Source of the DNA: Candidatus Cloacimonadota bacterium
GTDB lineage: Bacteria > Cloacimonadota > Cloacimonadia > JGIOTU-2
Reading direction: 5' to 3'
Assembly (NCBI GenBank): GCA_030613025.1
Contig: JAUWMT010000013.1
Coordinates: 1 to 59,794, forward strand
Length of the DNA: 59,794 nucleotides
The translations under genes were made by a program, and so were the position numbers. The notes under the pieces were generated by a model, which did no database searches, was not told the origin of the DNA, and saw only the letters and a list, made by a program, of their open reading frames with translations. Of this stretch, positions 1-59,794 are shown one piece after another (the stretch's first letter is position 1; each line of letters starts with the position of its first letter).

Positions 1-144
1 ATTTATTGCATGAAATCATTAAATTATAGTAAATTTCTTATCACAAAACTGTAACTCCTGAAATAAAACATGAAAAAAAATTAATCTAAACAGAATATCA
101 TTAAATCCCTTTGGAAATTTCCTTATGGAATTTTCTAGGAAAAA

Positions 145-909
145 TTATATTTTGCATGGAATATCAACAAATTTTGTCTCAATGTTGAATGTCTCTGATA
201 CAAGCTTACCAAGATTTTGTACTCCGAGCTTCTCTGTATTATAATGTCCGGCATTAATGAAATTCAAACCGATCTCGTCAATTTCGCGTACTATATTCTC
301 TTTAATATCTCCTGTTATAAACGTATCAGCACCTTGTTCAAAGGCGGAAGAATATTCAACAGAACCTCCTCCCGATATGATGCCGACTTTTTTCACAAAT
401 TCATGACCTGCTGCGAGGATATAAGAATGTGTATTCAGTTTTTTATCAATAAGTTTAATGAACTCCGCAAATTTCATTTGATCTTTCACATCTCCAATAT
501 ATCCTATATCTCCGTAAAAGGGGGAATTCAAACGCTTAATATCCTGAAGTTCCAATAAACGTGCAAGACTTATATTATTGCCTATTTCAGGATGAGCATC
601 AAGAGGAAGATGGTAACCGCAAAGATTGATGTCGTGTTCCAGCAATAGCTTTATCCTGTCTCTGAAAATCCCGATTATACGTGGCGGTTCGCCTAACTGA
701 TTTTTAAATAAACCATGATGAACAATGATCATATCTGCTTTTTCATCGATTGCTTTTTTAATGAATTGTTTGGAAAGACTTACGCCAGTCACGATCTTGG
801 AAATATCCTCTCTGCCTTCGATCTGAAGTCCATTATAGCAATAATCATTAAAAGTATCGGCTTTTAAATATTCATTGCAGAATTTAACAATATCGTTTCT
901 ATTTGTCAT
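145..909 (-). CDS. Nif3-like dinuclear metal-centre protein (YbgI/DUF34 family)
   Basis: The 254-residue product has the usual length and ends of the Nif3/DUF34 family, a hexameric toroid with a two-metal site; its physiological reaction is unsettled, although databases often label it GTP cyclohydrolase 1 type 2. Visible signatures are VHHGLF around residue 65 (metal-binding His pair), the HLPLD segment near residue 100, and GHYNTEKLG around residue 218, which supplies the late His/Glu ligands. The ATG is preceded by GAGGT at good spacing. It begins 9 bases after folE2 ends, so the two are probably co-transcribed. The family is secure; the function is not. Confidence 0.92.
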   Translation of the reverse strand: MTNRNDIVKFCNEYLKADTFNDYCYNGLQIEGREDISKIVTGVSLSKQFIKKAIDEKADMIIVHHGLFKNQLGEPPRIIGIFRDRIKLLLEHDINLCGYHLPLDAHPEIGNNISLARLLELQDIKRLNSPFYGDIGYIGDVKDQMKFAEFIKLIDKKLNTHSYILAAGHEFVKKVGIISGGGSVEYSSAFEQGADTFITGDIKENIVREIDEIGLNFINAGHYNTEKLGVQNLGKLVSETFNIETKFVDIPCKI

Positions 910-918
910 ATTATACCT

Positions 919-1722
919 CTATGAACTTTTAATCATTGCATAAGCATTGTGGTTATGTATGGACTCAATGCTTTCTGCTTCGATAGAGAACTTCGATATC
1001 CTTGAATCGTTTTTCAAAACAATCGCTATATCACGCGCAATGTCTTCTACGAATTTGGGATTATCATAACTTTTCTCTGTTACATATTTCTCATCAGGTC
1101 TTTTCAAAAGTGAATATACCTGGCTGCTAGCAGCATTTTCGATGATCTCTATTAATTCTTCCAACCACACAAAGTCGTTGTACACAATATTAACTGTCAC
1201 GTATGCTCGTTGATTATGTGCACCATACCGGCTAATTTCTTTTGAGCAAGGGCATAGAGAAAGCACAGGTACTGTTGCATACATTTCAAAAATAAATTCC
1301 TTACTCAAACTTGCCTTAAAACCGCACTGATAGGAAGAGAGAGATTCCTCCTTTGTAACAGGTGCAGCTTTTTTGATGAAATAAGGAAATTCCATTTCAA
1401 GATATGCAACATCAGCATCCAGTTTTTGTTTCATCTCAGCAAGAAGTTTTTCAAGATTATCAATTATTATATCTCTATGGTAATGATGAAGGATCTCGAC
1501 AAATCTGCTCATATGCGTACCGCGAAAATCATGAGGTAGCTCAACATACATATTGATATCCGCCACAGAATTCTGCGTTCCGTTTGTCCTATCTTGTAGA
1601 ACGATTGGATATTGCAGTCCTTTGACACCGACTTTATTGATCGGAATTTTCCTTGTGTCTTTTTGATTCTGAATATCATTAACTGAAGTTTCGCAGGAGC
1701 GGAAATTACTTAAAAAAATCAT
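919..1722 (-). CDS. folE2: GTP cyclohydrolase FolE2 (type IB)
   Basis: Converts GTP to dihydroneopterin triphosphate, the first step toward folate or related pterins and queuosine precursors. The 267-residue protein carries the FolE2 signature LCPCSKEISRYGAHNQR around residue 157, with the metal-binding Cys, and the N-terminal block DIQNQKDTRKIPINKVGV where the family normally begins. The first about 16 residues (MIFLSNFRSCETSV...) are not family-like; they are encoded by an intergenic repeat that occurs again at 1960-2085 and 10348-10950. No in-frame ATG, GTG or TTG lies between that ATG and the conserved block, so the repeat seems to provide the start codon. An AAAGG stretch lies just upstream. 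Confidence 0.93.
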   Translation of the reverse strand: MIFLSNFRSCETSVNDIQNQKDTRKIPINKVGVKGLQYPIVLQDRTNGTQNSVADINMYVELPHDFRGTHMSRFVEILHHYHRDIIIDNLEKLLAEMKQKLDADVAYLEMEFPYFIKKAAPVTKEESLSSYQCGFKASLSKEFIFEMYATVPVLSLCPCSKEISRYGAHNQRAYVTVNIVYNDFVWLEELIEIIENAASSQVYSLLKRPDEKYVTEKSYDNPKFVEDIARDIAIVLKNDSRISKFSIEAESIESIHNHNAYAMIKSS

Positions 1723-2069
1723 ATTTAACCTTTATATATATTCTTCGAATTTTAAGTTAGACTTGAATTAATTTCTAAACCCTAATTTCTAATGTCAAAT
1801 AAAATGTCAAAACTTAAATGTCAAAGCAATTTTTTATTCCTTGATTTAATTATAATTGATGAGACAATTAAATTTACACTGTTAGATAATTTCATATATA
1901 TCAGGCGGAACTGCTTTTGAAATCATTCTCAACCAATGTTTTGATTCTTTAGATTTTTTTTTATTCGTCATTTGAAATTTCATTAGAAATTAGATATTTT
2001 TAATTAGGTATTCAAATTTCGCAGGAGGTGAAATTACTTAAAAAAATCATATTTAACCTTTTATAATAT
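1723..2069. repeat. Gene-free spacer with leader-like dispersed repeat (copies a and b)
   Basis: The spacer between folE2 and apbE contains no ORF. It holds two copies of a repeat read on the minus strand, one running into folE2 at about 1690-1780 and one at about 1960-2085. Shared blocks include AAGTAATTTC preceded by a T-run, GGTTAAATATGA, and AATTTCTAATGAAATTTCAAAT. Further copies lie at 10348-10430 and 10850-10950. Copies a and c continue into AATTTAGAAA-type sequence, while b and d end in a TCGCAGTAGATATTAT-like tail. The minus strand of each copy carries an ATG after AAGGTTAAAT. Confidence 0.7.
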
Positions 2070-3128
2070 CTACTGCGATACCTGATCATTTAGTTTCATT
2101 AGTATATCCTTACCAAACTTCGCAGTGGAATCTATGAGAGTGAAGTTATATTTGTCAAAATTATTTGAAAAAACATAGCAAAGTTCCCCATTATTTTCAA
2201 AGACAATAAGCGCTTCGATATCATTCTTATGATTTACAAGTTTGATCGCTTTTTCAGGTCCCATAACAAAAAGTGCAGTACATAACGCATCTGCAATTGT
2301 AGTATTTGGCGCTATGACTGTAACGCTCACAGATTTGTATGAAGGATAGCCGGTTTGTGGATCAATGATATGATGAATGCGTTTTCCGTCTTTCATGAAG
2401 AATTGTTCATAATCTCCTGATGTGACCACCGCCATGTCTTGTACCTCGACCGAACCAAACAGGGCTGATGGATTTCGGGGATGCTGAATGCCGATCTTCC
2501 AGACATCTGTTTTGGGATTCCGCATAACAAAAAGATCTCCCCCTGCATTTATTACTGCCTGAGTAATGCCTTTCTGTTTCAAATAAGTAACAGCTTTGTC
2601 AACAATGAAGCCCTTTGCAATTCCTCCAAGATCGATGAAAATCTCTTGATCTTTTATATACAATTTTTCATCTTTACAATTGATATTTTCAAAACCAACA
2701 AAAACAAGTGCAGAATCTATCTCAGCTTGGGCAGGAATGACCTCATCAACAAAATCGTACATCTGTATGATCTTCCCTATTGTAACATCAAAAGCACCTT
2801 CGGTTTCATTGCCGATCTGTTTTGAAATTGTCAGCATGTCCTGCATATCATCTGAAATGAGCGTCGAATTCTCACTATTATTTATTCTGTTAGTTTCACT
2901 TTCGGAATAAGTTAGTGAGAACTGCTTTTCGTAGCTTTTAATAAGTGAAAACACAGAATCAATAATTTCTCTATTTTGTTTATTTTTTTCCTGAATATCA
3001 ATGGTAACAAAGGTGCCAAGTGCAAGCCGGGTTTCCTTGAGAGGTTTACTCTTCTCATGCGATATTCTCACATAAATAACTACAAGAAGTATGACGAGGA
3101 AACCTATTTGAATTATTCTTTTTTTCAT
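2070..3128 (-). CDS. apbE: FAD:protein FMN transferase (ApbE)
   Basis: ApbE attaches FMN from FAD covalently to Thr/Ser of target proteins such as RnfG/NqrC subunits, on the outer face of the inner membrane. The product of about 352 residues starts with a single N-terminal membrane segment or signal (residues 5-20), followed by RLALGTFVTI, DLGGIAKGF near residue 170, NAGGDLFV near 200 and HIIDPQTGYP near 255, all ApbE hallmarks. The ATG at 3128 (MKKRII...) is preferred over one 27 bases upstream because that upstream ATG lies inside a terminator-like hairpin and would add a non-family, hydrophobic leader. No flavinylation target gene is visible in the window. Confidence 0.94.
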   Translation of the reverse strand: MKKRIIQIGFLVILLVVIYVRISHEKSKPLKETRLALGTFVTIDIQEKNKQNREIIDSVFSLIKSYEKQFSLTYSESETNRINNSENSTLISDDMQDMLTISKQIGNETEGAFDVTIGKIIQMYDFVDEVIPAQAEIDSALVFVGFENINCKDEKLYIKDQEIFIDLGGIAKGFIVDKAVTYLKQKGITQAVINAGGDLFVMRNPKTDVWKIGIQHPRNPSALFGSVEVQDMAVVTSGDYEQFFMKDGKRIHHIIDPQTGYPSYKSVSVTVIAPNTTIADALCTALFVMGPEKAIKLVNHKNDIEALIVFENNGELCYVFSNNFDKYNFTLIDSTAKFGKDILMKLNDQVSQ

Positions 3129-3138
3129 ATTCAAAGAG

Positions 3139-3184
3139 AAAAAGCACAAAGCCATGAAATCATATCATAATCTTTGTGCTTTTA
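3139..3184. terminator. Perfect-stem hairpin, likely bidirectional terminator
   Basis: A GCACAAAG/CTTTGTGC stem with flanking A and T runs on both sides and a roughly 20-base loop could end transcription on either strand. On the minus strand its T-rich side runs directly into the apbE start region, so it could terminate read-through from the DUF6754 cluster (3443-8465) or attenuate apbE. Confidence 0.55.
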
Positions 3185-3280
3185 TATACTTTTGATTTTT
3201 ATTTAATTAAACTTTCGTGTTAATATTAAAATCAATAAAATCAACTTCCACTAAGGTCAAAAAGCACTCATTTCTTCGAT

Positions 3281-3411
3281 TTAAGAACAAGGAACACCGA
3301 TTGGAGATTTTTGATTTATCCACTTCTCAAATCCTAAATCGTTAATCCTTGTTCGATATTCACCCCGTGAAATAGCAAAGCTAAATCTTCGATTTATTTC
3401 ACAGGGTGAAA
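3281..3411 (-). repeat. Dispersed about 130 bp repeat, copy 1
   Basis: This gene-free spacer (3185-3442) contains a sequence whose reverse complement matches 59571-59720 over its whole length with scattered differences. Both contain a hairpin built on GTGAAATA/TATTTCAC with AATC(tt)GATT inside, then GATTAACGATTT, TTTGAGAAG and AATCAAAAATCT blocks. Shorter pieces of it recur at about 10650-10690 and 49510-49535. Confidence 0.75.
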
Positions 3412-3442
3412 TTTAAGCTTCTTTATAATTACGAAACTTAAG

Positions 3443-4042
3443 TTATTTAATTAATCCTAACCAGTCACCAAGAAGGAATTGTATTCGCCCAATTAATAAT
3501 GAGATACGCGCCATCACAGTGTAGCCGAATGATGCACCGAATCCAACCATCATGAACCAGATACCAATGGAAGTGAACTTTCCGTAAACCCCTTCATGGG
3601 CTTTGGAAAAGAAAAAATACAAAAGAATGCTTATCGTTCCAATAAATATCAAAATGATATTGATATTGTCGAGAGGAAGCATCATTGACCTCATTTGCAC
3701 CAGCACAGTTGCGTGCATGGACATCGGAACACCCATACCTACCATACCCATGCCAAACGCAATAGGATAACGGCTGACCCAGCTATATTTTGAAGAAAAT
3801 CTGAACCAGTATAAAAAACCGATAATGAAGGGTATAATAAGAATGTATTCCTTTTTGAGAAACAGAGGATTGTATGCGTACGGAATAAAGGCATTATAAT
3901 AAGTATAAGGAATATAATAACCCATCGAAACGCCTACGAAGAGGTGCTCTGCAAATTTGTAGAAGGGATTATCCTTATACAGGAAAGAGAACATACAGAG
4001 TGTTAAAAATGCAGCAATCCAGATTCCAATAGTTTCAGTCAT
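3443..4042 (-). CDS. Six/seven-TM membrane protein of DUF6754 cluster
   Basis: I do not recognise a named family for this 199-residue protein. It is almost entirely membrane-embedded, with about six hydrophobic segments; the N-terminal residues 5-22 and the segment around LIIPFIIGFLYWF are the clearest. Conserved-looking Gly/Met-rich stretches occur (AFGMGMVGMGVPMSM). The ATG has AAGGAG upstream. It is the last gene of a four-gene cluster and starts 14 bases after its neighbour, so it most likely forms a complex with the three upstream membrane proteins. A role in transport or secretion is only inference. Confidence 0.8.
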   Translation of the reverse strand: MTETIGIWIAAFLTLCMFSFLYKDNPFYKFAEHLFVGVSMGYYIPYTYYNAFIPYAYNPLFLKKEYILIIPFIIGFLYWFRFSSKYSWVSRYPIAFGMGMVGMGVPMSMHATVLVQMRSMMLPLDNINIILIFIGTISILLYFFFSKAHEGVYGKFTSIGIWFMMVGFGASFGYTVMARISLLIGRIQFLLGDWLGLIK

Positions 4043-4056
4043 GTTTACTCCTTATT

Positions 4057-5004
4057 TCACATACTTTTTTTCTGTGCACGTCTATCGAGGAAGTAGCCAA
4101 TGTTACCAAGAATAATGAAGAAAATGATGAGAACGTGAACAATTGCCTGTGCATCCATACCGATACGAGCTTTATTATATTTATAGAGTTGCGCTAATTC
4201 GGGCAACTCTTCATATTGTGCTTCGACCCATGCCATATTACGTGCTTTTTTCTTGCTGAACTCTAAACCGTTCATAGCAAAGATATCAACGAGTTGTTCG
4301 TATTCAGCTGCACCTTTCAATCCACCAAGACTACCAACAAACTGGCCTGACTGAAGATAAGGATATACGTCAGCAGCCATAACTGCAGTAAGACCAACTG
4401 CCACATCGACACCGAATTTAGCACGTGCATAGATTACCCAGAATTGACCCATTGAGGATCCTGATATTTCTACAACAACCTGTATATTGTCATAATTTTT
4501 CATATTCTGCATGATTGGAAGATTCTCCAGCTTAAGTCCTTCACTGTTTGTTTCCACTGCCTCTGCAATATCATCACCCATGCCAAGCATGATGGGAAGT
4601 TTCGTGCTCCAGGGTTTAAAACCGAAGTTACAATAATCAACATTTGCTTCTATATTTGGGTAATCTTCTTTAACTTCAGAAAGAGCCATCTGAATAATAG
4701 CTGCTCCCTGCGGAAGGAAGGATATCGTGAAGACTTTTATATTTCTCTCAAAACAGTGTCTGAGAATTGCCAGATCCATAGGATATAATTCGGGAAGAAC
4801 ACCGGGATCGTGTGTGAAGTCCATTAAGATAGCCAAATCATCTTTGCCGGCTGCAGCATCAATATGACGGTAAAGGTCTTCAACCGGTGTGGTCGTATAG
4901 GTCTTGAATCCAAGACGAAAAACAAGAGGTAAAACAACTGCGAGTAAAAGGATCACATAGATTATTCTTCTATCAACTTTTTGAATTCTATCTGCAAATT
5001 TCAT
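4057..5004 (-). CDS. Membrane-anchored protein of DUF6754 cluster, unknown function
   Basis: The 315-residue protein has a TM helix near residues 13-32, a soluble domain of about 240 residues, and a second TM helix near residues 285-308 followed by a basic tail (DRRAQKK). The soluble domain begins with alternating hydrophobic strands and helices (KDDLAILMDF..., NIKVFTISFLPQGAA...), suggesting a Rossmann-like or periplasmic sensor fold, and contains VVVEISGSSMGQFWVIYAR. No catalytic motif is recognisable. It lies 9 bases downstream of the 207-residue gene and 14 bases upstream of the 199-residue gene. Topology is predicted by eye. Confidence 0.8.
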   Translation of the reverse strand: MKFADRIQKVDRRIIYVILLLAVVLPLVFRLGFKTYTTTPVEDLYRHIDAAAGKDDLAILMDFTHDPGVLPELYPMDLAILRHCFERNIKVFTISFLPQGAAIIQMALSEVKEDYPNIEANVDYCNFGFKPWSTKLPIMLGMGDDIAEAVETNSEGLKLENLPIMQNMKNYDNIQVVVEISGSSMGQFWVIYARAKFGVDVAVGLTAVMAADVYPYLQSGQFVGSLGGLKGAAEYEQLVDIFAMNGLEFSKKKARNMAWVEAQYEELPELAQLYKYNKARIGMDAQAIVHVLIIFFIILGNIGYFLDRRAQKKSM

Positions 5005-5013
5005 GATTTCACC

Positions 5014-5637
5014 TTAATCCTTTCCGCCAAGGTATGAACGCTCGATCCCAAGCATGATCTTTAGGGAAGTTGCAGTCATACCAAGTCCTACACCAAGCGC
5101 AATACCACGCTTGGCTGCCAGGTTAGGTACATTGAGGATCCATTCTGTAATATCCGGGATCCAGTGTGTGATTGCCTGACCGATTGAAACTCGTCCCAAC
5201 ATCACGATTATTGCAGCAACAAGGAGCACAGTCGCCTCGATAGAACGGGCTCGGAATGCTTTATAGGCAGCAGAGGCAATATAAAATGCAAGGAGAGAAA
5301 ACATCGTAGCACCAAGCGGAACATTGAAATTTTTAAATATCCACATATATGGAGTACCCTCCTGGATACCCCAGATAAATCCAACTGCTGTAGTAACTAC
5401 CAGTGCAGTAAGTGTAACAATACTGTATCCCCAGGTTGGGGCTTTACGTTTGATCTTATTATAGTGAACATATACAAGACTGAACACACCAAGAACAATC
5501 GCAAAAGGACCAATGACTTTCGTCCATTTCATGAACCAGTCAAGATAGTCCGTAGAGAGCCTGCTTGGAATAAATACATGAGCCACGAAGAGTAAGCCGA
5601 GAATCAAAACTATCATTAAGGGTATTTGTCTTTTCAT
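5014..5637 (-). CDS. Multi-TM membrane protein of DUF6754 cluster
   Basis: A 207-residue integral membrane protein with about five or six hydrophobic segments (residues 5-22, 38-58, 72-90, 105-125, 135-155 and a weaker one near 175-195). AAAGGAG precedes the ATG. No recognised family. It follows the DUF6754-type protein by 14 bases and precedes the two-TM protein by 9 bases, so the four genes are clearly one transcription unit. The C-terminal glycine-rich helix (GIALGVGLGMTATSLKIMLG) resembles packing helices of transport complexes, but that is not enough to assign a role. Confidence 0.8.
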   Translation of the reverse strand: MKRQIPLMIVLILGLLFVAHVFIPSRLSTDYLDWFMKWTKVIGPFAIVLGVFSLVYVHYNKIKRKAPTWGYSIVTLTALVVTTAVGFIWGIQEGTPYMWIFKNFNVPLGATMFSLLAFYIASAAYKAFRARSIEATVLLVAAIIVMLGRVSIGQAITHWIPDITEWILNVPNLAAKRGIALGVGLGMTATSLKIMLGIERSYLGGKD

Positions 5638-5651
5638 TATGAAACTCCTTT

Positions 5652-8465
5652 CTATTTATCCGGGAACCAGTTCATAAAGAACGTAAGGTGAACAGTTGAG
5701 AGGATAGTTCCTAAAACCACAGTAATAACAATAAGAAGTTTCATATAGTCTTGTGCTTTTAGGGTACCGAGGATAAGAGGTTGCTTGGAGAGATATGCAC
5801 TTGCTGCATAGAGTTCCTCACCAATTAATGTATAGTCACATGTTGTGATGAAGAATGGTAACTGATTAACTGCGTCCGTACCTGCGATCTGAATTGCTCC
5901 TGTAGCGCTGCCTGTTTCTGTCATAAGAAGTGATTCAGCCCAGAACATTCCCATATAGAAGTTCGTTGCAGTTTTTTCACGTATCATTATACCATTCACA
6001 CCGGCTACAAAAGCGAACTGTGCCTGTGTGATAAAGAATACGCTATTTTTATCGTAAGTATCAGGACGACCGGCTTCATAATGTGCTTCTTTGACTATTT
6101 CCTGAGCAATAGGAAGCACGATGAAGTCACGGCAAGGTACAAGTATTCTTGTGTCGTATTCGGCTGCTTTCTTAGCAACTTTGCTGAGAATTGCCAATCC
6201 GGCAAGAGTAGCCACGTCACTGATACTGCTCAATCCGGGAACAAAAAGGATAGGACGACCCATTTCTGTTGCACGTCCTATAGCATTGTCGATTTCCTGA
6301 ATACCTGCGATTGGTCTAATATATAATCTCTTACCTTTTCGTGCAGCTTTGATCATGAAAAACACAAGCGCTGCAAATAGGAGTACTGCAACAAGAGTAA
6401 TAATCTCATCGTTGTTGAACCAATTCTGTTTTGGGAAGATATATTGTTCGCCGTTTGGTGCAGTATAGACAGGAGTATCAATAAAATGTCCTTGTCCGTC
6501 AGTTTTTCGTATATAATATTCAAATGAACGTATATTAGTACAGTGTGCTTTATAAAGCATTTTCATCCGCTCTTTATCAGATTTAAGCTGATTTGCTTCT
6601 TTCACAATTTCAGGTTTATCTTCAATATAATCTGTATATAAAGCTATACGATTTCCAATTTTTTCAATCTCTTCTTTATCGGTTACAGTTTCCAATTCTT
6701 TTTGAAGTTCTGCAATTTCTGCTCTGATCTCTTCATCCTGCTGTTTTAGTTGATCAAGATAAATGGCTTGAGTGTAGAAAGGATATTGATCTTTATAATT
6801 TACTACACTAAGATATGTGCTGAAATAAAGCAGCTTTTTATCAAGAGAGAAACGTGGAGTTCCACGGAATTGCACTGTTTCATAAGCAATTTTATCGACA
6901 TATTCTCTCTCCCTGAATGAAAGTTCTTTTGCATATCGGTACACTTCACTTGTATGATTTATTCTATACACCTGATAATAATAATCGATTTGTTCTTTCA
7001 TCTGCTCATTAGGTGGATAGTCGATGATAACCACTTGCATCTCAGGATCAAATCTGAAGGTATGAGTAATGGCAAAATCATCCGGTAATGGCTCCTGTCC
7101 CTTATGTTTGCAGACAAAAGTACCCTTGATCTCCATTGGCTGCGTATGATCCCAATTTACTTTGAACTCAAGTTTATTATCGAGCACATATTCTGTTTTT
7201 TCTGTTTTTGTTGTATCATTAATCGTTAAGATCAGGCGGGTCACTTCATACATAGAGTTTTCACTGATGAAGTAGTTAACTGTCAGCTTAGTGAATGCAT
7301 CATTATAGGTTAATTTAGAAAGACCGTAATAGGGATAACCGAAGTAAACCTGTAGCTGATCGCCTTTATCATTTGGTTGGTCTTTTACAGTGAAATGAAC
7401 AGGAGGTTTGGGCAGAATGGCAGAAGTAATGCTCTCAGCAGGAATCGGTTCGTCTTTTGCTAGCGTTTCCTGATCCTGTCTGTCCTGTTCTCCTATATTG
7501 AATTTGTACCATTTCATATTTGCAGGATTAAATGCATCAAAGCGTGCTGCAATGGAATCGTAAGGTACTATTGCATTTGTCTGAGGTGTATAAGGATAGG
7601 CATCAGGACGTGTAAATATCAGATGCTGATCATCAAATTCATCATAAAGATAGATGTTGAATTGTTTTTGGTCATCTGTAAAAACAGGCAATGACCACTC
7701 AAACTGCATTTGCTTTTTATCCGTAACAGCCACTGCATAAAATTCTTTCAATTTTTCAGGCGGATCATCAGTTGTTTGTCCGCTTGCGATTTCGGATAGA
7801 GGAGAAGCAGAACGGTTCATATTAAGTGCCTGAATCGCATAATAATATTCTTTGCCAACAGTAAGTTTTGTCAGAATATACTTAAGTTGCTCCAGTTTCA
7901 TACCTGCAAGAATCGTAGATGTGGTGTCAACAGTTCCATCTTCATTAGAATCTATATCTGTGAACTCCTTCATCTTAGTATGATACATATATTCTTTATC
8001 AGGGATCACGACGAGTATGCGATAGTGGTCCATCATAGGACCGTACACTTTCATATCCCGCGGAACAGTACGAAAGAGTACTTCTGCTCCTTTTGTTCCT
8101 TTTTTCTGTCCCTTTTCATGTTTCAGCTTTGCTCGCGAGGTTGCATCAACGAAGAATGTCCAGCCCTGATCTACATATTTCATAGTATCGGCTGCAACAC
8201 CCATCTTAGCATCCACGGGGATCTTTCCAATATAGAATAAACTATCTGGTGTATAACCACGATAAATGCGATATTCGATTATGCGTTTTTCTTTTGGTAG
8301 AGGTTTCCAGCTCAGCATAAGCCCTCCACCGTCATCATGTGGAACATTTTCAACTTTCAGACCTTCAACAGCTTCATTATTGGGTACTATTTTCCCAAAT
8401 GCAGAACTCACAAGTAACAGCGTGAACATCAAAAGCAATAGTCCAAATTTACTACAAACTTTCAC
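5652..8465 (-). CDS. Large exported/membrane protein with Fn3 repeats and C-terminal DUF6754-like domain
   Basis: About 937 residues. The GTG at 8465 is chosen because AGGAG sits 8 bases upstream and the product then opens with a clean signal peptide (KFGLLLLMFTLLLVSSAFG); a longer ATG reading from 8504 would overlap leuD. Fibronectin-type modules follow (residues about 25-240), with WKPLPKEKRIIEYRIYRGYT as a typical strand pair, then a beta-rich middle, a coiled coil with many Glu/Lys (about 575-640), a TM helix near 705 and a cytoplasmic domain beginning RPIAGIQEIDNAIGRATEMG with ILFVPGLSSISDVAT, which I recognise as the DUF6754 type. A final TM helix lies near the C-terminus. It is the founder gene of the cluster; function is unknown. 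Confidence 0.85.
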   Translation of the reverse strand: MKVCSKFGLLLLMFTLLLVSSAFGKIVPNNEAVEGLKVENVPHDDGGGLMLSWKPLPKEKRIIEYRIYRGYTPDSLFYIGKIPVDAKMGVAADTMKYVDQGWTFFVDATSRAKLKHEKGQKKGTKGAEVLFRTVPRDMKVYGPMMDHYRILVVIPDKEYMYHTKMKEFTDIDSNEDGTVDTTSTILAGMKLEQLKYILTKLTVGKEYYYAIQALNMNRSASPLSEIASGQTTDDPPEKLKEFYAVAVTDKKQMQFEWSLPVFTDDQKQFNIYLYDEFDDQHLIFTRPDAYPYTPQTNAIVPYDSIAARFDAFNPANMKWYKFNIGEQDRQDQETLAKDEPIPAESITSAILPKPPVHFTVKDQPNDKGDQLQVYFGYPYYGLSKLTYNDAFTKLTVNYFISENSMYEVTRLILTINDTTKTEKTEYVLDNKLEFKVNWDHTQPMEIKGTFVCKHKGQEPLPDDFAITHTFRFDPEMQVVIIDYPPNEQMKEQIDYYYQVYRINHTSEVYRYAKELSFREREYVDKIAYETVQFRGTPRFSLDKKLLYFSTYLSVVNYKDQYPFYTQAIYLDQLKQQDEEIRAEIAELQKELETVTDKEEIEKIGNRIALYTDYIEDKPEIVKEANQLKSDKERMKMLYKAHCTNIRSFEYYIRKTDGQGHFIDTPVYTAPNGEQYIFPKQNWFNNDEIITLVAVLLFAALVFFMIKAARKGKRLYIRPIAGIQEIDNAIGRATEMGRPILFVPGLSSISDVATLAGLAILSKVAKKAAEYDTRILVPCRDFIVLPIAQEIVKEAHYEAGRPDTYDKNSVFFITQAQFAFVAGVNGIMIREKTATNFYMGMFWAESLLMTETGSATGAIQIAGTDAVNQLPFFITTCDYTLIGEELYAASAYLSKQPLILGTLKAQDYMKLLIVITVVLGTILSTVHLTFFMNWFPDK

Positions 8466-8493
8466 TTTTGTTGCTCCTTTCTTTATCTTTTTT

Positions 8494-9018
8494 TTATTTC
8501 TCAATTATTTTCTTACCAAAAGTAAACAAATTCCCAGCTTTATAAATATCGAATTGAACTTTTGAGAATGGTTGGATATTTATATATTGATTGGAAACTG
8601 TCCCCTTTTCAAGATCAATAGTGATCTTTTCCTTTTGTGATAATTCTGAAAGATCAATATCCGTAATAGTTAATATCGGCATTCCGGAATTAATAGCATT
8701 CCTTTTATAGATCGCACCAAAAGATTCTGCGAGGATGGCTTGAATACCAAGAGATGCAAAGCAATCAACCGCCTGCTGACGTGATGAGCCGGCACCAAAA
8801 TTTTTCCCTACAATAACAATATCGCCCTTCTCTGCTTTTGACACAAAGTCTTTCCATCCTTCAAGATTATCAAAAGTGTATTGCCCCATTTTATCAATAT
8901 CTGTGATCGCAAGGTATTGATTATGAAAGATCATATCAGTGTCAATGTCATTAATAAGAGTGTTCTGATGGTCAATAATGAGCCAAATTTTTCCTGTTAT
9001 TGTACAATCTTTTTGCAT
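8494..9018 (-). CDS. leuD: Aconitase-family small subunit (LeuD, 3-isopropylmalate dehydratase type)
   Basis: The 174-residue swivel-domain protein carries NDIDTDMI near residue 24 and VGKNFGAGSSRQQAVD near residue 91, the substrate-binding loop of LeuD-type small subunits. It pairs with the LeuC-like large subunit at 10961-12190 to dehydrate and rehydrate a 2-hydroxy diacid. No leuA or leuB is nearby, so isopropylmalate is likely but not proven; homoaconitate, citraconate or dimethylmalate variants share this architecture. It is separated from its large subunit by an M23 lipoprotein gene and a 600-base repeat-rich spacer, an unusual arrangement. It ends 28 bases before the DUF6754 cluster start. 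Confidence 0.88.
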   Translation of the reverse strand: MQKDCTITGKIWLIIDHQNTLINDIDTDMIFHNQYLAITDIDKMGQYTFDNLEGWKDFVSKAEKGDIVIVGKNFGAGSSRQQAVDCFASLGIQAILAESFGAIYKRNAINSGMPILTITDIDLSELSQKEKITIDLEKGTVSNQYINIQPFSKVQFDIYKAGNLFTFGKKIIEK

Positions 9019-9108
9019 TATAGGTAAAGACGTGACAACCCAATTAAACTGTCAAATTTTTTGCTTTTTAAATCCCCGATAAGTGTATTTTTGTAGAACT
9101 TGTTCATG

Positions 9109-10335
9109 CTAACCAAAAATTGATTGAAGAAAGGTCTTTTGGGATTCTTTGAAGAGCTCGTCAATATAGTGAACAGAATCCATAAATTCATTCATGGATT
9201 GCTCAGGAATCGGAGGACCGGACACATTATTTAGAGAGAGAGGATTAATAGGTTTGTCATGCTGATAGATCGTGTAATGCAGGTGCGGACCGGTTGACCA
9301 GCCGGTTGAACCCACATAGCCGATCACTTCTCCCTGTTGAATACGCTTGCCAACATAAAGATTTTTCACATAAGCACTTAAGTGACCATACAAAGTTTTA
9401 TAACCATTCGTGTGTCGGATCATCACTGTATTTCCATACCCGCCAGTATTACCTTTAGGTGTGGGGTGTCCTCCCTTCCAACCCTTATGAATTACTTTTC
9501 CGTCCGCAGAGCTGACCACAGGTGTTCCATGAGGAGCTGCATAATCTACTCCATTGTGAAGCCATACTTTTTTGGTGATCGGGTGCAGTCGCATTCCAAA
9601 ATATGAGCTTATGAAAGAGTAATTCAGAGGAGAACGCAGAAATGCTTTTTGGAAGGATTCTCCGTCATTTGAGTAATATCCGCGCACATTGCTGCCATTA
9701 TCAAAGTAATATGCGGTAAGATCAAAAAGTTTTCCACGATATGAAGCTCCTAAAATATTTCCATATTTGAGGATTTCCCCATTATGACTAAATGCTTCAT
9801 ATATGATAGAGCACGTATCACCTTCACGAGGGTCTATAAAAAAATCAATATCCCATTGAAAAATGTCACTGAACTTCATTACCAATTGCGGATCTAATCC
9901 CCCATCTACAAGAGTTTCATATAAAGATGATTTCAATATGGTTGTGAGCAGACGGATATCTTTTTTAAGCACTAACTTCTCATGGAATACTTCAAATTCA
10001 TCAGTGGAATCTCTCGCAACAATATATTTATCAATTTTATTTGGTAAATATTCTATGATCTGAACCACTCCAAGGGTATCGATTTTAAGATGGAAACCGT
10101 CATTTGGATGTGAGTAACGCAGATCATAAAGTTTGTTAAGCTCTTTTGTAATTTTATATGCATCCTGATAAGATACATCATTATCAAGCAGGATGGAATA
10201 GAGCGATTTTCCGGTCTTGAGTTTTCCATACACATGATCATAAGGATCAGGGGGTTCAATTTCTATGAGCTGTTCCTGATGTGTGCATGAAATCAGAATG
10301 ATCACCAGTATCAGCAATAAAAACAGGTTCTTCAT
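9109..10335 (-). CDS. M23 family murein endopeptidase lipoprotein (MepM-like)
   Basis: A 408-residue envelope protein. The N-terminus has a lipobox (LISC at residues 14-17), so it should be lipid-anchored. An OapA/LysM-like region (GKSLYSILLDNDVSYQDAY) precedes a domain of the MepM type, and the catalytic M23 domain has HNGVDYAAPHG (first zinc His and Asp, about residue 260) and HLHYTIY (about residue 353). It should cleave peptidoglycan cross-bridges in the periplasm. It is flanked on its 5' side by a repeat-rich spacer and sits between the two subunits of the aconitase-family enzyme. Confidence 0.92.
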   Translation of the reverse strand: MKNLFLLLILVIILISCTHQEQLIEIEPPDPYDHVYGKLKTGKSLYSILLDNDVSYQDAYKITKELNKLYDLRYSHPNDGFHLKIDTLGVVQIIEYLPNKIDKYIVARDSTDEFEVFHEKLVLKKDIRLLTTILKSSLYETLVDGGLDPQLVMKFSDIFQWDIDFFIDPREGDTCSIIYEAFSHNGEILKYGNILGASYRGKLFDLTAYYFDNGSNVRGYYSNDGESFQKAFLRSPLNYSFISSYFGMRLHPITKKVWLHNGVDYAAPHGTPVVSSADGKVIHKGWKGGHPTPKGNTGGYGNTVMIRHTNGYKTLYGHLSAYVKNLYVGKRIQQGEVIGYVGSTGWSTGPHLHYTIYQHDKPINPLSLNNVSGPPIPEQSMNEFMDSVHYIDELFKESQKTFLQSIFG

Positions 10336-10960
10336 ATATTATTTACTGAAATTTCGTAGGGCGTAAATTAATAAAAAAATCATATTTTAACCTTTATGTA
10401 TATTACTAAATAAATTTCTAAACCCTCCCGACCTGTCGGGACTAATTACAAATAAAATGTCAAAATTATAATGTCGAAGTAATTTTTGCTTCATCTTTTA
10501 ATTTTTTCGACTGCACCACTTTGCAGTCTCATTCCCAATCCCCAGATTGGGAATGCATAATATCATCATATTTTGATAAACCTCTAATACATTCATTTTG
10601 AGAAAGTTAGAATGTGGTTTCATAGGAGAATATTGCTGCTCGGTTATCTTCATAAATCTCAAATCGCTAATCATCATTCATCAATTGTTGCGTTCCCAAA
10701 CGGGGATTTGGGAACGAGAAGACTGAAGGGATTGGGAATGAGGGCATACTTTTATTTTCGTGGTTCATAATATTATACTCTTTATAGCAAATTCGATAAT
10801 ATCCTCACCAAATTTTGCAGTTCTCTCCTCTAAATCGAATCTCTTTTTATTTGTCATTTGAAATTTTATTAGAAATTAGATATTCAAATTTAACAGGATG
10901 GAAATTGTTTAAAATAATCATATTGAACCTTAATAATATCTATTGCGAAACATGAGTTAT
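10336..10960. repeat. Gene-free spacer with leader-like repeat (copies c, d) and three hairpins
   Basis: No ORF of note. Copy c of the leader-like repeat is at about 10348-10430 and copy d at about 10850-10950. Between them lie TCCCGAC/GTCGGGA (10427-10442), GACTGCA/TGCAGTC (10509-10528), CATTCCCAAT/ATTGGGAATG (10530-10555) and CGTTCCCAAA/TTTGGGAACG (10691-10716) hairpins, with a fragment of the 130 bp repeat (AAATCTCAAATCG) at about 10650. Overall it looks like a nest of short palindromic elements. Confidence 0.7.
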
Positions 10961-12190
10961 TTATAGCTCTCCTTTTAATGCAGCTAAAGCAGCAGTTACA
11001 GGACTTGCCAGATAGGTTTCACCGTCCCCCTGCTTGCCTTTGAAATTCCTGTTTGAGGTTGAAATTTGAACTTCACCTTTACCGGTCATGCCGATTTGCC
11101 CTGATGCACATCCTCCGCATCCTGGATTTGACACAATTGCCCCAGCATTGAAAAATATATCGATTAAACCTTCCTGGAGCATCTGCCCATAAACCTCTCT
11201 TGTTGCAGGAACTACCCGAAGCATTACACCTTCTGCGACATGATTATCTTTCAGAATATCAGCAAGATAACGCATATCCTCAATTCGACCGTTTGTACAT
11301 GAGCCCACAAAGACCGAGCCCACTTTTAATCCTTTGAGTTCAGATACATCTTTGACATTATCGGGTTTTGGTGGGCATGCGATCTGAGGTGGTAAGCCGG
11401 AAACATCGATCTCATTTTTTTGAGCATATTGGGCATCTTCGTCAGCAACAATGAATTTTTGATCTTCACCTGTTCGTTCTTTCAGCCATTGAGTTACTTG
11501 AGCATTTTGTTCTGGGAAAGCAACAATGCCGCCCATTTCCGTCATCATGCTGCACAAAGTGATATATTCAGCAAAGGGCAAATCCTGTAAGCATTCACCA
11601 AAATACTCAATACATTTTCCAAGAGCTCCTTTGCTGCCAATTTTTTTAAGAATAAAAAGCACAAGATCTTTACCTGTTGCAGGATATGAAAATGCGCCTT
11701 TCAGATTGATCTTTATTGTTTCTGGAACTTCAAACCACGTTTTTCCGGTTCGAAAACCAAATGCAATATCCTGGTCTCCCATTCCTTGTCCAAATGCATT
11801 TACTGCTCCAAGAATGTTGAAGTGGCTGTCAGTTCCGACCAGTGTTCTTCCCGGGCGTGCAAATCCTTTTTCCATGAGAATGTGTGTGCCAATACCTGCA
11901 TCCACATCATAAACCTTGAGTCCATTTTTGTGAGCAAAATCACGGCAAATCTGCTGATTGTTTGCATAAGGAATAGTCTTGGCAGGAGCAACAGTATCAA
12001 AGGTGAAAAAGAGATTTTCTTTATCAGGTAGTTCTGCATCGGGATAGTGTTTCTCCAGATTTTTTACTACATTTGGTCCGCCGAAATCACGAGCAGTGCG
12101 TATGTCGAGCTTCATCCACACAATATTTCCTGCTGATACCTCTTCATCGGAATGAAGCTGAATTAATTTTTCAATAATTGTTTTTCCCAT
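10961..12190 (-). CDS. leuC: Aconitase-family large subunit (LeuC, 3-isopropylmalate dehydratase type)
   Basis: A 409-residue [4Fe-4S] hydro-lyase subunit. Cluster cysteines are seen in VGSCTNGR (about residue 298) and NPGCGGCASGQIG (about 358 and 361); VGTDSHFNILGAVNAFGQG is the substrate-binding block. The length of about 410 fits the archaeal-type two-subunit LeuC/homoaconitase clade, which is shorter than enterobacterial LeuC. The ATG at 12190 has AGGA 6 bases upstream and avoids overlap with tnaA; a longer start at 12214 adds a non-family leader. It begins 7 bases after tnaA stops, so the two are an operon, an odd partner for an amino-acid biosynthesis enzyme. The substrate is inferred. 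Confidence 0.9.
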   Translation of the reverse strand: MGKTIIEKLIQLHSDEEVSAGNIVWMKLDIRTARDFGGPNVVKNLEKHYPDAELPDKENLFFTFDTVAPAKTIPYANNQQICRDFAHKNGLKVYDVDAGIGTHILMEKGFARPGRTLVGTDSHFNILGAVNAFGQGMGDQDIAFGFRTGKTWFEVPETIKINLKGAFSYPATGKDLVLFILKKIGSKGALGKCIEYFGECLQDLPFAEYITLCSMMTEMGGIVAFPEQNAQVTQWLKERTGEDQKFIVADEDAQYAQKNEIDVSGLPPQIACPPKPDNVKDVSELKGLKVGSVFVGSCTNGRIEDMRYLADILKDNHVAEGVMLRVVPATREVYGQMLQEGLIDIFFNAGAIVSNPGCGGCASGQIGMTGKGEVQISTSNRNFKGKQGDGETYLASPVTAALAALKGEL

Positions 12191-12197
12191 ATTAATC

Positions 12198-13577
12198 CTA
12201 AGAAATTTCTTCAAGCTCGACAGTGAAATGTCTGAGCAATTTTGGTTGATAAGTTATGCGTAATCCCTTGAGCATATGCCTGTTATCCATAACTTTCTTC
12301 ACTGTTTGAACAACAAAATCGAGGTGTGATCTAGTATATACACGACGAGGAATTGCAAGCCGTACGAGATCGAGTTCGGGATAGATAGTTTTACCGGTTT
12401 TTTCATCAATATATGCAAACATAAGACCGCCGATCTCTGCACTGCGAATGCCACCTTCGATATACAGCGATACAGAAAGAGCTTGTGCTGGAAAATATTC
12501 TTGAGATATATTCGGTAGGATCGAGCGGGCATCAAGATAGATCGCATGACCGCCGGGAGGTTGCACAATTGGAATTCCCTGTTCTAAAAGACTTTCACCA
12601 AGATATGCAGTTTGTTCGATTCTATATTTAAGATAATCCTCATTCAATCCTTCCTGCAAACCTATCGCCACAGCTTCAAGATCACGCCCAGACATTCCGC
12701 CATAGGTTCTGAAACCTTCTGTTATGATCAGTCGGCTTATCATTTGCTTAGCAAGTTCACTATCCTTCATTGTAATGAAGCCGCCGATATTGACTAGCCC
12801 ATCTTTTTTTGCGGACATTGTCGCACCATTAGCATGAGCAAATATTTCTTTAGCAATATCTTTAACCGAAATATTATCATAACCTTTTTCCCTCAGTTTG
12901 ATGAAATAGGCATTTTCCGCATAACGGCACGCATCAATAAAGAACGGCACATTGTGTTTTTTCCAATATTTATATACCTGCTTGATATTCTCGAGTGAAA
13001 CCGGCTGCCCGCCACCACTGTTATTTGTGATGGTGATCATTGCAATCGGTATCTTATCCAATCCAACTTCATCAACCAGTTTTTGAAGTTTATTAATATC
13101 AACATTACCTTTGAATGAAAACGTGCTTGCAGGGTCTAATCCTTCATCTATAACGCAGTTTACAGGTATTCCACCATTATTACGGATATTGCCCTCAGTA
13201 GTATCAAAATGGATATTACTCGGCACATGATCACCGGGCTTGAGGATCGTTGAAAAAAGGAGCGCTTCTGCTGCGCGTCCCTGATGAGTTGGGATCACAT
13301 TTTCATATCCAAAGATGCTCTTTATTGATTCCTCAAAGTGCAAATAGCTTCGGCTTCCTGCATAGGATTCATCACCGCGCATAATCCCAGCCCACTGTGA
13401 ATCACTCATCGCAGAAGTTCCGCTGTCTGTCAGAAGGTCGATGAAGATATCTTCAGCTATAATATTGAAAAGATTATATTTTGCCTGTTTGATCTTATGT
13501 ATTCTTTGCTCTCTACTCAGCATTTTGATGGATTCGACCATCTTTATCTTGAACGGCTCTAAAGGATACTTTGCCAT
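12198..13577 (-). CDS. tnaA: Tryptophanase (PLP-dependent tryptophan indole-lyase)
   Basis: A 459-residue beta-eliminating lyase that splits L-tryptophan to indole, pyruvate and ammonia. The ATG at 13577 has AGGAG 6 bases upstream. The PLP lysine lies in MSAKKDGLVNIGG (about residue 256). Residues that separate tryptophanase from tyrosine phenol-lyase favour tryptophanase: Asp in HFDTTEGN (about 124; Thr in tyrosine phenol-lyase) and His in PKLLRHFTVEL (about 451; Phe in tyrosine phenol-lyase). Flanking signatures SGTSAMSDSQWAG and YGGMSGRDLEA are family-typical. No tnaC-like leader or TnaB permease is visible. It fits an amino-acid-fermenting lifestyle. Confidence 0.93.
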   Translation of the reverse strand: MAKYPLEPFKIKMVESIKMLSREQRIHKIKQAKYNLFNIIAEDIFIDLLTDSGTSAMSDSQWAGIMRGDESYAGSRSYLHFEESIKSIFGYENVIPTHQGRAAEALLFSTILKPGDHVPSNIHFDTTEGNIRNNGGIPVNCVIDEGLDPASTFSFKGNVDINKLQKLVDEVGLDKIPIAMITITNNSGGGQPVSLENIKQVYKYWKKHNVPFFIDACRYAENAYFIKLREKGYDNISVKDIAKEIFAHANGATMSAKKDGLVNIGGFITMKDSELAKQMISRLIITEGFRTYGGMSGRDLEAVAIGLQEGLNEDYLKYRIEQTAYLGESLLEQGIPIVQPPGGHAIYLDARSILPNISQEYFPAQALSVSLYIEGGIRSAEIGGLMFAYIDEKTGKTIYPELDLVRLAIPRRVYTRSHLDFVVQTVKKVMDNRHMLKGLRITYQPKLLRHFTVELEEIS

Positions 13578-13619
13578 GAATTCTCCTACATATAATTCTT
13601 TATTAAACACACGTCTTCA

Positions 13620-13695
13620 CTGCGCTTCAGTCTTCTCCGCCAGCTGGCGGATACGCCCAGACAAGACGCCGTTGCAGACGAAAGTCACGAAGATT
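13620..13695. repeat. Palindromic repeat of the GTCTGGGCGTA family, copy 1
   Basis: It contains a perfect CCGCCAGCTGGCGG palindrome with outer arms CTTC and CGTCTTG-like blocks. Reverse-complement relatives occur at about 40400-40455 and 43673-43712, and a same-orientation relative at about 43858-43920. The rest of the spacer before the ligase gene (13696-13807) has no gene. Confidence 0.65.
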
Positions 13696-13807
13696 ACGAA
13701 TAATGTGATTTATTAATTTCTTGTTTTTTTTCATAATATAATTCTATTAAAAAAAGCTATTTAAAAAGGGCACCTCAATGGCAGTAAAGAAAATTAAAGT
13801 TTTTTAA

Positions 13808-15676
13808 TTATTTATTCTTTTCTGTGAAAAAATATTGGCTTAAATAATTGATCCTGTTTATCAAAGCAGGATTATTTTTATGAAAATTTGCCAGTTTATC
13901 CAGTGCGAATTTCAGATTCCTACTTTCTTCTTTCAGAATTCTTTCTTTATCTTTAATAAGATGTCTTTCTGTTTTTTCTTTGATTTTTTCTACATAATTC
14001 ATGAAAAATATCATAGAATTATTTTCATCATTTATATAATGATACGCAATTGCCATATTGAAATATACTTTTGGATATTGGTTATATTTTATCTCCGTTT
14101 TATATTCATCCAATGCACTGTTCCAATCGCCTTTCAGGGAAAGCACATATCCTTTCCAGAAATGAAGTTGCGGATAATAGGGAGAAAGCTGCTCCAGTCT
14201 ATTGTAGGTTTGAAGTGCTTTTGCATGCTCATCATGAAAGGTGTAGAGCAATCCCTGATTGTAAAGCAAATCCGGATTACTGGGAATGTATTTGTGCGCC
14301 CTTTCAGCTTCAAGAATGGCACCTGTAAGTAAATTGCTGTCTTTGGAAGCAAGATATTCCTTAGACTTTGAGAAATGCTTTAATCCTTGCACATTCCGAT
14401 ACTGCTGGAATATACAAACTACCAAAGCAAGCACGAATAATATTAATATATATTTGGTTACAGATTTTGATTTATTTTCCGTATCATTCGAATAATTGGC
14501 TGATAATAAACCTGCAAGGATAAAGAAATAGATAAGTATAGGCGGTATCCGCATCGTGATGGAGAATAGATTATGAATTAATAGAAGTATAAGTGAAAAT
14601 GTGATCGCATATATAAAATATTTATTATTTGATTTTAGATTTCGTTTGTATTGTCCAAAAAGAACTATAAGGAAAATGATAAATAATGCAAGTCCAATAA
14701 TACCGGTTTCAGCCCAGATCTCAATAAATTCATTATGAGCATGAGATATTATATCCTCCTGACCAAGAAGTTTATAATCACTCAGCCGATATTGTGGAAA
14801 TTCTCGCACAAAGGTTCCCAATCCGCTTCCAATTAACCAGTTATTCCTTATATATTCAGCAGTTGCTTTATAGATCCTGGTTCGGAATGTTACGGTTTGA
14901 GGTCTGATTGTTTTAAATATAAAAATGGAACTAATTATAAGAATTATTAAAAGTACTGAGGAAATGGCTATGTGCAAGGTTTTATGTTTTTTTATTGAAA
15001 CCACGAAATAGATGCCGAGAAGCAAAAGAAGCAAGGTGAGCAAACCACCTCTGGATTGTGTCCACAGCAAAAATATAAGAGCAATTATTAAGCTGGCGAG
15101 TGCAATATAACGAATCCATTTTTCTTTCGATGTCTTCCATGAAAACACAATAAATCCAATTGTAACAAGCAGATAACTTGCAAGATAGTTTGCATTTGCC
15201 CATGTCAGTTGCAAACGTGAAAAATTAGAAAAGCTGGAGTGCTTTGCCTGCAAAAAAACACCAAACACGATTGAAATAATAAAGCTAAATAGAAAAGTAT
15301 TGCTGAGGAAAAGTTTTTCTTTGTTATTGAATTGCAATTGAGAAATAATGATGAAAAGCAATGCATAAGGAAAGAGATAGTACAACTGCTGAAATCCGAA
15401 AACAGGAACTGGTTGGAGCAAGGTTCTCAGCAATAAATAAACCATATAAATAGCAATGATAATTATTGGAGATGATAATTTTATTTTACTATGATCATTT
15501 GATAAGATATAAACCAGAAGTATTGCTAAAATAAGAATTTGTTGAATAAATATTTTTACAGGAAAGAAAAGAAGTTTTTGTGTAGTGAAGAACAAAGGAT
15601 TAATTAAAATCAAAAGCGCTATCAGATAAATAAGAGGTTGAATCTTTGAGGAATTATTTTTGAAAGTGTTTTTCAT
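13808..15676 (-). CDS. O-antigen ligase/polymerase-like membrane protein with C-terminal TPR repeats
   Basis: A 622-residue protein. The first about 420 residues hold roughly 12 hydrophobic segments with the Wzy_C-type periplasmic loop motifs TQSRGGLLTLLLLL and GSGLGTFVREFPQYR...SHAHNEFIEIWAETG, the latter typical of WaaL-like ligases (conserved Arg and His). The C-terminal about 190 residues form TPR units (PDLLYNQGLLYTFHDEHAKA, PQLHFWKGYVLSLKGDWNSA). It probably transfers or polymerises undecaprenyl-linked glycan at the periplasmic face. Ligase and polymerase cannot be separated by sequence alone. A terminator separates it from the downstream T9SS cargo gene's end. Confidence 0.85.
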   Translation of the reverse strand: MKNTFKNNSSKIQPLIYLIALLILINPLFFTTQKLLFFPVKIFIQQILILAILLVYILSNDHSKIKLSSPIIIIAIYMVYLLLRTLLQPVPVFGFQQLYYLFPYALLFIIISQLQFNNKEKLFLSNTFLFSFIISIVFGVFLQAKHSSFSNFSRLQLTWANANYLASYLLVTIGFIVFSWKTSKEKWIRYIALASLIIALIFLLWTQSRGGLLTLLLLLLGIYFVVSIKKHKTLHIAISSVLLIILIISSIFIFKTIRPQTVTFRTRIYKATAEYIRNNWLIGSGLGTFVREFPQYRLSDYKLLGQEDIISHAHNEFIEIWAETGIIGLALFIIFLIVLFGQYKRNLKSNNKYFIYAITFSLILLLIHNLFSITMRIPPILIYFFILAGLLSANYSNDTENKSKSVTKYILILFVLALVVCIFQQYRNVQGLKHFSKSKEYLASKDSNLLTGAILEAERAHKYIPSNPDLLYNQGLLYTFHDEHAKALQTYNRLEQLSPYYPQLHFWKGYVLSLKGDWNSALDEYKTEIKYNQYPKVYFNMAIAYHYINDENNSMIFFMNYVEKIKEKTERHLIKDKERILKEESRNLKFALDKLANFHKNNPALINRINYLSQYFFTEKNK

Positions 15677-15684
15677 GAGTTTTA

Positions 15685-15722
15685 TAAAAAAAGCCCCACC
15701 CCGATTTATCGGGACAGGGCTT
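15685..15722 (-). terminator. Rho-independent terminator downstream of the ligase gene region
   Basis: Read on the minus strand, AAGCCCTGTCCCGAT and ATCGGGGTGGGGCTT form a strong GC stem followed by seven T residues. Its T-run points toward the ligase gene, so it ends transcripts that come from upstream on the minus strand, that is, the T9SS cargo/C25 region is separated here from the ligase operon reading in the same direction. Wait-point: the hairpin lies between the ligase start (15676) and the cargo stop (15737), so it is the terminator of the cargo gene. Confidence 0.8.
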
Positions 15723-15736
15723 AAATTGAATGATGA

Positions 15737-18631
15737 TTATCGCATAATAACCATTTTCTTCGTAATTGTAGTTTCTTGAGTCTCTAATCTGAGAAAATAG
15801 ATTCCATTAGATAGAGATTTGCTATTCCAAGTAAGAGTATGAGGTCCTTTCGCCATTTCATTATCTACCAATGTCTCAACTAACTGACCTTTAATGTTAT
15901 AGACTGAAATTTTAACATCAGAATTTGCTTTTAGGTTGAATGAGATATTTGTATTTGAAGTTACAGGATTCGGGAAGTTCTGATTAAGGTAAGTTGTTGC
16001 TACTTCAGGTTCCTGACCTGGGTCAACACCTATTTCTATATTCATTAAGGCATTGCAATAAAAATCATAAGGATAAGCTTCAAGTGTACCTACTGATACA
16101 AAATTGAATGCATGACCATCATAGTAACTAACATCATCAAAGTATTTAGCTGTATTATCATCAACAAGAATGAAATATGCTGGATGTCCTGGATTAACAT
16201 TTCCATTTATGAATTCACCAGTAATTAATATAAAGAAGTCATCGCTTACTGGAACTGAACTTGTGAATGGAATATTTTTCCATTGATAGCGTAACCATGT
16301 GGTAATATCAATTTCTTCTTCATAAAGTAGTGTACCTAATGTAGTGGGAGAAGCAGCATCATAAACCTTGAATGTTAAAGGAGCAGTTTCTGGTGGTACT
16401 GCTGGTCCAGTTGGAATGTTACGGTTATAACATAAGTGTCCGATACCATTAATATTGTTAGTACCTGTGAGCACTTCATCAGTATAAGGTGAAAAGTATG
16501 TTAATGCACCTGTACAGCCAGGTAAGTAAAACTGACCTACTACTCTGCTATTATATCCAAGTTCATATTCACCTGCGGGATAGATTTGTACAGGCACTGG
16601 GTCAGCATAGTCGACATCTCCTGCTGCTTCTACCCAGCCCAAATAATTATAAGTCCCTTCTGCTGGAGTATAGCCCGGAGTTCTCGTTAGATCAAAAATA
16701 CCGTATTCACCCATTGCTAATGGACCTGCATTATTTGCATAATAATCAAACAGTGGAGGTTCAAATCCTGCACCTTCTACATCAATACGTATGTTAGCAC
16801 TTGAGCTTCCATAACCTGCTTGATGCATTATGACTTTAGGTGTTAAATCTCCCTTAATATCAAGTCCTACAGTTGATGGATATGGAACAAGCGTGAAATC
16901 ACAATCAATATCAAATTCAGGAAGAGAGATTCCTGTGATAGCTAAATCATCAACGAAGAAGCCGGCACCAAATGCATAGGTACTATCATCTGTACTTACA
17001 GATACTTTAAGTTTAATGTTTTTATCAGCATAGTCTGTAATATCACATGTGCCATTGAAAATATAGTCTTTATCAACTAATTCCCACCCAATGGAAGGAG
17101 CAGGATAGTCTCTATCATAATCATAGAAAAGGCATGTCCAGGGTAAATTGCCAGGATTCACCAGGAAGTTTAGTTCATCGTCTGCATTATCTTCAAAGAA
17201 AACAGTGGAACCATCTGATATTATAACATTATCTATGAACCAGGCACCTTGAGTATCCTCACCATCTTCATCAGACCAGGCAGAATCAGAGATAAAGTGG
17301 AACCTTATTTTTACATTTTCGTTAGCATAACTACTAAGGTCTATCTGCTCTGCGGTCCATGTATTATGAGTTCCATTATATGTAGCAAGAGTAGTTTGAG
17401 ATGCCCAATTATCAGTAGAAATTTCAAGAAAACAATAATCGTAATCCAACTCTACATCATAGCGCTGCATAAAATCAAGGGAAATTGGACTGGACGTGGA
17501 TAAATCTAAGTCAGGGGTTTCAATCCATTGATTCCAATTATTACCATAACCCCAGCCGCCAGCCCAGGTGGGGTCCACTTTTCCGCACCACCAGGAATTT
17601 GTACCTTCATAATGATTTAATGTATCGGGATGCCAAAAATCTGTTACTATTTCTTCTGTATCTACAATCCAAAGTCTGTAAGTTTCATCAATATAACCCG
17701 GAGGGGCTACAGTTCGGAGAAATTCAATGTTAATCCACATACTTATAAAGTATAGATTATGTCCTGGTGTTAGATTGAAAGTCGGGGAAACCAATGCATT
17801 ATTAGTATAGCCAACCCCTTCATCTATCCACCAGCAATGAGTGGGGCTGTGAGATACAGTGTCTTTAGCTGTTGGAGAGTCTTCTAAATAAAGCCAGTCG
17901 CCAGTTCCAGTCGTCCATGAGTCAGTCCAGGTAACTATTGCATCAATGCACCATTCATAAGGAGCATCGGATACCCATCCAGTACCATCATTAATATATG
18001 ACCGAGCAGCATCTCCTGAGCCATCATCACAAATTACATCAAGTTCAGAACCGATACTAATTTTAACAGATATAAAGAAATCTTCCATACTAGTAAGTAT
18101 AATGTCTAAAGAGGACAAATCTATTGTATTTCCAGCACCAGGATCTACATTAAGTGAGCCAAGCACCGTTCCGGGCAACCCACTGGCATCCTTATCATAA
18201 ACAGTAATAGTTACTTCAGTAGCATCGCCACCATAAAAGTATATCCAAGTTCCATCAAGTGTACCATTATGGAATGGAGTAAATCGTGTGGCAATTTCGT
18301 CGGCGGGAGTAAGAGTAACTATGTAAGCCGCACCTGTGTAATACCAAAATGCGTCCCCAGGTTCAAAATTTTCAGCCCATACAGTTTCAATACCAGCTTT
18401 ATTGGAACGGATATTAACATATTCATCGTCAATTGGAGCTACTTGATGATGTTTGATTGATCTAAACACAGCACCTTCGGGAATGACGGGATGACTCTCT
18501 GCTTTTATGATTTTTGGAAGGGTGCTCTCTGTTTTGCTTGCAGGCTCAGTAGCTTCTTTTACAATAGCCCAGCTAAGAGAAACCGAGAAAATTAGTAATA
18601 AAATTGTTAGAAAGCAAAGTTTCTTTTTCAT
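15737..18631 (-). CDS. Large secreted protein with T9SS type A sorting domain
   Basis: A 964-residue secreted protein. A signal peptide (residues 1-22, ending LSWA) is followed by beta-sandwich repeats: at least two MAM/immune-inhibitor-A-like modules with the pattern ...IRFHFISDSAWSDEDGEDTQ then GAWFIDNVIISDG (about residues 440-475), and a second one near 560. The C-terminal about 80 residues, NFPNPVTSNTNISF...VYNIKGQLVETL...GIYFLRLET, are a T9SS type A sorting domain, so the protein should cross the outer membrane by T9SS. No catalytic motif is recognisable; adhesion or glycan binding is plausible. AAAGGAG precedes the ATG. Confidence 0.88.
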   Translation of the reverse strand: MKKKLCFLTILLLIFSVSLSWAIVKEATEPASKTESTLPKIIKAESHPVIPEGAVFRSIKHHQVAPIDDEYVNIRSNKAGIETVWAENFEPGDAFWYYTGAAYIVTLTPADEIATRFTPFHNGTLDGTWIYFYGGDATEVTITVYDKDASGLPGTVLGSLNVDPGAGNTIDLSSLDIILTSMEDFFISVKISIGSELDVICDDGSGDAARSYINDGTGWVSDAPYEWCIDAIVTWTDSWTTGTGDWLYLEDSPTAKDTVSHSPTHCWWIDEGVGYTNNALVSPTFNLTPGHNLYFISMWINIEFLRTVAPPGYIDETYRLWIVDTEEIVTDFWHPDTLNHYEGTNSWWCGKVDPTWAGGWGYGNNWNQWIETPDLDLSTSSPISLDFMQRYDVELDYDYCFLEISTDNWASQTTLATYNGTHNTWTAEQIDLSSYANENVKIRFHFISDSAWSDEDGEDTQGAWFIDNVIISDGSTVFFEDNADDELNFLVNPGNLPWTCLFYDYDRDYPAPSIGWELVDKDYIFNGTCDITDYADKNIKLKVSVSTDDSTYAFGAGFFVDDLAITGISLPEFDIDCDFTLVPYPSTVGLDIKGDLTPKVIMHQAGYGSSSANIRIDVEGAGFEPPLFDYYANNAGPLAMGEYGIFDLTRTPGYTPAEGTYNYLGWVEAAGDVDYADPVPVQIYPAGEYELGYNSRVVGQFYLPGCTGALTYFSPYTDEVLTGTNNINGIGHLCYNRNIPTGPAVPPETAPLTFKVYDAASPTTLGTLLYEEEIDITTWLRYQWKNIPFTSSVPVSDDFFILITGEFINGNVNPGHPAYFILVDDNTAKYFDDVSYYDGHAFNFVSVGTLEAYPYDFYCNALMNIEIGVDPGQEPEVATTYLNQNFPNPVTSNTNISFNLKANSDVKISVYNIKGQLVETLVDNEMAKGPHTLTWNSKSLSNGIYFLRLETQETTITKKMVIMR

Positions 18632-18966
18632 TTGTTTTCTCCTTTTAATATAAGATTGTTAATATAAACATTTCAGACAAAATTTTTATCTGAAAATCCT
18701 AATTTGTAAGTTAGCATTTTAATAATTCTGCCATATAGGTATTTTCCTATCAAAGACATTAGCATTCTCTAACCGGAAATTTAATAATGATTTCAAAAAA
18801 ACCGGGTAACCTACTAAATACATTAACATAGCAATCTTTTCTTTTACCATAACCTCATCTTTTTTCTTTTTTCAATATAAAGATTAGTTTTTTATTAACG
18901 TTTCCAATATTCCGAATATTATTACTGCTTGTCAAATTTATTAGTAGGAAAGATAAATAAATACTA
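18632..18966 (-). promoter_or_regulatory. 335-base leader/spacer upstream of the 964-residue cargo gene
   Basis: No ORF. On the minus strand a TTGACA lies at 18935-18930, with AT-rich -10-like sequence (GAATAT/AATATT) 17-18 bases on, roughly 300 bases before the ATG, which would give a long 5' leader. Within the leader, TTTCAGA...TCTGAAA can pair at about 18672-18697. I see no recognised riboswitch. Confidence 0.3.
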
Positions 18967-21900
18967 TTAATGAAAAATGATAATCTTGAAAATATCATCA
19001 ATCCTCTTTCCGTTTACAATCAATTTATAAAAATATACTCCATTTGATGGAATATCTTCATCCTCATCTCTCCCATTCCATAACACTTGATTATATCCTG
19101 CATGTAGTATCTGATTATCAATTATTTTTATCTTCCTTCCGGCAACCGTAAAAATCTCAATATCTACGGAAGCATCGCCATCAAGATAGAAGGTAAAATA
19201 AGTATGATCATCCATTGGATTTGGATAATTCAGCACAGTTCGCACATCAATATTATCAGGGCTTTTTATTTTAAACTCAACCTCATGAAAGGCAACTTCG
19301 TTTAAGTTATCAAAAACTTCTAATCTCAGCGTGTGAATACCGGCAGGAATTGATTCCAGTTGATACTCGATCGAACCTTGTATATATGAGTCCAGATCAT
19401 AGATAAAATATTCGGTGATATTATATTCATCTTCATTATCGATAGTTAATAAAATGCGATGACCGGGATAATTAGTAATATTAACACCGTTACTATCAAG
19501 AATTTCTATATATATAAGAGGCGATGAAGAAACGTAATCTCCGCTCTTAAAAGCATCATTATCCATCCACATAGTGATCTGCGGAGGTCCATCATTCTCA
19601 GATTCTGCATATCCGTTTATGATAAGATCATGATCTTTTGTATCATCACGTTTATTATAGCGCATTGCAACATCTACTTTTTCTGAGGAGCTTTCCGAGT
19701 AACTCAAGATATGACCTAATTGTCCACCATATATATCATCAGGAACGATAAAACCGAAATTAAAATCATAATCATGTGCTGAGACTGGTCCTTTAAAAAT
19801 CGCCTTTCCCTTTTCAATGAAAGTTGTATCTTTTGTCACCCATACGTTATTGATTTTTTCCTCATATTCATATACTTTGTCATAATCGGTATCATAAACT
19901 ACAATAAAAACTTCATCGAACTGACAATCAGTTGTATCAATAATTCCATGTAATTCGGCAGTTTGGCGTGCCTGGAGCGAATCGGCAAGCTCTTGGGGAA
20001 TGGTAATATTTCCCCTGATAGCAGGTAAAGCAGATCTCAACATTGGATCACCAAAGAGCAAATAACTTTCAAACGACTTCGGAATACTTCCACCCTTTGC
20101 AACTATAACTGCTTCCCCTATTCTTATTCTTTCACTTGCACCATTAACAATATAATCAACTATCTTTGTACAAGGTCCATATCCTCCCTTACGAGTTGCA
20201 GCAAAAGCTGCTACTGCTCCTCTGTTTTTTGTATATAAAAATCTTTCAACTGTGCATTCAATCGTATTAGAATCAAACAATCCAATATCACATGAAGCAG
20301 CAAGAAAGAAATTTAACATATCCCCATTGTTTAATTTCCCAATATCTCTACTCGCCCTAAAATATTCCTCGTCACCCATTACATCATAACCACCATGACC
20401 AATGTAATAGAATACTGCTGCACCCTCATTTATTTTTTTAATGATATCTTTATTTGCCTCAGGGCGATTTTTGAATTCATCAAGAGGATAACGAATTCCA
20501 TAAACTTCTACTAGCTCAACATTATCTTCAATATCGCGAGCACATAACTCTGCATTGTAAGTATTTGCTAGTTCTTTATGACGACCATCTTTAAGAAAAT
20601 CATCTGCACAAATGATCACACGGTTGCGCCAGTAACCATAATTAGGTTGTGCAATATAATCAATTGTCTTATCCATCATAACTTCCATTTGAGAATTAGT
20701 ATAACCGGGCAACCGACCTATCATCAAAGTGGGAGTTGTACTTGTGAAATAGACAAACTTGTCATCAGATACAGTTGTTCCTTTTATGAAAGGAAGGATT
20801 TTATTTTTCTCTTCAGAACCCGGTTCATAACCACGAAAGTCATTGGTCCCATCACCAGCAAGTACTACATAAGATAATTTTCTTTCCGGAATTAAGGCAT
20901 AATAATCAAAGCCGTATTTAAGGAAATACCTCAATGCAACGACATCGGGCAAACCCCAGGAAAATTCATCATAAATATCATTGACATTCACAACCATCAC
21001 ATTCAAGCCATCATACTGAATATGAACATCTGCAAGCTCTTTTGATTTTTCCCAAAATTGTTCAGGCGTAATGATAATAGCTTCAGTATTTGCAAGTGTT
21101 GAATCATCTCTCAAGTATGATCGAATTTCAACTCCATTCAGATATACAAGCGGTTTAAATTTTTCCTCTATAACATCAGGAATAATATACCCTCCATTAC
21201 TGACAATACAGAATTTCGTGCCGGCTATGTCTGAAATCGCATCAAAAGAAAGCGAATTGTTGCTATAGGTATAGTCGGTAATTTCCGAAGCCTGATCAAA
21301 ATCCCGTATATGGAATATCTGAAGCTCATTATTAGAAACATTTGTAACATTCACAGTATATTCGATATTTTCCTGCGGTAGAGAAAGCGAAAGGTAATTA
21401 TCCTCCATCTTTAGATTTTTCGTATAGCTGATCTCGTAATAATCGAAAAAAAGTTTTTGGGTACTGGATGCTGCCTTTACAACCCTTATAGTATTCTTCC
21501 CATTATGAAAAAAATTTCCCGTATAGGTAATGTGGGATTGACTCGATGTATATTCAGTTAGCAATATTTCGTTCACATAGGTTGTAATAGAAGAATATGG
21601 ATTAGTATTGAAATTTATAATAAGTTCCTGTGTATCGTTTGTGTTGAGTTCAGAAACTGTGAAATCGAAGTATTTGGTACTTGCACCGCTTCCAGTGAAA
21701 CTCTGCCAGTACCATTCGATCTTAAGAGGATCAGATCGCACATGTTCTTCTTCGAAATGCTCGGAATAACGGTATGTTGTAAGCGTTTCCCGTTTTGTTT
21801 GATTGCGGGGAGATTGGTTTTGAGAATTGTTGTGTGAAGTAAGATCAGTATTATAATTATAAGTGAGCCAATAGATATTTTCACCTGTGTATGGATTAAA

Positions 21901-22860
21901 ATATTGATTATAGTCTTGGTTCAATTGGAAGCCATTTGTACCTCTTACATAAAAATACACTGTGAAATCAGAACCGCTTTCGCTTACGAATACCGGCACT
22001 TCTTCAAAGGGATATAAAGTACTTGATACAGTACGATATTGAGAATATCCTCCCCCATTGAACACCTTGATCTCGTTTGGGTCGAGATTTTCTACGTCTA
22101 TTCCAGCTTGAGATAATGCCTGCTTCGTTAGCTTGCAAATTCCAGTTTCAGTAATAGGTATCTTGAACCATCTATCTGCATGTGAAAAGGGATTATCCTG
22201 CTTCGCTTTTATAGTTCCGGCAGTCCAATTCTTAGCAACGTTAAAGTTGATTATTGTATGTTTAAAGATCTTTTCAAAATTTTTATCTGTAAAAAGGTTA
22301 GCAGCTTTGTTGCCGGTGAGCGAGAATGACAGCTTAAGATCATCGATGATTTTAAGTCTATTATTATGAACAGTGAATGGACGTATGATCACCATTACAA
22401 CCGTCTGTTGCCGCCAGAGATAAGGTTCGGATATTTCGAGTAATTCTTTCGATGTTTCAGGTAAATAAACATCCTCTTTTATCTCATAAACATGAGTATA
22501 AGTTTCTTTTTGAGGGTCTTTTATGAACTTTGGGAACGGAGCGACTGGGGCAGTTAGATCAAAAAAACTATCCTCTTTTGAAATAATAGTAGAATGCGCA
22601 TTCCCTTTTGTTGGCACTCCGATCAGAAAAGAATAATACGGAAGATCGATCCTTCCTTCGATCTCTTCTCGTTTAAGTTCCGGACATTCGATATATGAGT
22701 ATCCTTCTCTTGCAAGAATCTGATATTGGGGAAGAATGAATTCAATTGTAAGATTATCTGTAGTAGATCGTAATACTGTTACTGGTGAGTCCCCGAACAA
22801 GGGGTATGCAACAAATATACCCACCAGCAGAACTATGACAGATAATCTTTTTTTATTCAA
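18967..22860 (-). CDS. C25 gingipain-type peptidase, PorU-like T9SS sortase
   Basis: A 1297-residue exported protein with a signal peptide (residues 1-23). A C25 propeptide-like N-domain (YSYIECPELKREEIEGRIDLPYYSF) precedes the caspase-like catalytic domain, with His in YYIGHGGYDVMG (about residue 821) and Cys in FLAASCDIGLFD (about 856). The C-terminus carries a FlgD/T9SS-type sorting module (NYPNPMDDHTYFTF, GVYFYKLIVNGKRI). PorU cleaves sorting domains from T9SS cargo at the cell surface; the N-terminal architecture and length fit, and the window holds many cargo genes. It could instead be a secreted C25 protease. It starts 8 bases after rpsT stops. Confidence 0.85.
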   Translation of the reverse strand: MNKKRLSVIVLLVGIFVAYPLFGDSPVTVLRSTTDNLTIEFILPQYQILAREGYSYIECPELKREEIEGRIDLPYYSFLIGVPTKGNAHSTIISKEDSFFDLTAPVAPFPKFIKDPQKETYTHVYEIKEDVYLPETSKELLEISEPYLWRQQTVVMVIIRPFTVHNNRLKIIDDLKLSFSLTGNKAANLFTDKNFEKIFKHTIINFNVAKNWTAGTIKAKQDNPFSHADRWFKIPITETGICKLTKQALSQAGIDVENLDPNEIKVFNGGGYSQYRTVSSTLYPFEEVPVFVSESGSDFTVYFYVRGTNGFQLNQDYNQYFNPYTGENIYWLTYNYNTDLTSHNNSQNQSPRNQTKRETLTTYRYSEHFEEEHVRSDPLKIEWYWQSFTGSGASTKYFDFTVSELNTNDTQELIINFNTNPYSSITTYVNEILLTEYTSSQSHITYTGNFFHNGKNTIRVVKAASSTQKLFFDYYEISYTKNLKMEDNYLSLSLPQENIEYTVNVTNVSNNELQIFHIRDFDQASEITDYTYSNNSLSFDAISDIAGTKFCIVSNGGYIIPDVIEEKFKPLVYLNGVEIRSYLRDDSTLANTEAIIITPEQFWEKSKELADVHIQYDGLNVMVVNVNDIYDEFSWGLPDVVALRYFLKYGFDYYALIPERKLSYVVLAGDGTNDFRGYEPGSEEKNKILPFIKGTTVSDDKFVYFTSTTPTLMIGRLPGYTNSQMEVMMDKTIDYIAQPNYGYWRNRVIICADDFLKDGRHKELANTYNAELCARDIEDNVELVEVYGIRYPLDEFKNRPEANKDIIKKINEGAAVFYYIGHGGYDVMGDEEYFRASRDIGKLNNGDMLNFFLAASCDIGLFDSNTIECTVERFLYTKNRGAVAAFAATRKGGYGPCTKIVDYIVNGASERIRIGEAVIVAKGGSIPKSFESYLLFGDPMLRSALPAIRGNITIPQELADSLQARQTAELHGIIDTTDCQFDEVFIVVYDTDYDKVYEYEEKINNVWVTKDTTFIEKGKAIFKGPVSAHDYDFNFGFIVPDDIYGGQLGHILSYSESSSEKVDVAMRYNKRDDTKDHDLIINGYAESENDGPPQITMWMDNDAFKSGDYVSSSPLIYIEILDSNGVNITNYPGHRILLTIDNEDEYNITEYFIYDLDSYIQGSIEYQLESIPAGIHTLRLEVFDNLNEVAFHEVEFKIKSPDNIDVRTVLNYPNPMDDHTYFTFYLDGDASVDIEIFTVAGRKIKIIDNQILHAGYNQVLWNGRDEDEDIPSNGVYFYKLIVNGKRIDDIFKIIIFH

Positions 22861-22868
22861 AGTAGATG

Positions 22869-23129
22869 CTAATTAGCTTCAAAATTTTTTACAAATTTAC
22901 TTAACCTTGATTTTTTTCTATCTGCATTTTTCTTGTGTATAACTCCCTTTTTAGCTGCTTTATCAATAAGAGATTGGGCTTGAACCAGCAATGTATCCAT
23001 TTCTGCTTTATCAGTGGATTTCTTGATCTTCTTTATGATCGTGCTGATACTCTTTTTCACATAGTGATTTCGTTCTTTCTTTTTTTCATCCGAACGCAAT
23101 CTTTTTTTACAAGATTTATGACTTGGCAT
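22869..23129 (-). CDS. rpsT: 30S ribosomal protein S20
   Basis: An 86-residue, strongly basic, helical protein with the S20 patterns MPSHKSCKKRLRSDEKK, YVKKSISTIIKKI and GVIHKKNADRKKSRLSKFV. It binds 16S rRNA in the small subunit. TTAGGAGATTCA precedes the ATG. It sits between the NfeD-like gene and the C25 peptidase; the 8-base gap to the peptidase suggests read-through, which is unusual for a ribosomal protein gene. Confidence 0.95.
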   Translation of the reverse strand: MPSHKSCKKRLRSDEKKKERNHYVKKSISTIIKKIKKSTDKAEMDTLLVQAQSLIDKAAKKGVIHKKNADRKKSRLSKFVKNFEAN

Positions 23130-23204
23130 TGAATCTCCTAAATTTTATAATTTTGAGCAAGAAAATTGCTGAGTGGATTTTTTGTCAAACTTTGCAACAC
23201 TGAA

Positions 23205-23435
23205 TTATCTCTTCCTTATCAGCATTGCAAGCAACTTTTTCAACACAAATAAATTGAGCAAAGAGATTACGCAGAAGAATAATATTAAGATTAGAATATT
23301 TCTCATTCCAAGAATGTTTATCATTCCAGTAAAGAGAGCTGATGCTCCAAAACTCAACAATATAAGATTATGAAAAAATATCTCGAGAAAAATGAGTAAG
23401 AGTCCGGCTATTATCAAACTCAGCCAAATTATCAT
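23205..23435 (-). CDS. Short NfeD-like membrane protein
   Basis: A 76-residue protein with two or three TM helices and the NfeD-type opening (IIWLSLIIAGLLLIFLEIF, then LLSFGASALFTGMI), lacking the C-terminal OB-fold found in full NfeD. NfeD proteins partner with SPFH/stomatin proteins in membrane quality control, but no stomatin gene is adjacent. It starts 8 bases after the 312-residue membrane protein stops, so it belongs to the nadK-pgsA transcript. Assignment rests on the helix pattern only. Confidence 0.65.
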   Translation of the reverse strand: MIIWLSLIIAGLLLIFLEIFFHNLILLSFGASALFTGMINILGMRNILILILFFCVISLLNLFVLKKLLAMLIRKR

Positions 23436-23443
23436 ATTAAGAA

Positions 23444-24382
23444 CTATTTATCTTCTTTATCTTTGTTATCTTTATGCTCTTCGGAGTTTTCGCTTTCCCC
23501 GCTTCTTGGTTTTCTAATATATTTTCTCTTTATTTTTTTCTTTGAACCGTAATCATATCCATATCCGTAATTTGAACCTGAGCCATACCTTGAGGTTTTA
23601 CCATGCGTAGTCTTTATACCAAGTACTGTAAAAAGTTTAGTGAATAGGAGTATGATAAAATAAATCACAAAAAGTGCTACAGAAACGAAGAGTAAAGAGA
23701 TCACAAAGGTTGCGAGAAAGGACTTGAAGGCGTATTGTGTAACATCTGCGCGAGAAACGAAATGTGAAATGTCTAACTTAGTGTAAATATTCTTTGAAAA
23801 CTTCTCCTGATCCTGCAACACAGTTTTTAGCGAATCAATTATTCTTTGGGTTTTAATTATATTCTGATTGTAATTTTCCTGATCATAAACTGTGCGAGCA
23901 TTCTTGAAACCTTCATCCAAAATTTTTTTTCTTTTCTCATTATCCTTTATTCGTTCTTCAACAGATTCAGTTAATAGCTGATCATCAATTTGGACTAATT
24001 CTTCCATTGTTAACTCATCATAATTCCTTAATTTATCAATAATCTGCTTGTACTTATCACGTGGTATCTCAATTAACCAAGTGCTATTGTTTGATGAAAA
24101 TTTAGAGTATCTTATTTTTAAATCATATTCTAAAACCATATCGGCAATTTCTTGTTTAATTTTTTGCATATTAGCAGAAATATACTGTAATTCAAGTTTT
24201 GTATTGTATTTTGATTCCTCAAATAATTCAATAGCCTCTTTGGGGGACAGCCCCATAATATCCGAGGGTTCAAGAAATTTGTTGATTATCTGTGATTTGT
24301 TAAATGCAATAATTAGTGCGACAACAACCACACCTATCATTATAATATTTTTGATTCTTCTGGTGATATAAAAATCTGCCAT
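23444..24382 (-). CDS. Two-TM protein with coiled-coil domain and charged Gly/Tyr-rich tail
   Basis: I do not recognise the family. The 312-residue product has a TM helix at residues 12-29, a soluble segment of about 170 residues dominated by helices (EERIKDNEKRKKILDEGFKN..., QRIIDSLKTVLQDQEKF) and likely coiled coil, a second TM at about 222-250, a Gly/Tyr/Ser low-complexity stretch (YGSGSNYGYGYDYGSK), and a basic then acidic tail. Its ATG overlaps the pgsA stop by one base (TAATG), so translation is coupled. A membrane-tethered structural role is a guess. Confidence 0.7.
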   Translation of the reverse strand: MADFYITRRIKNIIMIGVVVVALIIAFNKSQIINKFLEPSDIMGLSPKEAIELFEESKYNTKLELQYISANMQKIKQEIADMVLEYDLKIRYSKFSSNNSTWLIEIPRDKYKQIIDKLRNYDELTMEELVQIDDQLLTESVEERIKDNEKRKKILDEGFKNARTVYDQENYNQNIIKTQRIIDSLKTVLQDQEKFSKNIYTKLDISHFVSRADVTQYAFKSFLATFVISLLFVSVALFVIYFIILLFTKLFTVLGIKTTHGKTSRYGSGSNYGYGYDYGSKKKIKRKYIRKPRSGESENSEEHKDNKDKEDK

Positions 24383-24996
24383 TAATCCTCCTTCTTTCTA
24401 TTGTTTTTTAAAATTTCTTTTTTTGATATCATTCCGTAGCGTACTGTAGCAATGCCAAGTAAGATCACTCCAATTAATACTGTTAATATCTTTACATTTA
24501 TTCCAATGATAAAAAAATTATTTATAAATTCCAGATCAATAACATAAAGGTATGTAGCTAAACTGACAATAATTACTGCAATTTTACCAGGAATATTTGA
24601 ACTTGGTATTTTATGATGTTTCATTATAAGCCAATATCCACCAATCAAAATCGATAATTCAAGAGCAATAATAAGATAAAACCCCCAGACGGGAAAGCTT
24701 CGGTAAATATAGAGATATATTAAAATTGATAATATAAATATTTTATCTACTATTGGATCGAGAATTTTTCCTATAGTTGTTGCCTGATGCAATATCTTTG
24801 CAAGAAATCCATCCAGAACATCAGTGAATCCTGCAACTAATATCAGAATAAATGCCTGGACATTATGCCCTTTATGAAGCGCTACGATCACAAAAGGTAA
24901 AATCAGCAATCGAATCATAGTTACAATATTCGGAATTGTAATTACGGTTTTTGGATCGAAATCGGCGTTTGCAAATCCGTTTTTTTTTGTGTACAT
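24382..24996 (-). CDS. pgsA: CDP-alcohol phosphatidyltransferase (PgsA-like)
   Basis: A 204-residue integral membrane enzyme with the CDP-alcohol transferase motif DVLDGFLAKILHQ followed by GKILDPIVDK (consensus DxxDGxxAR...GxxxDxxxD, here with Lys for Arg). Length and topology match phosphatidylglycerophosphate synthase, which makes PGP from CDP-diacylglycerol and glycerol 3-phosphate in the inner membrane. Other alcohol acceptors cannot be excluded. The start codon overlaps the nadK stop (TGATG), and its own stop overlaps the next ATG. Confidence 0.88.
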   Translation of the reverse strand: MYTKKNGFANADFDPKTVITIPNIVTMIRLLILPFVIVALHKGHNVQAFILILVAGFTDVLDGFLAKILHQATTIGKILDPIVDKIFILSILIYLYIYRSFPVWGFYLIIALELSILIGGYWLIMKHHKIPSSNIPGKIAVIIVSLATYLYVIDLEFINNFFIIGINVKILTVLIGVILLGIATVRYGMISKKEILKNNRKKED

Positions 24997-25835
24997 CAGT
25001 TTATGAATTTTTCTCTTACGATTTTGGCGAAAGTTTTGTCAGGAAGCTTAATAAATTTGGAAGTATACGATGATTTTTTAATGAAAATTTCTTCATTCTT
25101 TTTCATTGTTTCAACATTTTCACCATCAATTGCAACATAGATTTTTTCATTACCTTTGGTATATTGAATTGAGAGCTTTGTCTCTGCAGAAAAAATAAAA
25201 GGTTTTATAAATTGATTATGTGGATTGATCGGTGTGAGCAATAACACATTCGTATGAGGGAAAACGATCGAGCCACCGGCGGAGATATTGTAACCAGTCG
25301 AGCCGGTTGGAGTAGAAACGATAATCCCGTCAGCTTCAATATCAAAGAGGTACTCATTGTCATCCAAAATTTTAAAGGTAAGCATTTTTGGGTATTTACC
25401 TTTATAAAGCACACAATCATTCAGAGCAAAATTCTTTTTCCCGGAATTTGATAAAGTGATGCATTCAATGACCATTCTTTCTTCGATCTCATACATACCT
25501 TTTTGAATTTCTGAAAAAACCTGTTCGAACTCATCCTTCTCACATTCTGAAAGGAAACCAAGCTTACCATGATTTAATCCAAGAAGTGGAATATTCTCTT
25601 TCAGAACTAATTTTGAAGCAAGAAGAATTGTGCCATCACCTCCAAGTACAGTTAGCAGTTCAATGTTCTCTTTGGTGAAATTTTTTACATAGGAAATTCC
25701 CTGTAATCCTTCTCTTTTTTGATTTTCCAATAAGGAAATCATATACTTATTGTTCTGAAGGAATGCAATGCTTTCTTTCAGTTTTTTTATATCATTAAAT
25801 AGCTTTGGATTATAGAAGATTCCAATTCTTTGCAT
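24996..25835 (-). CDS. nadK: NAD kinase
   Basis: A 279-residue kinase that phosphorylates NAD to NADP. Signatures: GGDGTILLASK (about residue 80), LGLNHGKLGFLSECE (about 106-120), NDCVLYKG (about 153), and DGIIVSTPTGSTGYNISAGG (about 194-213), the catalytic and NAD-binding glycine-rich block. First gene of a tightly overlapping nadK-pgsA-two-TM-NfeD operon. No obvious ribosome site beyond GGGTG upstream. Confidence 0.95.
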   Translation of the reverse strand: MQRIGIFYNPKLFNDIKKLKESIAFLQNNKYMISLLENQKREGLQGISYVKNFTKENIELLTVLGGDGTILLASKLVLKENIPLLGLNHGKLGFLSECEKDEFEQVFSEIQKGMYEIEERMVIECITLSNSGKKNFALNDCVLYKGKYPKMLTFKILDDNEYLFDIEADGIIVSTPTGSTGYNISAGGSIVFPHTNVLLLTPINPHNQFIKPFIFSAETKLSIQYTKGNEKIYVAIDGENVETMKKNEEIFIKKSSYTSKFIKLPDKTFAKIVREKFIN

Positions 25836-25910
25836 AGGGTGAAAAAAAGTTATTTATGCTAAGATATGTCAACAAAAACGGAATTTTGTAGCTAAAAGGA
25901 ATCATAGATG

Positions 25911-26020
25911 AGCCACGAAAACACACAAAGGCACACGAAAAAAATATTACCTGTTAATATGAAAAGTAATAAGAATAATTTTTGTGTCCTTTTGTGTGAT
26001 TTTGTGTGATTTTGTGGCTA
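25911..26020. repeat. Long imperfect hairpin in nadK/tRNA spacer
   Basis: AGCCACGAAAACACACAAAG on the left pairs imperfectly with CTTTTGTGTG...TTTTGTGGCT on the right over about 30 bases each side, with an AATATT/AATAATT inner part. The right arm has an extra GTGTGATTTT unit. It is a dispersed-type intergenic repeat; no gene lies between 25836 and 26108. Confidence 0.6.
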
Positions 26021-26108
26021 ATTAGAATTTTTTTTGAAAAGGTTGACAGCTCAAAAGAGCGCTTCGGAATATATCAACCTAATTCTCAGAATATGAGAGT
26101 TTTAGAAT

Positions 26109-26194
26109 GGAGGATTAGTCCTAATTGGTAAGGCAGCGGTCTTGAAAACCGCCGGGCTCTGCCCTTGGGGGTTCGAGTCCCTCATCCTCCGCCA
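26109..26194 (+). tRNA. tRNA-Ser (UGA)
   Basis: 86 bases including an encoded CCA. Acceptor arms GGAGGAT/ATCCTCC, anticodon stem GCGGT/ACCGC with loop CTTGAAA giving anticodon TGA, a long class II variable arm (GGGCTCTGCCC), and T-loop GTTCGAGTC. Confidence 0.95.
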
Positions 26195-26207
26195 TTTTGT
26201 TCTTTCT

Positions 26208-26300
26208 GGAGAGGTGACCGAGTTGGCTTAAGGTGCGCGCCTGCTAAGCGTGTGTAGGAGTAACATCTTACCCAGGGTTCGAATCCCTGCCTCTCCGCCA
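26208..26300 (+). tRNA. tRNA-Ser (GCU)
   Basis: 93 bases with encoded CCA. Acceptor GGAGAGG/CCTCTCC, anticodon stem CGCGC/GCGTG with loop CTGCTAA giving anticodon GCT, long variable arm, T-loop GTTCGAATC. It starts 13 bases after the previous tRNA. Confidence 0.95.
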
Positions 26301-26312
26301 TATATAGAAATG

Positions 26313-26387
26313 TGGGTCGTCGCCAAGTGGCAAGGCACAGGGTTTTGGTCCCTGCATTCGGAGGTTCGAATCCTCCCGACCCAGCCA
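26313..26387 (+). tRNA. tRNA-Gln (UUG)
   Basis: 75 bases with encoded CCA. Acceptor TGGGTCG/CGACCCA, anticodon stem CAGGG/CCCTG with loop TTTTGGT giving anticodon TTG, T-loop GTTCGAATC. U at position 1 with A73-like pairing is typical of tRNA-Gln. Confidence 0.94.
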
Positions 26388-26399
26388 TTTTTTTAATCT

Positions 26400-26473
26400 T
26401 GGGGTGTCGTCTAATGGCAAGACAGCAGTCTCTGGATCTGCTTATTGGGGTTCGAATCCCTGCACCCCAGCCA
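26400..26473 (+). tRNA. tRNA-Gln (CUG)
   Basis: 74 bases with encoded CCA. Acceptor TGGGGTG/CACCCCA, anticodon loop CTCTGGA giving anticodon CTG. The stem GCAGT/TCTGC has four pairs and a T-T mismatch next to the loop. Only 18 bases separate its end from the ATG of the ABC permease gene. Confidence 0.92.
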
Positions 26474-26491
26474 TTTTCTTTGTAGGAGCTG

Positions 26492-27433
26492 ATGAGAACA
26501 AAAAAAAGCTATTTCCCATTCGGGTATATCTTGCCTGCCTTTCTGATAGTATTCGCTTTCCGTCTCATACCAATAGTGCTCTCCTTCATCATCAGCTTCT
26601 TCAAATGGACAATTCACGGTCCTGAAGAATTCATCGGACTACAAAACTATATAAAACTTTTCCAGGATCCAGGATTCTGGCAGTCACTGATTAATACCTT
26701 TTACCTTGTGGTCTTTATCGTTCCGGTAACTCTTATCTTGTCACTTTTTTTTGCAAATCTTCTTAACAGAACAAAAAAATTATCCGGGCTATTCAGAACA
26801 ACTTATTTCATTCCCACAGTCACTTCTCTTGTGGCTATCTCAATTCTTTGGAAGCTGATATTTTCACCTCACGGCGGACTGATGAACCATGTTCTCGGTT
26901 TCTTCAGTATTCATGGTTTGAACTGGCTTTCTGAGCCAAGAGGAATTTTCACTCTTCTCTTTGGCACAATTGGCATCAATATACCCAAAGCATTTGGTGG
27001 TCCGTCACTCGCCCTTTTTGCGATAATTATTGTCAGCATCTGGAGGAGTCTCGGTTACAACACAATTATATATCTTGCAGGACTCCAGAATATTCCGGAA
27101 GTTTATTATGAAGCAGCAGAGATCGATGGTGCAAGTAAATGGAAACAATTTTTTAATATTACCATTCCCCTTATTTCTCCAACAACTTTTTACGTTCTTC
27201 TCATGACAACCATCACAACTTTCCAGGTATTCTCACAGGTCTATTTAATGACAGGACCGCCAATAGGAGGTCCACTTGGAACAACAAAGGTCATTGTTTA
27301 CTATATCTTTGATATAGGTTTTGGAGAATCTCAAAATCTCAGCTATGCAAGTGCAATAGCGCTTGTGCTATTTTTCATTATCCTTGGACTGACCATGCTT
27401 CAAAAACGACTTGAAAAGAGGGTACAATACTAA
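26492..27433 (+). CDS. Sugar ABC transporter permease, MalF/UgpA type
   Basis: A 313-residue inner-membrane permease with six TM segments and the EAA loop YYEAAEIDGASKWKQFFNITIPL (about residues 205-228), the site that docks to the ATPase. The family imports sugars, sugar alcohols or glycerol phosphate with a periplasmic binding protein. GTAGGAG lies just before the ATG in the 18-base gap after tRNA-Gln, so it may share the tRNA transcript. Neither the binding protein nor the ATPase gene is in the window, so the substrate is unknown. Confidence 0.92.
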   Translation: MRTKKSYFPFGYILPAFLIVFAFRLIPIVLSFIISFFKWTIHGPEEFIGLQNYIKLFQDPGFWQSLINTFYLVVFIVPVTLILSLFFANLLNRTKKLSGLFRTTYFIPTVTSLVAISILWKLIFSPHGGLMNHVLGFFSIHGLNWLSEPRGIFTLLFGTIGINIPKAFGGPSLALFAIIIVSIWRSLGYNTIIYLAGLQNIPEVYYEAAEIDGASKWKQFFNITIPLISPTTFYVLLMTTITTFQVFSQVYLMTGPPIGGPLGTTKVIVYYIFDIGFGESQNLSYASAIALVLFFIILGLTMLQKRLEKRVQY

Positions 27434-28422
27434 TGCTCAAAAGATATTTCGGCAAAGGTTTCTCTTATTTTATGCTCATTTTCTGCGGGTTGATCATGGT
27501 TGTGCCTTTTATCTGGATGGTTTCCACTTCGCTGAAATCCCAAACTGCGATCAACAAAGGAAGCGTGGGCTTTATTCCTATTGAATTTGTGAACTATTAT
27601 GTCCATGACGGCAAGAAAGAGCTTTGTGAGATCGTTACTGAAGAAGAAGATCTAACAGTAATAAACATCTATGACAACGATGGAAAAACCTTCAAAGAAT
27701 CCTATGTAAAAGTACCAACTGAAAATATCAAATCTTCAAAACATCTGAAATTCCATTGGGAAAATTTTAAGGAAGCATTTACAAAAGTTCCCTTCGGCAG
27801 ATATTTTCTCAACACTCTATTTGTATCTTTCTCTGTTCTAATCGGTGTGCTCATCACGTCATGTCTTGCTGCGTATGCATTTGCACGTATGCGGTTCAAA
27901 GGGAGAGATTTCATTTTCTACCTATTCATCAGCATGATGATGGTACCTCAGCCGATATATCTAATTCCTTCATACTTCCTGCTTACAAAACTCGGATGGA
28001 TAAACACTTACCAGGCGCTCATAATACCGTGGATCGCAAATATATTCAGTATCTTTTTATTACGCCAGCAGTTTAAGACAATTCCGCAAGACCTCTTTGA
28101 TGCAGCGGTTATAGACGGATGCTCCCGATTTGAGATTCTCTGGAGGATCGTACTACCTATCTCCAAACCAATTCTTGCGACAACTGCGATATTCACCCTC
28201 ATCGGCAGCTGGAACAGTTTCATGTGGCCCCTCGTAATGACCAGCAGTGATAACCTGCGCGTGCTGCAGGTTGGACTTTCATATTTTGCACAAGAGGCAT
28301 CCTCAAGCACCGCACTACTCATGTCTGCATCTACTTTCTCGATTGCACCCTTGCTTATTCTGTTCCTTTTTGCTCAAAGACAGATCATATCCAGCTTCAT
28401 CTCAAGCGGCTTAAAAGGTTAA
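27433..28422 (+). CDS. Sugar ABC transporter permease, MalG/UgpE type
   Basis: A 329-residue partner permease whose ATG overlaps the previous stop (TAATG). The EAA loop is present as LFDAAVIDGCSRFEILWRI (about residues 220-238). Between TM1 and TM2 there is an extended periplasmic segment of roughly 80 residues (GKKELCEIVTEEEDLTVINI and onward), longer than in MalG-type relatives I know and likely to contact the binding protein. Predicted six TM helices. Confidence 0.91.
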   Translation: MLKRYFGKGFSYFMLIFCGLIMVVPFIWMVSTSLKSQTAINKGSVGFIPIEFVNYYVHDGKKELCEIVTEEEDLTVINIYDNDGKTFKESYVKVPTENIKSSKHLKFHWENFKEAFTKVPFGRYFLNTLFVSFSVLIGVLITSCLAAYAFARMRFKGRDFIFYLFISMMMVPQPIYLIPSYFLLTKLGWINTYQALIIPWIANIFSIFLLRQQFKTIPQDLFDAAVIDGCSRFEILWRIVLPISKPILATTAIFTLIGSWNSFMWPLVMTSSDNLRVLQVGLSYFAQEASSSTALLMSASTFSIAPLLILFLFAQRQIISSFISSGLKG

Positions 28423-28461
28423 AAACTTTACAAATCTTTCCATCATAAAAAAATCATATCT

Positions 28462-31365
28462 ATGATTAAACACAAAAATATTCTTATTACGGATATCGGA
28501 AGCACAACCACAAAAGCTGTCCTTTTTCAAAAGGATTCTGATTCCTACAAACTCATTGCTCTGAGAAATGTAGGCACGACTGTTGAGCGTCCGCAGGAAG
28601 ATGTGAAGATCGGCATATTTGATTCGATTCAGCAGATTGAAAAATCAACAGAAATACAACTCTTAGAAAAAACCTCTACTGCAGAAGACCTTCATTTCAA
28701 TAAAGATACGCTCTATCTCACCACAAGCAGCGCAGGCGGTGGATTGCAGATAATTGTCTTCGGACTCACCCTCTTTGATTCTGCCAGCAGTGCAAAACGT
28801 GCTGCGTATGGCTCAGGCGGTGTGATCCTGGATACATTTGCGATAAACGATAAACGGACTCCTGTTGAAAAGATGCAGCTTATCCGTTTGCTGCGACCTG
28901 ATATTATCTTATTCTCAGGAGGTACAGATGGTGGAAATATCAGCAGCATCGTACGCATGGGTGAGTTACTTTCTCTGGCACATCCAAAGCCAAAATTCGG
29001 AGATAAAACAAAGATACCGCTTGTGTATGCCGGCAATAAGGATGCGCAATCATTCATACGATCACTCTTTTCTGATAAATTCGAACTTTACATAGTTCCC
29101 AATATTCGTCCGACCTTGCAGGATGAAAATCTTCCTCCAGCTCAGGAAAAGATCCACCAACTTTTTATGGATAATGTTATGGAGCAGGCACCGGGTTACG
29201 GCTCACTGAAAAAAGTTGTCTCAGATGATATCATACCCACTCCTTCCGGAGTTATAAATGCGCTTCGGCTTGTAAGCAAAGAGATGGGTAAAAATATCAT
29301 TTCCGTAGATATTGGCGGTGCAACAACTGATGTGTTCTCAAACATTATGGGTAAATATTATCGCACTGTAAGCGCCAATTATGGAATGAGTTACAGTATT
29401 TCTAACGTGATGAAAGATACTACTTTTGAAAGAATTCAAAGATGGCTGCCAGCGGATATTGATAAGCATTATATAAGAAATTATATCGCAAATAAAATGC
29501 TATACCCGCTTTACATTCCAAAAGATGATGCTCAGGTTGCCATCGAACACGCAGTGGCACGAGAAGCGATACGGATGTCCAAAAAGCACCACATGAAAAT
29601 GCATTTCAACACACAAAAGATCGGCTTCCTCGACAGATTGAAGCACATGGATCTCGACAAATTTCTGGAATGCTTCTACGTGGAAAAACTGCAAGAACAG
29701 CGCTCCTTTCACATGAAGGACGTCGGGATTATGATAGGTGCAGGCGGAGTACTATCAAATGCTCCTTCGAACAAACACGCTCTGCTTACTATTTGTGACG
29801 GATTGAAACCCGAAGGAGTTACTGAAATTTGGCGAGATAATCATTTTATTTCACCTCACTTAGGAAAATTGAGTGAAGTGGACAGCGAGCTTACATCCGA
29901 ACTTCTACAAAAAGAGTGTTATCAAAAGATCGGCATCTGTATCCGTCCAGTTTGCAAAAACATGAAACCAGATCAGCAAGTTATGGAAATTCAAATCGGT
30001 GATGGTTCTCATACAATACTATCAAATACACTAAAATATTTTCCAAATGAAAGTAAAGCTGCTCATAAAATATCTATTAAACTCGAGAAGGGCTTTTCTT
30101 TTGGGAATGGTGAGCACGAATTCGAACTTGAGACCGAGCTGCCAATTTTAATTGATACCCGTTTTAGAGATAATACTTCATTTGATCAGTATAATAAGGA
30201 ACTGAAACTCTTCGACTTGGAAAAATCTGAAACCAATCTCGAGAAATGTTTCTCATCTCATATTGAAAAGAAACAAATCGATGAGGGAACATTCACGATA
30301 AAGAGAGAGCTCCCCTACTCTGGTGAGATATTTGTCTCAAAAGATGAAGAAGTGAAACCCTTCACACTTATCGGGGAAAATAAGTATGCACCTCCCAAAA
30401 TTTACGTGCTTTCACTTTTCACTTTGGACTATCTCGATCTGAATCCTGAGCTGATGAAAAAGAGTATGCTTGTGAAGGAAGGTGACTCCGTAAAATTCAA
30501 TCAGAAGATCATCGAGATTACTGACAGGGGGCTGATGTCTGCTTTTTCAGGAAAAAGCAGCGAATACCGAACCCCTGTTCGCGGTAATATCGAGCATATA
30601 AATTTTGAAACCGGCACTATCATTCTGCGGGAAATCCAGGATTATTCTACAAAACCGCTTACAGTAAATATTGCAAAAGAGCTTAAGATCGCACCAAAGC
30701 ATATAAAAGGATATCTTAAAAAACGTGAAGGCGATTTTGTGGAGACTTACGAACCCCTTGCATCACGGCTTGAGAGGGATTTCAGCAAAGTCATACCCTC
30801 GCCGGCAACAGGCGTAATAACTGCGATAGATACTGAAAAGGGTGCAGTAACCATTCAATACAAGAATGAGCCCTACCATGTATTTGCAAACGTGAGCGGA
30901 AAAGTTATTGATGTAGAGGAAAACCTTTCGGCAACTATCCAGTACAAAGGAAGCAAGCTGGGCGGCATTATCGGATTTGGCGGAGAAAAAACAAGCGGAA
31001 TGCTTATTATAAATGAATTTCATCTTGAAAAAGATGCGAAATATCGGGATAAAATCCTCGTGTGTTTTGAGAAAATTTCTTATGATTTCCTGCGGGGTTG
31101 TGCTGAACTCGATGTCGCAGGAGTGGTAGCACCTTCGATCGATAACAAAGACCTTGTAGAATTTCTCGGAGAGGAGATCGGTGTAGCGCTCACTGGTAAT
31201 GAAAACATACCATTCCCGATAATATTGACAGAAGGATTCGGCGATTTCAGAATGAATGCCGTCTTTGAAACTTTCTTCAAAGAACAGCAAAACAAGAAGA
31301 TGTATATGAATGGTCACACCCAGATCCGTGCGGGTGTTGTAAGGCCGCAAATGATAATTTTTTAA
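28462..31365 (+). CDS. GlmL/MutL-type ASKHA reactivase with long C-terminal extension
   Basis: A 967-residue protein. The N-terminal about 470 residues match the glutamate mutase-associated GlmL/MutL family, an ATPase of the actin-like fold: DIGSTTTKAVLF (phosphate 1, residue 11), LFSGGTDGGN, SVDIGGATTDVFSN (phosphate 2, about 284) and GAGGVLSNAP (about 427). GlmL is thought to serve coenzyme-B12-dependent mutases. About 490 further residues contain short beta-rich units (IPSPATGVITAIDTEKGAV, and NVSGKVIDVEEN) resembling barrel-sandwich hybrid domains. GlmL alone is about half this length. No mutase subunit is nearby. Confidence 0.82.
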   Translation: MIKHKNILITDIGSTTTKAVLFQKDSDSYKLIALRNVGTTVERPQEDVKIGIFDSIQQIEKSTEIQLLEKTSTAEDLHFNKDTLYLTTSSAGGGLQIIVFGLTLFDSASSAKRAAYGSGGVILDTFAINDKRTPVEKMQLIRLLRPDIILFSGGTDGGNISSIVRMGELLSLAHPKPKFGDKTKIPLVYAGNKDAQSFIRSLFSDKFELYIVPNIRPTLQDENLPPAQEKIHQLFMDNVMEQAPGYGSLKKVVSDDIIPTPSGVINALRLVSKEMGKNIISVDIGGATTDVFSNIMGKYYRTVSANYGMSYSISNVMKDTTFERIQRWLPADIDKHYIRNYIANKMLYPLYIPKDDAQVAIEHAVAREAIRMSKKHHMKMHFNTQKIGFLDRLKHMDLDKFLECFYVEKLQEQRSFHMKDVGIMIGAGGVLSNAPSNKHALLTICDGLKPEGVTEIWRDNHFISPHLGKLSEVDSELTSELLQKECYQKIGICIRPVCKNMKPDQQVMEIQIGDGSHTILSNTLKYFPNESKAAHKISIKLEKGFSFGNGEHEFELETELPILIDTRFRDNTSFDQYNKELKLFDLEKSETNLEKCFSSHIEKKQIDEGTFTIKRELPYSGEIFVSKDEEVKPFTLIGENKYAPPKIYVLSLFTLDYLDLNPELMKKSMLVKEGDSVKFNQKIIEITDRGLMSAFSGKSSEYRTPVRGNIEHINFETGTIILREIQDYSTKPLTVNIAKELKIAPKHIKGYLKKREGDFVETYEPLASRLERDFSKVIPSPATGVITAIDTEKGAVTIQYKNEPYHVFANVSGKVIDVEENLSATIQYKGSKLGGIIGFGGEKTSGMLIINEFHLEKDAKYRDKILVCFEKISYDFLRGCAELDVAGVVAPSIDNKDLVEFLGEEIGVALTGNENIPFPIILTEGFGDFRMNAVFETFFKEQQNKKMYMNGHTQIRAGVVRPQMIIF

Positions 31366-31369
31366 TAAT

Positions 31370-31642
31370 ATGAGAACATTACATATTATCGTCAAAGGTA
31401 TTGTACAAGGTGTTTGCTTCCGATATTATACTGCATATAATGCACGGCAATATGGCATTCACGGTTATGTAAAAAATCTTTATAATGGAGAAGTCGAGAT
31501 CATAGCACAAAGCGAAACGCAAAACCTGCAACCCTTTTTAGAAAAGATCAAATTAGGACCCCCCGCAGCACGTGTGGATGATATCAAGATCGAAGAAGAA
31601 CCGGAACAAACTGAATATGAATCATTCGAGATCACTTACTAA
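31370..31642 (+). CDS. acyP: Acylphosphatase
   Basis: A 90-residue enzyme hydrolysing acyl phosphates. Visible motif: GIVQGVCFRYYTAYNARQYG (phosphate-binding loop with the catalytic Arg) and GYVKNLYNGEVEI (catalytic Asn). Length is standard. It starts 4 bases after the upstream stop and is therefore co-transcribed with the GlmL-like gene. Confidence 0.94.
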   Translation: MRTLHIIVKGIVQGVCFRYYTAYNARQYGIHGYVKNLYNGEVEIIAQSETQNLQPFLEKIKLGPPAARVDDIKIEEEPEQTEYESFEITY

Positions 31643-31665
31643 ACTTTTGGCTCATTGAAGAATAA

Positions 31666-32829
31666 GTGGGTAAATTGGACATTCAGTTTTTCAGTAAATC
31701 AACCAACATCAAAATACTATGTACTAAACTTTTCATACTTTTTTTATGCGTCTCTCTTTTAGGATTCTCACCCAATCCAAAATATATTACGGAATCCGAT
31801 GAATACCATATAGTAAAGAAGGGTGACACGCTCTACTCGATCGCAAAGAAATACGAAACAACTGTCGATGCTCTCAAGAGGATAAACAATCTTCCCTCAG
31901 ATAAAATACTTATCGGGCAGAAAATTTACCTCCGTAACAAAGAGCATCCACATCAGTATTATGTGACCAAGCAGGATATTCCTTCAAATGGTTATCATGA
32001 AACTCAAAAGGGAGAAACGCTTTACCGACTTTCTAAAATTTATGATATTCCCATCGAGCGATTGATGGAGCTAAATCAGCTTACTTCTTACACGATAAAA
32101 GCCGGCGAGAAATTATTACTGAAAGGAAAGCCAGGACAAACAACAGTTGTTACCACTCAAGTTCAGGAATATAAACCGGAAAAAACAGAGCAGCCACAAA
32201 AAATTCAATCAAAAACAGAAACAACAAAGAAACCAACGACGAAGTTAAAAAAGCCGAAATATCATATTGTGAAAAAGGGTGAAACGCTTTACAGGATCGC
32301 ATCGACTTACGGATTATCTATTTATGAATTGAAGAACTATAATGGGCTGAGTTCAAATAATATTTTTGTTGGGCAGAAGCTCTATCTAAAATCTCAATCA
32401 AAGAATGATAATTCAAAATATATAATTCCCAAACCAGTTATAAAAAAGTCCGAATTTCAGAAATATGGCATTATCTGGCCCTGTATCGGGCAGATCACTT
32501 CGGGATTCGGTACACGTGACGGCAAGCCACATAAAGGACTCGATATTGCCTGCACTGAAGGCACACCGCTGAAAGCTGTCCTTAATGGCGAAGTTGCTTA
32601 CTCCGGCAAGCAGCGCGGCTATGGCAATGTGATCATTCTGAAACATGACAACAGCATCATGACCGTGTATGCACACAACCAGGAAAATCTTGTACATAAG
32701 GGCGATAAAGTAAAAAAGGGAGAAATCATCGGGAAAGTTGGTTTGACCGGTAACACGACCGGCGCACATGTGCATTTTGAAGTCCGGCTCGACGGACGCG
32801 CCTACGATCCACTCCAGTTTTTGCCTTAA
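31666..32829 (+). CDS. LysM-M23 murein hydrolase (NlpD/EnvC-like)
   Basis: A 387-residue exported protein. A hydrophobic signal (residues 20-35) is followed by three LysM repeats (KGDTLYSIAKKYETTVDAL; KGETLYRLSKIYDIPIERL; KGETLYRIASTYGLSIYEL), then a M23 domain with HKGLDIACTEG and HVHFEV metal motifs (His codons near 32530 and 32770). It should bind and cleave peptidoglycan or activate amidases. The start is a GTG at 31666 and is uncertain; a TTG 9 bases on is an alternative. A 102-base piece closely related to its catalytic part lies at 43726-43827. Confidence 0.9.
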   Translation: MGKLDIQFFSKSTNIKILCTKLFILFLCVSLLGFSPNPKYITESDEYHIVKKGDTLYSIAKKYETTVDALKRINNLPSDKILIGQKIYLRNKEHPHQYYVTKQDIPSNGYHETQKGETLYRLSKIYDIPIERLMELNQLTSYTIKAGEKLLLKGKPGQTTVVTTQVQEYKPEKTEQPQKIQSKTETTKKPTTKLKKPKYHIVKKGETLYRIASTYGLSIYELKNYNGLSSNNIFVGQKLYLKSQSKNDNSKYIIPKPVIKKSEFQKYGIIWPCIGQITSGFGTRDGKPHKGLDIACTEGTPLKAVLNGEVAYSGKQRGYGNVIILKHDNSIMTVYAHNQENLVHKGDKVKKGEIIGKVGLTGNTTGAHVHFEVRLDGRAYDPLQFLP

Positions 32830-32853
32830 ATACTATTAAGAAAAAGAAAATAG

Positions 32854-33108
32854 TTAATAAACCACAGAGAACACCGAGAGCACGGAGGAATTTCGATTTG
32901 TGACAAGATACTTTTCTAAGGGTATTATTTCTGTTTTACCGTCTTCGGCAGTTGTCGCAAATTTTGCGACAACTGAATTCTTATTCCTTAAATATGTTAT
33001 TGATATGTTTACAAAAGTTTTAATATCCCTATCGTATAGTTCCGCCATTTGACGGAGGTTTAATCAAACTGTTTCATCAAAAAGAACTACATTGATATTT
33101 ATTTTTCC
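32854..33108 (-). pseudogene. RhuM-family fragment (virulence RhuM/Fic-like), degenerate
   Basis: Minus-strand translation gives INVVLFDETV, a TGA at 33066-33064, then LNLRQMAELYDRDIKT and NSVVAKFATTAEDGK. RhuM proteins have this order, with Trp where the TGA now sits (ETVWL...QMAEL). After AEDGK homology ends within about 10 residues, next to a CACAGAGAACACCGAG-type intergenic repeat at 32861-32888. So this is a truncated remnant with an internal stop, lying at the left edge of the R-M island. A 27-base near-perfect palindrome (CAGTTGTCGCAAA, T, TTTGCGACAACTG) falls at 32949-32975 within the NSVVAKFATT codons. Confidence 0.75.
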
Positions 33109-33165
33109 CTTTTGGGAAGTATAGAGTAAAAAATTAGATTGTCTTACCGGCAAATTTTTCATGAT

Positions 33166-35790
33166 TTAAGAAAGTATTTTATTTTCTAAAGCTTCCTCGA
33201 AATCTTTTTTCAATTTTTCGTTGTAAAAAGGCAACCCCATTAGTTTAAAGTGTTTATTTTCCAATTTTAAATCGGTATCTGCTCTTTCTTCTATCTCAAG
33301 CAAAAACTTTTGTTTCCATCCCTCTTTTGATAATTCAAATCGTTGATTCATATCATAAGTCCATCCCCCCTTCGCTTCAATAAAAATTTGGTAAATACTA
33401 ATTTTATGATTCCTCTTCTTTAAAATCATTATAAAATCTGGCTCAAATGCTCTGCCTTCATCAAAATCAAAAACTTGAAAAAACTTTTCATTGCGAAGCA
33501 AGGCAATATCTGAATATTTCTGTCTTAATTTCTCTATAGCTTCATCAATAAATTTAATGAAATCTCTTTCTTCGCTTGTTCCATATAAATTGTTTTGTGC
33601 ATACCAGTCTTTGTTAGCTAAATTTATTTCTACCATCTCCTGAGCTCTTTCGCTGTCGCTATCCAATTTCAGGGTCTTTCTGCCTTCATTTTTGCCAAAA
33701 ATATCTCTAAGTAATTTTGCCTTAAATAATTTAGTCCCTATGAACTCTGAAGTATTAATTCTTACTTGTTCTGATATCTTTTTAACTACAAATAGAACCA
33801 TTTCTAATTTTTGAGTTGGAGTTAATTTATTTATTTTGTCTTTTGGGCCTAAAACTTCTATACCAACGCTACCTAAATAATTGAGCGATGAAATAAATTC
33901 TTTGATTGATTTTACATAAGGGAAATATTTATTTAGTATTTCAAATTTATAGAACTCAAATCTATCTAATGCGTTCCGAACTATATTTTCTCCAAAATCA
34001 TCAAGTTTACATGCTATCTTGCCACGCGCAATATCTTTTGATGACTTTGGTTTCTTTTCTTCATCTAAAATAATTTCTTCTTTAATTACCCCAGTTCTCA
34101 ATTCATATCTATAATTCTTTTCAATTTTCGCGTCCTGCAAACTAAATATCTCTGTTCTTAGATTTTGTATCCTGTCATTTATAAAAATCACTCCATTTTT
34201 CCAAAAATCGGTCTTCTTAAATGACTTCTTAATAAATAATTCTCTCTGAACATACTTTTCCGGTAAAATTCCAATTTCAGTAAGAGCAGATTTTATTTCC
34301 GCAATATATTTAGGTTCCCTGAAACAGTGATAACATAAAGTTTCTGTAATTCGTAATTCATTCTCAACATCATCATCAAATTTCCTTTTATATCTATCTT
34401 GTATTTCATCTAATTGAAATGGGAAATATCTTGCCCCCCTGCCAATAAGTTGCGCTTCACCCATTGTAGTATTGCCGGGCTTATACTTGCCGTGAACCCA
34501 TCTTCCATCCCTCGTATCGTATAACCTCACAATATCAAATAAGTTAAGCACATCCCAACCTTCATTTAGCATATTAACCGCAAAAATATCCCTTATTTCA
34601 TTATCCTTGCTCTCTAAAGAATTAAGTTTTAATTGCTTTTCTTCATTAACATTCTTAGAATCTAAAAGCATACACTTTTCTTCAGAAAAATCCTCTTGCA
34701 ATTCTCTAATGAAATTGTCAAAAGTTATATTTTCTTTTTGGAAATAGTTAAACACATCTTCTAATATTGTGCCTTTTGCCCGTGAATGTATTTCTTGAAT
34801 ATCTTTAGAAGACAAATTTTTTATTTTTGTTAAAAACCCTTCGTAATTTTCTTTTGATTCCTTAATGCTTTTAGATTTGAAAAGAATTACCGGCTTTAAC
34901 CTTATTTTATATTTCTCAGCGATTTTCCTCCGATACTGGCTTAAAATAACTGCCTGCAAAGCTCGGTCAATCGGGTCTAAATCCGCCTGTAAAACTTCTA
35001 TTTCTTTTGAATATTTATCCAAGCGAAATTGCTTCAAATCGTATTGATAAATAATTTTGTCTTCGTATTTTCGACTGATATTTTGATTGCCCAAATCTAT
35101 TGTTGCGGTAAATTCTAATAAAATATTCTCCATATTACTTGGCAAGATTCGTCTTTTGATTGTATATTCCCAAGTTCTTTGTTCTTCAAGTTCGCTTTGG
35201 CTTAATTTTGTTTTTGTAAGCCTTTGTATGTGATGTGCTTCGTCTGAAATTAAAACAATTTTTTTGCCTTCAAAATCTTCATAAGTTAATGTGTTTTCTT
35301 TTGGATAATTCAAACGGGTGTGTAGGAGTGAAGTAGTAGCAAAGAGAATATTAATGTCTTCCGGATTTGCCGCTTCAAAATTCTGGACCTCTTTAATATC
35401 AACCTGTTTTTCTCCGAATTTAATTTTTGGCGCAAAAAGATATTTTTCGGATAAGGGATTTAAAAAATTGTCTCTTGTCTTTTCAATAATGTTTGTACTG
35501 TTTACAAAAAAGATGAAGTCACGGTAACCAAGATTATATAAATACAAAATATTAGCTGCCATTATGAGCGTCTTGCCAGAGCCGGTTGCCATATTAAAAA
35601 GAATCTGTGCAGGAAATTGCCTTTTTTGATACTCGTTAAAATAAAAATCGAACCTGCCTAAAGCTTCTTTTTGATATTCTCGCAACTCAAACTTTAGATT
35701 GAGATTTTGAACAATATCGCTATCAATCCGCGATGTAAAATAATCCTGCCCAAATGATTCTTTTATTGAATTAAAAGTTTCGTAAAGCAT
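33166..35790 (-). CDS. res: Type III restriction enzyme Res subunit (helicase-endonuclease)
   Basis: A 874-residue protein. Walker A ATGSGKT lies near residue 69, DEAH box SDEAHHIQ near 186, and helicase motif VI region MGEAQLIGRGARYFPF near 450. The C-terminus has a PD-(D/E)xK nuclease pattern (FEPDFIMIL, then FIEAKGG about 20 residues on), so the endonuclease looks intact. With Mod it would translocate on and cut unmodified DNA. TTAGGAAATT precedes the ATG. It is the last gene of a mod-channel-res order, 27 bases after the membrane protein. Confidence 0.92.
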   Translation of the reverse strand: MLYETFNSIKESFGQDYFTSRIDSDIVQNLNLKFELREYQKEALGRFDFYFNEYQKRQFPAQILFNMATGSGKTLIMAANILYLYNLGYRDFIFFVNSTNIIEKTRDNFLNPLSEKYLFAPKIKFGEKQVDIKEVQNFEAANPEDINILFATTSLLHTRLNYPKENTLTYEDFEGKKIVLISDEAHHIQRLTKTKLSQSELEEQRTWEYTIKRRILPSNMENILLEFTATIDLGNQNISRKYEDKIIYQYDLKQFRLDKYSKEIEVLQADLDPIDRALQAVILSQYRRKIAEKYKIRLKPVILFKSKSIKESKENYEGFLTKIKNLSSKDIQEIHSRAKGTILEDVFNYFQKENITFDNFIRELQEDFSEEKCMLLDSKNVNEEKQLKLNSLESKDNEIRDIFAVNMLNEGWDVLNLFDIVRLYDTRDGRWVHGKYKPGNTTMGEAQLIGRGARYFPFQLDEIQDRYKRKFDDDVENELRITETLCYHCFREPKYIAEIKSALTEIGILPEKYVQRELFIKKSFKKTDFWKNGVIFINDRIQNLRTEIFSLQDAKIEKNYRYELRTGVIKEEIILDEEKKPKSSKDIARGKIACKLDDFGENIVRNALDRFEFYKFEILNKYFPYVKSIKEFISSLNYLGSVGIEVLGPKDKINKLTPTQKLEMVLFVVKKISEQVRINTSEFIGTKLFKAKLLRDIFGKNEGRKTLKLDSDSERAQEMVEINLANKDWYAQNNLYGTSEERDFIKFIDEAIEKLRQKYSDIALLRNEKFFQVFDFDEGRAFEPDFIMILKKRNHKISIYQIFIEAKGGWTYDMNQRFELSKEGWKQKFLLEIEERADTDLKLENKHFKLMGLPFYNEKLKKDFEEALENKILS

Positions 35791-35817
35791 AATTTCCTAA
35801 GAATTAGGTTAATATCA

Positions 35818-37080
35818 TTAAAATCTATCAATATGCTCCGACAAATAATAAATAATCTTAATCATTCCTGCTTTTAATCTTTCAAGTTCTTTTATAGCCT
35901 GTTTAATAGATAACCTATATTCATCTTTAATGAAACTTTCTACTTGTTGCCCCTGCTTTTTAATTTCTATAATATATCTGTCAATTTCGCTTGAATCGCG
36001 ATCACTTCTAACAGATAAAACTAATGTCAAAAAGATACCTACCAAAAAGAAAGCAAACAATATCTCTACTATGTAAAAAAACTGGGCCACATCAGATGCT
36101 GGTGAGATTGTAGGAATTCCGTTTGCAAAAAGAGTATTCACGCTATAATAAAAAAACTGAAAGAAATTCGGTGCCGTATTTAGTGCAAAATAATTATGAT
36201 TAATTTTATAAAGGCCAACATTAATTACAGCAAAAATGAGGATTGCTACAACTGCGAGTATTAGAAAATTAATTACATAAAAAATAAAATTAAATTTACT
36301 TTTCTGGTATTCTCGAAGTTTAGATGATAAAAAATAACATCCGCGGTTAAATACAATTGCTAATTGAAGATTGTTGGACCATTTTTGTAATTGAGCTTCA
36401 TTCATTCTTTCAGGAGACAATTCTTTAACTTCCTTATCAAATGAAAACATCTTTCTGCTTCCTGCAAAAAGCTTAGATATTGTCTTCGAATAAACTTGAT
36501 ATAATGCAGAAGGTTTAAATATTAAGATAAATCTATAGACGAAAATGATAAAAAGTATTATAAGCAATGTCAATATAGATGTCCAAATAATGATTTTATT
36601 TGACACAACAAAAATTAGAAAAGAGGATACCAACAACAGGGCTGTGATTATGAAGTTGAACTTTATTGACTTAAAGAATGCAACAAAGGCATTGACAAAA
36701 GCTAATGTTGCAATCCAGTTTTTAGTTTTAAAGAAAAGTTTAGGGACTTTCCAAAATAAAATTATAAGAGGATAAAAAAGAATATAAGAAAACCATGCCA
36801 GAATATATTTATTTTTTGTAAAGAGCCATATAGTAGCAATTAATCCTATCATAATGAAAAATTTATACTTAACGACCCATGCGGCACTTGGGAAGAAGGT
36901 GCCCGTAAGAAATATATCAATATCGTAAATAAATATCTTTGTAACAGTATAAATCCAAAAAGATAACGCTAAGAATTCTCTTGGTAATGTATAGAAAAGG
37001 CTTTTATTTTTCTTTTTGTCTCGTTCCTTCGTTTCTTTCTCCTTACGTTTGTTATCAATTTTGATTATTTCTCCAGACAT
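35818..37080 (-). CDS. Multi-TM pore-like membrane protein inside the R-M operon
   Basis: A 420-residue protein with about seven TM helices. The segment FFYYSVNTLFANGIPTISPASD, between two helices at about residues 315-340, has the layout of a two-TM ion-channel pore (pore helix, selectivity loop, inner helix), but no GYG or TVG filter, so ion selectivity is not predictable. A helical cytoplasmic tail of about 70 residues (KKQGQQVESFIKDEYRLSIKQAIKELERLKAG) follows. It starts 2 bases after the mod stop and 27 bases before res, so it is part of the operon. Function is inferred: perhaps a defence effector. Confidence 0.78.
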   Translation of the reverse strand: MSGEIIKIDNKRKEKETKERDKKKNKSLFYTLPREFLALSFWIYTVTKIFIYDIDIFLTGTFFPSAAWVVKYKFFIMIGLIATIWLFTKNKYILAWFSYILFYPLIILFWKVPKLFFKTKNWIATLAFVNAFVAFFKSIKFNFIITALLLVSSFLIFVVSNKIIIWTSILTLLIILFIIFVYRFILIFKPSALYQVYSKTISKLFAGSRKMFSFDKEVKELSPERMNEAQLQKWSNNLQLAIVFNRGCYFLSSKLREYQKSKFNFIFYVINFLILAVVAILIFAVINVGLYKINHNYFALNTAPNFFQFFYYSVNTLFANGIPTISPASDVAQFFYIVEILFAFFLVGIFLTLVLSVRSDRDSSEIDRYIIEIKKQGQQVESFIKDEYRLSIKQAIKELERLKAGMIKIIYYLSEHIDRF

Positions 37081-37082
37081 AA

Positions 37083-38768
37083 TTATTTATAAATAGACTT
37101 TTTATAAAATTCCTTATTCATTCTTTTATCTTCCTCACTCACTCCATATTCTTCATCGTCAATCTCGCTGAAATTTACATAGAGATGATTTTTATCCAGA
37201 CATTCAAGCAAAAATCTCTTTTGATTCTCAATGGATAAATCAGTAAAATCTTTTGCATGCTCGTCAACCGTTTTTATGTCAACCTTATAACTCAAAAATG
37301 CTTTTTCTTTCATTGTTTTCCAAAGATTTTTTAATTCCTCTTTTGTTTTCGCCTTCTGTATTTTCTCAACAAAATTTTCATTCCATTTCATAAGTTCTAA
37401 ATAGACAAAATCACCGTCGCCTTTCCAGCCAACCTCTTTTGAAATACCAATTTGGTCGCCTTTAAGAGTTTTCTTTAACCTGCTAAATTGTTTATTTATT
37501 TGCACATCAATTTGTTCAACGGTGATCCATTGCCTTTTCAGTTTATGTGCTACTGACGCGGTGGTTCCTGTTCCACTGAAAAAATCTAATACAATATCCC
37601 CCTCTTTTGTATGGGCTTCTATTATTCTTTTAATTAGAGCCTCATTTTTTTGACCTTTGAAATTGCCGACTTTTTCCTTGCTAAAGCTTACGATAGCAAT
37701 TGAGTTTAATGGATCTAACTCATTACAGTTCCACGTATCTTCGTATGGATACCCCGCACCTTCCGGTTTTGAGCCATCTCTTCTAACATAATCTTTAGAA
37801 TATGGGATATATTTTTTGTAAAATTTAAGACTGTCTTTATTCTTAGAATAAAAAAGAATTGTATCATGGTTTCTTATCCAATTTTTGTCAGCAGTTTTGT
37901 AACCAGAAACCCACCCGATTCGCCATATTATTTCTCTTTGAAAATTTTCTCTCCCAAATATTTCGTCCATTAAAACTTTACAATAATGGACTTCATTGTA
38001 GTCTAATTGCACATAAATTGCTCCTTCTTTCGATAATAAATCTTTAGCTACTTCAAGTCTGTTCCGCATAAAAACTAACCAAGTTGAATGATTGAAGCTG
38101 TCGTTATACCTAAATGTGTCATCTATACCGCCGGTGTTGTACGGCGGGTCAATGTAAATTAGTTTTACTTTCCCGGCAAAGCGTTTTTTGAGAGAGTGGA
38201 GGGCTAAAAGGTTGTTACCCTTGATAATAAGATTGTCTTTAATATCACCATTTTCATCAGTTCTAAATTTATCTAATTTATGCTCGCAATTTTTATCAAT
38301 TCGTTTTGCATTGGTAAAAACTTTTGGGTCAAGCAGTCGGCTGATTTCATCTGACGCCAAAATTTCATTCCAGAAAATTTCATCTCGCTTTTGGTCTTCT
38401 TTTGTCATCCCGCCTTCCAAAACACAATCCTTATAAGGCCAGGAAAGCACAACCTCTTTTTTCCCACTGATAAACTCATCGCCAACAACCAGACCAATCT
38501 TGTTCTTAAAGGAAGTGTAAGAATCAGGTAAAAATTGCTTGTTGGAAACAAAGCGGAGAAATTTATCTTTATCAAAAATAAGCGTCCCTTCTACATCCAC
38601 AAAAAACACTTTTTTCATCTCTTTATCTGACAAAAGAAGTTTAATAAGGTTTTTATCTAACTTCAAAGCAATCTCAATAATTTTATTCTTCAAAAGCTCG
38701 CCTTCGCTAGTTAGTCGTTCATCTTTTTGAAGTATGGTTTTTAAGCTATATAATAGGTTAGTTCTCAT
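37083..38768 (-). CDS. mod: Type III DNA methyltransferase Mod subunit
   Basis: A 561-residue N6-adenine (beta-class) methyltransferase: catalytic DPPY in YIDPPYNTGGIDD (about residue 208) precedes the SAM-binding FFSGTGTTASVAHKLKRQW (about 396), with a target-recognition region of about 190 residues between. GGAGGTG lies before the ATG. It methylates the host site and guides Res. First gene of the operon; a hairpin-rich attC-like site (38793-38897) lies immediately upstream. Confidence 0.93.
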   Translation of the reverse strand: MRTNLLYSLKTILQKDERLTSEGELLKNKIIEIALKLDKNLIKLLLSDKEMKKVFFVDVEGTLIFDKDKFLRFVSNKQFLPDSYTSFKNKIGLVVGDEFISGKKEVVLSWPYKDCVLEGGMTKEDQKRDEIFWNEILASDEISRLLDPKVFTNAKRIDKNCEHKLDKFRTDENGDIKDNLIIKGNNLLALHSLKKRFAGKVKLIYIDPPYNTGGIDDTFRYNDSFNHSTWLVFMRNRLEVAKDLLSKEGAIYVQLDYNEVHYCKVLMDEIFGRENFQREIIWRIGWVSGYKTADKNWIRNHDTILFYSKNKDSLKFYKKYIPYSKDYVRRDGSKPEGAGYPYEDTWNCNELDPLNSIAIVSFSKEKVGNFKGQKNEALIKRIIEAHTKEGDIVLDFFSGTGTTASVAHKLKRQWITVEQIDVQINKQFSRLKKTLKGDQIGISKEVGWKGDGDFVYLELMKWNENFVEKIQKAKTKEELKNLWKTMKEKAFLSYKVDIKTVDEHAKDFTDLSIENQKRFLLECLDKNHLYVNFSEIDDEEYGVSEEDKRMNKEFYKKSIYK

Positions 38769-38792
38769 TTTTCACACCTCCATTTTAATATC

Positions 38793-38897
38793 AAGCACGG
38801 CATTTCGTATAACGGTTTTGGTATATCTGAAGTTTTTGCAAGGCAAAAATTTGGGCGAACGAAGTAAGCCGTATAGCGCGTGTTAGGCGACGTGCTT
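38793..38897. other. Attachment-site-like hairpin at left edge of the protease cassette
   Basis: Outer arms AAGCACG and CGTGCTT are exact inverse complements. Nested inside are CGTATAACGG versus CCGTATA and a perfect TTTTTGC/GCAAAAA hairpin. The right end contains GTTAGGC in the sequence TGTTAGGCGACGTGCTT; a matching TTAGGCGACATGCTT is found in inverse orientation at 40117-40103. The layout resembles an integron attC or related cassette junction, but there is no exact inverse GCCTAAC on the left, so the assignment is tentative. Confidence 0.4.
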
Positions 38898-38898
38898 C

Positions 38899-39132
38899 TC
38901 ATCTTACCAACTTAATTATTTCTTCCCAGCTACTAGTTTCTTCTTGGTGAGTTCTTGATGTTATAAGTTTTGTTTTGAACTTAGCTCTTAAATACTTAGC
39001 TATCAGTTCGGCATCTCTGACATTATCTAAAAGAGGGATTGCTTCTATGTCCTTTATGGATATTTCTTCCTTATATAACAACAATGCTTCAGCCATCTTC
39101 AATGCTATTGTTTCTTTCTCTAAAGTTCTCAT
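38899..39132 (-). CDS. Small 77-residue protein coupled to the SDH protease
   Basis: Unrecognised 77-residue charged, mostly helical protein (MAEALLLYKEEISIKDIEAI). The start codon overlaps the protease stop (ATGA) and is preceded by AGGAGG at the end of the protease gene, so translation is coupled. The layout suggests an adaptor, regulator or antidote, but this is speculation. Confidence 0.7.
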   Translation of the reverse strand: MRTLEKETIALKMAEALLLYKEEISIKDIEAIPLLDNVRDAELIAKYLRAKFKTKLITSRTHQEETSSWEEIIKLVR

Positions 39133-40070
39133 TTTCGTAAATCCTCCTGTTGATGTTCTTTGATTTTAGATTTTTTTTTATCTAAAATCTCTGTTGGTAA
39201 TTTTTCTATTGTTTTCATAACATAAGCCTCGTTTTTTTTACGATATAGTTCGCCTTTTTGTTTTATTAATTCATGTAAATCACATACAAAGTTTAAAAGT
39301 TTTCCTTCGAGTTCTTGAACATTAAGTCCAATTTTTTTAGCCTCGATTATATTTATGCAAAATCCGTGATTAGCAAATTCCTTTGTAAGTTTTTTCGCAA
39401 TTTCTTCTGGTGTAGCTCCTAACCTTTTCGTTTTCTCCATTCGCTCTTTTAACAATCTTACAAGATATTGTTCAGCAATTTCATGAGATTTAACAAAGCT
39501 TCCTAATGTTAAAGGAAATTGTAAACGCTTTAGTAAACCTTCTGCCAAATCTTTATTTCCATTCTTGAACTCATTTCGAATCATTTCTAAGGTTGTTTGA
39601 ATATGAAGAGGTGAAAACTGTTCAAACCGTTCTTCTATAGGATTTATCTGTGTTATTTGTGGATCTAAGGGACCTAACTCTGCTATGGGACTCATCAAAA
39701 TTTCCTCACCAGCACAAACAATAAGAGTAGCCGCACTTTTCGCCCACCGGGGAACAATAAAAGTAAGTTTCTTATTCCCATACCTTTGGAACAAACAAGC
39801 TAAGTTGTAAGCTGCATCTATATCTCCACCGGGTGAATTCACAATTACATCTATTTCACCATTTATATCGCCATATTGTCCTCTCAAATCTTTATAAACT
39901 TCGTCTACAACAGATGAAGTAATAGGACTATCCAATATGAAACAGTGCCTATTTCTTTCCTTCTCTATTGTTTTGACCATCTCATCTATTTTTTTGTTTA
40001 TATGTTTTATCTGTGCATCAATTGGATTATGCACATCCTTTTTTGTTCTTTCTTCTTTCTTTTTATCCAT
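39129..40070 (-). CDS. SDH/SppA-like serine protease with Clp fold
   Basis: A 313-residue protein, read from the ATG at 40070 because GAGGT lies 7 bases before it; an upstream ATG at 40088 adds six residues. The Clp-fold crotonase signature is clear: IDVIVNSPGGDIDAAYNLA (oxyanion region), then PRWAKSAATLIVCAGEEILM with the likely nucleophilic Ser, matching the 'serine dehydrogenase proteinase' (SDH_sah) family. No signal peptide, so it is probably cytosolic or membrane-associated. It forms a two-gene cassette with the 77-residue protein, bounded by inverted repeats, beside the type III R-M genes. Confidence 0.83.
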   Translation of the reverse strand: MDKKKEERTKKDVHNPIDAQIKHINKKIDEMVKTIEKERNRHCFILDSPITSSVVDEVYKDLRGQYGDINGEIDVIVNSPGGDIDAAYNLACLFQRYGNKKLTFIVPRWAKSAATLIVCAGEEILMSPIAELGPLDPQITQINPIEERFEQFSPLHIQTTLEMIRNEFKNGNKDLAEGLLKRLQFPLTLGSFVKSHEIAEQYLVRLLKERMEKTKRLGATPEEIAKKLTKEFANHGFCINIIEAKKIGLNVQELEGKLLNFVCDLHELIKQKGELYRKKNEAYVMKTIEKLPTEILDKKKSKIKEHQQEDLRK

Positions 40071-40101
40071 AATTTTTACCTCTATCATTTTGTTTTTCTC
40101 T

Positions 40102-40160
40102 TAAAGCATGTCGCCTAATGTTTGTGTCCTCGCATATCTATTGCGTACACACAACCATAT
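40102..40160. other. Attachment-site-like hairpin at right edge of the protease cassette
   Basis: The plus strand reads AAGCATGTCGCCTAATG, the inverse complement of TTAGGCGACATGCTT. Beyond it ATGTTTGTGT pairs with ACACAACCAT (one mismatch) and CGCA with TGCG, inside outer GCC...GGC, an imperfect hairpin of about 53 bases. It mirrors the left boundary in orientation. Further out at about 40170 is a CGCAATATTGCG palindrome. The spacer up to the kinase (40161-40462) has no gene but does hold a GTCTGGGCGTA palindrome (about 40400-40455). Confidence 0.4.
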
Positions 40161-40399
40161 CTGGCGGTATCCGCGCAATATTGCGTGGATTTTGCTTTTA
40201 GTTTCTTTCATAAAATTTTTCCATATTACAACATCTATTTCCGCTTATTATCATTATTAAAAACAGCATTCGCTTCAATGCTTAGTCTTTTTATTTTATT
40301 CCCTTCCTTTGTTGTCAATTTAATTAAAAAAATTGAAACTTGAGACATGCCTGCTGCACCATAATCCTTTTGATGAAGGCGGATCACTCTTCTCTCTCT

Positions 40400-40455
40400 T
40401 GTCACGCCGTCCTGTCTGGGCGTAGCGTAGCGAAGACTGAAATGCAATGAAGGCG
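40400..40455. repeat. Palindromic repeat of the GTCTGGGCGTA family, copy 2
   Basis: Reads CGCCGTCCTGTCTGGGCGTAGCG followed by TAGCGAAGACTGAA. Here the CCGCCAGCTGGCGG tip of copy 1 is replaced by GCGTAGCGTAGCG. Confidence 0.55.
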
Positions 40456-40462
40456 GATAGCT

Positions 40463-42160
40463 CTACGCTTCACTTTCCTTCGGTATTTCCACTATAAAAC
40501 TCGTTCCATTTTTCCTGTCTAATGATAATGTCCCTTGAAGTTGTGCCATCAGCATTTCAACAAGTGATAATCCAAGCGTATCAGGATTATGTATGTCTAT
40601 ATCTTCCGGCATACCGATCCCATCATCTGAAATTTTTATTACAATATGTTTTTCTGTTTCTTTTAATTCAATATGAATGTTCCCCGATTCTCTTCCCTCA
40701 AACGCATGTTTTACAGAATTAGTTATGATCTCATTCAATATCAAACCAAGTCTGTCTAAGATTTCAATACTAATTGCGAATTCTTCCAAAGAATATCTGA
40801 TCTTTACTTTATCATGAATATCATAATTATGTTTTAGCTGCTCTGCAAGTGATTCAATATATTTTACAATACTCACTTCAGACATATATTCCGAACCTAA
40901 TAATAATTCATAAGCTTTTGCCATTGCCAGTATTCTATCCTGGCTTGCTGCAAATCCCTTTATTGCATCTTCTTTTGTTGTTATTTCGTTTTCCTGAAGC
41001 ATAAGGAGACCTGATATTACCTGCAAATTATTCTTTACCCTGTGGTGTATCTCTCTCAACAATAATTCTTTTTCTTTTAGGTCTCTCCTGATCTGCTCAT
41101 CCGCTTGTTTATGCTTGATGGCAAGAGCAATTTCTTCGGAAATAAAAGTTAATATTTCAATATCCTTTTCAGTATAAAGGTTTGGATCATCATAGCTTTG
41201 AACCACAATTACACCAATTACTTGTTTTTCAACTTTTAGGGGAACACCCAGCCAAATCGCAGATGGGTTTTCAATGACTTCAATTTTGTCTTGTTTGGCT
41301 AATTTTTGTTGTAATTGTCTATTAGCATATAAAGGTTTCCCTGTTTTTATCACCAGGGCAGTAAGCGTTTCACCCGCCGGGAAAGATACAAAATCATCGC
41401 TTTCATCAACATCAAAAGGAAGTGAGATCATATCAGTTTTTTCATTGTATAAAGCAACATCGAAATTTGTAGTATCGATTACATTTCCCGAGAATTCTCT
41501 TATTTTAATGAAGAGTTCGTGCAAATTATCAACTTTATTCAAAGCATCGGAAATGTTATATAATGTTCTTTGGATGTTCTCTGCCTGCTTGCGCTCAGTA
41601 ATATCGTTGATGAGTAGAACTGCGCCATTAAATTTGTTATTTTCAAACATGGGAACACCTTTTAGCGTGATAAAAGTTTTTTTCCCGTAAACAGAAATAA
41701 AAAGATTTTCTATTGCAATTTCCTTCCCCTTCATAAGATTATTGAAGATAGAAGAAACCCCAATATTTTTTACTGAAGAAAGTTCTCTTATATCCATTCC
41801 CAAAGCTTTTGATTCTTCACCGGGAGGAATTCCTAAAATCCTTTTCATTTCAGGATTTTCATAATTTATCTTGAGTTTTGCATCCAACCTTATTATTCCT
41901 GCTGGAGAATTTTCTACTATCCCCTCATTGAACTTGTATAGTTGTTTGTAAGATTCTTCAGATTTTGATAATTGTTTTGTTCTTTCTTCAACCATTTTCT
42001 CAAGATCTTCTGAGTACTCTTTTATTTTCTCCTCAGATTGCCTTAGAAGAATACTGTTTAACTTCAGTTTAATAATAAGATATATGGTTGTTAAAATAAA
42101 CAACCCAATAAAAATAGACGATATTATTACGAATATCTGTATCTGATTTTCCGTATACAT
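40463..42160 (-). CDS. PAS-GAF sensor histidine kinase (HisKA_2 type)
   Basis: About 565 residues. ATG at 42160 has GGAAG upstream. A TM helix at residues 5-27 is followed by a coiled coil (EEKIKEYSEDLEKMVEERTKQ), a PAS domain (about 75-190), a GAF domain (about 200-340), the phosphoacceptor REIHHRVKNNLQVISGLLML (His near 370) and an HATPase with NSVKHAFEG and DDGIGMP. It should autophosphorylate and signal to a response regulator, but none is in the window. It overlaps the 7TM gene by 34 bases, so the two are coupled; the small secreted protein gene is upstream. Confidence 0.87.
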   Translation of the reverse strand: MYTENQIQIFVIISSIFIGLFILTTIYLIIKLKLNSILLRQSEEKIKEYSEDLEKMVEERTKQLSKSEESYKQLYKFNEGIVENSPAGIIRLDAKLKINYENPEMKRILGIPPGEESKALGMDIRELSSVKNIGVSSIFNNLMKGKEIAIENLFISVYGKKTFITLKGVPMFENNKFNGAVLLINDITERKQAENIQRTLYNISDALNKVDNLHELFIKIREFSGNVIDTTNFDVALYNEKTDMISLPFDVDESDDFVSFPAGETLTALVIKTGKPLYANRQLQQKLAKQDKIEVIENPSAIWLGVPLKVEKQVIGVIVVQSYDDPNLYTEKDIEILTFISEEIALAIKHKQADEQIRRDLKEKELLLREIHHRVKNNLQVISGLLMLQENEITTKEDAIKGFAASQDRILAMAKAYELLLGSEYMSEVSIVKYIESLAEQLKHNYDIHDKVKIRYSLEEFAISIEILDRLGLILNEIITNSVKHAFEGRESGNIHIELKETEKHIVIKISDDGIGMPEDIDIHNPDTLGLSLVEMLMAQLQGTLSLDRKNGTSFIVEIPKESEA

Positions 42161-42765
42161 ACTATACTTCCTATCCAATAAATGAATCCAATTAAAGTTG
42201 CATTTTTACAAAATGACCAGTATTTCAAAAAATCAAAAGTCATGATATTACTGGCTAATATCTGTAGGATAAAGTACAAAACAAAGCCCGAAAAAATAAA
42301 AATTGTTTCAATGTTTTCAACGAATGATTTTTTTAATAGAATATACCTCAAAATTAAGACGGAACTAGTCAATAGAATTAATGAGTTGAAAAAATCAACA
42401 ATGTTTACCGGTTGATAATTACTATATTTAAAAGACAGAATTGCAGCTAAAGTGGTTGGCAGGGCAGGAATTATAATCTCTAACCAGACATAATTCCACC
42501 CTGCCAATTTAAAGAGAATGGTCAGTACAAAATACAATTGATAGATACTAATAATAGTCCAGAAAAAAAGATAGACTCTTCCAGAATTTTCAGTTACGAT
42601 CATAAGGATATTCCAGACAGTGAAAAGAGCAAGATAATTCACAAAGTATTTAACAGCATCTCTATTTAATCCAGTGATTTTACTTTTTTTATAAAGATAA
42701 AACCAGAATGCCAAAGTCAGAACACGAAGTATTCCTAAATGATGAAATATAATGAAGTCTATCAT
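42127..42765 (-). CDS. Seven-TM membrane protein coupled to histidine kinase
   Basis: A 212-residue protein with about seven hydrophobic helices. Not recognised as a named family, but its size and topology recall 7TM sensor modules or AgrB-like peptide processors; it lacks the His and Cys protease pattern of AgrB, so processing is not supported. Its 3' end overlaps the kinase start by 34 bases, and the secreted small protein ends 23 bases upstream, a compact three-gene unit. Confidence 0.75.
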   Translation of the reverse strand: MIDFIIFHHLGILRVLTLAFWFYLYKKSKITGLNRDAVKYFVNYLALFTVWNILMIVTENSGRVYLFFWTIISIYQLYFVLTILFKLAGWNYVWLEIIIPALPTTLAAILSFKYSNYQPVNIVDFFNSLILLTSSVLILRYILLKKSFVENIETIFIFSGFVLYFILQILASNIMTFDFLKYWSFCKNATLIGFIYWIGSIVCIRKIRYRYS

Positions 42766-42788
42766 AATGTTGGACTAACTTTTATTCC

Positions 42789-43097
42789 TCAATCTCCTAA
42801 TCCTGTTGGTTTTAAGGGTTTTGGCTTATAATCACCCATTCCACTACATAGCAAAATAGCGTCGTTGTTATCCTCAGCTGGAACAAACTTTGTAGTCTTT
42901 AATGGTTTTGGTGTATAATCGCCTTGTGCAAAACATTCAACATTTGTATCATAACTTTGAACAGTAAGGGAAGATTTCATCCTATCCTGTGGAATAATAC
43001 ACCATACACTTAATGCCGACAGAAAAAGAACAATTGCAATCATCACTAATACATACTTTTGGGGAGCAACTTTTTTCTTTTCACTTTTTTTTAACAT
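42789..43097 (-). CDS. Small exported protein with tandem Cys-GDY-PKPLK repeat, candidate peptide signal
   Basis: A 102-residue protein with a basic N-terminus, a TM/signal helix at residues 16-35, and two copies of CxxxGDYxPKPLKxT (C55...T69 and C84...T98) exactly 29 residues apart; the second is followed by GLGD at the C-terminus. AGAGGT precedes the ATG. The repeat suggests several processed peptides per precursor. Genes for a 7TM protein and a histidine kinase follow on the same strand, so a signalling role is plausible, but no homologue is recognised by me. Confidence 0.65.
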   Translation of the reverse strand: MLKKSEKKKVAPQKYVLVMIAIVLFLSALSVWCIIPQDRMKSSLTVQSYDTNVECFAQGDYTPKPLKTTKFVPAEDNNDAILLCSGMGDYKPKPLKPTGLGD

Positions 43098-43672
43098 CTT
43101 TTTTACCTCTTGTTTTTTGTTTGGTTAACTTAATTACTTACCTAATTTTGACATTAACTTTTTTTACTCATGAAGGAACGAGTCAAATTGCATTTTTCTC
43201 TATTCCATTCAAGAGAAGCTACTCTTTATTTATCCGCCGTACAAATCTTCCGCCAGCCCGTTCACCGTAGCCCTGTAGAATTTCGGGGCGATGTGAACTA
43301 ACGGTTGAAACAAAATTCTTTGTGACTCTACCTGTATGGTGAAATGTTTTTACTTTTTTCGTCAGGGTACCCTTTCGTTAATTATTATAGAAGGTCTCTG
43401 TTTGCTCCACGAAATCTTTTTTTGTTATTTCACAGAGTTTTTTCTACGATTCATATCTTGACTATTTCATAGGAGCAACACCTTTAAGAATAATAGAATA
43501 CATCTGTAAATAAACAAAAGTGCTGTCAAGAATATTATTCAGATTAAAACATACATATCCCCAAAATTTTTCATAATAGTAACACTTTAAGATAAACTCA
43601 CAAATTATTTATACTAATTCATAAACAATAAAGCATAGACATAATAGCTGAAAATACGGTCACGCTGAGGTT

Positions 43673-43712
43673 CCCCGTCACGGCGTCCTGTCTGGGCGTA
43701 TCCGCCAGCTGG
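43673..43712. repeat. Palindromic repeat of the GTCTGGGCGTA family, copy 3
   Basis: CACGGCGTCCTGTCTGGGCG runs into TATCCGCCAGCTGGTG, same orientation as copy 2 and keeping part of the CCGCCAGCTGGCGG tip. Confidence 0.55.
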
Positions 43713-43725
43713 TGTATCAGGGTGG

Positions 43726-43827
43726 CAACAGCATTATGACAGTATATGCACACAACCTGGAAAATCTTGTACATAAGGATGATAAAGTAAAAAAGGGAGA
43801 AATTATCGGGAAAGTTGGTTTGACCGG
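43726..43827 (+). pseudogene. M23 peptidase gene fragment
   Basis: 102 bases align without gaps to 32649-32750 in the LysM-M23 gene with seven mismatches. In frame it reads NSIMTVYAHNLENLVHKDDK followed by VKKGEIIGKVGLTG, part of the catalytic fold but lacking start, LysM repeats and metal ligands. Most differences are synonymous. It is bracketed by two palindromic repeats. Confidence 0.8.
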
Positions 43828-43857
43828 AATCGGATAAACCGGAAAAGATTTAACCAC

Positions 43858-43920
43858 CCGTCTTCGTTCCACTTCAGTCTTCACTACGTTACGCCCCGAC
43901 AAGACGCCGAGGCAGGCGAA
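43858..43920. repeat. Palindromic repeat of the GTCTGGGCGTA family, copy 4
   Basis: CCGTCTTCGTTCCACTTCAG, TCTTCACTACGTTACGCCC and GACAAGACGCCGAGGCAGG: same orientation as copy 1, with the tip replaced by GTTACG-type sequence. It closes the right side of the M23 fragment. Confidence 0.5.
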
Positions 43921-44074
43921 ATCGCACGAATGAAAAAGCCTTGGCAGGTTAAAATCACGAAAATTGGTTTAAGAATAATATTCTATAAAGTTTCATTTAA
44001 TTTTTTCGTGGTCTATCGTGGTTTAAAATATTATACTTTAAACAACTATATGTGCTTTTCCAAACGTGATTAAG

Positions 44075-44836
44075 TTAACGCTTTTTATTGATAATATCTT
44101 CAATTATTGTTATGTCTTTGGGTAGATCTACTTCAGGTGAATCATACTTGGTTACTATTACTTTTATTTTATACCCTTGTTCCAAAACTCTTAATTGTTC
44201 AAGTTTTTCAATTTTTTCAAGTTTGCCTGCAGGCATATTCCTGAATTTTTGCAGGAATGAATATGTATATGCATAGAATCCGAGATGTTTGTAATAATGA
44301 ACATTTTCTTTTTGCTCTTGATCAAATGGAATCGTTGATCTGGAAAAATATAGAGCATACCCATTATTATCAATAACGACCTTTACATCTTTTGGGTCAA
44401 TGATCTCTTTTTCTTTGATGATCTTGAAAGCAAGAGTGCTCATTTCAATGTCCGGCTCATCAATAAAAGGTCTCACCAGTTCGTCGAGGCATTCGGGATG
44501 CATCAGGGGCTGATCACCCTGCACATTTACGATCACATCATTTTCATCGAGTCCCAGTATCTCGGCAGCTTCTGCAACTCTATCTGTCCCGGACCTGCAT
44601 TCATCCGATGTCATAACAACTTCACCACCAAATTTTTTAACAACTTCAAATATTTTCTGACTGTCAGTTGCAACGATAATTCTATTGATATTTTTTACCG
44701 ATCTTGCTCGTTCATAAACCATTTGGATCATTGGTTTGCCGCAAATTAAGGCAAGGGGTTTTCCCTGAAATCGGGAAGAATCAAATCTCGAAGGTATTAT
44801 AGCAGTTATTTTCATTTTTCTTTTAATTATATTCAT
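44075..44836 (-). CDS. kdsB: CMP-Kdo/Kdo8N synthetase
   Basis: A 253-residue nucleotidyltransferase: IIPSRFDSSRFQGKPL near residue 14, VATDSQKIFEVV near 55, and VNVQGDQPL near 100 are KdsB signatures (CTP-binding and catalysis). It activates Kdo or 8-amino-Kdo as a CMP-sugar for lipid A core assembly. The first ATG at 44836 is kept because GAGGT lies 6 bases upstream. It is the downstream gene of kdnA-kdnB, which implies the amino sugar is its substrate. The gap to kdnB (118 bases) contains a CCCCTTC/GAAGGGG hairpin. Confidence 0.93.
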   Translation of the reverse strand: MNIIKRKMKITAIIPSRFDSSRFQGKPLALICGKPMIQMVYERARSVKNINRIIVATDSQKIFEVVKKFGGEVVMTSDECRSGTDRVAEAAEILGLDENDVIVNVQGDQPLMHPECLDELVRPFIDEPDIEMSTLAFKIIKEKEIIDPKDVKVVIDNNGYALYFSRSTIPFDQEQKENVHYYKHLGFYAYTYSFLQKFRNMPAGKLEKIEKLEQLRVLEQGYKIKVIVTKYDSPEVDLPKDITIIEDIINKKR

Positions 44837-44954
44837 TGTTTTACCTCATCCCCTAACCCCTTCTCCTAAAAAGCGAAGGGGAATTTTTTGTCACCCTCTC
44901 CACGATATGCGATGTAGGAAAATGGACTATGCGGGTAAACATTATTTTAAAGAA

Positions 44955-47219
<2,265 letters not shown>

Positions 47220-47244
47220 TTAGCTTATTATTTACTGAATTATG

Positions 47245-47387
47245 CTTTACCAAGCTGGGGACAGTGAAATAAGTAGATTTCACGTCCTGAAGGCTTGGTA
47301 AAGAGGACATGTCAGTCTGCTGGCTGATGGTAAATAGCAGGGTGTGGTTCTCTTTACTAAAGTAATTAGGAGAGACTGACAGATGTC
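47245..47387. ncRNA. Highly structured intergenic region, possible ncRNA
   Basis: Two long stems: (i) 47245-47303, CTTTACCAAGC with GCTTGGTAAAG, inner GGAC/GTCC and GTGAAAT/ATTTCAC; (ii) 47306-47387, GACATGTCAGTCT with AGACTGACAGATGTC, one small bulge, around inner TTACT/AGTAA. About 85 percent of the bases can pair. There is no clear strand (no T-run), no coding, and it does not match SRP, RNase P, tmRNA or a riboswitch that I know. Candidate RNA or mobile-element remnant between kdnA and groES. Confidence 0.45.
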
Positions 47388-47535
47388 GTGTGCAGTATGA
47401 AAAACGATCGACCTTTCAGTCAAGAAAACTAAATGAAAAGCATATAGCAACAACACTATCAAATAATTCGAAATATGATATTTTAGCAATCAAATGCCAA
47501 AACTGCTAATATTTCACATTCTTTCAAAAAAAATC

Positions 47536-47564
47536 TTGACGGCAATCCTTTAAAGCTTTACATT
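47536..47564 (+). promoter_or_regulatory. Putative sigma-70-like promoter of groES
   Basis: TTGACG, 17 bases, TACATT about 40 bases before the groES ATG. A second TTGACA/17/TACTTA pair precedes the T9SS operon. No CIRCE element was found. Confidence 0.45.
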
Positions 47565-47603
47565 TTTCTATAAATTAAACATTAAAAATAATATGGAGGT
47601 ATA

Positions 47604-47873
47604 ATGAAAATTAAACCTATTGATGATCGAGTTCTTCTTGAGACATTGGAATCAGAAGAGAAAAAAGTCGGCAATATTATCATTCCCGATACCGCAAAAG
47701 AGAAACCGCAGATCGGCAAAATCATTGCAGTTGGAAACGATGAAGATCTACAGAAAATCGTGAAAAAGGGTGATAAAGTTGTGTATGCAAAATATGGCGG
47801 CACAGAGATAGAACTTGAAGGAAACAAATATCTCATTGTGCAAAGATCCGATATTTTAGGAATTATCGAATAA
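47604..47873 (+). CDS. groES: Co-chaperonin GroES
   Basis: An 89-residue lid protein (IKPIDDRVLLETLESEEKKV, mobile loop IIIPDTAKEKPQIGKIIAVG, and KKGDKVVYAKYGGTEIEL). The GGAGG site is near-perfect. It is followed directly by a terminator, and groEL is not here, so it is a monocistronic orphan; the normal groESL operon order is broken in this genome. Confidence 0.96.
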   Translation: MKIKPIDDRVLLETLESEEKKVGNIIIPDTAKEKPQIGKIIAVGNDEDLQKIVKKGDKVVYAKYGGTEIELEGNKYLIVQRSDILGIIE

Positions 47874-47891
47874 GTTTGTTCATTGATTTAT

Positions 47892-47930
47892 AAGACCTTT
47901 GTGGCATAGTGCTTCAAGGGTCTTTTTTTT
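47892..47930 (+). terminator. Intrinsic terminator after groES
   Basis: AGACCTTTG pairs with CAAGGGTCT (nine pairs, one G-T) around a loop with GCA/TGC, followed by eight T residues. Confidence 0.9.
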
Positions 47931-47947
47931 TGGCTCTTTGAAGAAAT

Positions 47948-48361
47948 AAGTGGGTCAGTTGAAAATAATATCCAATATCCAACACGAAATATCCAATGAT
48001 GAGGGAAAAAGACAGATGAGTGAGAAAGAAAAGAACAGAGAAAATAATCAAAAGAAGTTCGATTTGCAGGAATGTATTATTGATTATGCAGTTATACTCT
48101 GGATTACCTTTGCGGAGGTTTTTAACCATCCGCAAGGCAATCTAAATGTGGCTGAAGATAATAGTTCTGGCAAAATTAATCCAACCTTTAACAAAATTGT
48201 CCCCATTATTGCAGGAGACAGATGAGTTAATTTCAATACTTTTCCACCAGCTGGCAGATACGGCGAAAAAGAAAAATGAGCGATAGCGACAAAAATACTT
48301 GGATATTGGATATTCCGTGTTGGATATTGGATATTCAGATTTTTAGTATATCGACCCACTT
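47948..48361. mobile_element. MITE-like element with about 50 bp terminal inverted repeats
   Basis: The left end (47948-47996, AAGTGGGTCAGTTG... to TATCCAATATCCAACACG) and right end (48306-48361) are inverse complements with scattered changes. The 310 bases inside have no transposase. A short ORF (ATG 48016, 69 codons) begins MSEKEKNRENNQKKFDLQ, like the opening of the four-helix-bundle proteins found in rRNA intervening sequences, but the homology soon stops. It fits a non-autonomous element, or a decayed intervening-sequence gene. Confidence 0.6.
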
Positions 48362-48383
48362 AATAATAAAAAGAACCATTTTT

Positions 48384-49490
48384 TTATATAAGCCAGTAGC
48401 GGTTTTGCGCTCCCCTTTTTACCAATCCCTTAAACTCCATTTGCAACAAAACACTCGAAAGTGTCGCAGGGCTCTCATCGGTCAATTCCACCATCTTATC
48501 CAAGCTGAGATTTTTTTCGTTTTTCATTAGAAGTTTATATATTTTTTCCTCACTGCCGGAAAGTTTTACTTTTGGTTTGGCGTCAACAGATGCAGTATCA
48601 TTCACCAATTTCAGTTTGAGTTGATATTCTTCAAGGATATCATCAGGACTTGTTACGATCTTTGCACCGAGTTTGATGAGATAATTTGGACCTTCACTTT
48701 GTGGAGAATTTATATTTCCTGGTATTGCGTAAATATCCCGATTTTGCTCAAGTGCATATTTTGAGGTAAGCAATGCACCGCTGGTTTTTGCTCCTTCCAC
48801 CACAAGTGTACCTTTGCTCATGCCGCTGATTATCCTGTTTCGGTTGGCAAAATTCCATGCTTCGATCTTACTTCCCAAAGGTAGTTCCGAGATAAGTGCG
48901 CCGTTTGTCAGAACTCTTTCTGCAAGCTCTCTGTTTGCAGATGGATAAATAGTATCCAAGCCGGTGCCAAAAACTGCAACTGTCCTTCCGCCTGCATTCA
49001 GTGCTTCATGATGTGCAGCACCATCGATTCCATATGCAAGTCCACTTACAATTGTAAAACCAGCAAACGAAAGTTTCGGTACTATCCTTCGTACTGCTAT
49101 CCTGCCGTATTGAGTCGGCTTACGCGTGCCCACTACTGCAAAAAACATATCGTCCTCTTGCAATAATTCACCCAAGATATAGAGCACGATTGGCGGATTG
49201 TAGCTGTATTTTAGCAATCTGGGATATTCATCATCAAGGATCGAGAGCAGTCGGACATTGTGCTTCTCGAGCAAAGCAAGCTGGTTATCAATAAATTCTT
49301 CTTTTTGATTTTCCAGGATATTACTCGCAAGCTTGTAGGAAATATAGGAAAGTTCTGTAAGCTCATCTTTTGATTTCGTGAAAATCCTATCTGGCGTCGA
49401 ATATTTCGTCAGTATTTTCTGAATGGTTTCGGGACCGAGTCCTTTTACAGATACGAGCCGCAGCCATGAATAATAATCCGATTTATTCAT
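48384..49490 (-). CDS. dprA: DNA-processing protein DprA
   Basis: A 368-residue protein that loads RecA onto incoming single-stranded DNA. Rossmann motifs: VVGTRKPTQYGRIAVRRI (about 118), GLAYGIDGAAHHEALNAGG (about 145), GTGLDTIYPSANRELA (about 170), NRIISGMSKGTLVVEGAKTSGAL (about 210-232), plus a C-terminal winged helix. The second of two ATGs is used for spacing to AGGA. No other competence gene is present nearby. Confidence 0.94.
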   Translation of the reverse strand: MNKSDYYSWLRLVSVKGLGPETIQKILTKYSTPDRIFTKSKDELTELSYISYKLASNILENQKEEFIDNQLALLEKHNVRLLSILDDEYPRLLKYSYNPPIVLYILGELLQEDDMFFAVVGTRKPTQYGRIAVRRIVPKLSFAGFTIVSGLAYGIDGAAHHEALNAGGRTVAVFGTGLDTIYPSANRELAERVLTNGALISELPLGSKIEAWNFANRNRIISGMSKGTLVVEGAKTSGALLTSKYALEQNRDIYAIPGNINSPQSEGPNYLIKLGAKIVTSPDDILEEYQLKLKLVNDTASVDAKPKVKLSGSEEKIYKLLMKNEKNLSLDKMVELTDESPATLSSVLLQMEFKGLVKRGAQNRYWLI

Positions 49491-49562
49491 CATGTTTCCT
49501 TTCCCTGTATAATTATAAATCTCAAATCATCATTCTCTTTTAATTATTTTATTTATTTTAAA

Positions 49563-50168
49563 TTACTCAATAAAATCATCAATTACTTCTCGAAATCTCA
49601 ATCCCATATATTTCCATTCTTCTGGCAATTCGTGTTTTTTATAATTGTACATTGTGTATTGGTAATGTTTTTCAAAATCCTGTTTATTTCGAATGACATG
49701 ATCATAAAATGATTTTTGCCATTTGAATTTTGGAATATCGTGATTTTTACCATATTCTCGTTTAAATGATTCGTGCAATTTTAAAACATACTCATCGAAT
49801 TTATTCAATTCATTCCGAAGGCGATAATGCGCATTATCGCCTTCATGTGTCGTGGTTGACGGATTGATTTTGAAATATGTATAACCCAATATTTTATTTA
49901 TATTTTGGGATGAATTTCGTTTCAAAAATTGCATAATCTTGGAATAATTTGCGGTGACATTATGCGGTTTAATCAATAAATGGAAATGATCATAATTCAA
50001 ACAAAATGCAAATAGTTCCATCTGTGAAATTTTCTTTGCAAATCTCAATTCATGGACCCATAAATCACATAATATTTCATGCTCGAAAAACGGATATACT
50101 CCTTCCACATTGCATGTAATAAAATAAATATGATCACCATAAACTCTCTTCTGGCTATTACGATGCAT
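49563..50168 (-). CDS. REP-associated tyrosine transposase (RAYT, IS200/IS605 Y1 family)
   Basis: A 201-residue HUH transposase with YDHFHLLIKP (HxH metal motif, about residue 60) and QKSFYDHVIRNKQDFEKHY (about 150-170), a RAYT signature. RAYTs cut and move single-stranded REP palindromes. Inside the ORF at 49817-49844 lies a perfect 28-base palindrome (GAAGGCGATAATGC and inverse) that adds EGDNAHYRLR in frame to a region where relatives are shorter. It starts 15 bases after obg stops. Confidence 0.85.
   Translation of the reverse strand: MHRNSQKRVYGDHIYFITCNVEGVYPFFEHEILCDLWVHELRFAKKISQMELFAFCLNYDHFHLLIKPHNVTANYSKIMQFLKRNSSQNINKILGYTYFKINPSTTTHEGDNAHYRLRNELNKFDEYVLKLHESFKREYGKNHDIPKFKWQKSFYDHVIRNKQDFEKHYQYTMYNYKKHELPEEWKYMGLRFREVIDDFIE
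49817..49844. repeat. Perfect 28-base palindrome inside the RAYT gene
   Basis: GAAGGCGATAATGC followed immediately by its exact inverse complement, no spacer. It is a candidate REP copy in the transposase ORF. Confidence 0.85.
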
Positions 50169-50183
50169 AATAATTCTTTGTCG

Positions 50184-51197
<1,014 letters not shown>

Positions 51198-51424
51198 TTA
51201 CCTTTTTTGATTTTTAAAATAAAAGAATTTTACCACGAATTAACACGAATTATAATAAAGATGAAGAACTAATCCCAAACCATTGCGAAGGTTTCCTTCG
51301 TCAACCATTCGCAAGGTTTTTATGTTCTTTACTTTCTGAATCTGTGTTCATCAGCATAATCTGCGTAATCTGCGTTCTATTCTTATCCATCTGCTAAAAT
51401 CGTTGATCATTATTCGATATTCTT

Positions 51425-54400
51425 TCACCTTAACAATAAACATTTTTTAATAGCCAAAACTCTATCTCCCGAAAAAATTGTATAGAAATATATTCCGTTA
51501 CCCAGTTTTTTTCCAAATGAATCCTTGCCATCCCAGGTAACTGAGACGGAGCGACTGGGAGAGGAGGTGACAATGGGAAAATCTCTCACAAGCTGTCCCT
51601 TGATATTATAAATTTTCAGTTCAGCATTTTGAATATGGTTGTTTGAAGAAAAAGAAAACTTTGTTGAGGTGCGGAATGGATTTGGATAATTTCTTATTTG
51701 GGAAATTATTGGATTATACTCTGGCGGATCATCCACTCCTACTTGAGGAAGCGGACCATAGGCAGTTTCCACATATTTGACTGACGCAGTTGCAATTGTC
51801 TCATCCGTTCTGATCTGATAAAAATAAAGATCATTCGGGTTTGAAACTTCGGGCTTATCTGCCTGGAATTCCCATTCATTCCACTCGATGAGTCCAACAT
51901 TGTCGAACCATGCATAGGATGTTCCTGTATCCGGCGTTTCCGAAATGAGGCGAATATCAAAATAATTGGTATTTGAAGGAACTGTGAGCTTTTTGTGATA
52001 AAAAGTCCAATCTGTATCACCAATTATTGGTTCAGCAATATATTCCGACCCGAGCATAGCTGCATACCATCTGTATTGATAATAGCGGATTTGAATCGTC
52101 ACACCCTTCGCATCTGTGGTTTTGATATACCCGTACAAAGAATAATTCGTTGAATCGGAGTATCTTTTTAATCGTCCTTCAAGTTTTGTAGAAAGATCAT
52201 AATAATTATTTTCATCCCACACATGTCCTATCGAGCGTTCACCTTCATAAGAAGTAGTATTGTCATAAAATTCTTCCGGCTCGATGAGCTCCCACATGGT
52301 GCATCCTTCATCCTCCATATTTCCGAACCAGACTAAATCTCTACCCAAACGATACTCCCAATCACTCTGAGGTGTGATAGAACTCATCTCAGAAATATTT
52401 GCAAGATGTGCCAGCTTTTGCGGGGCTGAGATATGATAATTATCTAAATGCTCAAGTAGTATATCTTCGCAATTTACCGTAGTATTTATCTCCATTGAAA
52501 GAGTATCAATGATAATTTTCCCAGTTACATTATCTCGATCTACATACATATAGGTATCCAGTTCCTTCGAACGAAAAGCGAGATAATCCAGAATATGCAA
52601 TCCGAGCCCGCCACGTGCAGGTTGTGGAATCCAATCATCAATATATGCGGGAGTCACTGTATATTCATAAAAGCCGGTTTCATTGATCTTTGCATTAAGT
52701 ATCATTGTGGGATAAGTTTCGGGGTACATAAGATCAAAAGCAAAATTTCCAAGCGAATGAGCGATCAATTTTTGATCATATACTTCAAAGCCCTGAATAA
52801 TATGCGGATGATGACATATTACCAGATCAGCTCCCGAATCGATTGCATGATGACGTATCGCTCTGTCCCACATGTGCGGCACATCTGCTTTTGGATTGTA
52901 TCCCTCATCCTGATAAGGATTGAGCTCCTCAGATTTGTCATAATGACTTCCCGGCGCCAGCGAATATTCACTTCCAGCATGCATTTCCACGATGAGATGA
53001 TCTGCAACATCCTCGACTTCAGCGATTTGTTGAGTGATGTAATATGGAGTCATATAAGCAAATCCCGATTTATTGAAACCGGCATTCAAATATGGCTGAT
53101 AATTATTGTACTGCCCTGTTCTGTCGCTGGATGCAAGAAAGGCAAAGGTGACTCCATTCTGCGTGTACAGTATTGGCGTGTATGCTTCATAAGAATCCTC
53201 TCCTGCACCCGAAGAAAGAATATATTTCTGAGCGAGCACATCCTGAGTTTGCCGCATGCCTGCAAGTCCGTAATCGAGAATATGATTATTCGCCAGTGTG
53301 ACAATATCAATCCCTGCATACACCAGCCCATCAACATTCTCGGGATCTCCGCGAAAATATATCGGCTTGGTGGGATGGGGTGTGCCCTGATCGGTGAGCG
53401 GACATTCCAAATTTGCAATAGTAATGTTAGCAGCATTTCCAAGAAGATCGAGGGTTGGTTCAAAAATAGCTTCCACTCCATAAGTGTGAATTATTCCACC
53501 TGGATTTTCATATCCGCGCGCCAGCAAAATATCACCTACAAAATTCATTGTGATTGGAAAGGATGAGGTGCCCTGCTCCGGAATGATCTGGCAATTTGCC
53601 CTGCCGATCATGCCAGTATCATCTGTGACTTCCAGAAATACATTATAAGTATGATCATCCTGAATAATGTATGTATGCGAAGGGTTTGCGACCGAACTCG
53701 TATCGCCATCCCCGAAATTCCAGTAATAGTAAAGTGTGTCGCTGTCCGGATCATACACATCTGAGAAAAACTGAACATCGAGATTTCTGTTGCCATGTTT
53801 ATCCCGGTATTCCTTTCCCTGCGATGAATATATCTCAACTTCCGGCACAAAGGGTAGATCTTCCGTAACATCGAGAATATCATCAAAATAAACAATACCG
53901 GTTGGATCGGTATCAAGATCATTAATGAACAGGATCGAGGTGATTGTCGGGTAATACTCGAACCATGCAAACCAGTCATCAGCAACAGGAAGGAAATATG
54001 TATCCCATTCCTGCTCCGGAAAGGCGCCCTGATATACTGTGATAAATTCTTCGATATCAAGCTCCTCGTGACCATCGAGTGAATACATCAATACATTTGC
54101 AGAATCCAGAATTCCAAATCCGTGGATCTCCCCTTTCGTTTCCATATATGCAGAAACAGACCATACTGAGTTTGTATCGAGTTGTATCGGATCGATCTGC
54201 TCGACCTTCCAAGTATTGCCAAAGAGTTTCAGCGAGTAATTGGAATTGTTGTGGGTAATGGTCGAATCTATGCACCAGTCATCCGGATCGAAATCCTGAC
54301 CGGGATATGATTGTAATATGACTGAACCTGTTTCAAAATCTTCAATTATTTGTGTGCGCTGTTGAGAAAAGAGAAGTGTTGATATGAATAAAAAAAGTAT

Positions 54401-54427
54401 TGTGATAACGAACTTTTTATAAGACAT
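51425..54427 (-). CDS. T9SS-secreted CapA/PGA-synthesis-domain protein with PKD domain
   Basis: About 1000 residues. The ATG at 54427 shares a base with the preceding stop (TAATG). Signal peptide; a lectin-like N-domain; a PKD domain (YYWNFGDGDTSSVANPSHTY, about 240); a CapA-type metallophosphoesterase domain from about residue 295 with FVGDILLARG, NLECPL, LANNHILDYG, EMHAGSE and HHPHIIQGF; a second beta domain; and a T9SS type A sorting end (NYPNPFRTSTKFSF, YNIKGQLVRDF). CapA is normally membrane-bound, so secretion is unusual. Likely a surface or released hydrolase or binding protein. Confidence 0.86.
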   Translation of the reverse strand: MSYKKFVITILFLFISTLLFSQQRTQIIEDFETGSVILQSYPGQDFDPDDWCIDSTITHNNSNYSLKLFGNTWKVEQIDPIQLDTNSVWSVSAYMETKGEIHGFGILDSANVLMYSLDGHEELDIEEFITVYQGAFPEQEWDTYFLPVADDWFAWFEYYPTITSILFINDLDTDPTGIVYFDDILDVTEDLPFVPEVEIYSSQGKEYRDKHGNRNLDVQFFSDVYDPDSDTLYYYWNFGDGDTSSVANPSHTYIIQDDHTYNVFLEVTDDTGMIGRANCQIIPEQGTSSFPITMNFVGDILLARGYENPGGIIHTYGVEAIFEPTLDLLGNAANITIANLECPLTDQGTPHPTKPIYFRGDPENVDGLVYAGIDIVTLANNHILDYGLAGMRQTQDVLAQKYILSSGAGEDSYEAYTPILYTQNGVTFAFLASSDRTGQYNNYQPYLNAGFNKSGFAYMTPYYITQQIAEVEDVADHLIVEMHAGSEYSLAPGSHYDKSEELNPYQDEGYNPKADVPHMWDRAIRHHAIDSGADLVICHHPHIIQGFEVYDQKLIAHSLGNFAFDLMYPETYPTMILNAKINETGFYEYTVTPAYIDDWIPQPARGGLGLHILDYLAFRSKELDTYMYVDRDNVTGKIIIDTLSMEINTTVNCEDILLEHLDNYHISAPQKLAHLANISEMSSITPQSDWEYRLGRDLVWFGNMEDEGCTMWELIEPEEFYDNTTSYEGERSIGHVWDENNYYDLSTKLEGRLKRYSDSTNYSLYGYIKTTDAKGVTIQIRYYQYRWYAAMLGSEYIAEPIIGDTDWTFYHKKLTVPSNTNYFDIRLISETPDTGTSYAWFDNVGLIEWNEWEFQADKPEVSNPNDLYFYQIRTDETIATASVKYVETAYGPLPQVGVDDPPEYNPIISQIRNYPNPFRTSTKFSFSSNNHIQNAELKIYNIKGQLVRDFPIVTSSPSRSVSVTWDGKDSFGKKLGNGIYFYTIFSGDRVLAIKKCLLLR

Positions 54428-55086
54428 TATTCTATCAACAGGCATTTCCTTTCTGCTTTTTGCTCTCCATCGATACGAAGCTGATACAAATACACACCCG
54501 GAGCAACTTTGTGTCCATATTTATCTTTCCCATCCCAGGTAACTGAGACGGGGAGATTGGGAGAGGGTGAGACAATGTGAAGTTCTCTTACAAGCTGTCC
54601 TTTGATATTGTAAATTTTCAACTCCACATTTTGGAATGGCTCTTTTGATGAAAATGAAAAAGTAGTTGATGAGCGGAAGGGATTTGGGAAATTCCCTATA
54701 ATTGCTGATTCAAATGTAATAATATTATTTTTTGACGATAGTGCCATTTCGCAAGTTACAATATTTGAGGGGGTTGATTCACCTTCAGGATTTTCATAAA
54801 GCGCAGTAATATAAAAATGAACATATCCTAGTGAATCACAAGGGGCATCATCAATTGAAAATGTAAGTGTATTTTCAGGTACTGTACCATAAACTTCCCA
54901 ATTAACATAAATATTATAATTTACCAAATCGGGCACTCCAGGCTCTGGAGGTTCCCAGTATAAATAAAAATAGTTACAAGGATAAATATAATAATGATCA
55001 ACTACCAGATTCTGGGGAGGATTAAACTGGGCATAAACAACTGATGATATGAATAAAAATATTAATATAAAAATTAGTTTTTTCAT
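54427..55086 (-). CDS. Short secreted Fn3-like protein with T9SS sorting domain
   Basis: A 219-residue protein: signal peptide (residues 1-19), one fibronectin-type domain (residues about 22-110, PGVPDLVNYNIYVNWEVYG), and a T9SS sorting domain (GNFPNPFRSSTTFSF, YNIKGQLVREL, GVYLYQLRIDG) that is almost a third of the protein. TATGGAG precedes the ATG. It may be a minimal surface adhesin or a degenerate member of the operon. Confidence 0.83.
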   Translation of the reverse strand: MKKLIFILIFLFISSVVYAQFNPPQNLVVDHYYIYPCNYFYLYWEPPEPGVPDLVNYNIYVNWEVYGTVPENTLTFSIDDAPCDSLGYVHFYITALYENPEGESTPSNIVTCEMALSSKNNIITFESAIIGNFPNPFRSSTTFSFSSKEPFQNVELKIYNIKGQLVRELHIVSPSPNLPVSVTWDGKDKYGHKVAPGVYLYQLRIDGEQKAERKCLLIE

Positions 55087-55098
55087 TGATACTCCATA

Positions 55099-56205
55099 TT
55101 ATTCGACTTTCAATATTTTTCCAGAAATCGTTTTTTCATTTCCCACAAATTTATATAAATAAACACCAGCACTTAATATGTTTTTCTTATCATCTTTCCC
55201 ATCCCAGTTTATTTCGATGGAGTTAGTGGGCGAAGATGCGACGAGTTGAAGCTCTCTTACGAGTTGACCTTTTATATTATAGATTTTGATTTCAGTATTT
55301 TGAATCGGATTTTTTGATGAAAATGCTATGGTTGTTGATGAACGGAATGGGTTGGGGTAATTCCTCGATGAGAAGTCATTTATATCGATTTCCTGAGCAC
55401 TTAAAGCTGGAGGTTCTATATTGATAATAGCACAATTGATTGTATTGAATCCCATGGGCAAGCCATCAGGCAGACTATACCAGCCATCATAGATTCCTCC
55501 CCACATGAAATTAATATGATATGTATCATCTGAAGTTCTATATCCATCACAAAGTACTATTGTACTACCATAAGGACCTGAAATACCCAAAATTGCTGGA
55601 TTCCCATCAATCATATTACTGTATAATATTAAATAAAAATTATTATTGAAAGTTGTTGTGTATGTCGAATTCTGATAGTTGAATTTATTAATAAAAGCAG
55701 TATAAGAATCTGAGAGTAGTGTGTAGCCACTCACATATTGATGCTCAGTAGCAATGCCGCATGCAAAGTTGAGTGCTGAGATAAGTTCGTAATCTAAGGA
55801 TAAATTATTATTATAGTAATATCGAATAGAATCGAGATATGTATTCAATTCAGGAAAGGATGGAAAATTATAAATCAAATAGTCGTCATCAATATAAATC
55901 GGATCGGAGAAATAATCATCCGCATCATCGAAATACACATTATCAAGGTTTTTATGACAATTGATTATATGGGCAATAGATAAAGGTATTAGTCCAACAA
56001 AGCATTTTGCTCCAGTTCCGGGATCATCAGGACATAGAAGATTATATAAATGTCCATCTACCCACGACTCAGTAATCCAGGGACCATAAACTGTTGTATT
56101 CTCTTTTGTGTTTTGCAAAGAGTTTTTGGTGGGATTAGTATCAGCAAAGAGAATCGGTTGAGATAGAAAAAAAAGAACTAAAATAAGATAATATATTTTC
56201 CTCAT
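55099..56205 (-). CDS. C10 (streptopain-like) peptidase homologue lacking catalytic residues
   Basis: 368 residues with a signal peptide and a T9SS sorting end. The core aligns with C10 peptidases: SIAHIINCH with (A/T)AQIMKYH, and CDGYRTSDDTYHINFMWGG with the SpeB block HVNWGWGG, keeping the fold. But the nucleophile Cys position is Leu72 (FVGLIP, SpeB GCVA) and the catalytic His is Thr215 (GSTIVLCDG, SpeB GGHAFVIDG). Probably an inactive binding version. Confidence 0.75.
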   Translation of the reverse strand: MRKIYYLILVLFFLSQPILFADTNPTKNSLQNTKENTTVYGPWITESWVDGHLYNLLCPDDPGTGAKCFVGLIPLSIAHIINCHKNLDNVYFDDADDYFSDPIYIDDDYLIYNFPSFPELNTYLDSIRYYYNNNLSLDYELISALNFACGIATEHQYVSGYTLLSDSYTAFINKFNYQNSTYTTTFNNNFYLILYSNMIDGNPAILGISGPYGSTIVLCDGYRTSDDTYHINFMWGGIYDGWYSLPDGLPMGFNTINCAIINIEPPALSAQEIDINDFSSRNYPNPFRSSTTIAFSSKNPIQNTEIKIYNIKGQLVRELQLVASSPTNSIEINWDGKDDKKNILSAGVYLYKFVGNEKTISGKILKVE

Positions 56206-56214
56206 GTATAATCC

Positions 56215-57738
56215 CTATTCTATTTTTACCATTTTTCCCATGATTTCTTTTTCATCTGTTTTTAATTTATAAAAATAAATTCCAGGCGAAACTGTATTTC
56301 CACTTTCATCCTTCCCATCCCAGGTAACTGAGACTGAGCGACTATGAGAGGGTGTGACAATGTGAAAATCTCTTACGAGCTGTCCTTTTATATTATAAAT
56401 TTTAATTTGAGATAATTCGTGTGAATTAGTGGTTTCCGAGAAAAAGATTGTCGTTGAGGTGCGGAAAGGGTTGGGTGAGTTTTGTAATACAACAGCATTT
56501 TGAGCCGGTAGTTCATCAGAAGATACAAAGATCGGACCATCGAGCGAATATACATCATAGCCGGTTTCGTCTTGCTTTTCTACAAAGAAGAGAAGTTCTC
56601 CATCGCTCTTTCTGAGAATGTCACACACTGCAAGAACAGAATCCTGGTGATGTACAATATTGCCGCTTATCCTGTCTCGTATTTCTAATTTATCTCCCCG
56701 GAAATACATTACATAATGATCTTCATCGTTTACTTGAACGCAGGTTGAAGCAGTAATATCTCCCAATCCGATTTCAGTGTCGTCTCTCGACCACAATCCC
56801 TGCCAGTTCTCAATCTCAAAAGCTCGGAAATGTACTGAATTTCCGTTGTCAGTATCAATTTTACGATATTGCAAAACCTGCGTAGAATTATCCTGACAGT
56901 TTTGAGTTATAATATCGTAGTTCTCTGGATAATGATTGTATGTAGCACTTGATTTAAACTCCCATTGAACAGTTCCGCTTGTTGAATGAAGCTGACTTTG
57001 ATTGAAAGGTGCATCTTTTGATATTTTTTGCAGGTAATAATAACAATACACAGTAAAACCATTTGATCCAACAGTCGCATAAGAATGCCTTCCTATTGAG
57101 AGTAATGTGCTGTCATTTGGATGAGTATTAGTGATTCCACAATCGCTGAAGTAGTCCACATAAGATAGAGTGTCATTATCTTCAATTATTTTATATAAAT
57201 AATTTTCCTCTGAATCTTCCTTCATTAAACTCATTTCCATTGCACCCACAAGGTATACTCTCTCTCCATTCCTATTATATGTATCTATTAGATTTACTTC
57301 ACGTAATGGACTACCAATTGGATATATAACAACAGAATCAATTACAGACAAGCTCTCACAATCAATTATAAAAAAATTCAAGTAAATGAAATAGAAATCC
57401 CAATCGATTTTAGCTCTTAACAAATAGTTCAATCCTTCCTTTTTTATAAGATAAAATTTATCATACTGTTCATCAAACCAATCATCAACTGATATTGTAT
57501 CAATAATAGTCCCACTTTGGTCAGATACGATGATTTGCATGAGATGCAAATTTCCATCCCAATAACGCGCAATAACTTCTTCATTACCATCATTGTCATA
57601 ATCAAATAGTTGGATAATTTTAAAATATTGTGAGGAAGCTGGTATATCGATGGTAAAATTATACTGAAAGTTTACCTGCGCATAGAGCACGCTTACACAA
57701 AAAAATAATGCTGTTAATATAAAAATTTGTTTCTGCAT
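56215..57738 (-). CDS. Secreted protein of unknown function with T9SS sorting domain
   Basis: A 507-residue protein, signal peptide 1-20. The first part has a VCBS/FG-GAP-like calcium pattern (QLFDYDNDGNEEVIARYWDG, about 40), possibly an integrin-like beta-propeller; the rest is beta-rich. Sorting domain: NSPNPFRTSTTIFF, YNIKGQLVRDF, GIYFYKLKT. AGGAG precedes the ATG. No enzyme motif found. Confidence 0.84.
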   Translation of the reverse strand: MQKQIFILTALFFCVSVLYAQVNFQYNFTIDIPASSQYFKIIQLFDYDNDGNEEVIARYWDGNLHLMQIIVSDQSGTIIDTISVDDWFDEQYDKFYLIKKEGLNYLLRAKIDWDFYFIYLNFFIIDCESLSVIDSVVIYPIGSPLREVNLIDTYNRNGERVYLVGAMEMSLMKEDSEENYLYKIIEDNDTLSYVDYFSDCGITNTHPNDSTLLSIGRHSYATVGSNGFTVYCYYYLQKISKDAPFNQSQLHSTSGTVQWEFKSSATYNHYPENYDIITQNCQDNSTQVLQYRKIDTDNGNSVHFRAFEIENWQGLWSRDDTEIGLGDITASTCVQVNDEDHYVMYFRGDKLEIRDRISGNIVHHQDSVLAVCDILRKSDGELLFFVEKQDETGYDVYSLDGPIFVSSDELPAQNAVVLQNSPNPFRTSTTIFFSETTNSHELSQIKIYNIKGQLVRDFHIVTPSHSRSVSVTWDGKDESGNTVSPGIYFYKLKTDEKEIMGKMVKIE

Positions 57739-57746
57739 AATATCTC

Positions 57747-59459
57747 CTATTTAATTTTTATCATTTTCCCAATTATATTTTTATCTTTGATAGTACATTT
57801 GTAGAAATAGATTCCCTGCGCAACGTTACACCCATCTTCATCTTTTCCATCCCAAACTACTTCATTAATTTTTAATTTTAAATTTTGAATTTTGAATTGC
57901 TTTACCAGTTGTCCCTTAATATTATAAATTCTAATTTGAGCTAATTCTATTGAGCTCATGGTTTTATTGTATGAAATTGTGGTTGAATTACTGAAAGGAT
58001 TTGGATGAGTGCTTAATAAGTATATAGATTCTTCATATTCATCATCTACAGAATATCCAGTTACAGTTAATGTTACTGGAATCTGAATAGTCCCGATATC
58101 AGGATAAGATTCGAATATTAAATCACATGTATGTACTTGGTTCACAGAATCATCGGTCGCGTCAAAGGTAACATAAATATCTTCGATATCTTCTGAAGGT
58201 ACAATTCCCTGTGAATCACTAAGTGCAATCCATGTTGTGTCATCTGAAGGAGAAAAGTTTTGAAAAGATGCACTCCACTCTAAAGCACCAGTACCGGTAT
58301 TTTCTATTGAAATCATAGTTGAATCTATTGCTCCAATTTGAATTGAATCATTAATTTCCGAAGGTGAGATACTCATAGTTGGAACACCAAGATAGACTGT
58401 AAAGTATGAAGTGCTATCATGCTGAATTTTTACATCCTCTAAATATACAGAAGAATAACCGGGTGCATAGAATTTAAGATCATAATGTCCTCGAAGCATT
58501 GGTTCAATATAATAGCTTCCATCACTGCTTGTTAAAACATTATAATATTTACTATAAGGATATTTTTGCTCAGCACTCACACGTGCTTCTTGAATAGGTT
58601 CTCCGTTATCATCAAAAACATATCCTTCTAATTTCCCAAATCCCGGATATATTCCAAAAAGTATATCATAAATATACCAATAATTATAATTGAATGTTGT
58701 ACCGCCATAGCTTCTAAACTTTAAACTCACGGTTTGATCGTTGAACTGTTCCATTTCATCAAATTCAAAATAACTTCCACCTGACACTCCCCAATCATCA
58801 TGCTCATCGAGATCCCATTGAAATATCATTGTCTCTTCATCGTCATGCATAATCCAAATCTCCATCATCTCGGCAGTATCAGCAATATAATCATCAATAT
58901 ACATGTTAAATATTATTTTATCATAAAACCAATTTCCTGAACCAAACTCAGGTGAAAATAACGCCATGTCATAATTTAATACTATTGGAGACCAATATAG
59001 ATATGCACACCCAGGTGACCACCCCCAATTTCCATCTGGTGGTACTTGATGCCATCCTGAACTATTCCAGTCAATATAAAACAATTCATGATACCAACCA
59101 GAAGGGATATTTGCATAAGATGAATCTGTCATTGAAGGGGCTGATTCACCTTCTTCATATAATGCTGTAGCATAGTAAGTGTAATATTCTAGTCGATTAA
59201 CCATGAAATCGAAATAAGGCATTATAGGAATATTTTCAAAAAAAGACAATTTTCCTATATCGAACCTATAAAGATAATAACCTAATAATGTGTTACTACT
59301 GGAATCGGGTTCCTCCCATGTAAGTTCAACACCGTACTGTCCTATGTCTGCATGAAAGTTATTTGGCGCTGGTAAATCCCTGTTTGTGTCGTACCCATAC
59401 ACATTTGCTGCGATAAACACAACAGCAAACAATACTAAAACATATTTCTTACTACTCAT
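57747..59459 (-). CDS. Secreted Fn3/carboxypeptidase-regulatory-domain protein with T9SS sorting domain
   Basis: 570 residues, signal peptide 1-22. Domains in order: Fn3 (about 30-110, VELTWEEPDSSSNTLLGYYL), a jelly-roll-like middle, a carboxypeptidase-regulatory-like domain (GYVFDDNGEPIQEARVSAEQ, about 275-355), an Ig-like/HYDIN-type domain (ENTGTGALEWSASF, about 395-480), and a sorting domain with THPNPFSNSTTISY, YNIKGQLVKQF, IYFYKCTI. First gene of the five-gene operon. Confidence 0.85.
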   Translation of the reverse strand: MSSKKYVLVLFAVVFIAANVYGYDTNRDLPAPNNFHADIGQYGVELTWEEPDSSSNTLLGYYLYRFDIGKLSFFENIPIMPYFDFMVNRLEYYTYYATALYEEGESAPSMTDSSYANIPSGWYHELFYIDWNSSGWHQVPPDGNWGWSPGCAYLYWSPIVLNYDMALFSPEFGSGNWFYDKIIFNMYIDDYIADTAEMMEIWIMHDDEETMIFQWDLDEHDDWGVSGGSYFEFDEMEQFNDQTVSLKFRSYGGTTFNYNYWYIYDILFGIYPGFGKLEGYVFDDNGEPIQEARVSAEQKYPYSKYYNVLTSSDGSYYIEPMLRGHYDLKFYAPGYSSVYLEDVKIQHDSTSYFTVYLGVPTMSISPSEINDSIQIGAIDSTMISIENTGTGALEWSASFQNFSPSDDTTWIALSDSQGIVPSEDIEDIYVTFDATDDSVNQVHTCDLIFESYPDIGTIQIPVTLTVTGYSVDDEYEESIYLLSTHPNPFSNSTTISYNKTMSSIELAQIRIYNIKGQLVKQFKIQNLKLKINEVVWDGKDEDGCNVAQGIYFYKCTIKDKNIIGKMIKIK

Positions 59460-59487
59460 TTCACGCCCCCGTGATGTGTTAAGTATT

Positions 59488-59516
59488 TAAGTACTTTTCT
59501 AAGAAATATCTGTCAA
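59488..59516 (-). promoter_or_regulatory. Putative promoter of the T9SS operon
   Basis: On the minus strand TTGACA, 17 bases, TACTTA, about 30 bases before the ATG, with a palindromic AAGTATTTAAGTACTT overlapping the -10 side. Confidence 0.4.
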
Positions 59517-59570
59517 GAAGTTATGCAATTTTCTTTAAGTTGGATAAATAGAAATTAAGTAAAGACAGTA

Positions 59571-59720
59571 TTTCATCCTGTGAAATAAATTGAAGATTTA
59601 GCTTTGCTATTTCACAGGGTTAATATTGAATGATGATTAACGATTTGAGATTTGAGAAGATGGCAAAATCTGCAATCTGCAATCAAAAATCTTCAATCGA
59701 TGTTCGGTGTTCTTAAAAAA
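59571..59720 (+). repeat. Dispersed about 130 bp repeat, copy 2
   Basis: Inverse-oriented partner of 3281-3411; it has an extra CAATCTGC-type duplication near 59670. The rest of 59460-59794 holds no gene. Confidence 0.75.
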
Positions 59721-59794
59721 ATTATATAAAAATTGAATGTCGAATGATAATGAAAGAGAGGAGAGTTTCGAAAATGGAAAAAAATAAGATCTCC

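Follow-up and report, generated by a model that had tools for sequence, protein, structure and literature searches.

Gene cassettes of integrons, whether mobile, sedentary chromosomal or of the CALIN type, carry one or more open reading frames followed, in the same orientation, by a hairpin recombination site (attC), and they run in series after a tyrosine recombinase gene. Modules of the XerCD pdif kind have dif-like XerC/XerD sites at their boundaries. An attC site is expected to be 57-141 bp long, with an R'' core of RYYYAAC and an R' core of GTTRRRY (PMC12901181), and extrahelical bases in its L'' arm serve as the criterion for strand selection (PMC2727003). The integrase IntI is defined by an additional domain (PMC9229058), and two integron surveys have chosen integrases by this additional domain, or patch (PMC2426708 and PMC9229058). 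A subgroup of ‘integron-like’ tyrosine recombinases has also been reported (PMC8138268), and the part of that account considered here describes no cassettes, attI-like site or end rule for the insertion-less members.

Here we analyse a locus in a 59,794-nucleotide stretch of DNA (the window) from a Candidatus Cloacimonadota bacterium. Our reading, to which we assign a probability of about 0.78, is that one cassette, consisting of a protease gene, a gene for a 77-aa protein and an attC-like site, sits at the attI-like primary site of an integron-like capture system whose recombinase is an IntI-related tyrosine recombinase without the IntI additional domain (patch-less). The features of the locus are listed in Table 1.

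Table 1. Features of the cassette and its insertion site, in window coordinates.
Feature	Position	Strand	Evidence
attC-like site, 83 bp	38806..38888	-	covariance model R1, 81.1 bits (window in training set); family covariation
Cassette tail AAGCACGTCGCCTAA (reverse complement of the plus-strand 15-mer; overlaps R'')	38883..38897	-	end matching
77-aa partner protein	38899..39132	-	ATGA overlap with protease gene; kept beside protease in L067
319-aa SDH-type ClpP-fold serine protease	39129..40088	-	PF01972, 63.1 bits against cut-off of 31.3; SPGGD and KSAATL kept
Cassette head TTAGGCGACATGCTT	40104..40118	-	complementary to own tail except position 10
attI-like primary site upstream of cassette	about 40119..40199	-	alignment to sites 3' of recombinase remnants at C33, C81, C53; folding

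The cassette spans 1306 bp (38813-40118) on the minus strand, and its two ends are the inverted repeat that a sequence-only reading of the locus had picked out: TTAGGCGACGTGCTT on the plus strand (38883-38897) and TTAGGCGACATGCTT on the minus strand (40104-40118) do face inward with one mismatch, at the positions given there. The repeat, of which the 2.83-Mb assembly has two copies in total, against none for a backwards control pattern, is real and not a matter of chance. The two reading frames joined by ATGA were likewise confirmed, and both genes, followed by the attC-like site, lie on the minus strand, as ORFs and 3' site do in an integron cassette. On the minus strand (38888-38806) the left site reads GCCTAAC...GTTATAC, with R'' (GCCTAAC, 38882-38888), the L''/L' arms, an inner hairpin and R' (GTTATAC, 38807-38813). 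Its length and R'' fit the attC criterion; R' has one misfit to GTTRRRY in place, and becomes GTTAGGC when joined to the cassette's own head. As in integron attC sites, the crossover is inferred to fall at G^TT, here between 38813 (G) and 38812 (T), and at the head it would fall between 40119 and 40118. That the locus has the anatomy of a cassette is nearly certain, and this anatomy upholds the earlier proposal of a mobile cassette of integron-like kind.

A DNA search found elements related to the left site beside different genes, in this genome and in others. The branched hairpin common to eleven aligned copies shows compensatory change, 15 of its pairs having changed on both sides; the covariation score of this alignment was reached by none of 500 shuffles, and slid controls scored far lower. 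In the L''/L' arms, 9 of 10 pairs have changed on both sides family-wide, and the pairing of the window copy is weak, with about half of the 10 formed. The covariance model R1 picks out six copies in this genome as good (one in the window, one at C2, and two each at C53 and C56), and each copy inspected here lies after an ORF. Cargo of other cassettes in the genome (L064 5587-7047, L065 4546-5548, L013 76-1464) includes an HNH protein (486 aa), a glyoxalase-fold protein, a cupin and a 462-aa AAA-associated protein. The analysis covered 125 genomes of the phylum Cloacimonadota. At E<=1e-4 the model gave 66 matches in 23 of 196 sampled genomes, and at E<=1e-6 it matched in 36 of 387 genomes. Many R1-type sites lie far from any recombinase, and none convincing was found in plasmids or viral contigs. 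The family differs from integron attC sites in the R''-L'' spacer, which measures 1 nt where the other arm has about 5 nt, and in its L stem, which is continuous in well-formed members, no extrahelical base being seen in the L'' arm by inspection of the aligned copies.

Members of the family follow a common end rule, in that the head and tail of a cassette are complementary over about 15-18 nt. For 16 of 50 testable sites, a head within 6.5 kb upstream matches the complement of the site's own tail with at most 2 mismatches in 15, where swapped tails would be expected to give 0.22. In 27 of 31 cassettes, position 10, which was not used in choosing heads, sets a head A against a tail C on the top strand, and thus T against G on the bottom strand; the single mismatch of the window repeat falls at this position. 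A C56 cassette lying between two sites, for example, has the head TTAGCTGAAATTT and the tail AAACTTCAGCTAA, and further private pairs occur at C53. Because each cassette has private ends, the 15-nt repeat is found only at the window. The sequence-only reading had asked for further copies of the repeat with different cargo and had named a repeat restricted to this locus as refuting it; the 15-mer has no further copy, and the refutation fails, since uniqueness is what a family with own complementary ends leads one to expect. Class-1 cassettes, head and tail of which are also complementary, showed 7-11 bp of complementarity and no position-10 rule when scanned likewise with a simple script, by which some of them were poorly resolved. 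Once head and tail are connected as they would be in an excised circle, the bottom strand reaches -21.9 kcal/mol (z -4.6) and its outer stem is continuous, compared with -15.6 kcal/mol for the joined top strand and -11 to -14 for the integrated form. This suggests that the position-10 wobble may bias the choice of strand.

At the right end, the site comprises a palindrome (40169-40190, ATCCGCGCAATATTGCGTGGAT on the plus strand), hairpin arms at 40122-40134 and 40142-40154, and ACAAACA adjoining the crossover point. Elsewhere in this genome, at C33, C81 and C53, remnants of a recombinase (e.g. SSKTTEIYTHVTNAAKNKIVSPLDNL) are each shortly followed by a site that has palindromes around ATCCACG... 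and GTGTTCACG... and ends with CAAACA^TTAG or a variant of it. The window sequence from 40199 to 40119 aligns with these three sites at z of 6.9-9.4 over mononucleotide shuffles, and its GGACACAAACATTAG is identical to C33. Since the right flank is homologous to sites directly 3' of recombinase remnants, we read it as the attI-like counterpart of the attC-like site within one system, rather than as another attC. Beside the window site itself no such remnant could be recognised. At several loci the first cassette starts just after a palindrome, as in atatccgaacatttcggatatgaatgag^TTAGGCG and agacgacattgtcgtctgtgaacgag^TTATGTG. Of the two boundaries, earlier described as complex hairpins, the right flank folds far more strongly than its shuffles (z about -6, 0/200); the left folds no better than its shuffles in the integrated form (z -0.4 to -1.1), but strongly on the bottom strand of the joined ends. 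The right-hand structure, first placed at 40102-40160, extends to about 40199, and as it differs in kind from the left one, the ends are not the pair of inverted attC-like hairpins originally supposed.

At nine loci in eight genomes (G292, G211 twice, G125, G285, G015, G061, G059 and G178), a patch-less tyrosine recombinase gene, whole or fragmentary, precedes R1 sites on the same strand. Several of the linked recombinases are fragments, that of G059 being only 38 aa, and that of G178 is 38% identical. The patch-less enzyme resembles IntI (TIGR02249) in its recombinase superfamily, its catalytic residues and the placing of its gene beside a primary site and cassettes. It differs in matching TIGR02249 in two halves, at 224-226 bits against a cut-off of 265, in showing a gap where the IntI additional domain of about 36 aa would align, in possessing a further N-terminal domain (about 90 aa), and in lying upstream of the array on the same strand. 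The model NF040815 (‘site-specific tyrosine recombinase/integron integrase’) is matched at 234 and 224 bits, over its cut-off of 220. In a tree of only 20 rows, the patch-less group stands apart from IntI with moderate support (87/84, and 100/100 for IntI). Viral contigs held no patch-less recombinase, and in this genome remnants were seen but no intact copy. In two species of the genus xerD lies next to the C53 array; XerD was set aside as the recombinase because a recombinase remnant lies between xerD and the array in this genome; none was recognised between them in G001. The arrays beside xerD start with different first cassettes in the two species (L064 5539-15188, L117), and one cassette with the same ends measures 5.6 kb in this genome (G000), where it holds inositol-phosphate-synthase-like genes, and 3.1 kb in G001.

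A search for a distant integrase gene, as the sequence-only reading had advised, did find an intact canonical IntI on the separate contig C4 (8444-9481, L011), which scores 434.7 bits, has the catalytic residues and the additional domain, and is 46-47% identical to IntI1 and 59% to the IntI of G012. At L011 3855 the start of an rsmI-like gene occurs a second time. Canonical integrons have an IntI with additional domain beside the array; at the window there is none, and the IntI of this genome is on another contig. A caveat for the reading as a whole is that MAG contigs are liable to breakage and misbinning. R1 sites were found neither beside the C4 gene nor on IntI contigs of relatives, and a check of 44 viral contigs with IntI and of plasmid integrons gave none either; six genomes without IntI carry R1-type sites. 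In G012, of the same family, a complete canonical integron (L050 1-1883) has IntI, an attI-like junction and a single 161-aa cassette, together with an attC of the classical type that does not resemble R1.

These observations bear on the possibility that the locus is an ordinary integron cassette, put in place without any second recombinase by the IntI of C4 or by that of a former host, whether at a secondary (attG-type) site or in a degraded array (CALIN-type). An intact IntI in the same genome could act in trans, R'' and the R' of the circle match the core-site consensus, and orphan attC clusters and insertions outside integrons are documented in the literature; nevertheless, the absence of R1-type sites beside IntI, their presence in genomes without it, the different attC of the G012 integron and the homology of the insertion site to sites beside the patch-less recombinase make such an origin unlikely. 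Of the ‘integron-like or undescribed recombinase target’ first suggested, the evidence fits the latter better than a canonical IntI target. Far less probable still, to the point of being nearly negligible, is that there is no mobile cassette here, only a chance inverted repeat with terminator-like or MITE-like hairpins around two ordinary genes. Such a view could appeal to the shuffle-like folding of the integrated left hairpin and to the confinement of the 15-mer to the window, but it is contradicted by the covariation, by the copies after different ORFs across the genome, by the statistics of private ends and by the attI homology.

For a capture system served by a patch-less recombinase, sequence comparison suggests a putative enzyme and a possible sequence of events. 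Recombination at G^TT of the attC-like site would free a circle that connects the head of the cassette to its own tail. The bottom strand of this circle would fold as an attC hairpin with an outer stem of ~15 bp containing the T.G wobble at position 10, against the A.C mismatch of the top strand, a difference that would bias the choice of strand, and the recombinase would join the folded strand to the palindromic attI-like site adjoining its own gene. As only recombinase remnants were seen in this genome, the likely state of the window cassette is that it is stranded, or else moved in trans.

Among its cargo, the protease shares its motifs with SDH-type PF01972 proteases and exceeds the Pfam cut-off, but falls far below that of the NCBIfam equivalog NF047768 (SDH family Clp-fold proteinase; 69.1 against 250 bits), and it further differs in its coupled small partner and in being borne on a cassette. 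The 77-aa protein has no Pfam family, and the protease no homologue in the PDB by sequence. On a Dadabacteria contig (L067) the pair recurs in the same order, with 59% identity for the protease and 43% for the small protein (79 aa), without an R1 site and convergent with the adjoining HmaC gene of an Hma defence system; the protease frame there has one stop near its start. In G178 (L034 808-2283), a 387-aa protease (30% identical), a 67-aa gene and an R1 attC follow in the same order near a tRNA-like sequence. None of the close relatives sampled from the family of this genome has the window protease at E<=1e-10, viral contigs have no homologue, and all homologues among the plasmid matches listed are below 32% identity. 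This distribution fits horizontally moving cargo.

The protease had been proposed as a defence effector, and it is possible, though we hold it only tentatively, that the pair is an anti-phage module in which the protease is under the control or guidance of its small partner; otherwise it would be a non-defence pair for proteolysis or stress. The support comes from the neighbourhood: pair order is conserved beside HmaC, the window pair adjoins a type III R-M system, and the second protease with its 67-aa gene is also cassette cargo. Against this, PADLOC matched neither protein, only two neighbourhoods are at hand, any kinship of the 67-aa gene to the 77-aa gene is conjectural, and SDH/ClpP-fold proteases have other roles. 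The idea that the cassette is joined to the R-M island was not borne out, and R-M genes were rejected as members of one array with it, since neither an attC nor a matching tail turned up beyond mod and res. The segment after the attC-like site (38796-38812) begins TTATACGAAATGCCGTGCTT, resembling another cassette head, and its CGTGCTT pairs with the tail of the protease cassette (AAGCACG); a tail for this segment was not found beyond res. A 420-aa membrane-protein-like ORF without Pfam match lies between mod and res (35818-37080), and a 64-aa fragment after res (32854-33048), like a decayed gene, presumably resembles RhuM-type proteins.

Some leads, which are not tests, come from beyond the window. 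Bacteroidota plasmids (Rufibacter, Chryseobacterium) carry recombinases of the patch-less group followed by runs of same-strand small genes, a few of which have private ends that obey the position-10 rule. TnpF, found beside tet(X3), falls in the patch-less group in the tree. On plasmid pHH1107 (L264 5043-7150), TnpF is followed by a palindromic attI-like site just upstream of tet(X3) (tatacgccatttggcgtatagccacttg^TTATGTG), by tet(X3) and by a hairpin after it, which suggests that tet(X3) was once a cassette; the agreement between its tail and head covers only 11 of 15 positions, and no R1 match was found. The known spread of tet(X3) is by ISCR2 (PMC7722449).

We lean towards the view that a second, IntI-independent capture system is widespread in bacteria, combining a patch-less tyrosine recombinase, attC-like cassettes with long private ends and the position-10 wobble, and palindromic attI-like sites. 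Some of the attC clusters without IntI would thereby be explained, and the TnpF branch may first have captured tet(X) as a cassette, with ISCR2 spreading it later. Because the two surveys chose integrases by the patch, they would discard a patch-less family and count its cassettes among orphan attC clusters. That the window cassette is docked at a site whose counterparts elsewhere in the genome adjoin recombinase remnants points to a second capture system of integron-like kind, one that standard integron searches would miss. We found no description of such a cassette system in the open-licence literature, the extent of our search, so that novelty is not proven. Should this view hold, gene cassettes are captured by a second lineage of enzymes that has a primary site of its own, and cassettes can be found by a simple sequence rule, so that the origin of cassettes without IntI would become directly testable, and there would be a hypothesis for the first mobilisation of the clinically important resistance gene tet(X3).
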